A program made the position numbers and the translations under genes. DNA of 64,000 nucleotides from an uncultured SAR86 cluster bacterium (GTDB lineage: Bacteria; Pseudomonadota; Gammaproteobacteria; Magnimaribacterales; D2472): positions 62,001 through 126,000 of the forward strand of contig CACLXS010000003.1 of NCBI GenBank assembly GCA_902610905.1, given 5' to 3'. The number at the start of each line of letters is the position of its first letter. Position 1 is the first letter of the stretch. A model generated the notes under the pieces. That model searched no databases and was not told the origin of the DNA. It saw only the letters and a list, made by a program, of their open reading frames with translations. Positions 1 to 64,000 of the stretch are shown piece after piece.

Positions 1-602
1 CTTCTGTACCAGTTGTAAATATGGAAACCATAACTCATCCATGTCAGGAATTAGCTCATATTTTGACTATGCAAGAAAATTTAGGAGATCTTACTGGAAA
101 AGATTATCTTTTAACTTGGACATATCATCCAAAACCACTAAATACAGCTGTGGCAAATTCTTCTTTATTAATTGCGAGTAAGTTTGGTATGAATATTAAA
201 TTATTATGCCCTTCAGAAAAATATATTCTTCATGAAAAATATATAACTGCAGCTAAACAAAATTGTAAATCAAATAATATGAGTTTTGAAATTACTCATG
301 ATATTGATTATGGCTATGCGTATGCTGACATAGTTTATGCAAAAAGCTGGGGCTCATTGTCCTTTTATGGTAACCCAGAAGAAGAAAAAATTATAAGAGA
401 CGATTACAAGCACTTCATTGTTGATGGGCACAAAATGTCTAAAACAAACAATGCATTATTTAGTCATTGTTTACCTTTAAGAAGAAATATTAAGGCTACA
501 GATGAAGTCATGGATGCAAATTATTGTGTTGCAATTCAAGAAGCAGGCAATAGGATGCATGTTCAAAAATCTATGCTTTCAACATTACTAAAGGAAAAAT
601 AA
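1..602 (+). CDS. argF': N-acetylornithine carbamoyltransferase, 5' truncated by window edge
   Basis: ORF 21..602 continues in frame upstream to the edge (SVPVVN before METITHPCQELAH). Motifs HPCQELAH, LTWTYHPKPLNTAVANS and FSHCLPLRRNIKATDEVMD resemble Xanthomonas-type AOTCase rather than classical OTCase. Confidence 0.88.
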   Translation, partial: SVPVVNMETITHPCQELAHILTMQENLGDLTGKDYLLTWTYHPKPLNTAVANSSLLIASKFGMNIKLLCPSEKYILHEKYITAAKQNCKSNNMSFEITHDIDYGYAYADIVYAKSWGSLSFYGNPEEEKIIRDDYKHFIVDGHKMSKTNNALFSHCLPLRRNIKATDEVMDANYCVAIQEAGNRMHVQKSMLSTLLKEK

Positions 603-603
603 A

Positions 604-1794
604 ATGAAAAAAATTGTTTTAGCGTTCTCAGGCGGATTAGATACTAGTTTTTGTGTTCCATATCTAATTGATAAAGATTTTGAGGTACATACCATCTTTG
701 TTAATAGTGGGGGAATATCTTCAAATGACGAAAAAAAGATATCAAAGAGAGCATATGATCTAGGAGCAAAAAAACATATCAATATTAGTATTGAGAATAG
801 TCTTTGGAAGCAGATAATCAAACCATTAATTTGGTCGGGATCCTTATATCAAGATAAATATCCAGCACTATGTTCAGATAGATACTTAATAGTTTCAGAA
901 GCAATAAAACTTTGCAAGAAGCTTAATACAAAATATATTTCTCATGGTTGCACTGGCATGGGAAACGATCAGGTCAGATTTGATTTATCTATTCAAGCAT
1001 TTGGAAACTACAAAACAATTACACCAATAAGAGAAATACAAAATAAGGTAACTGATGTTAGAGGATATGAGCAAGAGTATCTAAAAGCTAAAGGATATAA
1101 AGTTTCGAGTATTCATTCAAAGTACAGTATTAATGAAAATATTATGGGTGCGACTGTTTCTGGGTCTGAAATTGATGATTGGAAGGAGCCATCTAAAGAA
1201 AGCTATATCCTTTGTAATACACCTGATAAATATCCGTTAAAGTCAAAAAAAATTGAAATTGAATTCTTTAAAGGGGAGGCTAAAAAATTAAATGGTAAAT
1301 TAATGAAGGGTCCTGATTTATTAAAAACATTAAATAAAATAGGTGGAAAATATGGTATTGGAAGAGAGATATTTGCAGGAGATACAATAATTGGTATTAA
1401 AGGCAGATTTCTTTTTGAGTCACCTGGTATAGCCATTCTTCAAAGAGCTCATAGAGCTATTGAAGAAGCTATTTTTACGGATAAACAAAATGCCTTTAAG
1501 CCATTAATTGGCAAAAGGTGGGTTGAACTTATATATGGTGGTTTTTACTTTGATCCATTAACTAAAAATCTTGAAAATTTTCTTGAAGATATTGAAAAGC
1601 CAGTAAATGGAAAGGTAAAAGTACTTTTAACCCCAGGAAAAGTTGAAGCTGTAGCAGTTGATTCAAAAAAGATCTTAAAAAGCATAGATGCTGTATATGC
1701 TCAGTCTGCATCATGGGGTGTTGAAGAGTCAACAGGCTTCATAAAACTTTTAGGAAAAAGCACATCAACATGGACAGAAGTTAATAAAAAATAA
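604..1794 (+). CDS. argG: argininosuccinate synthase
   Basis: N-terminal VLAFSGGLDTSFCVPYL; 396 aa; next to argF', argB, argC, argH. Confidence 0.95.
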   Translation: MKKIVLAFSGGLDTSFCVPYLIDKDFEVHTIFVNSGGISSNDEKKISKRAYDLGAKKHINISIENSLWKQIIKPLIWSGSLYQDKYPALCSDRYLIVSEAIKLCKKLNTKYISHGCTGMGNDQVRFDLSIQAFGNYKTITPIREIQNKVTDVRGYEQEYLKAKGYKVSSIHSKYSINENIMGATVSGSEIDDWKEPSKESYILCNTPDKYPLKSKKIEIEFFKGEAKKLNGKLMKGPDLLKTLNKIGGKYGIGREIFAGDTIIGIKGRFLFESPGIAILQRAHRAIEEAIFTDKQNAFKPLIGKRWVELIYGGFYFDPLTKNLENFLEDIEKPVNGKVKVLLTPGKVEAVAVDSKKILKSIDAVYAQSASWGVEESTGFIKLLGKSTSTWTEVNKK

Positions 1795-1801
1795 TTTAGT
1801 A

Positions 1802-3112
1802 ATGAATAAGAGTCTTAAAAAAGATACTATCTTAAAACTTCTCAGTAGCATGAGTAGTGAAAAAGAAATTAGAAAATATCTTGAAAGGTTTTCATCCGAT
1901 GACTATAGGTTTGCAGTTATTAAGGTAGGTGGTGCAGTTATTCAAAGCGATCTTGAAAATTTAGTTTCTTCCTTAGCTTTCCTTAATGAAGTTGGACTTA
2001 GGCCAATAATTATTCACGGTGGAGGTCCAAAACTATCTGAGGAATTAAATAAAAGGAAAATTGAATTCTCTTTTTTAAATGGTCAAAGGGTTACTACAAA
2101 TGAAGTATTGGATGTGGCTTATGAAATTTTTAGTGGTGAGAACACAAAAATTGTATCTGCGCTAAAAGATCAAGAGGTTGAGGCAATTCCAGTAATTGGT
2201 GATATTTTTCTTTGTAATATTGATAACGAAAAGTTAGGTTTTGTTGGAAACATTAAAGAAATTAATTCCAAAAAAATTAAGGATATAATCTCCTCAGGCG
2301 GCATCCCTGTAATCGCTCCTATTGGTAATATCGGCTCAAACCAATATGTAAATATTAATGGTGACAAGGCTACTCTAGCTTTAGCAAAAGAAATAGTTCC
2401 TGATAAAGTAATTTTCTTAAGTGAAATAGGAGGGGTTTTTGATAGTAATGAAAAATTAATTTCAAATATAAATATTAAAGATGACTATAAAACTCTTATG
2501 GAACAAGAATGGCTTCATTCAGGAATGAAGTTAAAATTAGAGCAAATAAAATTATTATTAGATTGCCTGCCAAGTAACAGCTCTGTTTCAATTACAAAAC
2601 CTCTTCATCTAAACCGAGAGCTATTTACTGATGCTGGATACGGAACTTTAGTTAAATCTGGACATCAAATAGATAAATTGAAATCTTTAGATTCTGATCA
2701 GAAAAATACTGTAGTTTCTATCTTAGAATCCTCTTTCAAAGGTACCTTGAATAATAAGTATTTTAAAAATGATGATAAAGAATTTTATTTGAGCAAATGT
2801 AACAGGGCCTCAATAGTAACAACTTCCTTCAAAAATATTACATATATGGATAAATTTGCTGTTATTAGTTCTGCAAGAGGAGAGGGTCTGGGGAATGCTA
2901 TGTGGAACAAGATGACTTCAGAGCATAAAAAAATATTTTGGAGATCTAGAGCAAATAATGCAATTAATAGCTTTTATAAAGAAGTCTGTGATGGTTTCCA
3001 AAAATCTAATGGATGGAGTATTTTTTGGATTGGTATCGATAGCCTAGATGAGTTAATAGAATGTATTAATTATGCTGTCAAACAACCAGCAACAATTTCT
3101 TATGAAAAATAA
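1802..3112 (+). CDS. argB: bifunctional N-acetylglutamate kinase / N-acetylglutamate synthase (vertebrate-like NAGS/K fusion)
   Basis: N-terminal amino acid kinase motifs (IIIHGGGPKLSEEL, VNINGDKATLALA); C-terminal GNAT-like domain with FWRSRANNAINSFYKEVCDGFQKSNGWSIFW, typical of vertebrate-like NAGS. Confidence 0.88.
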   Translation: MNKSLKKDTILKLLSSMSSEKEIRKYLERFSSDDYRFAVIKVGGAVIQSDLENLVSSLAFLNEVGLRPIIIHGGGPKLSEELNKRKIEFSFLNGQRVTTNEVLDVAYEIFSGENTKIVSALKDQEVEAIPVIGDIFLCNIDNEKLGFVGNIKEINSKKIKDIISSGGIPVIAPIGNIGSNQYVNINGDKATLALAKEIVPDKVIFLSEIGGVFDSNEKLISNINIKDDYKTLMEQEWLHSGMKLKLEQIKLLLDCLPSNSSVSITKPLHLNRELFTDAGYGTLVKSGHQIDKLKSLDSDQKNTVVSILESSFKGTLNNKYFKNDDKEFYLSKCNRASIVTTSFKNITYMDKFAVISSARGEGLGNAMWNKMTSEHKKIFWRSRANNAINSFYKEVCDGFQKSNGWSIFWIGIDSLDELIECINYAVKQPATISYEK

Positions 3113-4046
3113 ATTTAATATTTCTGTTCTTGGTGGTAGAGGCTATGTTGGCCAAGAGATAATTAAGATTATCAACAACCATCCTAATTTTTTTATATCA
3201 GATATTTACTCCAAAACTTCACATGGGAAATTAGTAGATGATTATACTAAGTCAAATAGTCTCACCTATAAACTATTAGACAGTCCAGATAAACTAGATT
3301 TCACAGATATTGATATTGTAATTATGGCTTTGTCAAATAATGAATCTACTGATTATATTAAAAGTATTGAAGAACACGTTCCTAATATTATTATTATTGA
3401 TATTAGTGCTGATTATAGGTTTGACGATGGATGGGCATACAAATTACCAGAGATAGCTGCTCAAACCAAAGACAATAGGATTAGCAATCCAGGTTGTTAC
3501 GCATCTGCAATACAATTTTCTTTATTTCCAATAAAGCATCTGATAAGTGGGAAAGTAAGTTGTATGGGTATTTCTGGCTATAGTGGCGCAGGAGCAACTA
3601 CAAATGAAAAAAATGATCCAAATAACCTTAAAGGAAATATTATTCCGTATTCATTATCTGGGCATATTCATGAAAAGGAAGTAATTAAACATTGTTACGA
3701 AGAAATATCTTTTAGCCCTCATGTAGCTAATTTTTTTAGGGGCATTCTTACAACGTCTCATATTCAGCTAACTAAAAAAGCATCAAGTTCTGAAATATAT
3801 GATCTGTATAAGAGCTTTTATAAGGACAAGAAACTTATACAAGTGATAAAAGAAATACCAATGATTAATAAGGTATCTAACAGTCATTATGTATATATTG
3901 GTGGCTTTGAAATAGATGAAAGTGGATATGGCTTAACAGTTTGCTGCACTTTGGATAATTTATTAAAAGGTGCTGCTACACAAGTAATACAAAACTTAAA
4001 TCATGCTTGTGGTCTTGATGAATTAACAGGAATTAATTATGGATAA
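3102..4046 (+). CDS. argC: N-acetyl-gamma-glutamyl-phosphate reductase
   Basis: VLGGRGYVGQE nucleotide-binding start; SNPGCYASA active-site Cys; ATG at 3102 preferred over the ORF-track start at 3072; overlaps argB by 11 nt. Confidence 0.92.
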   Translation: MKNKFNISVLGGRGYVGQEIIKIINNHPNFFISDIYSKTSHGKLVDDYTKSNSLTYKLLDSPDKLDFTDIDIVIMALSNNESTDYIKSIEEHVPNIIIIDISADYRFDDGWAYKLPEIAAQTKDNRISNPGCYASAIQFSLFPIKHLISGKVSCMGISGYSGAGATTNEKNDPNNLKGNIIPYSLSGHIHEKEVIKHCYEEISFSPHVANFFRGILTTSHIQLTKKASSSEIYDLYKSFYKDKKLIQVIKEIPMINKVSNSHYVYIGGFEIDESGYGLTVCCTLDNLLKGAATQVIQNLNHACGLDELTGINYG

Positions 4047-5322
4047 AAAAATATGGAACACTTCAGGTGTAAAAGTATCAGACGAAATATCTTCATTTTT
4101 AGCTGGTGAAGACATAGAGCTTGATAATTCTATTTTTATATATGATATCGATGCAACTATCGCTCATATTAAAGGACTCCAATCAATCAATATTTTGAAA
4201 AAAAATGAATTTAATAGACTTAATAAATCATTAAAGGAGCTAAGAAAGAAATTCTTAGAGGGCTCTTTTAAACTCACTAAAAAGTATGAAGATTGCCATT
4301 CTGCTATTGAATTTTATCTAACTAAAGAATTAGGAGATCTTGGAAAGAAAGTTCATACAGGAAGAAGTAGAAATGACCAAGTTCTTGTAGCTATGAGACT
4401 ATTTGCAAAAAATAATCTGCATGATTTTAAAAAACTAAATCAATCTATTGCTAAGATATTTTTACAAATGGCAAATAAATATGAATACATCCCTATGCCT
4501 GGATATACTCATCTTCAAAGAGCAATGCCTTCTTCATGGGGTTTATGGTTTAGTTCTTATGCTGAGTCCTTTATTGATAATATTGATTTGATTAATAGCA
4601 CCATTGAATGGATAGATTCAAACCCTCTAGGCAGCGCTGCTGGCTATGGAGTTGCTCTTCCTTTGGATAGAAAAACAACAACAAAAGAACTAGGATTTAA
4701 AAGATTACAATTAAATAGCTTATATACTCAAAATAGTAGAGGTAAGTATGAGATGCAAGTTATCAATACTTTAAAACAATCTATGCTTGATGTAAGAAAG
4801 TTTGCATGGGATATGAGCCTTTTTATGTCGCAAGAGTTTAATTTATTAACTATTGATAAAGAGTATTTAACTGGTTCTTCGATTATGCCAAATAAACATA
4901 ATCCTGATGTCATTGAGATTTTAAGAGCTAATTACTCAATTTTAGCTGGCCATGCATCAGAGTTAGAAAATATCATATCTCTTCCAAGTGGTTATCATAG
5001 AGATCTTCAACTAACCAAGAGAAGCCTAGTCTCTAGTTTTGATATTTCTTTAAAATCTTTAAGCATCCTCCCAAAGCTTATTAAGTCTATCAAAGTAAAT
5101 AAAAAGAATTCATTAGAATATATTGATAATGAAATGAAAATGACAGATAAGGTTTACGCTTTAGTAAACGAAGGAACACCTTTTAGAGATGCTTACAATC
5201 AAGTAAAAAATTCTAATGATTTGTCACAATTTGCAGAAACAACTAGATCTAATTATTCGGAAGGATCTCCAGGAAACTTGAAGTTAAATGTTCTTGAAAA
5301 AAGATTGTCTAAACAAAGATAA
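4039..5322 (+). CDS. argH: argininosuccinate lyase
   Basis: HTGRSRNDQV and GSSIMPNKHNPDVIE signatures; 8 nt overlap with argC. Confidence 0.96.
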   Translation: MDKKIWNTSGVKVSDEISSFLAGEDIELDNSIFIYDIDATIAHIKGLQSINILKKNEFNRLNKSLKELRKKFLEGSFKLTKKYEDCHSAIEFYLTKELGDLGKKVHTGRSRNDQVLVAMRLFAKNNLHDFKKLNQSIAKIFLQMANKYEYIPMPGYTHLQRAMPSSWGLWFSSYAESFIDNIDLINSTIEWIDSNPLGSAAGYGVALPLDRKTTTKELGFKRLQLNSLYTQNSRGKYEMQVINTLKQSMLDVRKFAWDMSLFMSQEFNLLTIDKEYLTGSSIMPNKHNPDVIEILRANYSILAGHASELENIISLPSGYHRDLQLTKRSLVSSFDISLKSLSILPKLIKSIKVNKKNSLEYIDNEMKMTDKVYALVNEGTPFRDAYNQVKNSNDLSQFAETTRSNYSEGSPGNLKLNVLEKRLSKQR

Positions 5323-5352
5323 TCTTTCAATTAAAAGTTAAAATTAGTATTA

Positions 5353-6627
5353 ATGATGATACCAATTAGATTTAGGTTAGTCCTGATGTCTTTCCTGGCA
5401 GTTTTTATATGCTACATAGATAGGGTAAATATCTCTGTTGCAATTATTCCTATGCAAGAGCAATTTGGGTGGAGCGAAGCACAAACAGGTATCATTTTTT
5501 CAATTTTTTATATCGGATATGTTCTTACAATGATACTTGGAGGAATTCTAGCTGATAAATATGGCGGTAAAACTGTTCTAGGAGTAGGAGTTTTGCTTTG
5601 GTCAATATTTACAATTCTCACTCCTTTTTTTGCCTACAACGGTTTTCTTGCATTATTGTTTATAAGAGTCCTTATAGGATTAGGTGAGGGTATTACTTTT
5701 CCATCTTGGCATTCTTTGTATGCAAGATGGATTCCATTTAATGAGAGGACAAGATCGATTGCTATTACAAATAGCGGCATGTCTGTAGGCACAATTTTTG
5801 GTTATGTTGCAGCAGCACTAATAATTGCATCATATTCATGGGAGTGGGTGTTTTATTCTTTTGGAATGCTTGGGTTGATTTGGTTCATATTTTGGCACAA
5901 AAATTTTACTTCAGATCCTCAGGACCACGAACATATATCTTCAGAAGAATTGGAATTAATTAAATTAGAAGCTCCAGCAGATTCCAGGGCCAGCAAACTG
6001 CCATTGCGAAAATTAGTTTCCAATCTTCCTTTTTTAGCAATTACTGTAGCTACGTTTTGTAATAATTGGGCATTATTTACCTTTATTTCATACTTACCTA
6101 AATACTTTAATAGCCCTATCTCAGCTGGTGGTTTAGGTATTGAATTAGATTCAGCGATATTTATCATAATGATACTTATACCAAGTATTGTTTCAGTGTT
6201 AGCTTTAATTTCTGGAGGTTATTTAGCAGACTCGTTAATAAAAAAAGGATTCAAAATATTAAGAGTTAGAAAAACTGTAAATACAATAGGTTTTCTTGGA
6301 AGTGCGGCTTGTCTTTCAATGATTCCATTTCAAGATTTCCATGTATCTATAATTGTTTTATTGTCTTTTACTAATGCTTTTAGTGGAATTGCTGTTGGAG
6401 GTTATGGAGTGAATCATGCTGATTTAGGTCCAAAATATACTGGATCTATTGTTGGCTTAGCAGGCGGAATTGGGATGATTGCAGCTATTATAAGTCCTTT
6501 TGTTGCTGGGCTAATATTAGAGCTCACAGGATCATGGTTTTTAATATTTAATATATGTACAGGAGTCTTAATATTTGGTGGTTTGTTTTATCTAGTTTTT
6601 GCTGAAACTAAGATTCAATTTAAATAA
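5353..6627 (+). CDS. MFS transporter (anion:cation symporter-like)
   Basis: About 12 TM segments; GGILADKYGGKTVLG MFS loop; RVLIGLGEGITFPSWHSLYARW. Confidence 0.8.
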   Translation: MMIPIRFRLVLMSFLAVFICYIDRVNISVAIIPMQEQFGWSEAQTGIIFSIFYIGYVLTMILGGILADKYGGKTVLGVGVLLWSIFTILTPFFAYNGFLALLFIRVLIGLGEGITFPSWHSLYARWIPFNERTRSIAITNSGMSVGTIFGYVAAALIIASYSWEWVFYSFGMLGLIWFIFWHKNFTSDPQDHEHISSEELELIKLEAPADSRASKLPLRKLVSNLPFLAITVATFCNNWALFTFISYLPKYFNSPISAGGLGIELDSAIFIIMILIPSIVSVLALISGGYLADSLIKKGFKILRVRKTVNTIGFLGSAACLSMIPFQDFHVSIIVLLSFTNAFSGIAVGGYGVNHADLGPKYTGSIVGLAGGIGMIAAIISPFVAGLILELTGSWFLIFNICTGVLIFGGLFYLVFAETKIQFK

Positions 6628-6629
6628 GT

Positions 6630-7130
6630 TTACTCAGTTATTAAATTCTGAAAATAATTAAAGATATCTTGCTGCTTTCGGTCTCTGGCAGTTGTCCATT
6701 CTTTTGTTGAACTACTATTTAACAAATTGTTATTTTTATCAAATACAAGCACTCTTGGCACTCCTTTTTCTGTTGGGATATTGAAATATTTCATCAAATT
6801 CATGTTTATTTCATATCTACCAACATCAATATGAAGAACCTCATAGTGATTATCTAAAAACTTTTTAATAGTTGGTAAATCAAAAGTTCCAGCTAGCACT
6901 CTGCAGTCACCACACCAATTACCACCAAAAATAATTATTGGTTGCTTTGAGTTATTTATAGTTTTGTTTATAAATTTTTGAATATCTTTCTCTGTATATT
7001 CTTTTTTATTATATGGAAGAGGAAGTGGCAATTTTAAAACCTCATCTTTTGGAAGCTCAATATAATCTGCATCTATATTCATAGAAAATACTAAAAAAAA
7101 TGAAAAAAAGATTTTTTTAATTAACTTCAT
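6630..7130 (-). CDS. thioredoxin-family protein with signal peptide
   Basis: GGNWCGDCRVL CxxC motif; N-terminal hydrophobic signal. Confidence 0.75.
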   Translation of the reverse strand: MKLIKKIFFSFFLVFSMNIDADYIELPKDEVLKLPLPLPYNKKEYTEKDIQKFINKTINNSKQPIIIFGGNWCGDCRVLAGTFDLPTIKKFLDNHYEVLHIDVGRYEINMNLMKYFNIPTEKGVPRVLVFDKNNNLLNSSSTKEWTTARDRKQQDIFNYFQNLITE

Positions 7131-7177
7131 TGTGATAATTTTATATTACAACCAGCTAACATAAAAGGAGTGCAAAA

Positions 7178-7576
7178 ATGATAATGCTTAAGATATTTTA
7201 TTTAGTTTTCATGGGGCTTACATATTTTGCTATTGGTGCTTGGGCAATAATAGACCCGGGTTTCACAGATGCTGTTGGTTTGCAAGTTACATCTGATATT
7301 GGTTATTCAGAGATAGCCGGAATATATGGAGGTTTAAATCTTTGTATTGGATCGATGTGTTTAATTGGCCTATTTAAAGAATATGTTGGAATATTCTCTA
7401 TCAAGTTTTTGACTTTTCTAACAGGATCCATAGCTTTTGGCAGGATAATCTCCTCAGTTCTCCCAAGCATGCCAGGCTTTTTTAATACCTTCTTTATATT
7501 TGAGATTTGTGCCTGCTTGATCGGATTATTGTTAATAAACTCAACAAAAAAATCAGATCAGATTGCTCAGTTTTAA
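7178..7576 (+). CDS. small membrane protein, DUF4345-like
   Basis: 132 aa, 4 predicted TM stretches; AAGGAG ribosome binding site upstream. Confidence 0.6.
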   Translation: MIMLKIFYLVFMGLTYFAIGAWAIIDPGFTDAVGLQVTSDIGYSEIAGIYGGLNLCIGSMCLIGLFKEYVGIFSIKFLTFLTGSIAFGRIISSVLPSMPGFFNTFFIFEICACLIGLLLINSTKKSDQIAQF

Positions 7577-8500
7577 AATATATCCTAGGTAACTTGCAAC
7601 AAAAATACATCCAATAAGTTTAATTACTCTTAAATTAAATCTCGAAGAGGAATACATTACTGTAATCAATATAAATAATATTGATGTTACGGATAAAACA
7701 AGGAAGTCTCTCGATATAATATTTGATTCAAAAGCTACATCTGAAAACATTCCAATTATAGGAACCACTAATGCAATATTCATAACATTTGAACCAATGA
7801 CATTACCTATAACCATGTCATTTTTATTTTTTATAATTGCTGATATTGTTGCCGCAAGTTCTGGCAAGCTCGTTCCAATAGCAATGATAGTTAGCCCAAT
7901 AATTACTTGAGGAACATTCAAGATAGTGGCTATTTTTTCAGCATTAATAACAGCATAATTTGATCCAACAATTAGCGCTAAAAGTCCCAATATCAGTAAT
8001 AGAGTTGTTTTTCCTATTTGTAAATTTGAATTACTAGACCCATCTATTTTGTTAGGTATCCTATAAAGATATGTAACATACATAAACGCTGCAAATACAA
8101 ATAAAAACTCTATACTTTCAGCTTTTGTAATTTTTAAATCTTGCAACCCTAATCCAAGGACTACTACTGCTAAGATAAATGGAATAAATTGGATTGGATT
8201 TGTTTTAGTTGGCCTCATTGAAATACCAATACAAGAGACACCAAATATTAATGCAATATTTGATATGTTTGACCCTACCACAGCACCCATAGCAATAGAT
8301 TCTGTACCATTTAGCACAGATGAAATACCTACAAATATCTCAGGAGCAGAGGTTCCAAGCGCTACAATTGTTAACCCAATAGTTAATTCACTTAAACCAA
8401 GCTTTTTTGCAATTAGAGATGAATTATCAATAAACTTATCTGCCCCCCATATCAAGACTGATAATGAAATGATTAATCCTATTAGATGATAAAAAATCAT
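7553..8500 (-). CDS. calcium/sodium antiporter family protein (YrbG-like)
   Basis: Two alpha repeats: GTSAPEIFVGISSVLNG...GSNISNIALI and GTSLPELAATISAI...GSNVMNIALV. Confidence 0.88.
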   Translation of the reverse strand: MIFYHLIGLIISLSVLIWGADKFIDNSSLIAKKLGLSELTIGLTIVALGTSAPEIFVGISSVLNGTESIAMGAVVGSNISNIALIFGVSCIGISMRPTKTNPIQFIPFILAVVVLGLGLQDLKITKAESIEFLFVFAAFMYVTYLYRIPNKIDGSSNSNLQIGKTTLLLILGLLALIVGSNYAVINAEKIATILNVPQVIIGLTIIAIGTSLPELAATISAIIKNKNDMVIGNVIGSNVMNIALVVPIIGMFSDVAFESNIISRDFLVLSVTSILFILITVMYSSSRFNLRVIKLIGCIFVASYLGYILKLSNLI

Positions 8501-8624
8501 TTCCTATTCTAACATTTATAATTTAGATTATTTGATGTGTTTTATTGCGCATTTGAAGATAATATAAAACATATCGTTTTTAAGTATTCAATATATAATT
8601 TATATAAAATTTATAGGAACAATA

Positions 8625-9422
8625 ATGCAAATCAATAATTTATTTAGTGTAAAAAATAAAGTAGCTGTAGTTACTGGAGGATCTAGGGGCATAGGAGAAA
8701 TGATTACAGCTGGGTTTCTTGCAAACGGAGCAAAGGTTTACATTTCAGCAAGAAAGGCTCCCGCTTTAATTGAAAAAGCTAAAGAGCTTTCAGAGCTATA
8801 TGATGGAGAATGTATTCCATTTCCTTGTGATTTAAGTACTTCAGAGGGCATTGATTCATTTTCAAACATGATTGCAGAAAAAGAAGATGGTATTGATTAT
8901 TTAATAAATAATGCAGGAGCTGCATGGGGTGAGCCATTTGAAAGTTTCTCAGAAGCTGGCTGGGATAAAGTTATGGACTTAAATGTAAAGAGTATTTTTT
9001 TCTTAACACAGAAAATGAAGCCATTGCTTTTAAAAAGAGCAACTCTTGAAGATCCATCTAGAGTAATAAATATTGGTTCAATAGATGGATTGAATGTTCC
9101 AGGATTTCCAACTTTTTCTTACAGCACTTCCAAGGCTGCAGTTCATCACTTAACAAGACATTTGGCAGCTCAGCTTGTGCCAGAAAATATTATTGTAAAT
9201 GCAATTGCACCAGGACCTTACCCAAGTAATATGTTAGGTTCAGCTGTTAATTCAGATTACTCGGAAATTGAAAAACGCAATCCAAGAAAAAGAACCGGAA
9301 GCCCTGAAGACATTGCAGGCTTAGCTATATTTTTATGCTCAAGAGCAGGTGCATACGTTGTTGGTGAGACTATTGCTTCTGATGGTGGCCTAGTTAAGAC
9401 AGCAGGGCACATATTGGGATAA
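8625..9422 (+). CDS. SDR-family oxidoreductase
   Basis: TGGSRGIGE, NNAGAAWGE, YSTSKAAVHHL. Confidence 0.88.
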   Translation: MQINNLFSVKNKVAVVTGGSRGIGEMITAGFLANGAKVYISARKAPALIEKAKELSELYDGECIPFPCDLSTSEGIDSFSNMIAEKEDGIDYLINNAGAAWGEPFESFSEAGWDKVMDLNVKSIFFLTQKMKPLLLKRATLEDPSRVINIGSIDGLNVPGFPTFSYSTSKAAVHHLTRHLAAQLVPENIIVNAIAPGPYPSNMLGSAVNSDYSEIEKRNPRKRTGSPEDIAGLAIFLCSRAGAYVVGETIASDGGLVKTAGHILG

Positions 9423-9427
9423 ATAAA

Positions 9428-10330
9428 TTATTTTTTTGCTGCAATAAAAGCGTTAATAATTAATTCTTTCATCCAAATATGACCACCGTCGCCTTCATCG
9501 CTTTTATGCCATATTAAAAAATATTCCATAGAAGGAATCTCAGCAGGTATCTCTAAAAATGGAAGATTATGAGACTTTGCAAAGCTTCGCGTGCCAAATA
9601 AAAGCATATCAGTTGATTTAATGATTGTAGGCGCTATTAGAAAGTGCTGACATCTAAGAGCAACATTTCTCCTATAACCAATCTTATCAAGCTCTACATC
9701 AATAAGATGTAATCCTCTTTTTCTACTTGAGACATGTAAATGATCTTGAGCAAGAATGTCATCAATTCCAGGATTGTCTATTTCGGAGATTGGATGCCCT
9801 TCTCTATGCATTGCAACAAAATCATCCTCGAAAACTTTATAAGAATTTATTTCATCTGATGCCGGTATAACAGGATCAACAACAAAATCTAAATTATTAG
9901 TTGCAAGAGCATGAACCTGATCACTTCTTTTATAGGCATAGCTTCCAACAGAGATGCTTTTTGCATTTCTATCTATCTCTTTCATAATAAATGGAAGAAC
10001 CCTTCCTTCAGAAATATCACCAAGAGATAATTTAAAAGTTCTGGTGGTATTTTTCTCATCGAATGTATCTGGCTCATTAACACTATGCTGCATTAGAGTT
10101 AAAGCATTTTGAATATCTTTAATAATATTTTCAGTTTTTTGAGTTGGCACCATTCCAGAACCAGTTCTTACAAAAAGATCATCATTAAATTTTTCACGCA
10201 AACGTGATAATGCATTACTTACAGCTGGCTGAGTAATTCCAACTACTTCCGCGGCTTTAGTTAAGCTACCCTCTGTGTATATTGCATTTAAAATTACAAA
10301 AAGGTTTAAATCAAAAGAACTTATTTTCAT
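9428..10330 (-). CDS. LysR-family transcriptional regulator (NodD-like)
   Basis: HTH DLNLFVILNAIYTEGSLTKAAEVVGITQPAVSNALSRLRE. Confidence 0.9.
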   Translation of the reverse strand: MKISSFDLNLFVILNAIYTEGSLTKAAEVVGITQPAVSNALSRLREKFNDDLFVRTGSGMVPTQKTENIIKDIQNALTLMQHSVNEPDTFDEKNTTRTFKLSLGDISEGRVLPFIMKEIDRNAKSISVGSYAYKRSDQVHALATNNLDFVVDPVIPASDEINSYKVFEDDFVAMHREGHPISEIDNPGIDDILAQDHLHVSSRKRGLHLIDVELDKIGYRRNVALRCQHFLIAPTIIKSTDMLLFGTRSFAKSHNLPFLEIPAEIPSMEYFLIWHKSDEGDGGHIWMKELIINAFIAAKK

Positions 10331-10368
10331 AGTTTTATTTCAAACAGGAGTAATGCATTTGTGCACCT

Positions 10369-10391
10369 AGCTTTGATTTAAACATAAAGCT
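10369..10391. promoter_or_regulatory. putative LysR operator (T-N11-A dyad)
   Basis: AGCTTT-gatttaaacat(11 nt)-AAAGCT perfect 6-bp arms, between divergent LysR and acyl-CoA dehydrogenase genes. Confidence 0.55.
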
Positions 10392-10474
10392 ATTATAGAT
10401 ATACGGCATATTTGTATTATTCATCACACTTATAATGTTACCAAATATTAGTGTATATAGGGAGTTAAATTTAA

Positions 10475-11695
10475 ATGTTACCTGAACTTAGACCAGAAGC
10501 TATAGATCTTATTGCAAGAGTTAAAGATTTTATCGAAAAAGAATGCATTCCGTCAGAAGATATTTTTCATGAACAGATAGAAGAAGGGGAAAATAGATGG
10601 AATTCTTATCCAGAGGTAATAAATGAACTTAAAGATAAAGCTAAATCAAAAGGATTATGGAATCTTTTTTTACCAGAGAGTGAGTTTGGAGCAGGGTTAA
10701 CAAATTATGAGTATGCACATTTAGCTGAAGTTATGGGAACTTGCCATATTGCATCAGAAGCAATGAATTGTGCAGCTCCTGATACAGGAAATATGGAAGT
10801 TATAGCAAGATATGGTAATGAAAAGCATCAAGAAGAATGGTTAAAACCATTGCTTGATGGTGAAATTAGATCTGCATTTGCAATGACTGAACCTGGAGTA
10901 GGCTCATCTGATGCGACTAATATGCAAGCCGCCGCTGTTTTAGACGGAGATGAGTATGTAATTAATGGTGAAAAATGGTGGACTTCAGGAGCTGGTGATC
11001 CAAGATGTAAAATTCTTGTATTTATGGCTGTCACAAATCCAGATGCAGCAAAACATCAAAGACATTCCATGATGTTGGTTCCTATGGAGTCTGAAGGGAT
11101 TGAAATTCAAAAAATGATGCATGTGTTTGGCTATGATGATGCACCTCATGGCCATGCTCATATCAAATTTAAAAATGTAAGAATTCCAAAAGATAATCTT
11201 TTACTAGGGGAGGGTAGAGGTTTTGAAATAGCTCAAGGTCGCTTGGGCCCAGGTAGAATTCATCATTGCATGAGGACAATAGGCGTCGGTGAAAAAGCTA
11301 TTGAGCTAATGTGTAAGAGGGGTATAGATCCTACTAAAATGCCTTTTGGTAAAAATATTGCAAATCTTGGAGCAAATTTTGACTATATAGCTGAATCAAG
11401 AATAGAACTTAATGCAGCAAGACTATTAACACTTGATGCAGCTCATAAAATGGATACTGTTGGAAACAAGATAGCAGCAAGTGAAATTGCTCAAATAAAG
11501 GTTTTTGCACCTAACGTAGTTTTAAAGATTCTTGATAGAGCAATACAGATGCATGGAGGCGAGGGTGTATCTCAATTAACTCCATTAGCTTCAATGTATG
11601 CACATATAAGAACTTTAAGGCTTGCAGATGGTCCAGATGAAGTTCATAGAAGAGCTGTTGCTAGATTAGAGCTTGGTAAATACATGGTTAGATAA
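10475..11695 (+). CDS. acyl-CoA dehydrogenase family protein
   Basis: [39 protein letters not shown]; about 406 aa. Confidence 0.9.
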
Positions 11696-13102
11696 TTGTC
11701 ATTTAGCAATTTAATATTTTACGATACCGAAACGACTGGAATTCAAAAAGATTTTAGTCAAATATTGCAATGCGGCTCAGTTTTAACAGATAGAAATTTA
11801 AGAACTATCGATGAACAAAACACAGGCTGTGCTCCACTTCCATGGGTAATCCCTCAACCTATGGCGATGCTTACAAATAAAAAAGTGGACCTTTTCAATT
11901 CAAATATTTCACATTATCAAATGATGAAAGATATACAGTTGCAATGGAAACAATGGTCTGCTCAAAGTCCCTCAGTTTTTATTACTTACAATGGTCATGC
12001 ATTTGATGAAGAGCTAATTAGAAGGCAATTTTTTTGGAATCTTCTAGAACCATATACTACAAATACCAATGGTAATGGTCGACTTGATTTAATGCTCATG
12101 ATGCACAATATAGCTGCTTTTTTTTCTGAAGAAATAGCAATTCCTCTTTTTGAAGGCGGCCCTAGAATAAGTTATAAATTAGAACATTTAGCTCAAGAAC
12201 ACGGTATTGATGCTGGTGATGCGCATGATGCTATTGCTGACTGCAATTTAATGATCGAATTATGCAAGATTATTCAAAATAAATTACCAGATTTATTTGA
12301 TTCTTTTATAAATATATCTACAAAAAATGGAATAAAAAACCTTTTATATTCTGATGATTTTTTAGCTCTTGGTGAAATTCATAGAAGACATACATTTGAA
12401 TATCCAGTTGTATTATGCGGGAGCGATGCTAGCAGACCTAATGAAATTGTATTTTTTGATTTAAGTTATGATGATCCAGAAGAAATTCTAGATTTAGATT
12501 ATGTTGAAATTAATAAATTAATTCAATCTAACTCTAGAGATGAACCTTTAAAAAAATATAAGATTAATAAAACAATTCCTATTTGTTCCCACAAACTCCT
12601 AACTAACAAAAATATTTTTGATGTTGAATTTTCTGAGTTACAAAGGCGTGCTGATATGGTTAGATCAAATAAAGATTTTCAACAAAAAGTTTCCCAAGCA
12701 ATGGAAGATAGATTAATGGACTTTCCAGAATCTGAATACATTGAAGGAACTCTATATTCTGGTGGTTTCCCCTCATATAGAGATAAAGATCTTATGCAAG
12801 AATTTCATCTTAGCTCAGACCCAGCTCACCTAATAAAAATTTCAAGAAATTTTGAAGACGAGAGGCTTAGATTATTTGCTGAAAGAATAATATGCAATCA
12901 ATTCTCAACAGACATACCTGTTGATATACAAAAAAGATATCAAGACCTTATCAATCAAAGAACTGATGATGATGGGCCATGGGGTTCTGTAGAAAAAACA
13001 TTAATTCAAATTGAGAAGTTATTAGATGAAAGATCTGAAAAAGAAGACCAAAAAATCTTATTAGCCACTAAGAAAAAAGTTGAATCAATGAAAGTATCTT
13101 AA
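11696..13102 (+). CDS. sbcB: exodeoxyribonuclease I
   Basis: FYDTETTGIQKDFSQI (DEDD exonuclease ExoI), AGDAHDAIADCNLMIELC; TTG start directly after the preceding stop codon. Confidence 0.88.
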   Translation: MSFSNLIFYDTETTGIQKDFSQILQCGSVLTDRNLRTIDEQNTGCAPLPWVIPQPMAMLTNKKVDLFNSNISHYQMMKDIQLQWKQWSAQSPSVFITYNGHAFDEELIRRQFFWNLLEPYTTNTNGNGRLDLMLMMHNIAAFFSEEIAIPLFEGGPRISYKLEHLAQEHGIDAGDAHDAIADCNLMIELCKIIQNKLPDLFDSFINISTKNGIKNLLYSDDFLALGEIHRRHTFEYPVVLCGSDASRPNEIVFFDLSYDDPEEILDLDYVEINKLIQSNSRDEPLKKYKINKTIPICSHKLLTNKNIFDVEFSELQRRADMVRSNKDFQQKVSQAMEDRLMDFPESEYIEGTLYSGGFPSYRDKDLMQEFHLSSDPAHLIKISRNFEDERLRLFAERIICNQFSTDIPVDIQKRYQDLINQRTDDDGPWGSVEKTLIQIEKLLDERSEKEDQKILLATKKKVESMKVS

Positions 13103-13109
13103 AAAATAA

Positions 13110-13134
13110 ATGGAGGACCGGAGCCCTCCATTTT
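13110..13134 (+). terminator. Rho-independent-like terminator after sbcB
   Basis: ATGGAGG-accggagc-CCTCCAT hairpin followed by TTT. Confidence 0.6.
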
Positions 13135-13319
13135 AGATATCAGCAATTCTAATAGGGGGGAGGAGTGCTGACACCGCAAATTTTATATATTTATAATTAA
13201 TTATCAACAATATTTATATTAGTTTTTATGGTTTTCGTATGTTGGTTATATGTATATGTTTAATACATATTTTTGGTTGTTACCAATTTATGAAATTTCT
13301 GTATAATAATTTCTCTTTT

Positions 13320-13398
13320 AGACCCGTAGCTCAGTTTTGGTTAGAGCGCCGCATTGACATTGCGGAGGTCGATGGTTCGAGTCCATTCGGGTCTACCA
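13320..13398 (+). tRNA. tRNA-Val(GAC)
   Basis: Cloverleaf: AGACCCG acceptor pairs CGGGTCT; anticodon stem ccgca-TTGACAT-tgcgg; TTCGAGT T-loop; encoded CCA. Confidence 0.92.
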
Positions 13399-13402
13399 AC
13401 AT

Positions 13403-13846
13403 TTATAATTGTGATAAGTATTCGTCTAATCTTTCATGATTCATAACAAAAGCTGCTTTTATTTTTTTTGCAGTAGCCTTAACTGATTCAAGATTACTTT
13501 GATTTTCACCAACCTCAATAATTCCAACCATAGCCATCATCATATGAGGAGTACATTGATATCCATACACTCCCTCAACATTAAAAGTTACTGATATATC
13601 TTGGCTAAGCCTGCCATTCCACTCTTCAGCTCCTGCGGGAACCATGCCCTTTATTGATGCAGAGTTATGAGCAGCATCTGTTGCTTTAAATGTAACGGTA
13701 TCTCCTTTATTTATTTTTAAAACAGCGGGCTCAAATACCATATAACCTTCAGTTCCCTGATTAAGCATCTTAACTTCATAATTTTCTGCAAGAGTAAATA
13801 GATTATAAGAGAGCAAAACAGTTATTAAAAAGTTTTTAATATTCAT
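13403..13846 (-). CDS. pseudoazurin-like type I copper protein
   Basis: MVFEPAVLKINKGDTVTF and VYGYQCTPHMMMAMVGII (Cys-His-Met copper site); signal peptide. Confidence 0.88.
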   Translation of the reverse strand: MNIKNFLITVLLSYNLFTLAENYEVKMLNQGTEGYMVFEPAVLKINKGDTVTFKATDAAHNSASIKGMVPAGAEEWNGRLSQDISVTFNVEGVYGYQCTPHMMMAMVGIIEVGENQSNLESVKATAKKIKAAFVMNHERLDEYLSQL

Positions 13847-13998
13847 AGCATTATTCCAGTAGTAGTAATTAAAGCAGTAACTATCAATAAAAATATAAAA
13901 CCAAGTGCCACAGAAAGTATTAAAATTTTTATTGGAGATGGAGTAAAAGTTGGCTCGTTTGAACCAACACCAATTAACAATTTAAATATTTTATTCAA
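13843..13998 (-). CDS. small predicted membrane protein, 51 aa, not in the ORF track (TTG start)
   Basis: Reverse-strand translation (M)NKIFKLLIGVGSNEPTFTPSPIKILILSVALGFIFLLIVTALITTTGIML*; stop overlaps the pseudoazurin ATG (ATGA), start overlaps the 60-aa ORF stop region. Confidence 0.55.
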   Translation of the reverse strand: MNKIFKLLIGVGSNEPTFTPSPIKILILSVALGFIFLLIVTALITTTGIML

Positions 13999-14173
13999 AA
14001 AAGATGTCAGTAACACTCATTGAAATTAACATGAAGGCAAGGACAACAATTTGTATTATGGCAGGTATAACAACAAACAAGACTAATGGATCAAACTTCA
14101 TACTGAGAAAGTAATCGTTTTGGCTCCATTCTATTGCTTCTTCAGGTGTTGCATTTCTAACTTGTGTATTCAA
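13991..14173 (-). CDS. small predicted membrane protein, 60 aa (TTG start)
   Basis: One hydrophobic helix (PLVLFVVIPAIIQIVVLAFMLISM); AGGA 7 nt before TTG. Confidence 0.55.
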   Translation of the reverse strand: MNTQVRNATPEEAIEWSQNDYFLSMKFDPLVLFVVIPAIIQIVVLAFMLISMSVTDIFFE

Positions 14174-14186
14174 TTTATATTCCTAG

Positions 14187-14204
14187 ATACTGATAAATCA
14201 GTAT
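14187..14204. repeat. perfect inverted repeat ATACTGA-TAAA-TCAGTAT
   Basis: 7-bp arms, 4-nt loop, between the divergent pseudoazurin operon and a serine hydrolase gene. Confidence 0.75.
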
Positions 14205-14315
14205 TATTATATATATTTATAATATGATATCAATAAAAATGATAATTTAATTTTGTTAATTATATTGAATATCTAAAAGATGTATATATCATCATAACCA
14301 AAGGGGAAATTTCTA

Positions 14316-15545
14316 ATGCAAAACCAAATTTTTAATATTTGTTACCTGCCAATATTTTTGTTTTTTTCTATTTTTACTCATTCTGCTGAAAAGTATTATC
14401 CAGACTTGTCATGGGAGACTGTTATTCCAGAAAGCCAGAATGTAAAGTCAGAAAATGTCCAATATTTAATTGATATAGCATTTACAGATAATTCAACTCT
14501 TGGAGTGGTAGTTATTAAAAATGGAAGGATTATTGGAGAGAAATATGCTCCTGGCTTTGATTTAAATTCTCATGGAACATCATGGTCCATGGCAAAAAGT
14601 TATTATGCTGCATTAATAGGTATCTCTATAGATAAAGGCGAGATAGGAAGTTTAGATGAAAGAGTTAAAGATTACCTTGACTATTTTAATGATGAAAGAT
14701 CAGAGATAACTATCAGAGACTTGCTAGATATGTCTAGTGGTCTTGATTTTCCAAGTCATGAACATGAAAAAATGTTTTTTCAAAAAAATCATCTTGATTA
14801 TTCAAAAAAAGTAGGAGTCGAAAAAGATGCTGGAATAAAGTTTGAATACAATAATGTGAATTCTATGCTTATAGGTGATATTTTATTCCAAGCTACTGGT
14901 AAAAAGGCTGACGTTCTTTTTGAAGAAAGAATATTACAACCTTTACAAATAATAGACTATAAGTTGTGGAAAGATGAAAAGGGCAATGTAATGACATATT
15001 GCTGTGTAGATATGTCGGCACGAGATTACTCTAAATTTGGATTACTTTTTGCAAGAAATGGATTATGGAATGATAAGCAAATCATTTCTAAAAGTTTCGT
15101 TGATGAAACATTTAAACTTGTCTGGGATACAACCCCGGAAAGATTTACAAGATTTAAAAGAGGGTATTCTTTGCATTGGTGGGTGTCAGCCTATGAAGAT
15201 AACTTTAAGATTTTTAATACTAGTGGTAAGTTTGGTCAGTATACTTTTGTAGATAGAGAAAACGATATTGTTGTTACAAGAATCACAAAATATAATCAAC
15301 AAGACTCTGGTGATGTTCAAAAGTGGGGACCTATGAGTTACCTAAAATGGGCAGGGGTTGATAATGCAATTAAGCTAGGAAGAAAATTAATTGAAAATGG
15401 TGTTATTGAATCTGGCAATAATGTCATTACACCATTTACAGACAAAGAGGGTGAATCAAAAGAATTTTATTCTAGGTATGGAGACTTTATTGGAGCAATT
15501 GAAAATCTAAGCTGTAATTGTTATCCACAAAGTATTTTTAATTAA
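14316..15545 (+). CDS. serine hydrolase, beta-lactamase/class C family
   Basis: SWSMAKSYYAALIG (SxxK) and FEYNNVNS (YxN) motifs; signal peptide. Confidence 0.82.
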   Translation: MQNQIFNICYLPIFLFFSIFTHSAEKYYPDLSWETVIPESQNVKSENVQYLIDIAFTDNSTLGVVVIKNGRIIGEKYAPGFDLNSHGTSWSMAKSYYAALIGISIDKGEIGSLDERVKDYLDYFNDERSEITIRDLLDMSSGLDFPSHEHEKMFFQKNHLDYSKKVGVEKDAGIKFEYNNVNSMLIGDILFQATGKKADVLFEERILQPLQIIDYKLWKDEKGNVMTYCCVDMSARDYSKFGLLFARNGLWNDKQIISKSFVDETFKLVWDTTPERFTRFKRGYSLHWWVSAYEDNFKIFNTSGKFGQYTFVDRENDIVVTRITKYNQQDSGDVQKWGPMSYLKWAGVDNAIKLGRKLIENGVIESGNNVITPFTDKEGESKEFYSRYGDFIGAIENLSCNCYPQSIFN

Positions 15546-15739
15546 GATTTATTAATTTTCTTTAGAAAAGTTTCTTTATCTTTTGCCCATTCTTCATAGT
15601 AATAGCCATCATTACCTTGTTTGTTAACATACTTAACAAAAAATCTTCCGTCTTCATCTTCAAAACCTGATTCATAGGGCATGCCTGTTAATTTATTGGG
15701 CCTTTTAAATTGATCTTCCATAACGCTATGTCCAAACAA
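15542..15739 (-). CDS. small hypothetical protein (likely start MEDQFKRP at 15721)
   Basis: 65-aa ORF at the tail of an operon with the downstream-coordinate permease; charged, soluble. Confidence 0.5.
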   Translation of the reverse strand: MFGHSVMEDQFKRPNKLTGMPYESGFEDEDGRFFVKYVNKQGNDGYYYEEWAKDKETFLKKINKS

Positions 15740-17492
15740 ATAAAATCATTGGAATGGATACGGCAATAATAAGAATGTCTAAAGGCAAACCAAGTCTCCA
15801 ATAATCAGTAAATTTATAATTACCAGGACCCATAACAACGGTATTACATTGATGACCAATTGGAGTTAAGAAAGCGCAACTTGCACCAACTGCAACGACC
15901 ATTAAAAACGGTTCAATATCATAACCGAGTTGCATCCCAATACCAGCTGATATTGGTGCCATAATAACAGCTGTTGCAGCATTATTGATAATATCAGTAG
16001 TAGCCATTGTTATTACTAATATTACAAAAAGTAGCCAAAACAGACTCATATCACCTGCAATATTAGAAATGCTTGTTGAAATTATATCACTCAGTCCAGT
16101 GGTCTGAAGTGCTGTTCCGATAGGAATCATTGCTGCCAGCATAATTATTATTGGCCAATCTATATCCCGATAAAAATTACTATCAATAATTCTAATTCTT
16201 GCAAAACCTAAAACACACAATAAGAATGCTGCTGCTGTTGGAAGAATATTAAAAGTAACTAAAATTATAGATATTAAAAAAAATATAATTCCTTTTAAAA
16301 GGCGACTTCTACTTGGTATTGTCTGTAATTCTCTTTGCATTAATGGCATTAAGCCAAGATGCTTGATCTTATTTGTAACATCTTCTTCGTCTAAATCCCT
16401 TATACCTAATAGCAATACATCTCCTGCCTTAAAAGTTTCTCTTGTTAATCTTGTCCTATATTTTGCACCTTTTCTCCAAAGACCTAATAGGTTTAATTCT
16501 TCGTATGCCAATTTTAAGAAAAAATCATATTTTCTTCCTATAAGTCTTGATCCAGGAGTAATCATTGCTTCAATCTCTTCTAAATCATCATCCTCAAATG
16601 AATGTAATTCTTTTGGAATCGAGAAATCAAAAACATTAAGCATTGATGAGATATCATCAGGAGGTGTTTTAATAACTAATATTTGTCCAGCCTTAATCCT
16701 TAAGTTATTTTTAACTTTTTTTACACCACCATTTTCATTAACAATACCTAAAACCTCTGTATCTTCTCCTGCTTCTTTTTTAAAGGCAGATAAAGTCATG
16801 CCGATTGCTGAACTTGACTCACTTACCTCTACTTCAAATAAATATCCCTTCAAGTCAATTAATGAAGATCCCGAAGTAGCGTCATCTCTTAAACGAATTA
16901 ATCTATTACCAATTACTGCAATAAATATGATACTTAAAACTGTAATTGAAAGTCCTACGTACGAGAAATCAAAAAAATTAAAACCTGCATCTGATATTGT
17001 TGATTTATACTCAGAAATTATTATATTTGGTGGTGTTCCAATGGTAGTGTTCATTCCGCCTAAAATACATGCAAAAGCTAAAGGCATCAAAAATCTTGAA
17101 GGATGCCAACCCATTTTCTGACAAATATTTAAAGTGATGGGCAGCAGAATAGCTAGAGCTCCAATATTGTTTATAAATGAAGATAAAACCGCTGCAATAA
17201 ATAGAAGACAAATTAAAAATTGGAATTTTGTAAAACTTTTTCCTCCTATCAATTTGCCAACTAATCCTGTAAGCCCAGAATTTTTTAGACCTTGACTAAT
17301 AATTAGCACTAAAGCTACCGTGATTACTGCGGGATGAGCGAAACCATCAAATGCTTGATTTGCAGGAATAACTCCAAGAATTATTAAAATTACCAACGCT
17401 CCAGCAGCTAGAGCATCATATCGGTACTTACTCCAAATAAACAAACCTAGAAGTGTGATGATAGCAATAGAGAGTATAGATTGATCGCTCAT
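15726..17492 (-). CDS. SLC13/DASS-type permease with two TrkA-C (RCK_C) domains
   Basis: 588 aa; central soluble region between membrane halves; NNIGALAILLPI, TTIGTPPNIIIS, NNAATAVIMAPI. Confidence 0.85.
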   Translation of the reverse strand: MSDQSILSIAIITLLGLFIWSKYRYDALAAGALVILIILGVIPANQAFDGFAHPAVITVALVLIISQGLKNSGLTGLVGKLIGGKSFTKFQFLICLLFIAAVLSSFINNIGALAILLPITLNICQKMGWHPSRFLMPLAFACILGGMNTTIGTPPNIIISEYKSTISDAGFNFFDFSYVGLSITVLSIIFIAVIGNRLIRLRDDATSGSSLIDLKGYLFEVEVSESSSAIGMTLSAFKKEAGEDTEVLGIVNENGGVKKVKNNLRIKAGQILVIKTPPDDISSMLNVFDFSIPKELHSFEDDDLEEIEAMITPGSRLIGRKYDFFLKLAYEELNLLGLWRKGAKYRTRLTRETFKAGDVLLLGIRDLDEEDVTNKIKHLGLMPLMQRELQTIPSRSRLLKGIIFFLISIILVTFNILPTAAAFLLCVLGFARIRIIDSNFYRDIDWPIIIMLAAMIPIGTALQTTGLSDIISTSISNIAGDMSLFWLLFVILVITMATTDIINNAATAVIMAPISAGIGMQLGYDIEPFLMVVAVGASCAFLTPIGHQCNTVVMGPGNYKFTDYWRLGLPLDILIIAVSIPMILFVWT

Positions 17493-17507
17493 GCTTAAAG
17501 AATTAGA

Positions 17508-18596
17508 TTATGTTTTAGGCATACTTTCAACATAAAGTGATGAAGATGGGTATGCAAATTCTGAACCATTTGCTTTTACGATCTTCATAATATTGAAAAC
17601 TAAATTTTCTTTAATAAGATTAAACTCTACAAAGCTAACAGGCTCACAATAAGCTACTATCATTACATCAATAGAGCTTGAGCCTAATTCAATAACTCTA
17701 ACGACATGTTCAATTTCATCATTTTCAATAAAGTCATCACTTTCATTAATGTAATTTTTTATATCAGATCTGATTGATTCTAATTGTTCAATTGAGGTTG
17801 AGTAAACAAGATTAATTCTCCAATTAATTCGTCTATTGGTCATTTCGCCATGATTGATAAGTTTTACATCAGAAAGATCTTTATTAGGAATTGTCATTGG
17901 AGCCGTATCAAAATTTCTAATAACTGTAGATCTAAAACCAATTGTTTCAACTATTCCATGCAATTGTCCTTTTACCTCAATTCTGTCACCAGGCTGAAAT
18001 CTATGTTCCCCAATAACTAAAATACCAGCTATTAAATTTTTAAAGAAATCTTGTGCTCCAAGAGCTACCGCAACTGAAAAAAGACCAAGACCTGCCACAA
18101 GTGGACCAATTTTAATACCAAATATATCTAAGATTATTGCAACACCAATTATCCAAACAATAAATCTAGATGCTCTTTCAAGCCACATTTGCATTGAAGC
18201 GGTTAGCCATGAACTGGTAGATAGTGCTTCAAATATCGGCTTGACACTATTAGATAGGGCGCTAAAGATAGTGAATATAACAAATGCTTTTACTATGTTT
18301 GTTGCTATATCTCCAGCCAACCCATTAATAGGCAATATTAATGTGCATAAATATAGGGCTATTGTGATTGGAATTAATCCAATTGGCTTCTTCAACGCAT
18401 TTAGTATTTCGTCATCAATCTTTGAGTCTGTTTTTTCTGCAAGCCTACCTAAAGAATTAATAATTACAGAAATAATAAAGCCTCTAAAAAGCAATGCAAT
18501 TAATATAACAATCAATGATGAAATTATTGCTCCTAGGTTAATACCTAAAAAACCTCTGTTCCATACATCTGAGAGAAGCTCAATAAAATTTTCCAT
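17508..18596 (-). CDS. mechanosensitive ion channel (MscS) family protein
   Basis: GLGLFSVAVALGAQDFFKNLIAGILVIGEHRFQPGDRIEVKGQLHGIVETIGFRST. Confidence 0.9.
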   Translation of the reverse strand: MENFIELLSDVWNRGFLGINLGAIISSLIVILIALLFRGFIISVIINSLGRLAEKTDSKIDDEILNALKKPIGLIPITIALYLCTLILPINGLAGDIATNIVKAFVIFTIFSALSNSVKPIFEALSTSSWLTASMQMWLERASRFIVWIIGVAIILDIFGIKIGPLVAGLGLFSVAVALGAQDFFKNLIAGILVIGEHRFQPGDRIEVKGQLHGIVETIGFRSTVIRNFDTAPMTIPNKDLSDVKLINHGEMTNRRINWRINLVYSTSIEQLESIRSDIKNYINESDDFIENDEIEHVVRVIELGSSSIDVMIVAYCEPVSFVEFNLIKENLVFNIMKIVKANGSEFAYPSSSLYVESMPKT

Positions 18597-18664
18597 TTTT
18601 AAATTTGCATAAAATTAATATCAATTTATATCGTATTTATTTAAATATAGCAAAGTGCTGATAT

Positions 18665-19366
18665 TTATTTCTGTAATCGATCTTTAATAAAGTACGGAGT
18701 ATATATTAAAAAAAACATTGCCAATGCAAGCGGTGTTAGTACTAGCAAATGAAATGGTGGTTCTGGAAAAGCATCCATTAAACTAGCTCCTGCAGGTTTA
18801 GCCATTAAGTACCAAAAGTTTGCTGGCTCACCAAGTATTAAGTTTATCAAGTAAGTAATAGGCAATAATATGCATGCAGTAATAAATGAGACGGTTAAAA
18901 TATCTTTTGCATATGGCCTGTTGTTAAGAGCAATTGTTGCGTACATTATCCCAATAACAATCATTCCATGACCAATCATAAAGAAAGCATAATCCAAATC
19001 ATGATGAGAAATGTCAGGTGTAATAATTGCCATTGTGGCCCCACCTATACCCCAAAAAAAAGCACATTTATATAAAATTTTTGGCCCTCCTAATAAAAAC
19101 CAAGCTAAAAATATTTCAGAAAGATCGCACATATGAAATGGCAGGACTTCCCTCCAGTTATAAGGGTTTTCAAGAATGAATAGATCTTTATAAGGCGAGA
19201 TAACTACATGAGCTATCACAATACAAGCAATAATTTTTGTCATTACTGATTTTTGAGCTACAGATTTATTTTTATATATTAAAGGTATAAAAACTGATCC
19301 TGCTAGGATGCTTAATATTGTAACAATATGTATATTTCCGAATAAGACAAAAGGGCTAGCGCTCAT
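18665..19366 (-). CDS. TIGR02206/YwaF-like integral membrane protein
   Basis: 233 aa polytopic; FHMCDLSEIFLAWFLLGG. Confidence 0.65.
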   Translation of the reverse strand: MSASPFVLFGNIHIVTILSILAGSVFIPLIYKNKSVAQKSVMTKIIACIVIAHVVISPYKDLFILENPYNWREVLPFHMCDLSEIFLAWFLLGGPKILYKCAFFWGIGGATMAIITPDISHHDLDYAFFMIGHGMIVIGIMYATIALNNRPYAKDILTVSFITACILLPITYLINLILGEPANFWYLMAKPAGASLMDAFPEPPFHLLVLTPLALAMFFLIYTPYFIKDRLQK

Positions 19367-19443
19367 AAGATTTCCTCATTTTAGAACCGTAAAGAGTAAT
19401 TATAATTATTTTTTTACATTTTATAAAAATATTTGAATATAAA

Positions 19444-21417
19444 TTATCTTAGAGCATCTAAAACAATGTTTTCGGTAAGAATTGCTGGAAGAATTTCAGG
19501 CTTTTCCATTCCTGGTTTCCAATAGACATATAATGGTACACCGCTTCTACCATAAATTTTTAAAGCATTAAGGATCTCTTTATTTTTATTAGTCCAATCC
19601 GCAACAATATATTCAATATTATTTTCTTTAAAAAATTTCTTCACACTTGATCTAGACAAAGCAACCTTGTCATTGGCTTGACATGTAATACACCAGGCAG
19701 CAGTATAATTAATAAGATATGGCTTATTTTTAGCTTGAAGCTCTTCCTCAATTTCTTTTGTCCAAATTGTTACATCTTGTCTATCTTTACTATCAGACAA
19801 ACTTACTTCAACAGACGCAAGGTTCTGGATTTGTATTAGCAATAAAGAACCTAAAGCCAATGATAAAACTATTCTAATAATTTTTGTTGAAGTATTAGCC
19901 ATCAACCAAACCAGTAAACTTATTAATAATAAAACTAATAAAAGCTCAATAAGAGCATCAGCTGAAGTTTGCAAGCTAAATACCCATAACAACCACAGTG
20001 CCGTAGCAAACATAGGAAATGCAAAAAATTCTTTTAATTTAAGCATCCATTCTCCAGATTTTGGCAAAGCTTCTACTAATTCTGGTTTGTATGAAAGAAT
20101 TAAATAAGGAAAGGCAAAACCTGTACCAAGGGCTATAAATATTGGCAATGTTACAAACGATGGTTGAATTAAAGCATAGCCTATAGCTGCACCCATTAAT
20201 GGCGCAGTACAAGGCGAGGCAACTACAACAGCCAGAATACCAGTAAGAAAAGAGCTAGAATAAGTAGTTTGATTCATGCCAACTTTACCAAGTTTTGTCA
20301 TGGAAGTTCCAATCTCTATGTTCATTAATAAAATGAGACCAATAATAAACATCAAAATTGATAAAATTCCTACAATAAATGGTGATTGGAGCTGGAAGCC
20401 CCATCCAACTGAATTTCCTCCTACTTTTAAAGCCAAAAGGGCGAGGGCGATCGCTATAAAAGAAAAGATTACCCCTAAGCTAAAGATGAGAGAATGTGTT
20501 CTTATTTTTCTTTTAGAACTTCCACCCATTGATATAAAACTCAGTATTTTCAAAGAAATAATTGGAAAAACACATGGCATCAAATTTAAAATAATACCGC
20601 CAATAAATGCAAAAATAATTGCTTGAAGCATAGACATGCTTATATTTTCTTCTGGATTTTTTGTTACATCCGTTTTAACAAGATATGAATCTTCATTAAT
20701 TTTTATAACACCCTCTATTGATAAGATTTTTGAATTTTCAAGCTGTAAGGGAATCTCTAAAAGCCAATTATTATCTTCTTTGATGAGGACTTGTTTGCCA
20801 GAATGTAAAACTGTGTTTTGGTTTTCTGAAAAATAATATATATTTTCAATTTTGTTGTTATATGAAAATCTAATTTCAAGAAATCCTTTTGTTTGATTTC
20901 CAAGAACAGGGTAGATGGTATTTGGTACTTTCGATATCCACTCTTCAAGTTCTAGAGTTTCTTCAAGATTTTCAAAAATCGATTTGATATTAGCTTTTTC
21001 AGGCACGCAAACATCATCACAAATTAAAAAATCAATATCAGCATCAATAAAAGTTAAATCATTTATATCTTTGTAAAGTATCTTATAAGGAAAAATTACA
21101 AAATCCTTATAGCCATATGTCATTAGTGGTGGATATGGTAAAAGTTGAGGTGTTGGCCATAAAGGACCTTCAATCGTTACACTCTCAGGCAAAGACCATG
21201 CAACATCTATTGGACCTCCAGAATCACCAGGGTTCTTCCAATAGGTATGCCAATTTTTTTGCATATCCATCTTAATGCCAATAAATAACTCATTTTTTTG
21301 CGATAGATTCGGATCGAATTTAATGATAGAAACACTAGCGTGTCCTGTTTCTACTGGATTCCCAAAGCTAATATTTGAGAAAATTAGTAAAGATACAATG
21401 CAATTAATAACTTTCAT
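19444..21417 (-). CDS. thiol:disulfide interchange protein, DsbD/ScsB-like
   Basis: N-terminal domain with CDDVCVPE; membrane domain PCVFPIISLKILSF; C-terminal AAWCITCQAN thioredoxin. Confidence 0.88.
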   Translation of the reverse strand: MKVINCIVSLLIFSNISFGNPVETGHASVSIIKFDPNLSQKNELFIGIKMDMQKNWHTYWKNPGDSGGPIDVAWSLPESVTIEGPLWPTPQLLPYPPLMTYGYKDFVIFPYKILYKDINDLTFIDADIDFLICDDVCVPEKANIKSIFENLEETLELEEWISKVPNTIYPVLGNQTKGFLEIRFSYNNKIENIYYFSENQNTVLHSGKQVLIKEDNNWLLEIPLQLENSKILSIEGVIKINEDSYLVKTDVTKNPEENISMSMLQAIIFAFIGGIILNLMPCVFPIISLKILSFISMGGSSKRKIRTHSLIFSLGVIFSFIAIALALLALKVGGNSVGWGFQLQSPFIVGILSILMFIIGLILLMNIEIGTSMTKLGKVGMNQTTYSSSFLTGILAVVVASPCTAPLMGAAIGYALIQPSFVTLPIFIALGTGFAFPYLILSYKPELVEALPKSGEWMLKLKEFFAFPMFATALWLLWVFSLQTSADALIELLLVLLLISLLVWLMANTSTKIIRIVLSLALGSLLLIQIQNLASVEVSLSDSKDRQDVTIWTKEIEEELQAKNKPYLINYTAAWCITCQANDKVALSRSSVKKFFKENNIEYIVADWTNKNKEILNALKIYGRSGVPLYVYWKPGMEKPEILPAILTENIVLDALR

Positions 21418-21435
21418 AAAGCTATATTACCTTAA

Positions 21436-21467
21436 TCAAAAAAATTAGGGATGCCTGAGGCACCCCT
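21436..21467 (-). terminator. Rho-independent terminator for hsp20
   Basis: Minus strand AGGGGTGCC-TCA-GGCATCCCT followed by AATTTTTTT. Confidence 0.75.
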
Positions 21468-21485
21468 ATGTTGTGTTGGTATCTA

Positions 21486-21935
21486 TTATCCTGAGATTCT
21501 TTTTGGAGTTTTAATTTCAATAGTTCTTGGTTTTTTCTCATCAGGAATTATTTTTTCTAGATTAATGGTTAGTAAGCCATTAATCAGATCAGCTCCTTGC
21601 ACGATTACATCATTAGACAGTGTAAATTGCTGTTTAAAAGCTCTTTGAGCGATTCCCTGATATACCACTTCATTCTTATCATTTAAAACCTCAGTATTGG
21701 GCCCATCATAACTGACAGATAAAACGCCATCAGCAAGCTCAATATCAATATCTTTTTTTGTAAGACCTGCAACTGCTATTTCAATTGCAAAGTGGTTTCC
21801 ATCTTTTCTAATGTTGTATGGTGGATAGCTTGACGATCTATCAGATGATTCAGAAAGTCTTTGCAATCTATCAAATAATGGTTCAAATCCCAACACACGT
21901 GTTGTAAAAAATGGATCGGTAAAGTTAAGTATCAT
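21486..21935 (-). CDS. small heat shock protein, Hsp20/IbpA family
   Basis: Alpha-crystallin domain (FAIEIAVAGLTKKDIDIELADGVLSV; GLLTINLEKIIP). Start reassigned to ATG 21935 behind AGGAGGA; the ORF-track start is 21980. Confidence 0.9.
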   Translation of the reverse strand: MILNFTDPFFTTRVLGFEPLFDRLQRLSESSDRSSSYPPYNIRKDGNHFAIEIAVAGLTKKDIDIELADGVLSVSYDGPNTEVLNDKNEVVYQGIAQRAFKQQFTLSNDVIVQGADLINGLLTINLEKIIPDEKKPRTIEIKTPKRISG

Positions 21936-22018
21936 AATAGTCCTCCTTATAGCGACTAAGTATATGCACCCCGAAGGCATGCTTGTTTTATAAATAGAGA
22001 CCCAATTGGCATCTCCGT
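21936..22018 (-). promoter_or_regulatory. candidate ROSE-like RNA thermometer in the hsp20 5' UTR
   Basis: Three imperfect hairpins; the last, UAGUC-GCU..AGGAG-GACUA, sequesters the SD and contains a UCGCU motif. Confidence 0.45.
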
Positions 22019-22024
22019 TAACTT

Positions 22025-22053
22025 ATATGTAGGTATGTTATTTAATTTTTCAA
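22025..22053 (-). promoter_or_regulatory. sigma32-like promoter for hsp20
   Basis: Minus strand TTGAAA-N14-CCTACATAT. Confidence 0.45.
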
Positions 22054-22097
22054 TATTTTTTGTTTAATTTTTTTCTTATTGCATAGAACTTTTTTAA

Positions 22098-22514
22098 GTG
22101 TATATTGTCAAAATGATTATGAGATTATTAATAATTTTTGGTTTAATTTTTAACATTAATAACGTCTTTGGCAATCAAGAAAATCTGATTAATGAAGGTG
22201 ATATATGGACATTAGATTCAAGAAGCAACCGCTTATCTTCAGATAGCAAAGTTCTGTATCACATGCCAAGTGACGCATATAATACTTTTCACGCAAGAAC
22301 ATTTGGAGACTGGGATATCTTTTCTGTAGTAGATTCACGAGACCTACAAAGATTAAACAAAGGTGATTCTATTGAAATTCTGGAGTCCAAATATTCTGAT
22401 AGAGTTTATGCAGTTAAACTTCTTAGTGGTTTTAATAAAAATAAGAAATTTTATGTAATTACTGAAGATCTACAGAGTTATTTTAAGTTAAATGAGAAAA
22501 AAATAAATGAATAA
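22098..22514 (+). CDS. hypothetical exported protein
   Basis: Signal-like N-terminus MRLLIIFGLIFNINNVFG; overlaps next gene by 8 nt. Confidence 0.55.
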   Translation: MYIVKMIMRLLIIFGLIFNINNVFGNQENLINEGDIWTLDSRSNRLSSDSKVLYHMPSDAYNTFHARTFGDWDIFSVVDSRDLQRLNKGDSIEILESKYSDRVYAVKLLSGFNKNKKFYVITEDLQSYFKLNEKKINE

Positions 22515-22965
22515 GAATTTAGTATTGTTATTTCTATTGTTGAGTGTTGTGAGTTGTGTGAATTATTCATACTCACCAGATATTGTGTCTAGATCTGATG
22601 CACAAAAACAACAATATGTTGTCTTAGGAACAATAATAGACATAACTTCAGTTACTATTGAGGGCGATAGAGAAAAGGGAGCAGTTGCTGGAGCTCTAAT
22701 CGGAGGAGCTGCAGGAAAAAGCGTCACTGATTCTGAGACTGAGTCAGATATAGCATCAATAGTTGGAGGCCTTGTTGGTTCAAGAGTTGGATCTGAGATT
22801 GGATCAAATCTTACCAAAAAAGATGGCGTCGAGTTATTAATCGAAACTGATGCAGGTAGGTTAATTTCAATTATTCAAGAAGTTAGCACATATAATTATT
22901 TAAAAAATCAAAGAGTAAGAATTATCAAGAGAAATGGTAAATCCCGTGTAGTGCCTTTTGATTAA
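22507..22965 (+). CDS. glycine-zipper 2TM-domain lipoprotein (SlyB-like)
   Basis: Lipobox LLSVVSC; GAVAGALIGGAAGKSV...GGLVGSRVGSEIG. Confidence 0.75.
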   Translation: MNKNLVLLFLLLSVVSCVNYSYSPDIVSRSDAQKQQYVVLGTIIDITSVTIEGDREKGAVAGALIGGAAGKSVTDSETESDIASIVGGLVGSRVGSEIGSNLTKKDGVELLIETDAGRLISIIQEVSTYNYLKNQRVRIIKRNGKSRVVPFD

Positions 22966-23406
22966 ATGAACGATGATGCTTTCAAGGTTGTTTATAATAA
23001 AGCATTAGATATTATTTCCAGAAGAGAACATTCTCAAAAAGAGTTAACAGGAAAACTGCTTAATAAATTTAGTGAGGAAGAAATAGTTAACTCGGTAATC
23101 AATAATCTTGTTCAAAAAAATCTGTTAAATGACACTCGTTACTCAGAGGCATATGTGGTCAGCCGAAAAAGAAAAGGTTTTGGCCCAAAAAAAATTATGT
23201 ATGAACTTATCTCGCGAGGAGTTATTGAAAATATTGCCTATAAAGCAATAGAAAATGAAGGTGGCTGGAAAGATGCTGCCTTAAAAGCCTTTAATAAAAA
23301 ATTTAAAAAAGGTAAGGCGATGGATTTTAAAGAATTAAATAAACAAAAAACTTTTTTGCAAAATAGAGGCTTTAGTTTTGAAGAAATTGACTCAGTTTTT
23401 ACTTAG
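22966..23406 (+). CDS. recX: regulatory protein RecX
   Basis: ALDIISRREHSQKELTGKLLNKF, GFGPKKIMYELISRGV. Confidence 0.82.
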   Translation: MNDDAFKVVYNKALDIISRREHSQKELTGKLLNKFSEEEIVNSVINNLVQKNLLNDTRYSEAYVVSRKRKGFGPKKIMYELISRGVIENIAYKAIENEGGWKDAALKAFNKKFKKGKAMDFKELNKQKTFLQNRGFSFEEIDSVFT

Positions 23407-23427
23407 CTCATGTTATGATTTATCGCA

Positions 23428-25017
23428 ATGTCATACGAGGTTTTAGCAAGAAAATATAGACCATCTAGCTTTGAAGAAGTTGTTGGTCAAGAGCATGTAA
23501 TACAAGCACTCGCTAACAGTATTCTTCAAGACAGAATTCATCAAGCTTTTATTTTTTCTGGTACAAGAGGTGTCGGTAAGACAACTCTTGGAAGAATTCT
23601 TGCTAAATGCCTTAATTGCTCATCTTCAGAAAAACCAGTAGCTATACCATGCAATAAATGTGTAAATTGTGATGAAATTAAATTAGGCAGATCCTTAGAT
23701 TTTTATGAGCAAGATGCTGCCTCTCAACGAGGCATCGATGCAATGAAAGAGCTATTGCAAACAGTTCCTCAGTCCCCTGCAAATGGACGATATAAAGTAT
23801 ATTTGCTTGATGAGGCTCACATGTTAACTACTGAGAGTTTTAATGCATTATTAAAAAATCTTGAAGAACCACCAAAACATGTGGTTTTTATTTTAGCGAC
23901 TACTAATCCAGAAAAGTTACCAAAGACAGTTCAATCCAGATGTTTACAATTAAATCTAAAAACAGTTGGCGGAACAGTTTTATCTAATCATTTACAGAAA
24001 ATTCTAGAATCAGAAAATATTAATTATGATCAAGAAAGTGTTGATTTAATTTCAGATGCTGCCTTAGGATCAGTAAGAGATTCATTGACGTTATTAGATC
24101 AAGCAATCGCTCATGGCAGTGGTGCTCTTAAATCATCTAATGTTAAAGAATTACTGGGAACAATTGATAATTCATTTTTAGTTGCAATGATTAAAGCAAT
24201 TATTGATGGAGATGGTATTGGTGCCTATGAAGCACTATCAAAAATAGAAGAACTATCCCCAGAATATGACGTAATTCTTAAAAGCTTGATCTCAATTTTA
24301 CATAAAACTTCAATAGAGAAAGTTTTAAATAATTCAACCGACACTGATATTAAAAATTTAGCAGCCAATATTGATAGTGAGTTTTGTCAGCTTTTATATG
24401 AGATCGCAGTCAATTCCTTTTCTAAATTCAATGCTCATCCTAGTCCAAAAGAGGCCCTGGAAGTTTGCATATTAAGAATGCTAGCTTTTAACCCTATTCA
24501 TAAACTTGATAGTAAAACGAGCGTCAACGAAAAAGAAAAAAAAAATTTAAAAAATCATAAAAAAATAGAGCCTATCAATACTGTAGATAACTCAGAATTA
24601 AAAAAAACAGCATTAAATGATAAAAATGGTAAGCCGAGTTTAAATAATAACACTGATTGGATAGGGTTATTTGATCTATTATCGTTGAGTGCTTTTGCTA
24701 GAAATTATTTTGGAAATCTTTCATTTCTTTCTTTTGAAGATTCACTTCTAACTTTGGTTGGAACTGACGAAAAAAGTATTCCTGAAAATGTTTTTAAAGA
24801 ATTTCAAAGTGTTTTAAATGAATATTTTAGTTCTAATATAGAGATTGAAATAAAATTAGGAAATAATAATGATTCTCCCCTGAGCCATAAAAAAAAGGTG
24901 GAATCTGAAAGACAATCACAAGCAGAAAAAGATGTTTTATCAGATCCATCAATTCAGAAGTTTCTTGATAAGTATGATGGTAATATTAAAGATGGATCAA
25001 TTAAGCCAGTAAATTAA
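23428..25017 (+). CDS. dnaX: DNA polymerase III subunit tau/gamma
   Basis: MSYEVLARKYRPSSFEEVVGQEHV; GTRGVGKTTLGRI; CysX zinc module; tau C-terminus FLDKYDGNIKDGSIKPVN. Confidence 0.96.
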   Translation: MSYEVLARKYRPSSFEEVVGQEHVIQALANSILQDRIHQAFIFSGTRGVGKTTLGRILAKCLNCSSSEKPVAIPCNKCVNCDEIKLGRSLDFYEQDAASQRGIDAMKELLQTVPQSPANGRYKVYLLDEAHMLTTESFNALLKNLEEPPKHVVFILATTNPEKLPKTVQSRCLQLNLKTVGGTVLSNHLQKILESENINYDQESVDLISDAALGSVRDSLTLLDQAIAHGSGALKSSNVKELLGTIDNSFLVAMIKAIIDGDGIGAYEALSKIEELSPEYDVILKSLISILHKTSIEKVLNNSTDTDIKNLAANIDSEFCQLLYEIAVNSFSKFNAHPSPKEALEVCILRMLAFNPIHKLDSKTSVNEKEKKNLKNHKKIEPINTVDNSELKKTALNDKNGKPSLNNNTDWIGLFDLLSLSAFARNYFGNLSFLSFEDSLLTLVGTDEKSIPENVFKEFQSVLNEYFSSNIEIEIKLGNNNDSPLSHKKKVESERQSQAEKDVLSDPSIQKFLDKYDGNIKDGSIKPVN

Positions 25018-25018
25018 C

Positions 25019-25615
25019 ATGCATCAAGATCTTCTAAATGATTTAATAAATTCTTTAACAATTTTGCCAGGCGTTGGAAAAAAATCTGCACAAAGAATGG
25101 CTCTCTACTTGTTAGATAAGAATAAAGATGGCGCTGGAATATTAGCTAAAACCCTTGAGAAAGCGATTGATGAAATTGGAAGATGTACAAGATGTAGAAT
25201 GCTAACATCAAATAGTCTTTGTAAGATATGTTCAGATAATACAAGGGATATGAATAGTATATGTATTGTTGAGAATCCTTCAGATGTTTTAGCAATAGAA
25301 TCCACTGGTGGATTTAAAGGGAGATATTTTGTTTTACTAGGAAGATTATCGCCAATTGATGGCATTAGCCCAGATGATTTAGGCATTAATGATTTTTTAA
25401 AATTGATAGAAATTGAAAATATTAAAGAGGTTATATTAGCAACTAGCTCAACGGTTGAAGGTGATGCAACTGCAATATATATTAAAGATCATATTAATGA
25501 TATTAAAGTATCGAGGATTTCATATGGAATTCCAATTGGAGGTGAATTGGAATATGTTGACGGTAATACAATAGCAAGAGCTATTCAGGGGAGAACAGAA
25601 ATAAATGTCGATTAA
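25019..25615 (+). CDS. recR: recombination protein RecR
   Basis: [18 protein letters not shown]4 zinc motif, [16 protein letters not shown]. Confidence 0.95.
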
Positions 25616-26174
25616 ATCAGATAAATGGATAACAGAAATGTCCAAGAATCAATCAATGATAAAACCTTTTTCAGAGAATCAAGTTAGACTTGATAAAGAT
25701 GGCCAGAAATTAATTTCTTATGGTGTTTCAAGTTATGGTTATGATGTTAGATGCTCAAATGAGTTTAAAGTTTTCACTAATATTCATTCTGCAGTTGTCG
25801 ACCCAAAATCTTTTGATGAAAAGAGTTTTGTTGATATTGAATCGGATATATGTGTAATACCTCCTAATTCTTTTGCGCTCGCAAGAACCGTTGAGTATTT
25901 TAAAATTCCAAGGAATGTTCTAACTATTTGTCTTGGTAAATCAACCTATGCTAGATGTGGCATTATTGTTAACGTTACTCCGCTTGAGCCTGAGTGGGAA
26001 GGGCACGTTACTCTTGAGTTTTCTAACACAACAAATTTGCCTGCAAAGATCTATGCTGGAGAAGGTGTAGCGCAAATGTTATTTTTTGAGTCTGATGAAG
26101 AATGTGAAACAAGTTATAAAGATAGAGGCGGTAAATATCAGGGCCAAACTGGAGTTACTTTACCCAAAACTTAG
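25605..26174 (+). CDS. dcd: dCTP deaminase
   Basis: [44 protein letters not shown]. Confidence 0.94.
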
Positions 26175-26870
26175 CAATTCTATTAATTGCAGTTTTTGAT
26201 ATTCATCTGGACTCTCATCAATTACTTTGTAAAACATGTAATCAAGCTCAGGTATTAAATAATATGTTGTAATACGTTTGTCAGACTCTCTATATCTTTT
26301 TAAAAGAACGCAAGAATATTCCTTATTATTAAAAACACATGTCTCCTTGCCATCTAAGCTATAAAAATTTTTCTTGATTTCACCAGTTTTCATCTCTATT
26401 AAATTGATAGAAAACTCTTCCATTCCATTAAGTAAATTAAGCCTAATTTGAATTTGTGCATTTAGAGGGTCGGCTGGAAAAGTTGTTTTGTCTAATGGTG
26501 ATTCCCAAGTATTGATCCCTGAGGAGGCTATAATTAGATTTTCAGAGTCAAATTTTATGTTTTGATCTCTATTTACAGATTTTGGTCTAATTTTCACATT
26601 ATAATTTTTAGAATGAAGCTTAGAATTTTCTATAATAAAATTAGATTTAAAATCCATTGAAACAACTAGAAGGGTTCGGGCATTGAACGTAAAGCTATAT
26701 TCATTGTTATCTAAAATTTTTAGTTCTCTTATTCCAGTAACTGAAAAATCATCACGCTCAAAGAGATATTTTGCTTTGTAGTCTGGTATAACTGATGAAC
26801 TTAGATTTAGAGTAAATACAGTTGCTAGCAGTAATTTAAATTTCATATTTCTTATAAATAAATTTTCCAC
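26160..26870 (-). CDS. DUF3108-like exported protein
   Basis: Signal peptide (likely start [11 protein letters not shown] at 26846); located beside purN. Confidence 0.65.
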
Positions 26871-27480
26871 TTGGATTCAAACCATTAAATATAACTCTAT
26901 TTTGGTCGATAAATATTTTATCATCACAAATATATTTTATTATCTCAGGATAAAGTTCATGTTCCAGTTTGTGGATTCTTTCAACAAGAATATCAATATT
27001 CTCATTGGCGGTTTTAATTTCTCCCTGTGCAATTAATGGACCGCCATCAAGCTCACTTGAAACATAGTGAATTGATATTCCATGTATTGAATCATTATTT
27101 TCTAGAACTTGCTCATGGGTATTAAGTCCAGGATACTTTGGCAAAAGTGAGGGGTGAATATTGATAATTTTTCCGAAAAAATTATTTGTGATTTTTTCTG
27201 TAAGTATTCTCATAAAACCAGCTAAAACAATTAAATCAGCATTTTGTTCTAATAAAATCTTGTAGAGCTCTGTATCAAATAATTCTCTTGATTGAAATTC
27301 TTTATGATTGATAACAATAGTCTTAATGCCAACAGATTTTGCCCTTTCAATACCAAAAGCATTTAGATTGTTTGAAATCACACATATAACCTCTGCATTA
27401 ATATAATTTATATTACACTTATCGATGATCGCTTGAAGATTAGAGCCACTCCCAGAAATTAAGACAACAATTTTTTTCAT
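26836..27480 (-). CDS. purN: phosphoribosylglycinamide formyltransferase
   Basis: VLISGSGSNLQAIID; INIHPSLLPKYPGLNTHEQVLEN; ELDGGPLIAQ. Confidence 0.95.
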   Translation of the reverse strand: MKKIVVLISGSGSNLQAIIDKCNINYINAEVICVISNNLNAFGIERAKSVGIKTIVINHKEFQSRELFDTELYKILLEQNADLIVLAGFMRILTEKITNNFFGKIINIHPSLLPKYPGLNTHEQVLENNDSIHGISIHYVSSELDGGPLIAQGEIKTANENIDILVERIHKLEHELYPEIIKYICDDKIFIDQNRVIFNGLNPSGKFIYKKYEI

Positions 27481-27483
27481 GGA

Positions 27484-28512
27484 TTATGAATAAACTACCG
27501 ATTCATTTTCTTTTCTAACAACTCTACCAATATTATAGCAATCGAAGCCACTGTCTTTGATGTCAGATTTTATTTCTTCGGAAATACTCTCATCTACAAG
27601 AAGTACCATGCCTATGCCACAATTAAAAATTCTTAATAAATCATTATTAGATATGCTGCCTCTTTCTTGCAGCCATTTGAAAATTTCAGGCAACTCCCAA
27701 GATGCTAATGATATTTCTGCTGATAAATCTTGCGGTAATGATCTTGGTATATTTTCTGTTAAGCCTCCACCTGTAATGTGTGCCATTCCATGAATAGAAA
27801 ATTTTTCTATTAATCTCAATATTATATTTGGATATAAATGAGTAGGCTTTAATGCTAATTTAATAATTTTTTTTAGCTCATCCTCTTTTGCAGATGAGTC
27901 TTTTATTATTTTTCTAATAAGAGAAAATCCATTTGAATGAGGCCCACTTGATTCAATGCCTATTAAAATATCACCTTCTTTAATTTTTTTACCATTTATA
28001 ATTTTTTCTTTTTCAACACACCCAACTGAAAAACCTGCAAGATCAAAATTTTTACCGACATAATGACCTGGCATTTCTGCAGTCTCACCACCAAGAAGAG
28101 CGCATCCTGAATTTTTGCAGGCCTCTGAAATGTTTTTAATTATCTTAGATGCTTCTTCAACTTCAAGTTTTGATGAAGCAAAATAATCAAGAAAAAATAG
28201 AGGTTTTGCACCACAAACAATAAGATCATTCACACACATTGCTACAAGGTCTTGTCCAATGAACTCAATTTGATTATTTTCTTGAGCTAGAGCAACTTTT
28301 GTACCAACACCGTCTGTGCAGGCTACCATGACAGGTTCAATGTAATCTTTGTCGAGTTCATACATTCCAGCAAAGCCACCAATGTTTCCAAGAACATTTT
28401 GATTATGAGACGTAGCTACGTCATTTTTAATTTTATCAACTAAATCATTTCCTGCTGTTATGTCTACACCAGCTAATTTGTATGGATCATTTTCTATAAT
28501 TTCTTTTGTCAT
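27484..28512 (-). CDS. purM: phosphoribosylformylglycinamidine cyclo-ligase
   Basis: ACTDGVGTKVALA; CALLGGETAEMPGHY; HITGGGLTENIPR. Confidence 0.96.
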   Translation of the reverse strand: MTKEIIENDPYKLAGVDITAGNDLVDKIKNDVATSHNQNVLGNIGGFAGMYELDKDYIEPVMVACTDGVGTKVALAQENNQIEFIGQDLVAMCVNDLIVCGAKPLFFLDYFASSKLEVEEASKIIKNISEACKNSGCALLGGETAEMPGHYVGKNFDLAGFSVGCVEKEKIINGKKIKEGDILIGIESSGPHSNGFSLIRKIIKDSSAKEDELKKIIKLALKPTHLYPNIILRLIEKFSIHGMAHITGGGLTENIPRSLPQDLSAEISLASWELPEIFKWLQERGSISNNDLLRIFNCGIGMVLLVDESISEEIKSDIKDSGFDCYNIGRVVRKENESVVYS

Positions 28513-28535
28513 TTAGAATACTTAATGTGAATCAA

Positions 28536-29555
28536 ATGAATAACAGCTTTATTAAACATTTATTAGTTACACTTATTATCTTTTCTAATTACTCCTTTGG
28601 GAAGGAGTTTGAAGAACTTTTTACAATTTATGTTCCAATTGAGAATACTAGCGAAATAGAATCTTCAATTAATCAATCATTTAACAATTTAGTTTTTAGA
28701 ATAAGTGGGTCTAAATCCCCATCTAACATATGGAAAATAATTAACTCTGGGTCGTCTCGTAAAGATTTTATTTCTAGCTACTCAATTAAAAATATTAATA
28801 ACAAGAGTTATCTAGAAGTCAATTTCAATCAAAATTTAGTTATTGATAAATTTAAGAAACTATCAATACCTATTATAGGTTATTCGAGGCCAGTAATCTT
28901 TTTTTTAATTACCGTAGAGTCAGGTTCTGAAGATCCTTATTTCATATCAAAGGATTCAACAAATGATATAGATATTTACATTAAGGAGTCATTAGATAGA
29001 TTATCAAATGAAAGAGGGTTATTTCTTGAATTACCTCTGCTTGACCTTGAAGATGAAACATTTTTAACTAACACGAGTATATTAATTTCACCACAACAAT
29101 ATCTAATTTCTAAATACGATTTTGATGAATACGTAGACATTAAACTAATAAATCTTGGGTTAAAAAAGTGGCTCATTAAGGGTGACATCAATACTGATAT
29201 TAATAAAGAATCTTATTTAGAAGATATAAAACAATCTTTAGATGATTTCCTTGAATCATTAATTAATAAAACATTCTCAGATTTAAAAATAGATACTTCA
29301 GAGACTATATTGCTTGATGTGAGCATAGAGGGTATAAATTCATATGAGGAGTATGAAATCTTAAAAGAAAAACTATCAAAGATCATTGCCATTACAAATT
29401 TAGAAATACTTAATTTTAAAAATGACACTATCACATATAAAATAAATGTAATGGGGGACATCAATAACTTTAAAAAGTCTATTCAAAATAATACTTTTTT
29501 TGAGTTTTTGTCAGAAAAAACTGAGAATAATTTAAGCTTAAGATTCGTAAAATGA
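28536..29555 (+). CDS. DUF2066-like exported protein
   Basis: ATG 28536 gives MNNSFIKHLLVTLIIFSNYSFG signal; the ORF-track start 28506 is a TTG; divergent from purM and upstream of hda. Confidence 0.6.
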   Translation: MNNSFIKHLLVTLIIFSNYSFGKEFEELFTIYVPIENTSEIESSINQSFNNLVFRISGSKSPSNIWKIINSGSSRKDFISSYSIKNINNKSYLEVNFNQNLVIDKFKKLSIPIIGYSRPVIFFLITVESGSEDPYFISKDSTNDIDIYIKESLDRLSNERGLFLELPLLDLEDETFLTNTSILISPQQYLISKYDFDEYVDIKLINLGLKKWLIKGDINTDINKESYLEDIKQSLDDFLESLINKTFSDLKIDTSETILLDVSIEGINSYEEYEILKEKLSKIIAITNLEILNFKNDTITYKINVMGDINNFKKSIQNNTFFEFLSEKTENNLSLRFVK

Positions 29556-30103
29556 GTAAATATTTTATTTTTATTCCAAATTTATTATCTATTGTAAGAA
29601 TTGGTCTCGTTTATCCTATTTTAAATAATATATTTATTGGCAATTTTATAATTAGTTTGAGTTATTTTTTAATTGCATCACTTACTGATGCGCTTGATGG
29701 TTTTCTTGCGAGAAAAATGCACTGGCAAACGTATTTAGGTACTATTTTAGATCCTATTGCTGATAAGCTACTGTTGTCTGGAACGATTTTTATCTTATGG
29801 CTAACTAACTATATCCCGCTATACATTTTTGTTATTTTTATTGGAAGAGATATTGCTATTTTACTTGGAGCTGCAGTTCATATGACTTTGATTGAGTCTC
29901 ATACACCATTGCCTAATATTCTTGGAAAAATTACTACAGGTCTTCAAATTGTTTATATTGTAGTTATATTATTTTTTCAAATTTTTGAGATCAACCTGTC
30001 GCTTATACTTCTCGATGTATTTATTATTATAATCACTTTATTGAGCTTAATTGTTTATTCAAGAAATTGGCTATTAGATATTAATAAGTACCATAATGAA
30101 TAA
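29552..30103 (+). CDS. CDP-alcohol phosphatidyltransferase (PgsA-like)
   Basis: DALDGFLARKMHWQTYLGTILDPIADKLL, matching DGxxAR...GxxxDxxxD. Confidence 0.88.
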   Translation: MSKYFIFIPNLLSIVRIGLVYPILNNIFIGNFIISLSYFLIASLTDALDGFLARKMHWQTYLGTILDPIADKLLLSGTIFILWLTNYIPLYIFVIFIGRDIAILLGAAVHMTLIESHTPLPNILGKITTGLQIVYIVVILFFQIFEINLSLILLDVFIIIITLLSLIVYSRNWLLDINKYHNE

Positions 30104-30782
30104 ACCTAAACAATTAACATTTCCTTGGAATGCGGTAAATAAATCTTCTTTAGAAGGTTTTTATTCAAGTGAGGATAACTTGCATGTAGTTTCAATCCTC
30201 AAAGACAAGACCTTTCAAGATGATTTATTTATCTACGGATCAAAAGAATCTGGTAAGACTTATCTTCTTCAAGCAATTTGCAATTCGTATAGCTCTCTCA
30301 ACAAATCGTCTCTTTATATACCACTTAAAAAAGCAATGGATTATGGTGTCGAGATATTTGAATCCCTAGAAAACATTCAGTTAATTTGTCTTGATGGAAT
30401 TGAAAATGTAATTTCTGCAATTGAATGGGAAAAAGCTATATTTAATTTAATTAATAAAACTCTTATTTCAAAGAGTAGATTAATTATAACTTCCTCGGAA
30501 GATTTAGAATCCCTAAATTTTTCTCTACCAGATCTTGAATCCAGGTTGAGAAAAATAGAGAGTTATGAACTCTCACCCATTCAAGACAAAGATATACTTG
30601 ATGCTCTCAAATATATTTCGAAATTGAAATCAATAAATTTGGGTGATAAAGAAGCAAGGTATCTTGTCACATATTCTCAAAGGAATATCTCTAATTTAGT
30701 TCACATCCTTGAGAGCCTAGATCAGCTCTCAATGGAAATGAAAAGAAAAATTACAATACCTTTAATTAAAGAAGTTATTTAA
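30096..30782 (+). CDS. hda: DnaA-related regulatory inactivator Hda
   Basis: Start QLTFPWN; Walker A-like GSKESGKTYLLQA; 228 aa. Confidence 0.8.
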   Translation: MNKPKQLTFPWNAVNKSSLEGFYSSEDNLHVVSILKDKTFQDDLFIYGSKESGKTYLLQAICNSYSSLNKSSLYIPLKKAMDYGVEIFESLENIQLICLDGIENVISAIEWEKAIFNLINKTLISKSRLIITSSEDLESLNFSLPDLESRLRKIESYELSPIQDKDILDALKYISKLKSINLGDKEARYLVTYSQRNISNLVHILESLDQLSMEMKRKITIPLIKEVI

Positions 30783-32616
30783 CCTCACACTCAAAGCAAT
30801 ACATTAATATATTTCTTTTTTCAGGATCAATTAATTTAAGATGTTTTTCTAGTTTTGAATTAATTAGCTTAAGTCTTGGATCGATATTAATTTCTATATT
30901 AATATTTTTAAGCAATTTATTTAAAAAAACATCAAATGGATCCATTGGTTTTTTATAATTCTTGACTGCAAAATCTTCAACACCAGATTTTTCTGCTGCT
31001 GACATTAGGGCTTCATTAAGGCCACCAATCTTATCTACTAAGCCAAGTTCTAGGGCTTTATATCCGGCCCATATCCTTCCACCTGCAATTGGTAAAACAT
31101 CCTCGTAAGACATATTTCTATTATCAGCAACTTTAGATACAAATTTTTCATATATGTGATCTATTCCAGCTTGTATTCCGTCTTTTACATACTCTGGCAT
31201 TGCATATCTTTCATCCCATTCAGCGGCTTTAGTTGAGCTGACACCATCTACTTTAATACCGGCCCAATCATAAATACCATCTAAAGTTGGAACTATTCCA
31301 TAAACACCAATAGATCCTGTAAGAGTATCTTTTTCTGCAAATATTTCATCGGATAGAGTGGTGACCCAAACACCACCAGATGCAGCAATATCTCCCATAG
31401 ATGAAATAATTGGTCTCCCAGTGTCTTTAAATTCTTTTAATGCATTAGTGATCAATTCACTTGCCCATACACTTCCGCCCGGACTGTTAACTCTTAAAAC
31501 CATGGCTTTAACAGATTTATCTTGAGTAGCTGACTGAATGTTATCAACAATCGTGTCAGACCCGGCAACTCCATAAGTTACTTCGCCAGTCATTATGGTA
31601 CCTTCTACATTGATAACTGCTATTTTATTTTTACTAGTATTTTTTACTTCATCTTCTTTGATTTTTGAAAGATAGTCATAAATTGAAATACTATCTGGGA
31701 AAGAGTATTGATCGTTATCTTCATTTGGAAATTCTTCAAACATATATGCTTTTATTTCCTCTCGAGTAACTACCATGTCAACCAAGCCCAATTCAAGCGC
31801 TACTTCTGCCATCTCTGGATTTTCAGTACTTAATTCCCATGCATTGTCTCCATAATTTTGTATAGTTCCTTTTTCAAGATTTCTAGCATTTTCCATCATA
31901 TCAGTCATTTCGTTCCACATAGGATTTGCAAATTCGTTCCATGCTAATTTGTCATTTTCAGACATTGAATCCCTAGTATATGGTTCAGGGCCGGATTTAA
32001 AATTACCTGCAGTAAAGACGTTGTAATTTAATTTAAGATTTTTATATAAATCTTTCATGTACTCTCTTTTTCTTGAAAAACCAAAAGCTGAAACTTGTCC
32101 ATATTCATTAATAAGAACCTCATTGGCTTGAGAACTAATTAGATATGAGTTGTTATTATATTGTTCTGCATAAGCTATAACTCTTTTCCCATTATCTCTA
32201 ACAGACCTTAATGCCTCAGCAATCTTAAAAGCTGAAGACCAATACATTCCTAATTCAGAAACATTTACATAAACTGCAGCAAGGTTTTCATCAATAGCTG
32301 CATGATTCAATACATCTAATAAATCTTGAAGTTCATGCTGTTCAAAAGTATTGCCTCCACTTAAAACAATGCTATTAAAATCAAAATTTCCAGAACTTTG
32401 AACCTCTGAATCGACAACAACACCAATAGGTTTAAACCAAAGAACTTTATTTTTTGTATCAATTTTTTCAGGACTATTGAACATTGAACCTATCCCGCCT
32501 AATAACGAAAATGTAACAACAACTAAAATTAATGCAGTTAAAGAATTAACTATTATTTTTCTTGTTGTTGTTAGAAAGCTATCAGCCTTTGACCAAATTG
32601 ATTGTTTTTCTGACAC
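30775..32616 (-). CDS. sppA: signal peptide peptidase SppA, 67K type
   Basis: VLRVNSPGGSVWASELI; GDIAASGGVWV; TGSIGVYG; 613 aa. Confidence 0.93.
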   Translation of the reverse strand: MSEKQSIWSKADSFLTTTRKIIVNSLTALILVVVTFSLLGGIGSMFNSPEKIDTKNKVLWFKPIGVVVDSEVQSSGNFDFNSIVLSGGNTFEQHELQDLLDVLNHAAIDENLAAVYVNVSELGMYWSSAFKIAEALRSVRDNGKRVIAYAEQYNNNSYLISSQANEVLINEYGQVSAFGFSRKREYMKDLYKNLKLNYNVFTAGNFKSGPEPYTRDSMSENDKLAWNEFANPMWNEMTDMMENARNLEKGTIQNYGDNAWELSTENPEMAEVALELGLVDMVVTREEIKAYMFEEFPNEDNDQYSFPDSISIYDYLSKIKEDEVKNTSKNKIAVINVEGTIMTGEVTYGVAGSDTIVDNIQSATQDKSVKAMVLRVNSPGGSVWASELITNALKEFKDTGRPIISSMGDIAASGGVWVTTLSDEIFAEKDTLTGSIGVYGIVPTLDGIYDWAGIKVDGVSSTKAAEWDERYAMPEYVKDGIQAGIDHIYEKFVSKVADNRNMSYEDVLPIAGGRIWAGYKALELGLVDKIGGLNEALMSAAEKSGVEDFAVKNYKKPMDPFDVFLNKLLKNINIEINIDPRLKLINSKLEKHLKLIDPEKRNILMYCFECEVK

Positions 32617-32703
32617 GTATAACTCCTAAGAAATAAAATGTTGATGAAAGTTATCATTTTTATCATTACCAGTAAAGGTTACAGTTATTAATCTAATCAT
32701 AAA

Positions 32704-33039
32704 TCAATCAGAATTTCTTTTAATCGACTTTGGGGACAAAATACAAAGAGTGAATAAAATGATAATAAAAATTATTTCTAGTAAATCAAGAATGTAAGGT
32801 TCAATGCCAAAAACTCTCAATGAAACAGATAAAAAATATATTAAAACTATAAAACTAAAGCTTTGAAAAGCTTTAATGGACAATTTATTTGCTAGATATA
32901 TAAAGACAATAAAAGGAAATGACCAAAAAATAAAAAATAAAAATGTAATAGATCCATAAAAAAATGACAAAAATTTTATGGTTATCAATGAACAACAAAT
33001 TAAACTAACTGATACTTTAATTCTATTGTTGGTTAGCAT
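32704..33039 (-). CDS. DUF2069-like membrane protein
   Basis: 111-aa polytopic ORF abutting wrbA. Confidence 0.55.
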   Translation of the reverse strand: MLTNNRIKVSVSLICCSLITIKFLSFFYGSITFLFFIFWSFPFIVFIYLANKLSIKAFQSFSFIVLIYFLSVSLRVFGIEPYILDLLEIIFIIILFTLCILSPKSIKRNSD

Positions 33040-33629
33040 TAATTTTTGTTTATAAACTTAGCAATTCGTGAGCCTGAATTTTTAGCAATTTCATATTCAT
33101 GAGGAGTAAGATTGTTTGATTCATTGAAACTTTCAACATGAGAGGGGCCGTAAGGAGTGCCACCAGACTTAGTTTTGCTTAAATCTTTAATGGAGTATGG
33201 TGTACCTAAGATTATCATTCCTTGATGCAGCATGTAGGTTAATAAATTAAATTGAGTTATTTCTTGTCCTCCATGCATTGAACCGGTTGAAGTAAATGCT
33301 AATCCTGGAATATCTTCCAATGTATTTGCCGACCAAAGATCTCCAGTTGAATCAAGAAAATATTTAAGAGGAGCGGCCATTGAACCAAATCTAGTTGGAG
33401 ACCCTAAAGCAAGACCTGAGCAATTTATTAAATCTTCTTTTGTGCAATATACTTCATCTTTTTCAGGGATATTTTTTTCAGTTTGCTCAGTCACAGAAGA
33501 TACCTTAGGAACTGTTCTTATTCTTACACTTAAGTTCTCTTGTTCAGCCCCATCAGCAATAGCATGAGCAATATTTCTTACTGAACCTCCAGCTGAGTAA
33601 AAAAGAATTAATAAATATTTATTTTCCAT
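33039..33629 (-). CDS. wrbA: NAD(P)H:quinone oxidoreductase, WrbA family
   Basis: ILFYSAGGSVRNIA; GLALGSPTRFGSMAAPLKYFLDSTG; GGTPYGPSHV. Confidence 0.9.
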   Translation of the reverse strand: MENKYLLILFYSAGGSVRNIAHAIADGAEQENLSVRIRTVPKVSSVTEQTEKNIPEKDEVYCTKEDLINCSGLALGSPTRFGSMAAPLKYFLDSTGDLWSANTLEDIPGLAFTSTGSMHGGQEITQFNLLTYMLHQGMIILGTPYSIKDLSKTKSGGTPYGPSHVESFNESNNLTPHEYEIAKNSGSRIAKFINKN

Positions 33630-33648
33630 ATATGTAATTTAGCCTATT

Positions 33649-34101
33649 ATGTCACTTATGAAAGGTAAAATTATACCCTTGTTATGTATTTTCATTTTAT
33701 TTGGTTGTCAAAAAAATGATATACAAGTCTATAACGGTAAAGATACTTCATTTGAAAAATTAAAGGGCCAATGGATTATTGTTAACTATTGGGCTGATTG
33801 GTGTGCTCCATGTATAAAGGAGCTACCTGAACTATTTGAATTTGCTGAAGAAAATAATGATGTACTTGTATATGTGTACAATTTTGATGAGTTGGAAAAA
33901 GAAGATCTCAAACCAGTTGCAAAAAGGTTTAATTTGAAACTTCCATCCCTAATATCCCATCCAAGAGAGATTTGGGGCATTCAAACACCTCCAGCCGTTC
34001 CAGCTACATTCTTTATTAATCCAGAAGGTATTGTTGTCGAGTCTTTATTTAGACCTCAGACAAAAGATAGCCTTAGTTCTGTTTTATCTTCATTGAAATA
34101 A
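33649..34101 (+). CDS. TlpA-like thioredoxin-family lipoprotein
   Basis: Lipobox ILFGC; NYWADWCAPCIKELPEL. Confidence 0.85.
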   Translation: MSLMKGKIIPLLCIFILFGCQKNDIQVYNGKDTSFEKLKGQWIIVNYWADWCAPCIKELPELFEFAEENNDVLVYVYNFDELEKEDLKPVAKRFNLKLPSLISHPREIWGIQTPPAVPATFFINPEGIVVESLFRPQTKDSLSSVLSSLK

Positions 34102-34878
34102 TTTTTCAAAAAAATTTTCAGCAATCAATGATTCTGGGTTTATTCTCTCACCACCTAAATAAACAGACCAATGTAAATGGGGTCCAGTCACTCTTCCTGT
34201 AGATCCAACTTTACCTATTACATCACCTTGACTAAGATAGTCATTCATTTGAACGTGAACTTTTGACATATGACTATAAGAAGAAATTAATCCAAAGCCA
34301 TGATCTAAGATTAAATAGTTCCCAGAATAAAAAAAATCACCTATTAGAATTACTTTCCCCGCAGCTGGTGCAATAATTCTCGTTCCTTCAGGTGCAGCTA
34401 TATCTAATGCCAGATGAGGAGACCTTGGCTGATCATTTATATATCTTTGTTTGCCGTATCTACTAGAAATTATTCCATCAACAGGATTTATAAATTTTAA
34501 TGATGATTTGATATCAGTAGAATATTTGTTTAAAGAATTTTTTATAAGTTGAGATTCTTTGTAGGCTCTTTGGCCGTCTTCCTCGCTTAAATTCACTTTA
34601 GAAACATCTAAAATTGTAATTCTTGATTCACCATAATTTTTTTTATTAACCTTAATTGGAACGCAATACGTATTGATCAGTTTGCTATTTTTTGTAAAAG
34701 GTGAGGGTACAATTGCGTAATCAATTTTGTTAAATGTATAAAAAAATACTTGTTTATTTTTAATATCCGGGCAAGAAGAAGTTTTGATTGCTATCATTTC
34801 CCCAGGATCAACGACTATCTCACTTTTTAATTCTGATGATAGAACAATAACCAAAAAGATAAATATTTTAAATATCAT
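34090..34878 (-). CDS. M23 family metallopeptidase
   Basis: HLALDIAAPEGTRI...GSTGRVTGPHLHWSVYLGG. Confidence 0.92.
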   Translation of the reverse strand: MIFKIFIFLVIVLSSELKSEIVVDPGEMIAIKTSSCPDIKNKQVFFYTFNKIDYAIVPSPFTKNSKLINTYCVPIKVNKKNYGESRITILDVSKVNLSEEDGQRAYKESQLIKNSLNKYSTDIKSSLKFINPVDGIISSRYGKQRYINDQPRSPHLALDIAAPEGTRIIAPAAGKVILIGDFFYSGNYLILDHGFGLISSYSHMSKVHVQMNDYLSQGDVIGKVGSTGRVTGPHLHWSVYLGGERINPESLIAENFFEKLFQ

Positions 34879-36238
34879 CTTTTTTATTTTTTACTTCTAT
34901 ATCTATAAATCCTTTATTTAATCTTGCGCTTAAAGTTTCACCAACTTTTACATCTTGATTAGATTTGATCGATTCCCCAGATTTATTTTGAATAATCGAG
35001 TATCCTCTCTCAAGAATTGATAAAGGATTGAGAATTTCTAAATTTTTTTCATATTCTTGAATCAAGAAAGAATTTCGATATATAGAAGATTTGATTTCTT
35101 TTTTTATCAAATTTTTAATGTGCTCTATTTTCGTATTTAACTGTTGAATATATTTATTTGGGCTTCTTTCTTTAAATCTTGATCTAAGAAGACTTAATGT
35201 TTGTTTATTTTCAGCAAGTAGCATCTTAATATTTTGTTTTAATTGCAATTCATAACTATCAATTTTTTGATTCTGCTCTCTTAAAATCATTAATGGACTT
35301 CTAATATTCTTTTTGAGATATTCAATTTTTTGTATTTTATTTAAGATAGAATTTGTAATTGTTCGCCCAAGATCAATATATAAGTTAATTATTTTATCTT
35401 TAGCTTGAAAATTAAACTCAGTAGCTATTTCTGCTGAGGCAGTTGGAGTGGGGGCCCTCATATCTGATACAAAGTCACAAATTGTAAAATCTATTTCATG
35501 ACCAACACCTGAAATAGTTGGAATTGGGAACGATGCAATCTCTCTTGCAAGATTTTCATTATTAAAACACCACAGGTCCTCAATAGATCCACCGCCTCTG
35601 CATATTAGAACTAAATCAATAGGATTATCTTGAGTATGATTATTAAATTTTATAATTCTATTCAATGAATTGATAATCGTATTAGGCGCTGTATCGCCTT
35701 GAACTACAGCAGGACTAATAGAAACATGAGCAAAAGGCGCTCTTCTTTGAATTGTACTTACGATATCTTGAAATGCAGCTGTTGAGGAGGAGGTTACTAC
35801 TCCAATATGCTTCGGTGCTTGAGGTATAAATAATTTTTTTGATTGATCAAACAACCCCTCAGATTCTAGTTTTTTCTTTAATTTTTCAAACTGATGCATT
35901 AAGTTTCCTGCGCCAGCTTGTTCAATTGATTTAACCATTAACTGATAACGACCAGTTGCAGGGTATAAGCTAACTTGACCTTTTAGTATGCATTTATCGC
36001 CATCTTCTGGATTGAAATTAAGTTTGGATGCTTGTGATCGCCACATTGCACAACCAATGGCTCCGTCTTCATCTTTTAAGGTGAAGTATATATGGCCTGA
36101 GCTTGGCCTAGACATATTAGATATTTCACCAATTACAGCAATATTGGTAAAAGCATCCTCAAGCAAATATTTTGCAGATCTATTTAATTCTCCGACTGAG
36201 ATAATTTCTTTATTCTGCTCTACAATATTCTCTTGCAT
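34868..36238 (-). CDS. xseA: exodeoxyribonuclease VII large subunit
   Basis: OB domain GHIYFTLKDEDGAIGCAMWR; RGGGSIEDLWCFNNENLAREI; GVGHEIDFTICDFVSDMRAPTPTASAE. Confidence 0.96.
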   Translation of the reverse strand: MQENIVEQNKEIISVGELNRSAKYLLEDAFTNIAVIGEISNMSRPSSGHIYFTLKDEDGAIGCAMWRSQASKLNFNPEDGDKCILKGQVSLYPATGRYQLMVKSIEQAGAGNLMHQFEKLKKKLESEGLFDQSKKLFIPQAPKHIGVVTSSSTAAFQDIVSTIQRRAPFAHVSISPAVVQGDTAPNTIINSLNRIIKFNNHTQDNPIDLVLICRGGGSIEDLWCFNNENLAREIASFPIPTISGVGHEIDFTICDFVSDMRAPTPTASAEIATEFNFQAKDKIINLYIDLGRTITNSILNKIQKIEYLKKNIRSPLMILREQNQKIDSYELQLKQNIKMLLAENKQTLSLLRSRFKERSPNKYIQQLNTKIEHIKNLIKKEIKSSIYRNSFLIQEYEKNLEILNPLSILERGYSIIQNKSGESIKSNQDVKVGETLSARLNKGFIDIEVKNKKDDI

Positions 36239-36255
36239 AATTAAATTATAACTTC

Positions 36256-37134
36256 ATGGTTAACAATTTTCAGAAAACAAATTATTTTTTAATGCTTGCA
36301 TTTGGGGCTATGTTAATTGGCTTTGCACCAATTTTTGTTAAATGGAGTCTATTGTCTCCATCAGCGATACTTTTTTGGAGAATGTTATTAGCACTGCCTT
36401 TGTTAATTATCTTTAATTATGTTGTCAACAAACAATTCTTATTTAGAGTTAAAAATAAAAACACAATTTTTTATACTGCATTAGCATCGTTGGCTTTTAC
36501 AACTGACTTAATTTTGTGGCATGCAAGCATGTCAATAACCTCTGTATCAAATGCAACAATTATTGTAAATTCAGCACCAATTTTTGTTGCAATCCTTGCG
36601 TTCCTAATTTTTAAAGAGAAACCAGCAAAAGGCTTTGGAATATCTTTTTTAACTACTTATATTGGAATAATAGGACTAATTATTTTTTCAAATAATTTTA
36701 CTTCGGGAAGAGTTTTTGGTGATATCTTATGCATGATAGCTGCTATTGGATATGCCGTATATTTATTAGTGATATCAAGATTAGGCAAAGAGACCTCTTT
36801 AAATATTATTTTTTATACAACATTTTTCTGTTGTTTATTTTCTATCCTCCCAATGATTTATGATGGCGGAAACCATATTCCAACATCACATTTTGAGTGG
36901 ACAAATTTATTTTTAATGGCTTTTTTGTGTCAATTTGGCGGACAGTTTTTAATCACTATTGGAATTGGAAAGGTCTCAGCATCAAATGGATCAATTGGAT
37001 TATTAATGCAGCCTTTGACAGCAACAATTCTTGCGGCTTTTATTTTTTCTGAGATTCTTAATTTAATACAAATATTATTTGTTTTAATAACCCTCATAGG
37101 GATATATTTAGCAAGATTGAGTATTATAAAATAA
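36256..37134 (+). CDS. EamA/DMT-family transporter
   Basis: 10 TM pattern; SNATIIVNSAPIFVAILAFLIFKEKP. Confidence 0.85.
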   Translation: MVNNFQKTNYFLMLAFGAMLIGFAPIFVKWSLLSPSAILFWRMLLALPLLIIFNYVVNKQFLFRVKNKNTIFYTALASLAFTTDLILWHASMSITSVSNATIIVNSAPIFVAILAFLIFKEKPAKGFGISFLTTYIGIIGLIIFSNNFTSGRVFGDILCMIAAIGYAVYLLVISRLGKETSLNIIFYTTFFCCLFSILPMIYDGGNHIPTSHFEWTNLFLMAFLCQFGGQFLITIGIGKVSASNGSIGLLMQPLTATILAAFIFSEILNLIQILFVLITLIGIYLARLSIIK

Positions 37135-37149
37135 AAAGATGGTCTATTT

Positions 37150-37671
37150 ATGTCAAAAATTTTAGATGAATTACTAGCTTCAAATAAAGCTTATGCAGAT
37201 AAATTTGGTACAAAAAGAGATTTACAGGCTACGCCTATAAAAAAGTTTGCAATACTTACTTGTATGGATGCAAGGCTTGATCCTGCAAAGTTTGCAGGAT
37301 TATCTGAAGGTGATGCACACGTAATAAGGAATGCAGGCGGGAGAGCAAGTGATGATGCTATCCGTTCTTTATTAATATCACATAAATTACTTGGAACGCA
37401 TGAATGGTTTGTAATACACCATACCGACTGTGGTTTAGAAAAATTTTCAAATAAAGATATAGATGAGAAATTTAACCTTGAACCAGGCAACTCAATAGAC
37501 TGGTTAACATTTTCAGATAATGAAAAAAGCGTAATTGAAGATGTTTTATATATTAAAAAACATCCTTTGGTACCAAACTCTATTCTTGTATATGGATATA
37601 TTTATCACTGTAAAACTGGAAAAATGATAGAGGTAAGAGAGGCAACAAAAGTCGGAGCAAGACAAATCTAA
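37150..37671 (+). CDS. beta-carbonic anhydrase family protein
   Basis: [29 protein letters not shown]. Confidence 0.9.
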
Positions 37672-37702
37672 AATCTAATAAAATAAATTATAAAAATTTC
37701 TT

Positions 37703-37730
37703 TTGTATACTTAGATTTTATCAATATAAT
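37703..37730 (+). promoter_or_regulatory. sigma70-type promoter for tRNA-Val/tRNA-Asp
   Basis: TTGTAT-16 bp-TATAAT, 9 bp before tRNA-Val(TAC). Confidence 0.5.
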
Positions 37731-37739
37731 ACCCAGCGT

Positions 37740-37816
37740 GGGTGATTAGCTCAGTTTGGTAGAGCATCTCGTTTACACCGAGAGGGTCGGCAGTTCGATC
37801 CTGTCATCACCCACCA
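37740..37816 (+). tRNA. tRNA-Val(TAC)
   Basis: GGGTGAT / ATCACCC acceptor; TTTACAC anticodon loop; encoded CCA. Confidence 0.95.
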
Positions 37817-37871
37817 ATATTAAATAGTTGAATTATTATGTATTAAATATATTATTCAATTGTAAATAAGT

Positions 37872-37946
37872 GGTCCGGTAGTTAAACGGTTATAATTCCG
37901 CCCTGTCACGGCGGCGTTCGGGGTTCGATTCCCCGTCGGACCGCCA
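37872..37946 (+). tRNA. tRNA-Asp(GTC)
   Basis: GGTCCGG / TCGGACC acceptor; ccgcc-CTGTCAC-ggcgg anticodon arm; encoded GCCA. Confidence 0.93.
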
Positions 37947-37953
37947 CTTAAAT

Positions 37954-38361
37954 ATGAATATAGTTGTCTTAAGTTTACTAATATTATGCTACTCCCTTGT
38001 TTTAGGCATAATATTCGCTCAAGTTTTACTTACAGCACCTGTTGTGTTTAAAGTACTTGATGATCAAAATGCTTCAAATTTTCTAAGAAAAATCTTTCCA
38101 AGATATTATTTACTTATATTGTTAATTGCTTTAATTGCTTTACTAATAAGTTATCTTTTTTTTCAAACTATAGACGTATACTTTGCTCTTACAGCTGTAG
38201 GGTTTGCTTTTATTGGATACATCATCATACCACTAACAAATATTGCCAGAGACAGGGGGTGGGATAGATTATTTAAGTTTTTTCATAATTTAAGTGTCTT
38301 TAATACTCTTGTAATTTTTATAGTATCTGTTGTTCAGATAATAAGAGTTACCTATCTATAA
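37954..38361 (+). CDS. DUF4149-like membrane protein
   Basis: 135 aa, 4 hydrophobic helices; TNIARDRG motif. Confidence 0.6.
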   Translation: MNIVVLSLLILCYSLVLGIIFAQVLLTAPVVFKVLDDQNASNFLRKIFPRYYLLILLIALIALLISYLFFQTIDVYFALTAVGFAFIGYIIIPLTNIARDRGWDRLFKFFHNLSVFNTLVIFIVSVVQIIRVTYL

Positions 38362-38376
38362 AAACTGATTTTTTAC

Positions 38377-38395
38377 TTGAATTTCTTAAATTCAA
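38377..38395. repeat. perfect inverted repeat TTGAATTT-CTT-AAATTCAA upstream of htpG
   Basis: 8-bp arms, 3-nt loop; includes CTTGAA. Confidence 0.7.
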
Positions 38396-38426
38396 TATTA
38401 TTTAAATGTCATTAGAGAGGATTATT

Positions 38427-40253
38427 ATGGCAAGATCAAAAACTAAATCATTTCAGACAGAAACAAAGCAGCTTTTAAAGCTGATGATTCATTCTCTTTA
38501 CTCCAATAAAGAAATTTTTATCAGGGAGTTGGTATCTAACGCATCAGACGCAATAGACAAACTAAGGTTTAAATCTGTTGAAGATAAGTCTATTGCCAAA
38601 TACACAAAGGACCTAAAGATAGATGTCCAAGTTTTAAAAGAAGAAAAAAAAATCATTATCTCTGATAATGGTATTGGGATGAATGAGGAAGAGATAGTTG
38701 CCAATATTGGAACTATTGCAAGATCAGGTACTGCATCCTTTTTAGAAAACATAACGGGTGATAAGAAAAAAGATTCTAATTTAATAGGTCAGTTTGGTGT
38801 TGGTTTCTATTCAGTTTTTATGGTTGCTGACAAAGTACAGGTTATTTCAAAATCTGTTTTTGAAAAAACTGATACAGCAATAATGTGGGAAAGCTCTGGT
38901 GAAGAAAAATATAAACTCACAGAAGTCACTAAAGAAACAAATGGTACAGATATTGTTATATATTTAAATGAAGAGAATACAGAATTTGCTGAAGATGGAA
39001 GAGTGAGATTTTTGCTTGAGAAGTATTCCCAATACATTAATTTTCCTCTAAATTTAATTGGAGAAGACTCTGAATCAAAAAGAATAAACGATGCTGATGC
39101 ACTTTGGTTAAAGTCTAAAAGATCAATCAAAGAAGAAGAGTATAAAGAGTTCTATAAATTTATTACTTATGATCAAGACGATCCACTGCTTTGGGCTCAT
39201 AACAAAGTTGAGGGAAAGAACGAATATACAAATTTACTATACATACCTTCAAAACCACCCTTTGATCTTTGGAATCGTGAGTCACCTAGAGGCGTTAAAC
39301 TATATATTCAAAGAGTTTTCATAATGGATGATGCTTCAAATTTCTTACCATTATATTTAAGATTTGTTAGAGGAATTATTGATACTAATGACCTGCCTTT
39401 AAACGTGTCTCGAGAAATTCTTCAAGAACACCATCTCGTGGATACTATAAAAAAAGCTGTAACTAAAAGAATGCTTGACTCTCTAAAAGCTCTTAAAAAG
39501 GACTCTTTTGACAGTTATAAAGAATTTTGGAATGAATACGGTTTGGTTTTAAAAGAGGGGCCAGCTGAAGACAGAGAAAATAAAGACTTAATAGCAAGTA
39601 TATTACTATTTTCTTCCACTTATGCAAATAGTAAAGATAGCGACCAAAGCCTTGATGACTATCTTGAGCGAATGAGCGATGACCAAGATAAGATATATTA
39701 CTGTGTAGCTGATACATATGAAGCTGCAGCTAATTCCCCGCATATTGAAGGCTTAAAATCAAAAGGAATAGAAGTTCTTCTCTTAACAGATAGAATTGAT
39801 GAATGGGTTATGGCAGGATTAATGGAATATCAAGGAAAAGAATTAGTAAATGTTGCCAAAGAAGATGTTGTTGATGAAGATAAAACAAAAAAAGTTTCAG
39901 AGGCAGATCAAGATATTCTAGCAAAAATCAAAAAACAATTAGATGATAAAGTCTCTGACGTAATAATAAGTAAGCGTTTAACAGATTCTGCTTCTTGTAT
40001 CGTTTTACCTAAACATGAGCCTGGAGCTCAGTTAAGAAAAATACTTGAAGCTTCTGGTCAATCATTAGGATCATCTAACCCGATTTTTGAAATTAACATG
40101 AAACACAAATTGGTTAAAAAGCTTAAAGATATGAAAGGCAAACAATTTAATTCATTTGTAGATTTTCTTTATGACTATGCTGTAATAGCTGAGGGTGGAT
40201 CACCTCAAGATCCATCAAAATATCTGAGGCAATTAGATAAGTATCTTTCTTAG
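38427..40253 (+). CDS. htpG: molecular chaperone HtpG (Hsp90)
   Basis: FQTETKQLLKLMIHSLYSNKEIFIRELVSNASDA; GQFGVGFYS. Start set at ATG 38427 behind GAGAGG; the ORF-track start is 38406. Confidence 0.96.
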   Translation: MARSKTKSFQTETKQLLKLMIHSLYSNKEIFIRELVSNASDAIDKLRFKSVEDKSIAKYTKDLKIDVQVLKEEKKIIISDNGIGMNEEEIVANIGTIARSGTASFLENITGDKKKDSNLIGQFGVGFYSVFMVADKVQVISKSVFEKTDTAIMWESSGEEKYKLTEVTKETNGTDIVIYLNEENTEFAEDGRVRFLLEKYSQYINFPLNLIGEDSESKRINDADALWLKSKRSIKEEEYKEFYKFITYDQDDPLLWAHNKVEGKNEYTNLLYIPSKPPFDLWNRESPRGVKLYIQRVFIMDDASNFLPLYLRFVRGIIDTNDLPLNVSREILQEHHLVDTIKKAVTKRMLDSLKALKKDSFDSYKEFWNEYGLVLKEGPAEDRENKDLIASILLFSSTYANSKDSDQSLDDYLERMSDDQDKIYYCVADTYEAAANSPHIEGLKSKGIEVLLLTDRIDEWVMAGLMEYQGKELVNVAKEDVVDEDKTKKVSEADQDILAKIKKQLDDKVSDVIISKRLTDSASCIVLPKHEPGAQLRKILEASGQSLGSSNPIFEINMKHKLVKKLKDMKGKQFNSFVDFLYDYAVIAEGGSPQDPSKYLRQLDKYLS

Positions 40254-40255
40254 TT

Positions 40256-41308
40256 ATGAACATAATAAAAAAAGTTGCAGTTTTGGGTGGAGGAAGCTTT
40301 GGTACTGTTCTAGCAAATATAGCAGCATCTAATGGATATGATGTTTCATTATGGGTCAGAGATTCAGATCAGGCACTAAGAATTAACTCAGAAGGAGCAA
40401 ATACCACATATCATCCTGAACTTAAGCTATCTTCAAATATTGAAGCTTCAGAAAATTTAGATTCTGTAGTCAAAGAGGCAGATATTGTCTTAATAGCGAC
40501 ACCAAGTTTAATATTTGAAAATATAATAAAGAGAATTACACACATAGTAGAAGAGGGAGCCCATATTATTTCTTGCACTAAAGGAATTAAACTAGATCCT
40601 TTTAGATCAATGTCTGACATTATTAAAATGAATATTGATACCTCTAAGAACAGTGTAGGAGTTATTAGTGGTCCAAACCTAGCTAAAGAAATTGCTGAAG
40701 AAAAAGTAACTGGAACGGTTATAGCAAGTAGCGATGAATTATTAATTAATGACATAAAAGAAACCCTTTCATCTGACACATTTAAGATATATTCTTCAGA
40801 TGACATTCAAGGTGTTGAGTTAGCAGGAGCACTAAAAAATATATACGCAATTATCTGTGGTATTGCTGAGTCCTTGAAAGTTGGTGAAAATGCTATTGGA
40901 TTAATTCTTACAAGAAGCATGGCTGAAATGAGTAGATTTGCAGTTGCAAAAGGAGCTAATCCTATAACCTTTCTTGGACTTGCTGGCATGGGTGATTTAG
41001 TAGCGACTTGTACCTCAAATTTATCAAGAAATTTTCAACTTGGCATGAACTTAGGAAACGGCCTAAACCTAGATGAAGCTAAATTAAAAGTTGGGCAAGT
41101 TGCTGAGGGTGTAAGAACTCTTGAAGTTATAAAAGCAGAATCTGCTAACTTAAATATAAGCATGCCATTAGTCGATTCTTTATATAATATTGTTTTTAAT
41201 AACGCATCATCAAAAACATTTATTGATGATCTTGTGAATAATCCACACGAAGTTGATGTAGAATTTACTTACAGGGATAAAAATTATGACTCAAATAGAA
41301 ATAGATAA
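40256..41308 (+). CDS. gpsA: glycerol-3-phosphate dehydrogenase [NAD(P)+]
   Basis: VLGGGSFGTVLAN; GVISGPNLAKEIA; ALKNIYAIICGIAESLKVGENA; GLAGMGDL. Confidence 0.95.
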   Translation: MNIIKKVAVLGGGSFGTVLANIAASNGYDVSLWVRDSDQALRINSEGANTTYHPELKLSSNIEASENLDSVVKEADIVLIATPSLIFENIIKRITHIVEEGAHIISCTKGIKLDPFRSMSDIIKMNIDTSKNSVGVISGPNLAKEIAEEKVTGTVIASSDELLINDIKETLSSDTFKIYSSDDIQGVELAGALKNIYAIICGIAESLKVGENAIGLILTRSMAEMSRFAVAKGANPITFLGLAGMGDLVATCTSNLSRNFQLGMNLGNGLNLDEAKLKVGQVAEGVRTLEVIKAESANLNISMPLVDSLYNIVFNNASSKTFIDDLVNNPHEVDVEFTYRDKNYDSNRNR

Positions 41309-41660
41309 GGAAGAAATTTTAAAAACAAGCAAGTGGATAAGGTTTTTATTCATGCTACTTTATGGCTTCGTAATTAATTTTGCGCTTACTTTGTGCATTG
41401 GATTAGCAATTGTTCAATTTTTGTTTTATCTATTCACTTCAAAACCAAACACGCCGATAGCAAACTTTAACTCTCATCTTTTAGAGTTTTTTCATGACTC
41501 TTTAGCCTTCTTATTATTTCAAACTGAAGAAAAACCATTTCCTTTTAAAGAAAATGAAAATGATGATATCAATAATGATGCTGAGAGTGAGGTTATAGAA
41601 GCAGAATTAGAAACAGATAATTCACCAGAGACGGAAGTTGCTGAAGAAGCAAAAGAGTAA
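41286..41660 (+). CDS. DUF4389-like protein
   Basis: Two TM helices and acidic tail; overlaps gpsA by 23 nt. Confidence 0.6.
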   Translation: MTQIEIDKEEILKTSKWIRFLFMLLYGFVINFALTLCIGLAIVQFLFYLFTSKPNTPIANFNSHLLEFFHDSLAFLLFQTEEKPFPFKENENDDINNDAESEVIEAELETDNSPETEVAEEAKE

Positions 41661-42503
41661 TTAATTATTTAATATTTTTTTTGCGGACTGCACAGTATGC
41701 AAAATTAGTGTATTAATAGTCATTGGACCAACTCCACCAGGAACAGGTGTGTATGCAGAAGATATTTTATCCATTTGATCTAAGTCAATATCACCACATT
41801 TTTCAGGATGAAAACCTGCGTCAATAACAATAGCTCCTTGTTTAACCCAATCTATCTTAATAAATTTAGGTATTCCTACTGCTCCCACAATAAGATCTGC
41901 ATTTTTAATTATGTTTTTAATATTTTGGGTTCTTGAATGACATATTGTGACAGTAGCATTTAAATTGAGTAGCATCATAGCCATTGGCTTACCTAAAATA
42001 GGACTTCTTCCTACAACAACAGCATTTAAACCCTGAATTTCAAGCTCATAATGCTTAATTAATCTTATAATTCCTGCTGGTGTACATGAGCCATAAGCAT
42101 CAATACCCATAGACATATTTCCAAATCCAAGACAGGTAACACCATCTACATCTTTTTCAATATTAATTGCATCAAAACATTTTCTTTCATCAATCTGAGA
42201 TGGAACTGGGTGTTGCAATAAAATTCCATGAACATTTGGATTGTTATTTAAATCATCAATAGTTTCTAGTAACTCTTCTGTGGTTGTAGCTTCTGGAAGC
42301 TCAACAGCTATTGATTCTATTCCAACTTTCTTGCAAGTATTTCTTTTCATCCGAACATATGTTTCAGAAGCCGGATCATTGCCAACTAGAATGGTTGCAA
42401 GAGTAGGAGCAATACCATGTTTCTTTAGAGTTAAAACTTCTTTTTTTATTTCTTCTTCACTGTGAGAAGCTAATTTTTTACCATCTAAAATTTTTGCAGA
42501 CAT
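41661..42503 (-). CDS. folD: methylenetetrahydrofolate dehydrogenase/cyclohydrolase
   Basis: [64 protein letters not shown]. Confidence 0.96.
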
Positions 42504-42582
42504 GAAATTATTATGACATTTATCAATATTTATTCATATGATGATTGCTTATTTTTTAGATAAACTTTAATATTTGCAACCT

Positions 42583-42659
42583 CGGGGTATAGCGCAGTCT
42601 GGTAGCGCACTCGCTTTGGGAGCGAGTGGTCGTAAGTTCGAATCTTACTACCCCGACCA
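42583..42659 (+). tRNA. tRNA-Pro(TGG)
   Basis: CGGGGTA / TACCCCG acceptor; TTTGGGA anticodon loop; encoded CCA. Confidence 0.95.
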
Positions 42660-42660
42660 A

Positions 42661-42737
<77 letters not shown>

Positions 42738-42759
42738 TTTTCTTTAGTAGAATTATTAA

Positions 42760-43701
42760 ATGTTTTCCATAGCTGCACTATATAAATTTTCATCAATAGA
42801 AGATCCAAATCTACTTCAACTTAAAATTAGGAAGAGGTTTAAACAGCTCAATATATATGGGACGATTTTAGTAGGCCATGAGGGATTAAATGGCACAATC
42901 TGTGGAAAAGAAAACAACCTTAATAAAGCAATCAAGTATATTAAATCAATTAATAATTTTAATAATAATATAGATATTAAATACTCATCATCACAAGTAA
43001 ATCCCTTTGTGAGATTAAAAATCAAAATAAAGAAAGAAATTGTTACTATTGGTGATGAATCCATTAATCCAAATGAATTTGTTGGAGACTACGTTGAGCC
43101 TAAAGACTGGAACAATTTAATACAAGATAAAGATACTATTCTTATTGATACGAGAAATAACTATGAATATTCTATTGGAACATTTAAAAACTCTATTAAT
43201 CCCAATACTGTTAAATTTAGAGAATTTCCTGAATGGGTTAAAAAACAAAAATTTAGTGATGAAGAAAAGCAAAACAAAAAAATTGCTATGTTTTGTACCG
43301 GTGGAATTAGATGTGAAAAAGCATCATCAATGATGATTAAAGATGGCTTTAAAAAAGTAAAACACTTGAAAGGCGGAATTCTTAATTATTTTGAAAAAAT
43401 TAATGAAGAAGAATCTTTATGGGAAGGTGAGTGTTTTGTCTTTGATGATAGAGTTGCAATCAAACATGACCTATCCGAAGGTAGTTATGATATGTGTCAT
43501 GGTTGCCGGATGCCAATAACAGAGAAAGATAAAAGTTCGGAACTATATATTAGGGGTGTTGCATGCCCGTCTTGTTACAATCAAACGTCAGATGAACAAA
43601 AATCAAGATATATGAGTAGGCAGAAACAAGTTGATCTAGCTAAAAAAAGAAATCAAAAACATATTGGACCTAAAGATGAAGTTCAAGTAAAGACCAAATA
43701 G
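42760..43701 (+). CDS. trhO: tRNA uridine(34) hydroxylase, rhodanese family (YceA/TrhO)
   Basis: GHEGLNGTICG; MFCTGGIRCEKASSMM; C-terminal CHGCRMP...CPSCYN. Confidence 0.9.
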   Translation: MFSIAALYKFSSIEDPNLLQLKIRKRFKQLNIYGTILVGHEGLNGTICGKENNLNKAIKYIKSINNFNNNIDIKYSSSQVNPFVRLKIKIKKEIVTIGDESINPNEFVGDYVEPKDWNNLIQDKDTILIDTRNNYEYSIGTFKNSINPNTVKFREFPEWVKKQKFSDEEKQNKKIAMFCTGGIRCEKASSMMIKDGFKKVKHLKGGILNYFEKINEEESLWEGECFVFDDRVAIKHDLSEGSYDMCHGCRMPITEKDKSSELYIRGVACPSCYNQTSDEQKSRYMSRQKQVDLAKKRNQKHIGPKDEVQVKTK

Positions 43702-43702
43702 A

Positions 43703-44344
43703 ATGCCTATTTTATATTCATTTAAAAGATGTCCTTATGCTATGAGAGCAAGAATAGCTCTGTTTCTTGGTGATATTAAGTGCGAAATTCGTGAGATCAG
43801 ATTAAACAATAAACCTGATCATATGATTAAAGTTTCTCCCAAGGGAACTGTTCCAGTTTTAATATTAAAAAATAAGGTAATTGATGAGAGTATAGATATT
43901 ATTAATTGGGTAATGGAACAAAAAAATATTTTTGAAGATAATTTGGATGAAAAAGATATGCACCTTACCGATGCTTTGATTAATCTATTTGATACAAAAT
44001 TTAAATACCATCTAGATAGATATAAATATTCAAGCAGATATGAAGATGTTGATTCAGATTTTCATAGAAATGAATGTTTATCTATTCTCATAAAACTTGA
44101 ATCCATTCTTGATAAAGATGGATGGATATTTAGTCACAATATTAATAAATTAGATATTGCTATTTTGCCTTTCATTAGACAGTTCAAGATTGCTGATCCT
44201 GAATGGTTTGAAAATCAAATAGATATTTTAAAAGTTAACAAACTCCTTAATAAATTTCTTAATTCAGATTTGTTTAAAAATATTATGTTCAAATATGAAG
44301 TTTGGAAAACAGACTCAAAAGCTGTTTTCTTCCCGATGAGCTAA
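43703..44344 (+). CDS. glutathione S-transferase-like protein
   Basis: LYSFKRCPYAMRARIAL; SPKGTVPVLILKNKVIDESIDI. Confidence 0.85.
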   Translation: MPILYSFKRCPYAMRARIALFLGDIKCEIREIRLNNKPDHMIKVSPKGTVPVLILKNKVIDESIDIINWVMEQKNIFEDNLDEKDMHLTDALINLFDTKFKYHLDRYKYSSRYEDVDSDFHRNECLSILIKLESILDKDGWIFSHNINKLDIAILPFIRQFKIADPEWFENQIDILKVNKLLNKFLNSDLFKNIMFKYEVWKTDSKAVFFPMS

Positions 44345-44346
44345 TT

Positions 44347-45747
44347 TTATAAGCCTATAAAATCATATGAAAGAGCAATTTTTTCAATTGCTACTTTATA
44401 GGCTGCAGTTCGAAAATCAGATATTTTATCGTTCTCAGTAAATTCTTTTTTTACACTTTGAAATCCATCAATCATCATATCGTCAAGTCCAGACCTAATT
44501 AAGTCTATTTCTTCTATACCATTTACAAAGTTAGCTTTGTATTTTTCAGGCATTGATTTGCCAGTCATAGCTTCAATAGCCTCAATTAAATTTTGAAGTT
44601 GAAGCTGATTCCTTCTTTTTTCTAATCTACCAAATCTAATGTGCCTTATATTTTTTACCCACTCAAAATAGCTAACTGCTACACCACCAGCATTGGCTAA
44701 AATATCTGGAATTATAAAAATTTTTTTTCTTTTTAAAATTTGGTTAGCTTTATATGTAATAGGGCCATTAGCTGCCTCAACAATTAATTTTGCTGAAATA
44801 TCATTAGCGTTTTTTTCTGTGATCACATTTTCTCTAGCAGCCGGAATTAGAATATCGCATTCTTTTTTTAAAAGAAGCGATGAATCTTTTATAAAATTTG
44901 CCTTTGGATAATTTTCAAAAGATTTATTTTTTATAAAGTATTTCTTAGCATGATCTACATCAATACCTTCTTCATTGAAAATACCCCCATTGTGCTCAGC
45001 TATACCAATGAGTTTCACACTATCATCAACTGTTAAAAATTTAGAAAGATTGAAGCCAACATTTCCAAGGCCTTGTACTATCATTTTTTTTGTTGCTAGA
45101 TTTGAATCCATTTTTACTAACTTTAATAAATCTTGATTCCTAAAGAACTCTCTTACAATATATTGAACGCCTCTTCCTGTTGCTTCTTCTCTGCCAACTA
45201 AACCATTTTTGTTAGGCGGCTTACCTGTAACACATGCTGCACTATTAATATCGTCTGGATGTATTTTTCTATATTCGTCTGCAATCCAAGCCATTTCTTT
45301 GGAAGAAGTGCCAATATCAGGGGCTGGAACATTCATTGACGGACTAATTAAATCTCGTTTTATTAGCTCTTGAGCAAATCTTCTAGTAATTTTTTCAATT
45401 TCATTTTCCTTCCAATGTGTTGGATTAATTTTTAGGCCTCCCTTTGATCCCCCAAAAGGCACATTAATAATTGCACATTTATATGACATTAAAGCTGCTA
45501 AAGCTTCAACTTCTTCAGCATGAGTATGAATGTCAAATCTTATTCCACCTTTTGTTGGTTCCATATGCTCAGAGTGAACAGATCTCCAGCCTTCAAATGT
45601 ATATATTTCACCTCTTAAACGAACACCAAATCGTACAGTATAGGTTGAGTTACAAATTATTATTTTATTTGCTAGTCCTGGGGAGAGGTCTGAATATTTG
45701 AGAGCGTTATTCACATATTTCGTAGTGTCATCCAAAAAGCTACTCAT
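44347..45747 (-). CDS. Glu/Leu/Phe/Val dehydrogenase (glutamate dehydrogenase)
   Basis: GGIRFDIHTHAEEVEALAALMSYKCAIINVPFGGSKGGLKINP; GLGNVGFN. Confidence 0.9.
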   Translation of the reverse strand: MSSFLDDTTKYVNNALKYSDLSPGLANKIIICNSTYTVRFGVRLRGEIYTFEGWRSVHSEHMEPTKGGIRFDIHTHAEEVEALAALMSYKCAIINVPFGGSKGGLKINPTHWKENEIEKITRRFAQELIKRDLISPSMNVPAPDIGTSSKEMAWIADEYRKIHPDDINSAACVTGKPPNKNGLVGREEATGRGVQYIVREFFRNQDLLKLVKMDSNLATKKMIVQGLGNVGFNLSKFLTVDDSVKLIGIAEHNGGIFNEEGIDVDHAKKYFIKNKSFENYPKANFIKDSSLLLKKECDILIPAARENVITEKNANDISAKLIVEAANGPITYKANQILKRKKIFIIPDILANAGGVAVSYFEWVKNIRHIRFGRLEKRRNQLQLQNLIEAIEAMTGKSMPEKYKANFVNGIEEIDLIRSGLDDMMIDGFQSVKKEFTENDKISDFRTAAYKVAIEKIALSYDFIGL

Positions 45748-45849
45748 ATAAAATTCTCCCTATGCAAAAATAATAATAGATTAATAGCAATTATCCTAAT
45801 AAAAAATTAAATAATAGTTGTGATTTTGACCTATAATACTTCGTTTCGT

Positions 45850-45927
45850 GGCGGGCGTAGCTCAGTTGGTTAGAGCGCTGGATTGTGGCTCCGGAGGCCG
45901 TGGGTTCGAACCCCATCGCTCGCCCCA
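45850..45927 (+). tRNA. tRNA-His(GTG)
   Basis: GCGGGCG / CGCTCGC acceptor with encoded G-1 opposite C73; TTGTGGC anticodon loop; CCA. Confidence 0.95.
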
Positions 45928-45945
45928 TTATTATTTGGAAAAACA

Positions 45946-47241
45946 ATGAGTAGTAAATTAAAAAAATTAAAAGAATTGGAAAGAAAACTCACGATATCAA
46001 TTCCTGTAGAGGATTATCAATCAAAGTTTCAATCAAAATTAAACAATATTAAAGGTAAGGCAAAACTCGATGGTTTTAGGAAAGGGAAAGTCCCTAATGA
46101 TGTTTTACAACAGAGATATGGACAATCAATACATGCTGATGTTGTCAATGAATTAATTCAAGCCTCTTATCCAGAAGCATTATCTGAGAATAAATTACGA
46201 CCTGCATCATCTCCAACAGTGAACATTGAAAGTGAAGATCCCGCTAAACCTATTTCTTATTCGGCTACATTTGAAGTATTTCCAGATATCAAACCAAAAT
46301 TGAGCAGATGGACTAGTTATGAAAACGTTTCGATCTCTTTTGATGATAATGATATAGATCTAGCTATAAAAGATATTTTAAAAAGATATGGCGAATGGAA
46401 AGATGTTGATAGAAAATCAAAAAAAGATGATCAGGTAATTATTGATTTTGTTGGTTCAATCAACGGTGAAGAATTTGAAGGCAATTCAGCCAAAGATTTT
46501 AAACTAGTTTTAGGAAGTAATTCTATGATACCTGGTTTTGAAGATGCAATTATAGGCAACAAGCCTTCCGAGTTTTCTATTAAAGCTACCTTTCCAGAAG
46601 ATTACTTCAAAAAAGATCTTGCAAATGTTGAAGCAGAATTTAAGATCACTTTAAAACAAGTTCAAGAGTTATCCAATGCTAACTTAGACAAAGATTTATT
46701 TGAAAAATTACAAATGGATGTAAAGGATGAGGCTGGATTCAGGGACGAAATCTCAAAAAGAATGGAAAAAGAAGTAGATGCCCAAGAAAAAGATTTAACA
46801 AAAGAGTCTATCTATGAAACACTTTTAAAAACTAATTCTTTTTTTGTACCAAAAACAACTGTGAAAGAGCAGGCTGATCTTATGCGAAAAGATGCCTTAA
46901 TGAGAATTGGCCAAGCTGAAGATAACGCTGGTGATGATTTATTTCCAGTTGATACGTTCATGGAAAATGCAGAAAAAAGAGTTAAGCTTGATTTATTATT
47001 TGCAGAGCTTGTAAAACATTTCGAGATATCTGTTGATGCTAAAATTTTAGATAATTTTATAAATGAGGAATCAGAAAAATATAAAGACGCTGAACAATTT
47101 AAGCAATGGGTTAAAAATCAACCGCAACAATTAGAGCAGTATCGAATGATAGCACTAGAAAAACAACTTATTGAAAAATTAGAAAATGCCCTTAAATCTA
47201 AGAATAAGGTGATAAAATTTTCAGAATTGGCAAATAAATAA
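45946..47241 (+). CDS. tig: trigger factor
   Basis: KAKLDGFRKGKVPNDVLQQRYGQSI; FKBP domain. Start moved to ATG 45946 because the ORF-track start lies inside tRNA-His. Confidence 0.94.
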   Translation: MSSKLKKLKELERKLTISIPVEDYQSKFQSKLNNIKGKAKLDGFRKGKVPNDVLQQRYGQSIHADVVNELIQASYPEALSENKLRPASSPTVNIESEDPAKPISYSATFEVFPDIKPKLSRWTSYENVSISFDDNDIDLAIKDILKRYGEWKDVDRKSKKDDQVIIDFVGSINGEEFEGNSAKDFKLVLGSNSMIPGFEDAIIGNKPSEFSIKATFPEDYFKKDLANVEAEFKITLKQVQELSNANLDKDLFEKLQMDVKDEAGFRDEISKRMEKEVDAQEKDLTKESIYETLLKTNSFFVPKTTVKEQADLMRKDALMRIGQAEDNAGDDLFPVDTFMENAEKRVKLDLLFAELVKHFEISVDAKILDNFINEESEKYKDAEQFKQWVKNQPQQLEQYRMIALEKQLIEKLENALKSKNKVIKFSELANK

Positions 47242-47247
47242 AGAAAC

Positions 47248-47862
47248 ATGAGAGAAATTGAATCAGCATTAATACCAATGGTAATCGAACAGACACCAAG
47301 AGGTGAAAGATCTTTCGATATCTATTCAAGGCTACTTAAAGAAAGAGTTATATTTTTATCTGGTCCTGTCGATGATTACATGTCAAATTTGGTAGTAGCA
47401 CAATTGTTATTCTTAGAATCTGAGAATCCTGACAAAGATATATCAATATATATAAATTCACCAGGTGGTAGTATTTCTGCAGGACTTGCTATCTATGACA
47501 CAATGCAGTTCATATCACCATCTATATCTACCATGTGCATAGGACAAGCAGCAAGCATGGGAGCGATATTATTAGCTGGTGGCGATAAAGGGAAGAGGTT
47601 TGCATTAGCAAATTCAAGAATAATGATTCATCAACCTCTAGGTGGATTCCAGGGACAAGCTTCTGATTTCGAAATTCATGCAAAGGAAATTCTTCATATG
47701 AAAAAAGTTGTAAATCATATTCTTGCTAAACATACAGGCCAGACAATAAAGAAAATTGAAAAAGACACCGATAGAGATAACTTTCTTGATGCTGAGGCAG
47801 CAGTTCAGTATGGTATTGTAGACAGTATTCTTAATACAAGAGACAAGCTTAATGACAAATAA
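47248..47862 (+). CDS. clpP: ATP-dependent Clp protease proteolytic subunit
   Basis: [36 protein letters not shown]. Confidence 0.97.
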
Positions 47863-49105
47863 GACTTCATCCGATAAGTTACATTGCTCTTTTTGTGGAA
47901 AAGTTCAAGACGATGTAAAAAAATTAATAGCTGGACCGAGCGTTTACATCTGCAATGAATGCGTTGATCTTTGTAATGACATTATTGAAGAAGAGATTAA
48001 AAGTGAGGAAGATAATTCTCTTGAAGAACTCCCTTCGCCTTTAGAAATTTTTAATAAACTTGATGAGTATGTTATTGGCCAAGAGAAAGCAAAAAAAGTT
48101 TTATCTGTAGCTGTATATAATCACTATAAAAGACTTAAAAAAAATAACACTAAAGATTCTGTAGAATTACAAAAAAGTAATGTACTTTTATTAGGTCCAA
48201 CAGGTAGTGGAAAAACACTATTAGCACAAACCTTGGCTAAAATTTTAAACGTTCCTTTTACAATCGCTGATGCTACAACTTTAACTGAGGCTGGTTATGT
48301 CGGCGAAGATGTTGAAAATATTATACAAAAACTATTACAAAAATCTGATTATGATCCTGAGAGAGCTCAACTAGGTATTGTTTACATAGATGAGATAGAT
48401 AAGATTGCTAGAAAATCAGACAACCCATCAATCACTAGAGATGTTTCCGGTGAAGGAGTGCAACAAGCCTTATTAAAACTTATCGAGGGAACTGTTGCAT
48501 CTATTCCACCACAGGGTGGAAGGAAGCATCCTCAACAAGAGTTTATTCAAATTGATACCTCAAATATTCTTTTCATTTGTGGAGGCGCCTTTTCTGGAAT
48601 TGATAAAGTTATCGATCAAAGAAACAACAATATTGGCATAGGGTTTGGTGCTGAAGTCAATAAGCAATCGAATATTGATTCAATATCCTCGAATATTGAA
48701 AATTTAGAACCTGAGGATTTAGTAAAATATGGACTTATTCCTGAATTTGTTGGCAGACTTCCAGTAATATCAAATTTACATGAGCTTGATGAGTCCGCTT
48801 TAGTTAGAATCTTAAGAGAACCAAAAAATGCATTAGTAAATCAATATAAACATCTTTTTGATATTGATAATGTTGAATTAAGTTTTAGAGATGAGGCTTT
48901 AAAAGAAATTGCTAAGCAGGCTATAAAAAGAAAAACAGGTGCAAGAGGACTTCGTTCGATAATGGAAGATATTTTAATGGAAACAATGTTTGAACTTCCT
49001 AATAATGATCTTGAGAAAGTAATTATTGATGAGAAGACTGTCAGTTCAAAATCTGAACCAATTAAATTACTAAAAACACCATCTAAAAAAACATCTGCTA
49101 ATTGA
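47852..49105 (+). CDS. clpX: ATP-dependent Clp protease ATP-binding subunit ClpX
   Basis: CSFCGK...CNECVDLC zinc finger; [18 protein letters not shown]. Confidence 0.97.
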
Positions 49106-49128
49106 TATTTCAATTTCTATCCCTATAT
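49102..49128 (+). promoter_or_regulatory. possible sigma32-like promoter for lon
   Basis: TTGATA-N13-CCCTATAT just before the lon ATG at 49136. Confidence 0.3.
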
Positions 49129-49135
49129 TAAGGAT

Positions 49136-51544
49136 ATGAAAGAAATTAAATCAGATTTACCTGTAATACCATTAAGAGACGTTGTTGTTTTTCCTGGCAT
49201 AGTTACAACTCTTTTTGTTGGAAGACCAAAATCAATTGAGGCATTAAATATCGCTATGTCCTCAAATAAAAAACTTGTTCTAGTCTGCCAGACTGATCCT
49301 GCAACTGATAATCCAGAATTTAAAGATTTATACAAAAACGGATGTATAAGTAATTTACTTCAGTTAATTAAATTGCCCGATGGAACAATGAAGGTCTTAA
49401 TAGAGGGCCATAAGAGATGTGAAATTGATAACATCATTGAAAAAAATAATCATGATTTAGCAAGAGTTTCACCGCTTGAAGATATTCAATTAAAAGAAGC
49501 TGATGCTTCAAACCTAGTTAGATTTATTAAAGCTAAGTTTGAAGATTACATTGGCATAACTAAAAGAATTCCACCCGAAATTGTCTCAACAGTAGATTCG
49601 CTTGATGATCTATCGAAGCTTATAGATACAATTACAGGACACTTGCCTATAGATACCTCAAAAAAACAAGAGATTCTTTCCATCGCTGCTTTAAAATCCA
49701 GAGCTGAAAAAGTTTTAATGTTTATTGAATCACAACTTGATGTTGTAGATGTTGAAAAGAAAATAAGAGAACGTGTAAAAAAACAAATGGAAAAATCTCA
49801 GAGAGAATATTATCTTAATGAACAAATAAAAGCCGCTCAAAAGGAACTTGGTGAGATTGGCGATGAGGTTGATGAGCTTGAAGCTTTAGGAGAAAAGATT
49901 GATAAGGTCGGCATGCCCAAGGATGCTCTAAAAAAAGCTAAAAGCGAGCTTGCAAAATTTAAACATATGTCACCATCGTCTGCTGAGGCATCAGTAGTTC
50001 GATCATATTTAGATTGTCTTGTTGATGTACCTTGGAAAAAACGATCTAAGATTAAAACTGATATTCATGCTTCGCTAGATATTCTAGAACAGGATCATTA
50101 TGGTCTTGAAGAAGTAAAAGAAAGAATAATTGAGTATCTTGCTGTTCAAAAAAGAGTTAAGTCGATGAAAGCTCCAGTATTATGCTTGGTTGGTCCTCCA
50201 GGTGTAGGTAAAACATCTCTGGGAGAGTCAATTGCAAGAGCTACTAATAGAAAATTTGTAAGAATGTCTCTGGGCGGTGTTAGAGATGAATCAGAAATTA
50301 GAGGCCACAGGAGAACTTATATAGGCTCAATGCCAGGAAAAATTATTCAAAAATTATCTAAAGTTGGTGTCAAAAATCCATTATTTTTACTTGATGAAAT
50401 AGATAAAATTGGTATGGATCATCGCGGAGATCCTGCATCAGCTCTTTTAGAAGTCCTAGATCCTGAGCAAAATAATACATTCAGTGATCATTATCTTGAA
50501 GTAGACTATGATCTATCAGAAGTTATGTTTGTATGTACTGCTAATAGTTTAAACATTCCAACACCACTACTTGATAGAATGGAAATCATAAGAATACCTG
50601 GGTACATTGAAGATGAAAAATTAAATATTGCTTCAAAATACCTCCTTCCTAAACAAATGGAAAGGAACGGACTAAATGAAGATGAGATTAATCTAAATAA
50701 AGAAGTAATATTGTCGTTGATAAGATACTACACCAGAGAAGCAGGGGTAAGAGGATTAGAAAGACAAATTGCAAAAATTTTAAGAAAAGTGGTCAAGGAG
50801 AGATTATTATCAAAAAAATCACTCAACAAAGCAACATCAATAACTCCTAAAAATTTAGATAAATACTCTGGCGTAAAAAAATTCAAATATGGTATAGCTG
50901 AGAAAGAAAATGCAGTTGGACAAGTTACCGGATTAGCTTGGACAGAGGTTGGCGGTGAGTTATTAACAATAGAAGCTTCATATATTGATGGAAAAGGCCG
51001 CATCATTAAAACTGGTTCTTTAGGTGATGTGATGCAGGAATCTATTCAAGCAGCATTAACCGTGGTTAGATCTAGAGCTAAATCTTTAGGAATAAAGTCA
51101 GATTTTTATGAAAAATTTGATGTTCATATTCATGTGCCTGAGGGTGCAACTCCAAAAGATGGGCCAAGTGCAGGCGGTGCGATGGCAATTTCACTGATAT
51201 CTATATTTACTGGAATACCTGTTAAGTGTGATACTGCCATGACTGGAGAAATAACATTAAGAGGTCAAATTTTAAAAATTGGTGGACTAAAAGAAAAGTT
51301 ACTTGCTGCTAAAAGGGGTGGTATTAAGAATGTAATAATTCCAAAAGAAAATGAACCAGATTTACAAGAGATACCTAATCAAATATTAAAATCACTTAAT
51401 ATCATTCCTGTGGAATGGATCGATGAAGTCATTTCACATGCGTTAATTGAGGAACCAATTCCTGTATTAGAGAATTCTTCAACTAATAAAAATAAATCTA
51501 AAAAAAGCAAGCAGTCAAAAACTGAAAATAATCAAGCACATTAA
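49136..51544 (+). CDS. lon: Lon protease
   Basis: GPPGVGKTSLGESIARAT; HVPEGATPKDGPSAGGAM catalytic Ser; 802 aa. Confidence 0.97.
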   Translation: MKEIKSDLPVIPLRDVVVFPGIVTTLFVGRPKSIEALNIAMSSNKKLVLVCQTDPATDNPEFKDLYKNGCISNLLQLIKLPDGTMKVLIEGHKRCEIDNIIEKNNHDLARVSPLEDIQLKEADASNLVRFIKAKFEDYIGITKRIPPEIVSTVDSLDDLSKLIDTITGHLPIDTSKKQEILSIAALKSRAEKVLMFIESQLDVVDVEKKIRERVKKQMEKSQREYYLNEQIKAAQKELGEIGDEVDELEALGEKIDKVGMPKDALKKAKSELAKFKHMSPSSAEASVVRSYLDCLVDVPWKKRSKIKTDIHASLDILEQDHYGLEEVKERIIEYLAVQKRVKSMKAPVLCLVGPPGVGKTSLGESIARATNRKFVRMSLGGVRDESEIRGHRRTYIGSMPGKIIQKLSKVGVKNPLFLLDEIDKIGMDHRGDPASALLEVLDPEQNNTFSDHYLEVDYDLSEVMFVCTANSLNIPTPLLDRMEIIRIPGYIEDEKLNIASKYLLPKQMERNGLNEDEINLNKEVILSLIRYYTREAGVRGLERQIAKILRKVVKERLLSKKSLNKATSITPKNLDKYSGVKKFKYGIAEKENAVGQVTGLAWTEVGGELLTIEASYIDGKGRIIKTGSLGDVMQESIQAALTVVRSRAKSLGIKSDFYEKFDVHIHVPEGATPKDGPSAGGAMAISLISIFTGIPVKCDTAMTGEITLRGQILKIGGLKEKLLAAKRGGIKNVIIPKENEPDLQEIPNQILKSLNIIPVEWIDEVISHALIEEPIPVLENSSTNKNKSKKSKQSKTENNQAH

Positions 51545-51633
51545 AAACCCTTTATTTGCTTGACTTTTAGGGCTAAAAAGCTTTTCATAGAATAGTATTT
51601 ATATAAATAAATTTATACAGAGGAGTATTTAAT

Positions 51634-51912
51634 ATGAATAAATCAGATTTGATTGACGCTGTCGCAAGTGACGCGGATATTTCTAAGGCATCTGCTGGAA
51701 GAGCTGTTGATGCAGTTTTAGGTGGAATTGGGGATGCTTTAGGTAATGGTGATTCTGTATCACTAGTAGGTTTTGGAACATTTTCAGTAAGGCACAGAGC
51801 TGCAAGAGAGGGTAGAAATCCTCAAACTGGCGCATCAATGCATATTGCTGCTTCTAAAGTTCCAGGTTTTAAAGCTGGTAAAGGTCTTAAAGATAAGGTC
51901 AAAAACGGCTAA
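51634..51912 (+). CDS. hupB: DNA-binding protein HU
   Basis: [66 protein letters not shown]. Confidence 0.95.
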
Positions 51913-51926
51913 ATTTTATTTACTTT

Positions 51927-51956
51927 AAAAAGGGGTGCTTCTGCACCCTTTTTTTA
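51927..51956 (+). terminator. Rho-independent terminator after hupB
   Basis: AAAAAGGGGTGC-TTCT-GCACCCTTTTTTT. Confidence 0.85.
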
Positions 51957-51973
51957 TTTATAATGGCACCACT

Positions 51974-53848
51974 ATGATGGAATCACTCAGAAATTTTTTA
52001 ACAGGACCTAGATTATTCATTGTCGTAGCTGCATGTGCGCTACCATTTGTTTTTTTAGGAACATCTTCGCTAACAGATACAACCGGTAATTCTCTTGGAT
52101 CAATAAATGGTGAAAATGTTATACAGGCTGACTTTCAAGTCGCCACTAATCTAGCTATTCAGAAATATAAAGATATTTATGGTGAAAGCTTTGAGCTCTC
52201 AGAGCTTTCAGATGAAATACAACTCGAAATAATCAAACAAGAACTAATAATTCAAAAAACTTTATTAGCTAATGCAAGATCAATGGGTTTTGTTAATGAT
52301 CACACAAGAACATTAGCAAAAAAAAATATTATTGCTAATAATGCATTCTGGGTTGATGGCACTTTTAACGAAGATGTTTTTGAAGCTCAAGCTAATGCTA
52401 ATGGTTTTACAAAAGAAGAATATATTGAACAAATATCACTATTACTTGCAACAGACCAATTCAGAAGCGCTATAGGCGCTAGCAGTTTTGCATTAGATAA
52501 AGAATCAAGAGATTTAGCTTCAATCTTAGAACAAACTATTAATTTAAATTTTATCAAAGTTGATTCATCAGAATTATCACAAAGCATTACTAATACTGAA
52601 GAGGAGTTATTAGATTATTATAAAAATAATGAACTTAAATTCTTTTCAGATGAATCAAGATCATTTAGCTACTTTATTCTCAACAATAAAGATTACGAAG
52701 ATTTGGTAAAAGTCCCAGATAATTACATTCAATCTTCATATGAAAATTATCTTGCAAACAATAAAGATAATTCTGAAATAAGGATTTCTCATTTAATGAT
52801 CAATAAATCAAATCATGACTCTGAAGCCTCAGCTTTGTCACACATAAATAATATTAAAGATAAATTATCAGTCGGTGAAAGTTTCGAGACTCTAGTTGAA
52901 CAATATAGTGATGACGTAGTTACTAAAGATAGCGGAGGTGATTTAGAATACTTTGATGCAGATATTTTCCCTGAACAATTTTCAATAGCTCTAAATAACC
53001 TTGAGTTAAATGATATTAGCGATGTTGTTGAATTAGATGATTCATATCATCTTATAAAAGTTACAGAATACAATAAATTTATTCCAGTCCCATTGGAAGA
53101 AATGCAAAAAGTTTTTGTTCAAGAACTAGTAGAAACAGAATCAATAGCTTTAATGAATGATGATTTTAATTCATTAGATTCTCTTATAATTTCTGGAGCA
53201 CCCATAAATGAAATCTCAAATTCTATAAAAACGCAATTAAAAATTAGTAAAAACAATACTTTTGAAAACTTTGATTCTGAAATTAACAATACTGAAATTA
53301 GAGAATACATTTTCTCACCTGATGCTGAGATTGGCATTGTTACAAGTTTTGAAATAGATGATTCGATTATTATTTTATCATTATCTGAAATAATTCAACC
53401 TGTTCTTCAACCATATGAAGAAGTGCAAGATGAAGTATCTCGATCACTTACTTCTATTAAAACTGTTACAAAGCAAAATTTATTACTTGATGAGATTGCA
53501 CAAACAAAAATATCTGGCACAGTTGATTCATTTATATCTGCTTATAGCTTTATAAAGTCAGATTCATTTATTAATGTAGCAAGAGGCTCATCCTTGTTAC
53601 CTCAAGAAGTATTATCAGAAGCATTTAAGCTTTTACCTGGAGAGTCAACTTCTGCAAAGTCAATTTCTGGTGATGACTATATCATTGACTTAATAAGTAT
53701 TAATAAGCCCTCAGAAAAGCAAATTGATGATGTAATAGCTCAATATGAACAATTCGCTGAAAATAGATTCACACAACAAATGAATGATTTGATTAGTTCG
53801 GATCTTTTTGACTCGTCAAATGTTAATTTAAATAATATAGTATTCTAA
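51974..53848 (+). CDS. ppiD: PpiD-like periplasmic folding chaperone (SurA_N plus rotamase domain)
   Basis: MMESLRNFLTGPRLFIVVAACALPFVFLG; parvulin domain IRISHLMINK...YSDDVVTKDSGGDLEYF. The ORF-track start lies in the hupB terminator. Confidence 0.85.
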   Translation: MMESLRNFLTGPRLFIVVAACALPFVFLGTSSLTDTTGNSLGSINGENVIQADFQVATNLAIQKYKDIYGESFELSELSDEIQLEIIKQELIIQKTLLANARSMGFVNDHTRTLAKKNIIANNAFWVDGTFNEDVFEAQANANGFTKEEYIEQISLLLATDQFRSAIGASSFALDKESRDLASILEQTINLNFIKVDSSELSQSITNTEEELLDYYKNNELKFFSDESRSFSYFILNNKDYEDLVKVPDNYIQSSYENYLANNKDNSEIRISHLMINKSNHDSEASALSHINNIKDKLSVGESFETLVEQYSDDVVTKDSGGDLEYFDADIFPEQFSIALNNLELNDISDVVELDDSYHLIKVTEYNKFIPVPLEEMQKVFVQELVETESIALMNDDFNSLDSLIISGAPINEISNSIKTQLKISKNNTFENFDSEINNTEIREYIFSPDAEIGIVTSFEIDDSIIILSLSEIIQPVLQPYEEVQDEVSRSLTSIKTVTKQNLLLDEIAQTKISGTVDSFISAYSFIKSDSFINVARGSSLLPQEVLSEAFKLLPGESTSAKSISGDDYIIDLISINKPSEKQIDDVIAQYEQFAENRFTQQMNDLISSDLFDSSNVNLNNIVF

Positions 53849-53850
53849 CT

Positions 53851-55452
53851 ATGCGATATTCTTATTTATTTATTATTCTTTTTTTAATAGGTTGCTCATC
53901 AGGAACAACGCCTGTTGACAATGCAGTTGAAGCAAAAGTTCTTCATTATGGTAATGGAACAGAGCCTCAAGGATTAGACCCACACATTGTTACTGGTGTA
54001 CCCGAACATCATTTACTTTTAGCATTGTGTGAGGGTTTAACTAGTTCTAATCCTCGTGGCGGAGAAAGTCTTCCAGGGTCAGCTGCATCATGGGATATAA
54101 GTGATGATGGCAAGGTATATACCTTTTATCTTCAGGAGAATGGTAAATGGTCAAATGGAGATGATGTAACAGCAGAAGATTATGTATGGTCATGGCAAAG
54201 AATTTTAACTCCTAGCTTAGGCTCACAATATCCTGATATGCTTTATTATGTTCAGAATGCTGAAGAGTTTCATAATGGAACCATTGATGATTTTTCGAAT
54301 GTTGGAGTAAAGGCTTTAAATAGTAAAACATTAGAAGTCACGCTCAAAGAACCTACACCATTTTTTCTTGGCTTATTAAGTCATTATAGTACTTGGCCTG
54401 TTCATAAGCCTACAGTTTTAAAACATGGAACCATGGACGACAGAAATGGCCAATGGACAAGACCTGGAAATTTTGTATGTAATGGACCTTTTAACCTAAA
54501 GACTTGGGAATTAAATAAAAAAATAGTAGTTGATAAAAATCCATTATATTGGGACGCGGATATAGTTGAGTTAAATGAAATTCATTTTTATCCTATTTCT
54601 AATGAAATGACTGAAGAAAGAATGTTTAGGGCTGGTCAACTTCATGTTACAAGTACTTTCCCTTCAAATAAATGTGAACCTAATATCCAAGAAATAAATC
54701 CAAATATAAAAATACATCCTTACATGGGGACATATTTTTATAGATTCAATACAGCTAACAAAGCTTTAGATGATGTCAGAGTTAGAAAGGCTCTTGCGTA
54801 TTCTATTGATAGGCAAAAAATAGTTGAATCTGTAACAAGATGTGGACAAATTCCTGCATACTCATTTACTCCACCAGGATCAAATGGGTTTTATCCAGAT
54901 ACAAAAATCCCATATGATGTAGATTTAGCACGAAATCTCTTAAAAGAAGCCGGGTATGATTCAGGAGAGAAGTTTCCAGTGCTAGAGATTTTATTTAATA
55001 CAAGTGAAGGACATAGAAAAGTTGCTCTTGCAATTCAACAAATGTGGCAACAAAACCTAGGTATTAATGTAGAACTTGTTAACCAAGATTGGAAAGTCTA
55101 TCTAAGTAGAGAGATGATTGGAGATTTTCAGGTATCAAGAGCAGGCTGGATAGGAGACTATGAAGATCCCAATACTTTTTTAGATACGATGAGACCAAAT
55201 AGAGGAAATAATAAAACTAGGTGGGATAATTATGAGTTTGATGGCCTTCTAGCCAAGGCAAATGCCACGCTTGATCAAGAAGAAAGATATAAGATTTTAA
55301 TGGAGGCTGAAAGACTTCTGATTGATGAAATGCCAATAGCACCTATTTATACATATGTTCGAGTTTATCAGCTTCATGAGGATGTGAAGGGTTGGTACCC
55401 AAATATTTTGAGTCATCATCATCCAAAATATATTAGGATCGAGAGAGACTAA
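53851..55452 (+). CDS. oppA: peptide ABC transporter substrate-binding lipoprotein (OppA family)
   Basis: Lipobox LFLIGC; GTEPQGLDPHIVTGVPE; GEKFPVLEILFNTSEGHRKVALAIQQMWQQNLGINVEL. Confidence 0.9.
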   Translation: MRYSYLFIILFLIGCSSGTTPVDNAVEAKVLHYGNGTEPQGLDPHIVTGVPEHHLLLALCEGLTSSNPRGGESLPGSAASWDISDDGKVYTFYLQENGKWSNGDDVTAEDYVWSWQRILTPSLGSQYPDMLYYVQNAEEFHNGTIDDFSNVGVKALNSKTLEVTLKEPTPFFLGLLSHYSTWPVHKPTVLKHGTMDDRNGQWTRPGNFVCNGPFNLKTWELNKKIVVDKNPLYWDADIVELNEIHFYPISNEMTEERMFRAGQLHVTSTFPSNKCEPNIQEINPNIKIHPYMGTYFYRFNTANKALDDVRVRKALAYSIDRQKIVESVTRCGQIPAYSFTPPGSNGFYPDTKIPYDVDLARNLLKEAGYDSGEKFPVLEILFNTSEGHRKVALAIQQMWQQNLGINVELVNQDWKVYLSREMIGDFQVSRAGWIGDYEDPNTFLDTMRPNRGNNKTRWDNYEFDGLLAKANATLDQEERYKILMEAERLLIDEMPIAPIYTYVRVYQLHEDVKGWYPNILSHHHPKYIRIERD

Positions 55453-55457
55453 TATAA

Positions 55458-56378
55458 ATGCTTGGCATTTTTCTTAGACGAATATTACTAGCTATTCCTG
55501 TATTAATTGCTGTGGCAAGTATTACTTTTTTTCTTGTGAGACTTGCTCCAGGTGGGCCTTTTGATGCTGATAAGGCTGTTTCTGAGCAGGTCTTAAAAAA
55601 TCTTAATGAGGCATATAATTTAAATGCCCCTTTATCTGAACAGTATTTTGACTATATGTCAGGAATTTTAGTTGGAGATTTTGGTCCATCATTTAGATTT
55701 CCTGGTCGTTCTGTAACAGAATTAATTATGACTGGCTTACCGGTCACCTTTGAATTAGCAATATATTCAATGTTAATAGCGTTATTTATTGGTATTTTAT
55801 CTGGAGTAACTGCAGCTCTGAAGAGAAACACATTTTTAGATTATATACCTATGTCTATTGCTATGATTGGGATTTGCGTACCAACTTTTTTATTAGGCCC
55901 TCTATTAGTATTAATCTTTGGTATTAATCTTGAACTACTTCCTGTTTCTGGCTGGGGACAATTACCCGGCGATAAAATTCTACCTTCATTAACTCTTGGT
56001 TTTGCCTATGCGGCATACATAGCAAGACTTAGCAGGGGTGGAATGCTTGAAATTCTTAATCAAGACTTTATAAGAACAGCAAGAGCAAAAGGCCTTTCAG
56101 AAAAAATGGTTGTAATTAAGCATGCTATGCAAGGTGGTCTAATACCGGTTGTATCATTCTTAGGTCCGGCGGTCGCAGGATTATTGGCTGGATCATTTGT
56201 TGTTGAAACTATCTTTCAAATACCTGGTTTAGGAAGATTTTATGTTGAAGCAGCATTTAATAGAGATTACACAATGATATTAGGTACAACAATTTTTTTC
56301 TCATTTATGATTGTTTTTTTCAATCTATTATCTGATATCGTTGCTTTATGGCTTAATCCAAGATCGAGGGATACATAA
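55458..56378 (+). CDS. oppB: oligopeptide ABC transporter permease OppB
   Basis: ASITFFLVRLAPGGPFD; RLSRGGMLEILNQDFIRTARAKGLSEKMVVIKHAM. Confidence 0.92.
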   Translation: MLGIFLRRILLAIPVLIAVASITFFLVRLAPGGPFDADKAVSEQVLKNLNEAYNLNAPLSEQYFDYMSGILVGDFGPSFRFPGRSVTELIMTGLPVTFELAIYSMLIALFIGILSGVTAALKRNTFLDYIPMSIAMIGICVPTFLLGPLLVLIFGINLELLPVSGWGQLPGDKILPSLTLGFAYAAYIARLSRGGMLEILNQDFIRTARAKGLSEKMVVIKHAMQGGLIPVVSFLGPAVAGLLAGSFVVETIFQIPGLGRFYVEAAFNRDYTMILGTTIFFSFMIVFFNLLSDIVALWLNPRSRDT

Positions 56379-57229
56379 TGTCACAGTCTTCTTCACTATG
56401 GTCAGATGCGATTAGAAGATTGTTCAAAAATAAAGCTGCAGTCGCAGGTGCTGTTGTTTTAGTAGTTTTAATTGTATTAGCTGCATTCGCTCCTTGGATC
56501 GCACCTTATCCATATGCATATCAAAACTTAGATTTAGGAGCATCGCCTCCATCTTCAGCTCACTTACTTGGCACTGATGTGCTTGGCAGAGACTTACTTT
56601 CTAGGATCTTATATGGTGCAAGAATCTCATTATTAGTTGGTTTTATTGCAACAACAGTTGCTCTTGTTATAGGGGTTTCATGGGGAATTATTGCTGGCTA
56701 CTCCGGAGGAAAAGTAGATTCGGTAATGATGAGAATTGTGGATATATTGTATGGACTTCCTTTTATAATATTTATCATTCTTTTAATGGTAATTTTTGGA
56801 AGAAATCTATGGTTGCTTTTCTTAGCAATAGGTGCAGTTGAATGGTTAACAATGGCAAGAATTGTTCGTGCCCAAGTATTGAGTCTAAAAAATCAGGAGT
56901 TTGTTTTAGCTGCTCAAGCAATGGGAGTAAGCAATTTTGCAATGTTTAAGAGGCATTTATTACCGAATATACTTGGGCCGGTTGCCGTTTATGCAACTTT
57001 AACTATTCCTCAAGTCATGCTACTTGAGAGCTTTTTAAGCTTTTTAGGTCTAGGCATTCAGCCACCAATGAGCAGTTGGGGTACTTTAATTAAAGACGGT
57101 GTAGAGTCTATGGAAGAATATAGCTGGTTATTAATTTATCCGGGATTAACATTCACAATCACTTTATTTGCATTAAACTTTTTTGGTGATGGACTCAGAG
57201 ATGCATTGGATCCAAAAACTTCAGAATAA
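56378..57229 (+). CDS. oppC: oligopeptide ABC transporter permease OppC
   Basis: LLGTDVLGRDLLSRILYGARISLLVG; EFVLAAQAMGVSNFAMFKRHLLPNI. Confidence 0.92.
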   Translation: MSQSSSLWSDAIRRLFKNKAAVAGAVVLVVLIVLAAFAPWIAPYPYAYQNLDLGASPPSSAHLLGTDVLGRDLLSRILYGARISLLVGFIATTVALVIGVSWGIIAGYSGGKVDSVMMRIVDILYGLPFIIFIILLMVIFGRNLWLLFLAIGAVEWLTMARIVRAQVLSLKNQEFVLAAQAMGVSNFAMFKRHLLPNILGPVAVYATLTIPQVMLLESFLSFLGLGIQPPMSSWGTLIKDGVESMEEYSWLLIYPGLTFTITLFALNFFGDGLRDALDPKTSE

Positions 57230-57232
57230 TTT

Positions 57233-58696
57233 TTAAAAAGCTTTTATGGCAATTTTAATAATTTGACCAGGCATTAACTGGTTTGATTGAAATTCATTTA
57301 TTTCTTTTATACTTTCTATAGAAACAGCAAAAAGATCAGATATTTTATATAAATTATCTCCCTGTTTAACTGAATAAAGGATTGTTCGTTTTTTAGATTC
57401 AATATTTCTATGAATATTTTTGTTACCTATTGTTAGTTGCTGGCCTAATTGAAGATAGGCATTTTTATCCAATGAATTTATTTTAATTAAATAAGCTAAT
57501 TCAATATTATATTTCTCAGCAATATCCCAGAGAGTATCTCCTTCGGAGACTATATGCATTTCGTAAGGAATAAAGTTATTTGATTGCATGCTACTTAAAG
57601 GTATCAATAAAGTGTCATCAATAGAAAGAAGATCTTTTTCAAGATAGTTAATTTTTTTAATTATTTGAATTTCGGTGTCATATTTTTCAGCAAGATTCCA
57701 CAAATTATCGCCACTGACAACTTTGTGTGAAATCCAATTAATTTGGTTTACATTTTCAAAAGGGCTGTCAGGACTATCAAGTAAGTATGTTTTTTCTATA
57801 GGAACATAGAAGACGCTTTTATCTTTTGGTGCCGACGCCCATTTTGTATATCCAGCATTAAGCTTATAGATGAGCTCCGGTTTTATATCAAGGTATTCAC
57901 TTAGATTTAATATTTCTACTTGACCTGGTATTTCTATTTTCTTTACAACTGACTCAACTGGGATCTCAGGTAGCTTTACCCCATACTTTTCGGAGTTAAA
58001 AATAATCTCTCTTATGGCAATATATTTAGGAATGTAATTAGTGACTTGATCATTAAGATTAAGAGACCAAAAATCTGTACTAAGGTTTTTTCTTTTATTT
58101 TTGTGAATTTGTCTATCTAGATAAGTTGGCCCAGCATTATATGCCGCAAGAGCTAGATAGATTTCGTTATCAAATCTATCAAATAAATATTTAAAATACC
58201 CTATAGCAGCATGCGTTGATCTGTAAGGGTCATGTCTATCTTCATTCCACCAAGACTTTTCTAAATTATAAAATCTGCCAGTCTTCGGCATGAACTGCCA
58301 CAAACCAACAGCTCCTGATGGGGAAATGGAGAAAGGATCATAATTACTTTCAATAAAAGGAATAAGTGCAAGCTCTACGGGTAAATTTGCGGCTTCAAGT
58401 TCTTGAACAACATAATATATAAAAAAATACGAGTTACTTAGATATTCATCAAAATTATCTTTATTTTTTAAATGTTTATTAATAAATTCAAGCGTCACAT
58501 CATCTAGATATGTTTCTTTATGAGTATCAGAGTTTTTTACTATGTAATCCCATATATTAGTGTATTGAATTTCTGTCTCTATTGATTTTTCACTTATCTC
58601 AATCTTTTGCTCAATTGACGATGTTGGTGTGCCTGAAGTCTGACAACTACTTAAAGCAAATATAAAAATTAAGCAGATTAAAAGTTGTCTTTCCAT
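57233..58696 (-). CDS. mltD: lytic transglycosylase with LysM domains (MltD-like)
   Basis: ALIPFIESNYDPFSISPSGAVGLWQFMPKTGRFY; three LysM repeats; lipobox ALSSC. Confidence 0.92.
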   Translation of the reverse strand: MERQLLICLIFIFALSSCQTSGTPTSSIEQKIEISEKSIETEIQYTNIWDYIVKNSDTHKETYLDDVTLEFINKHLKNKDNFDEYLSNSYFFIYYVVQELEAANLPVELALIPFIESNYDPFSISPSGAVGLWQFMPKTGRFYNLEKSWWNEDRHDPYRSTHAAIGYFKYLFDRFDNEIYLALAAYNAGPTYLDRQIHKNKRKNLSTDFWSLNLNDQVTNYIPKYIAIREIIFNSEKYGVKLPEIPVESVVKKIEIPGQVEILNLSEYLDIKPELIYKLNAGYTKWASAPKDKSVFYVPIEKTYLLDSPDSPFENVNQINWISHKVVSGDNLWNLAEKYDTEIQIIKKINYLEKDLLSIDDTLLIPLSSMQSNNFIPYEMHIVSEGDTLWDIAEKYNIELAYLIKINSLDKNAYLQLGQQLTIGNKNIHRNIESKKRTILYSVKQGDNLYKISDLFAVSIESIKEINEFQSNQLMPGQIIKIAIKAF

Positions 58697-59451
58697 TGTC
58701 TTAATGCACTAAATATTTCTTTTTCGTTAATGCCTGTTTTAAATTTCTTTGAAATGATATTTTGGACATTATTTTTATCTGCTCGTAAAAAAGGATTTGT
58801 TTTTAATTCAATTGATAGGGTTGATGGTAGTGTTGGTATATTATTTTTTCTGAGATCTAAAACATCATTATACCTTTTAATCAAGTCAATATTGTCTGGT
58901 TCAACTTCTTTAGCAAATTTTAAATTATTAATGGTGTATTCATGCCCACAATAAATTCTGGTATTTTGAGGTAATTTTTTTAATTTCATCAAAGATTCAT
59001 ACATTTGATCAAATGTACCCTCGAAAACTCTCCCGCAACCTCCCGCAAATAATGTATCACCGCAAAATAATATTGGTGAATTATTAATATTTGCAAAATA
59101 AGCAATATGATCAAGAGTATGTCCAGGTATTTCAATAATCTCAAAATCAATACCAATAACATTTAACAATCCTCCATCAATAAGCCTAGATTTAATTGAA
59201 TCAATATTATTGTTTGGTCCATAGACATTTAAATATGGATATTTAATCAATAATTCTTCAATACCTCCAGTATGGTCATAGTGATGATGAGTTATTAGAA
59301 TTGCATCCAACTTAATGTTCTTCTGTTCTATTATTTTAATTAAATTTACGCATTCACCAGGATCTATAACTATTGACCCTTCATTAGTTGTCATTAACCA
59401 AATATAATTGTCATCAAATGCTTTTATGGGCTTAATATTAATCATATGCAA
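58678..59451 (-). CDS. gloB: hydroxyacylglutathione hydrolase
   Basis: DDNYIWL; ITHHHYDHTGG; CGDTLFAGGCGRVFEGT; YCGHEYT. Confidence 0.95.
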   Translation of the reverse strand: MHMINIKPIKAFDDNYIWLMTTNEGSIVIDPGECVNLIKIIEQKNIKLDAILITHHHYDHTGGIEELLIKYPYLNVYGPNNNIDSIKSRLIDGGLLNVIGIDFEIIEIPGHTLDHIAYFANINNSPILFCGDTLFAGGCGRVFEGTFDQMYESLMKLKKLPQNTRIYCGHEYTINNLKFAKEVEPDNIDLIKRYNDVLDLRKNNIPTLPSTLSIELKTNPFLRADKNNVQNIISKKFKTGINEKEIFSALRQWKDNF

Positions 59452-59467
59452 ATTCTAAGTTAATTTT

Positions 59468-59914
59468 ATGAAAACAGTAAATATTTATACTGACGGTGCT
59501 TGTAGAGGTAATCCAGGAATTGGAGGGTGGGGTGTTTTAATAGAGTATGCAGATATAAAAAAAGAATATTTCGGCGGCATGCATAATACAACAAACAATC
59601 AGATGGAGTTAATGGCAGCAATTGAAGGCCTGAAAGTCCTAAAGGAACCATGTCAGGTAAATCTCACAACGGATTCAAAATATGTCATGCAAGGAATAAC
59701 ATCTTGGATAGACAATTGGAAAAAAAATAATTGGAAAAATGCTGCAAAAAAAAATGTTAAAAATAAAGATCTATGGATTGAGCTAGATAATTATGTCTCT
59801 ATTCATGAAGTAAAATGGAGTTGGGTAAAAGGTCACTCAGGGCATGAGCAAAATGAAATAGCTGATCAGCTTGCTAATAAGGGAATTGATTTATTATTGA
59901 ATGAAAATGGCTAA
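59468..59914 (+). CDS. rnhA: ribonuclease HI
   Basis: [47 protein letters not shown]. Confidence 0.96.
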
Positions 59915-60626
59915 AAAATATATTATTTTGGATACTGAAACAACAGGACTTGAGGTGCAGCAAGGACACAGAGTTATTGAAATTGGTGCTGTTTTAATAA
60001 ATGATAGAAATAAATCTGAAGAACATTTTCATACATACATAAATCCAACAAGACTTATTGATGAAGAAGCCTCAAAAGTACATGGAATCATGAATGAAGA
60101 TCTTATAGATAAACCTTTGTTTGAAGACATTGCAGAAGAATTTCTAGAATTTATTGATGGTTCAACTTTAGTTATTCATAATGCAGCCTTTGATGTTGGT
60201 TTTTTAAATCATGAACTTAAACTAGCTTCCTCTAAGTACCCAACCTTAGAAGAAATATGTGAAATTGAAGATTCTTTAGCCATTGCTAGAGATAAATATC
60301 CTGGTCAAAGAAATTCTCTAGATGCATTGGCATCGAGATTTAATATTTCAGGCTATGATAGAACTTTTCATGGAGCCTTGTTAGACGCAAACATACTTGC
60401 TGATGTTTATATGGCATTAACAGGTGGCCAAAGCAAATTTGAATTTACTAATAATAATTCTGCAATTTCAGAACAAAAAAGCTTTTCTGAAAATTTAATT
60501 TCAAGAGATAAATTGCAATTAATAAAAGTTAAAGCTAGTAAAAATGATCTTAAAGAACATGAAAAAAGACTTGCTGACATTGAAAAATTAAATTCAGTTA
60601 AAACAATATGGAGAAAGATTCATTGA
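59901..60626 (+). CDS. dnaQ: DNA polymerase III epsilon subunit
   Basis: [53 protein letters not shown]. Confidence 0.95.
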
Positions 60627-62023
60627 AAAAGGTTATTACCAGATTTGCTCCCAGCCCAACAGGAACACTTCATATTGGCGGAGTTAGAACGGCATTATTT
60701 AATTACGTTTACGCAAAAAAAAATCATGGTCAATTTTTAGTAAGGATTGAAGACACTGATCGTGAAAGATCAACAAAAGAGTTTGAAGATAATATTTTAA
60801 CAAGTCTTGAATCAATTGGCTTAAAACCAGATTTCACTCCGATTAATCAATCGGAAAGAGGTGATATTTATATAGCTGCAGCAGAAAAGATTATTAGTTC
60901 AAATCAAGCCTACTATTGTAATTGTTCAAAAGAGAGACTAGATGCAATGAGAGCGGAACAACAGGCTAAAGGACTTAAACCGCAATATGATGGGAAGTGT
61001 AGAGATTTAAACTTAGAAAAATCTGAAAATACTGTCCTAAGATTAAAAACACCGCTTGAAGGAACTATAACAGTCAAGGATTATGTTCGTGGAGAAATTG
61101 TTTTCAATAATTCTGAGCTTGATGATCTAATCATCCTTAGGAGTGATGGTAGTCCTACATATCATCTTTGCAATGTTGTAGATGATTATGAGCAAGGTGT
61201 TACCACTGTCATTCGTGGAGAGGATCATATAAGCAACACACCGAGACAAATTCATATTCAAAATGCTTTGGGATATCCAGAGTTAGAATACGCTCATCTA
61301 CCTTTAGTTTTGGGCAGCGATAAAAAAAGACTGTCTAAAAGACATGCAGCTACAAGTCTTGAAGAATATAAAAATGATGGCTATTTAGATTCAGCAATTT
61401 TAAATACATTAGCAAGACTTGGTTGGTCTAGGGGGGATAAAGAAGTATTTTATTTAGATGATTTAATAAGAGACTTTGAAATTACTGAAGTACAAAAAGC
61501 TGGAGCTATTTTTGATACTACAAAACTAAATTTTTTAAATGTACAACACATGGCCAATCTATCATTAGAAGAGTTTATTAAATATTTAGAACCATTCATG
61601 CAAGCTGTCAATATCGATCTGTATACACATAATAAATATGAGATTTTAATTGATGCCATGAGATCTTCTGGAAATACATTTAAAGAAGTCGCACAAAATT
61701 TAACTTGTTATTTTGAAAAACCGGGATCTTATAATCAAAAAGCAATAGAGAAATTTATTGGAGGTTCGACTGAAATTTTAAACGATTTAAAAGATAGCAT
61801 TATTAATAATGATAACTGGACTGAGGATAGCATAGACAAGATGTTGTCTTCTTATCGAGATTTAAAAGACTTAAGCGTTCCAAAAGTTAATCAGCCGTTA
61901 AGAATTGCCCTAACTGGCTCTACAAACTCACCTTCATTAGGACTCACATTATCACTGTTTGAAAAACCGGAAGTTTTAGACAGGATTAATAAACTTATTG
62001 GATTTATTGAGACAAATAACTAA
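60608..62023 (+). CDS. gltX: glutamyl-tRNA synthetase
   Basis: RFAPSPTGTLHIGGVRTALFNY; KKRLSKRHAATSLEEYK. Confidence 0.95.
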   Translation: MEKDSLKKVITRFAPSPTGTLHIGGVRTALFNYVYAKKNHGQFLVRIEDTDRERSTKEFEDNILTSLESIGLKPDFTPINQSERGDIYIAAAEKIISSNQAYYCNCSKERLDAMRAEQQAKGLKPQYDGKCRDLNLEKSENTVLRLKTPLEGTITVKDYVRGEIVFNNSELDDLIILRSDGSPTYHLCNVVDDYEQGVTTVIRGEDHISNTPRQIHIQNALGYPELEYAHLPLVLGSDKKRLSKRHAATSLEEYKNDGYLDSAILNTLARLGWSRGDKEVFYLDDLIRDFEITEVQKAGAIFDTTKLNFLNVQHMANLSLEEFIKYLEPFMQAVNIDLYTHNKYEILIDAMRSSGNTFKEVAQNLTCYFEKPGSYNQKAIEKFIGGSTEILNDLKDSIINNDNWTEDSIDKMLSSYRDLKDLSVPKVNQPLRIALTGSTNSPSLGLTLSLFEKPEVLDRINKLIGFIETNN

Positions 62024-62876
62024 AAAAATTACACACGTCAGTATTTGGTAAGTTTTTTTTCATAACTGCATTTACCTGATATTCAAATTTAGCATCATTT
62101 ATATTAGAGATATTAACCTTTTCTAAATTAGCTTTTTGTATGGTGTTATCATCAATTATTGCTATCCCAGTTCCCTCACTAATTATTGATAAAGCTGAGT
62201 TATATGAATCAGTTTTTAGATAAAAGTTCATATCAAAATTATTATTTATTAAATAACTCATAATACTTGATTTAGTATATACAGATAGAAGATTTGTTAT
62301 TTCAATGTAAGGCAATTGTTCTATCTCTTTCAGACTTATTTTTTTACCAATATTATATTTTTTTGCTGATACAAGTTTATGTATACCTGTTTTTAAAATA
62401 ATATTATTAAAATTTGAGTCATCTTTTGCATTAAAACAGATAGTAATATCAATATCTGGTTTATATCTGTCTTCGATTAAGTCTATGCTGTTTAGATTGA
62501 TAATATTAAATTTTGCATTCTCATGGAGATCTTTATATTTTTTGATAATTTTAGGAACAAAACTATCAGCAAGAGATGGAGTGGTCCCTATATTAATAAA
62601 GTCACTTGAGCGTGCTTTATAGGTATTGGCAATATAGTTAAAATTCTTTATTTGATTAGTAACAATTGACGCATGCTCAAATAATGCATCAGCCTCATCA
62701 GTTGGGACCAATTTTTTACCTTTTCTTAAGAAAAGCTTATAACCAATATTTTTTTCAATAATTTTTAATGTTTTACTAACCGAGGGCTGAGATATAGAAA
62801 GCATTTGTGCAGCGGTTGTTACCGAGTTGTTTTTATATACTTGATAAAAAATTTCTATCTGTTTAGAAGATAACAT
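62004..62876 (-). CDS. LysR-family transcriptional regulator
   Basis: HTH EIFYQVYKNNSVTTAAQMLSISQPSVSKTLKIIEKNIGYKLFLRKGKKLVPT. Confidence 0.9.
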   Translation of the reverse strand: MLSSKQIEIFYQVYKNNSVTTAAQMLSISQPSVSKTLKIIEKNIGYKLFLRKGKKLVPTDEADALFEHASIVTNQIKNFNYIANTYKARSSDFINIGTTPSLADSFVPKIIKKYKDLHENAKFNIINLNSIDLIEDRYKPDIDITICFNAKDDSNFNNIILKTGIHKLVSAKKYNIGKKISLKEIEQLPYIEITNLLSVYTKSSIMSYLINNNFDMNFYLKTDSYNSALSIISEGTGIAIIDDNTIQKANLEKVNISNINDAKFEYQVNAVMKKNLPNTDVCNFFSYLSQ

Positions 62877-62897
62877 ATATAACCTAGAGTTATATAT
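62875..62897. promoter_or_regulatory. putative LysR operator, perfect T-N11-A dyad
   Basis: ATATAT-AACCTAGAGTT-ATATAT; the inner 11-mer is itself AAC-CTAGA-GTT. Confidence 0.5.
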
Positions 62898-62988
62898 ATA
62901 TTAATATATTAATAGAAATTTTAATAGACAAGAATTTCATTGAAATGATATATTAATTGAACATTAAATTTAATAAAGGGGTCTCTGC

Positions 62989-64000
62989 ATGTATAAAAAA
63001 TTTCTTTTCTTATTTCCATTAGTTATATCAATTAGTTTGTTTTCACAAGAAAACGAATCATCAAATGCTTCCGAAGAAGAAGTAGAGGAAATAATTACTG
63101 TTGGGTCGCAAATCAAGGGAGCAAAAATAACTGGAAGCTTACCTGTTACAGTTTTTTCAGCTGATGATATTGAGGCGACTGGTGCTTTAGATGGCGATGA
63201 ATTAATTGAAAATCTTGTAGAACAAGGCATGAATTATTTTAATGAACAAGAGCAAACCTCAGGAGGTGTTAATGCTGCTAGAGGTGATACTGGTGCTTAC
63301 AACATAAGAAGTATGGGTGTAGGTAACACTTTAACACTGCTTAACGGAAGAAGAATGGTTATGAATGCTGGTTACCAGACTGAATGGATAGGCGGTGATT
63401 TTGTGCCAACAATGACCGTAAATTCAAATCTCATTCCAACGAATGGTCTAAGCCGGCTTGAAATCCTAAAAGATGGTGCCTCAGCTATCTATGGTGCTGA
63501 CGCTGTTGCCGGCGTTGTAAATAATGTAATGGACACCGATTATGAAGGTCTTAGTATATCCTTAAGGGGAACTGGGCATGAGCATTTTGATGCTGTAGAT
63601 ACAGATATAAGTGTTAAATACGGCTTTACTATGAATGATGGTGCAACTAATGTTGCCATGTTCTTAAAGTATAGAGACAGAGAAAAAATTGAGGCCTGTG
63701 AAGATGCAAGATGGTGTTCAGAAAATGCTGAAGAATTTATTCCTGATCACTTATCTGCATTTATCGGAAAAGGATTAGACAATAGCTACAATTATGGATG
63801 GTTTCAATTAGATCTTCCAAGCTCTTATAACAATGATTTCACATGGGTAGATAATCGCGGAGAAACACAACTGTTTCCTTTAGGTCACCCTGCTTGTGCA
63901 ACTTCTGGTGCATTAAACTCAGGAATGGGTACTTGTCTTGTAAGTGATGCTGATGGAGACTTTGATTATGCTCCTGGCACTCTCAGAAACTATAGGGGAA
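62989..64000 (+). CDS. TonB-dependent receptor, 3' truncated by window edge (absent from ORF track)
   Basis: MYKKFLFLFPLVISISLFSQE signal; EEIITVGSQIKGAKITGSLPVTVFSADDIEATGA; plug RGDTGAYNIRSMGVGNTLTLLNGRRM...LEILKDGASAIYGADAVAGVVN; open to the last base. Confidence 0.92.
   Translation, partial: MYKKFLFLFPLVISISLFSQENESSNASEEEVEEIITVGSQIKGAKITGSLPVTVFSADDIEATGALDGDELIENLVEQGMNYFNEQEQTSGGVNAARGDTGAYNIRSMGVGNTLTLLNGRRMVMNAGYQTEWIGGDFVPTMTVNSNLIPTNGLSRLEILKDGASAIYGADAVAGVVNNVMDTDYEGLSISLRGTGHEHFDAVDTDISVKYGFTMNDGATNVAMFLKYRDREKIEACEDARWCSENAEEFIPDHLSAFIGKGLDNSYNYGWFQLDLPSSYNNDFTWVDNRGETQLFPLGHPACATSGALNSGMGTCLVSDADGDFDYAPGTLRNYRG

Follow-up and report, generated by a model that had tools for sequence, protein, structure and literature searches.

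The dnaX locus and its A10 run

The stretch of DNA analyzed here, referred to in the following as the window, is 64,000 nucleotides long and has a GC content of 32%. It derives from a gammaproteobacterium of the SAR86 cluster, a major and mostly uncultured marine lineage, with a streamlined genome of 1.02 Mb. On its forward strand, the window carries a dnaX gene (23428..25017), a single ORF encoding the full-length DNA polymerase III tau subunit of 529 amino acids. The assignment is supported by a match to TIGR02397 (dnaX_nterm) at 393 bits in a Pfam/NCBIfam search and by the alignment of E. coli tau/gamma structures over residues 1–359, and close relatives of the gene carry SAR86 cluster bacterium titles. 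The neighboring genes are recX upstream (22966–23406) and recR downstream (25019–25615), the latter starting one base after the dnaX stop (25017–25019). The ybaB gene, which sits between dnaX and recR in E. coli, is absent from this position in the window.

The part of the protein that tau would share with a predicted gamma comprises the AAA+, lid and III domains (Pfam PF13177, PF22608 and PF12169; structure 1jr3), residues 1–369, encoded on the forward strand at 23428..24534. Domain III (PF12169) ends at residue 353, and the gamma chain of E. coli crystal structure 1jr3 aligns up to residue 358. The tau-only C-terminal domain spans residues 410–525 (24655..25002, forward strand) and is PF12170-like, with a Pfam score of 28.0 bits, below the cut-off of 28.8.

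Between these two parts, at residue 370, lies a run of exactly 10 A's (24536..24545, forward strand). From 24535, the sequence reads GAA AAA AAA AAT TTA AAA AAT CAT AAA, where GAA is codon 370 (24535–24537) and the run extends over codons 370–373. It includes an in-frame A_AAA_AAA heptamer (24537..24543, forward strand), as the initial annotation of this DNA had pointed out. That annotation had also placed the run after the end of domains I–III, which agrees with a domain III boundary at ≈353–359. A cut at the A run would thus yield a clean clamp-loader subunit made up of domains I–III, the predicted gamma.

Both shifted reading frames terminate shortly after the run. In the −1 frame, entered after one A is gained in the mRNA or by a −1 ribosomal shift, a TAA at 24558..24560 gives a product of 377 rather than 529 amino acids, exactly as had been annotated. 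An earlier TAA in the +1 frame, which the annotation did not mention, is located at 24548..24550, two codons beyond the run; it would be reached after one A is lost or two are gained, giving a product of 373 amino acids. Both stops are on the forward strand and were read directly from the sequence.

Conservation of the run across SAR86

We compared 136 dnaX genes from the same SAR86 order, representing four GTDB families: f1, to which the window belongs (96 genes), f2 (7), f3 (22) and f4 (11). At the homologous site, directly after clamp-loader domain III and inside a hypervariable linker, 134 of the 136 genes carry a run of 9–11 A's. The two exceptions have eight A's (L087) and no run (L141), respectively. 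In 131 genes the length is A9 or A10, and in f1 it is mostly A10.

The codons within the run are equally constrained. Free interruption of the run by AAG or GAA in relatives had been named beforehand as an observation that would speak against a recoding site. It was not seen: all 92 intact f1 genes use AAA for both lysine codons of the site (AAG in 0 of 184 codons), whereas the AAG share at the other conserved lysine columns in f1 is 17–43%, except for one (column 8) at 3%. When parsimony was used to count synonymous changes at lysine codons on a phylogeny built from the N-terminal domains, none had occurred at the site, against 8–16 in most other conserved columns and three in column 8. Within linker residues 357–400, K371 and K372 are the sole invariant positions.

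Long A runs are not in themselves unusual in this genome, which has about 69 A/T runs of at least nine over its 1.02 Mb, five of them exactly 10 in length. The four control A9 runs in the window are found in an HSP90/htpG-like gene (38406–40253), a SurA/PpiD-like gene (51935–53848), a glutamyl-tRNA synthetase-like gene (60608–62023) and, at codon 93, the RNase H gene (59468–59914). By the identical method, these runs remain at A9 or longer in only 3.6, 6.7, 6.7 and 13% of relatives, respectively, compared with 96% for dnaX. The initial annotation had cautioned that A9 runs occur elsewhere in the window by chance, as in the RNase H gene. A single A10 run alone would be unremarkable; because it is conserved among relatives, the run in the window dnaX is, by this comparative evidence, under selection rather than a product of chance. 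The best kept of the control runs is that of the RNase H gene, which is at least A8 in 22 of 30 relatives, mostly just below nine.

The coding sequence of the window contains five A runs of nine or more, compared with 7.1 expected from synonymous shuffles. Runs of at least nine also number five against 10.5 expected, and thus appear to be under-represented, which hints weakly that they do harm elsewhere in coding sequence; the cause of this depletion may be replication errors instead of transcription. Sense-strand T runs of at least nine are absent (3.4 expected), and A7 runs are commoner than in the shuffles (59 versus 40).

The codon phase of the run differs between families. It is phase 1 in f1 and f2, where the surplus A's flank the heptamer on both sides, as in GAA AAA AAA AAT. 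In f3 it is phase 0, of the form nnn AAA AAA AAA G, with the surplus A's on the left and a length of exactly nine in 20 of 21 genes. In f4 it is phase 2, of the form GTA AAA AAA AAR, with the surplus on the right. Even within f1, when two genes (L055, AAA AAA AAA ATA; L099, TTA AAA AAA AAA) are compared with their relatives, one A on either side of the run is different, and both genes still have A10. To judge from these alignments, the conserved property is a run length of at least nine, maintained across three phases, and not a 7-base heptamer. Retention of the same length in different codon phases constitutes a purely comparative test by which transcriptional slippage at A runs can be told apart from ribosomal slippage, and other genes could be examined in this way too.

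A −1 stop is found within nine codons in all intact SAR86 genes that have the run, but it is no closer than in codon shuffles (mean p 0.49). The +1 stop is somewhat closer than in the shuffles, by a measure that is inflated by relatedness. Both shifted frames stop within nine codons in 95% of genes versus 38% in codon shuffles, a figure likewise inflated by relatedness. Stop proximity by itself was set aside as evidence, as only the +1 and joint measures depart from the shuffles.

Transcriptional or ribosomal slippage

Conservation among relatives lends strong support to the suggestion in the initial annotation that dnaX contains a recoding site producing a gamma-like DnaX. That annotation had offered two mechanisms for this, transcriptional slippage and −1 ribosomal frameshifting, and our comparison favors the former. 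We consider the A10 run likely to be a site of programmed transcriptional slippage, from which both tau and a gamma-like DnaX would be made. RNA polymerase slipping on the run would produce mRNAs with 9, 10, 11 or more A's. Those with 10 or 10+3n A's would encode the 529-residue tau, while all others would meet a stop only a few codons further on and yield clamp-loader domains I–III without the C-terminal tau domain, 373 residues long after the loss of one A or the gain of two, and 377 after the gain of one. That the SAR86 RNA polymerase slips here, how frequently it would do so, and that gamma is produced and put to use, we infer from the Thermus precedent and from how such runs behave in published work.

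Published run lengths fit slippage in SAR86, where the run is A9 or A10 in 131 of the 136 genes. Baranov et al. (2005; PMC1088944) gave nine as the usual slippage-prone length, with selection for slippage evident at nine in many bacteria, and considered a 9A run whose length is conserved among homologs very likely to serve slippage. Consecutive A's make E. coli ribosomes slide, and such sliding, alone or mixed with transcriptional slippage, is another conceivable route to gamma. In the E. coli system of Koutmou et al. (2015; PMC4363877), sliding was slight at A9 and A10 and gave robust product at A11; with nearly all SAR86 runs at the two shorter lengths, we regard this route as quite unlikely.

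Programmed −1 ribosomal frameshifting on A_AAA_AAA at the two lysine codons, with termination at 24558–24560 to give a 377-residue gamma, has in its favor that the heptamer is in frame in every gene with a run and that all intact ones have the nearby −1 stop. However, any run of at least nine A's automatically includes an in-frame A_AAA_AAA, so the presence of the heptamer does not discriminate between the mechanisms. A requirement for seven bases leaves the retention of at least nine A's unexplained, with the two extra A's on the left, the right or both sides depending on the family, and the close +1 stops would be superfluous. In E. coli, A_AAA_AAA promotes far less shifting than A_AAA_AAG (PMC5009743), and the latter heptamer is absent from the window site and from the site in f1–f3, occurring among the SAR86 families only in part of f4.

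Signals that stimulate ribosomal frameshifting were not apparent either, in agreement with the initial annotation, which had noted no obvious upstream Shine–Dalgarno (SD) sequence or stem-loop. No SD-like stimulator was seen upstream of the run in the window, and across the SAR86 genes SD-like motifs are found at 17% of sites versus 11% background, which is not a convincing enrichment. The 60 nt downstream of the run fold at −2.9 kcal/mol in the window and at a mean of −5.0 kcal/mol in SAR86, compared with −19.7 kcal/mol for E. coli dnaX, a difference that is partly due to AT-rich composition. Shuffle z-scores for RNA structure were discarded as uninformative, as the E. coli positive control itself had a z of only 0.03; the contrast with E. 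coli is thus one of raw energies only.

Taken together, −1 ribosomal frameshifting as the route to gamma appears improbable, and transcriptional slippage is favored because a length of at least nine is kept in three phases, because there is neither SD enrichment nor evident downstream structure, and because stops lie near in both shifted frames. Ribosomal slippage could still contribute at the run, since an in-frame A_AAA_AAA is always contained in it. The absence of any recoding, with the run maintained for a Lys-Lys peptide or a DNA structure, or through AT bias, might be argued from the AT-rich genome (32% GC), from the lysine-rich linkers and from composition alone giving some shifted-frame stops. 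It fails to account for the complete absence of the synonymous AAG, for the invariance of the site amid a hypervariable linker and for the lack of conservation of other A9 runs, and we consider it very improbable.

Comparison with known dnaX systems

The closest parallel is the dnaX gene of Thermus thermophilus (PMC1088944, PMC5009743). Like the SAR86 genes, it has a sense-strand run of at least nine A's (A9 in Thermus) with tau encoded in one ORF, and stops close to the run in the two other frames, leading to a shorter gamma without the tau C-terminus, which in SAR86 is predicted. In SAR86 we found each of the sequence features of the Thermus type: at least nine A's in a single-ORF tau, a conserved length that is independent of phase, stops close by in both shifted frames and a site between domains. 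The two systems differ in that SAR86 is gammaproteobacterial and AT-rich, has A9–A11 in three phases across an order and is known here from sequences; its run directly follows domain III (residue 370 of 529), whereas that of Thermus is seven-eighths through the gene. On these features, SAR86 dnaX is a new, order-wide case of predicted Thermus-type dnaX slippage, and the SAR86 lineage, like Thermus, very probably obtains two replication proteins from a single dnaX gene. Our literature search, which covered papers outside subscription, found no prior report of dnaX slippage in SAR86. If slippage sets the composition of the SAR86 clamp loader, two DnaX forms persist despite streamlining of the genome to about 1 Mb, a point relevant to the debate on whether gamma is needed.

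E. coli dnaX shares with SAR86 an in-frame, A-rich slippery heptamer in the same gene and an outcome of gamma plus tau, the SAR86 gamma again being predicted. It differs in using −1 frameshifting on A_AAA_AAG with an SD and a stem-loop; SAR86 lacks this heptamer in f1–f3, and has no SD enrichment and, by raw folding energy, no strong stem-loop. The SAR86 site is also ≈60 codons more N-terminal (codons 370–372 versus 428–430), and keeps a long homopolymer.

In the two-ORF dnaX genes of Chlorobi and others, an A run, mostly A10, likewise lies at the gamma/tau junction, and transcriptional realignment has been proposed (Antonov et al. 2013; PMC3711429). In those genes, the genomic frame yields gamma, and tau arises through slippage; SAR86 is the reverse, with tau in frame, and the 529-residue tau of the window is a single ORF that needs no frame change. 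Blochmannia are also AT-rich gammaproteobacteria, in which polymerase slippage at A runs is thought to be needed, including in dnaX (PMC3017870). In that case, the presumed role of slippage is to correct frameshifts that arose by accident beyond the gamma site, whereas the SAR86 run is in frame and order-wide.

Runs in other Gammaproteobacteria

Outside SAR86, we examined 68 other gammaproteobacterial dnaX genes, a non-random sample taken among the best-scoring hits. In codons 358–400, runs of at least A8 are present in 13 of the 68, compared with 5.0 from synonymous shuffles, and runs of at least A9 in six, compared with 2.7. The 13 genes with long runs are scattered over the tree. The E. coli control dnaX has only A_AAA_AAG, at codons 428–430, and most of the GC-rich dnaX genes sampled have neither an A run nor A_AAA_AAG. 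Tentatively, slippage where domain III ends may be the ancestral route to gamma across the SAR86 order and be employed repeatedly in other Gammaproteobacteria too, at a site that drifts in frame and keeps its length, although we hold this to be somewhat less than an even prospect. If it is true, ribosomal frameshifting of the E. coli type is only one among several solutions found in the class. Outside SAR86, isolated gammaproteobacteria (L163, L166, L175, L178, L203 and L215), with a dnaX GC content of 41–57%, have an A9 run shortly after domain III, at codons 371–398.

Exceptions and unusual assemblies

The one gene with neither an A run nor a slippery heptamer at the site, L141 (genome G162, family f3 of the SAR86 order), belongs to a larger-genome SAR86 genus (about 1.8 Mb) that branches at the base of f3. 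This points either to a loss of the run in that genus or to more than one gain.

In two genes, the dnaX frame is broken exactly at the run, the tau portion being intact in a different frame: L087 (G074) has A8 where its relative L057 has A9, and L106 (G024) has A11 where its relatives have A10. These are the only SAR86 assemblies that resemble the two-ORF type. They represent either assembly errors or genes in which slippage makes tau, and we dropped them as proof of slippage since an assembly error is possible. Two further genomes, G057 and G061, in which dnaX is broken elsewhere, are probably error-prone assemblies, and in L110 the run is present and the gene is broken upstream of it. One genome has, in addition to a normal dnaX, a second, divergent partial copy (L111, G077:C1:1-2100) that is 34% identical and carries an A12 run in phase 2; this is possibly a contaminant contig.
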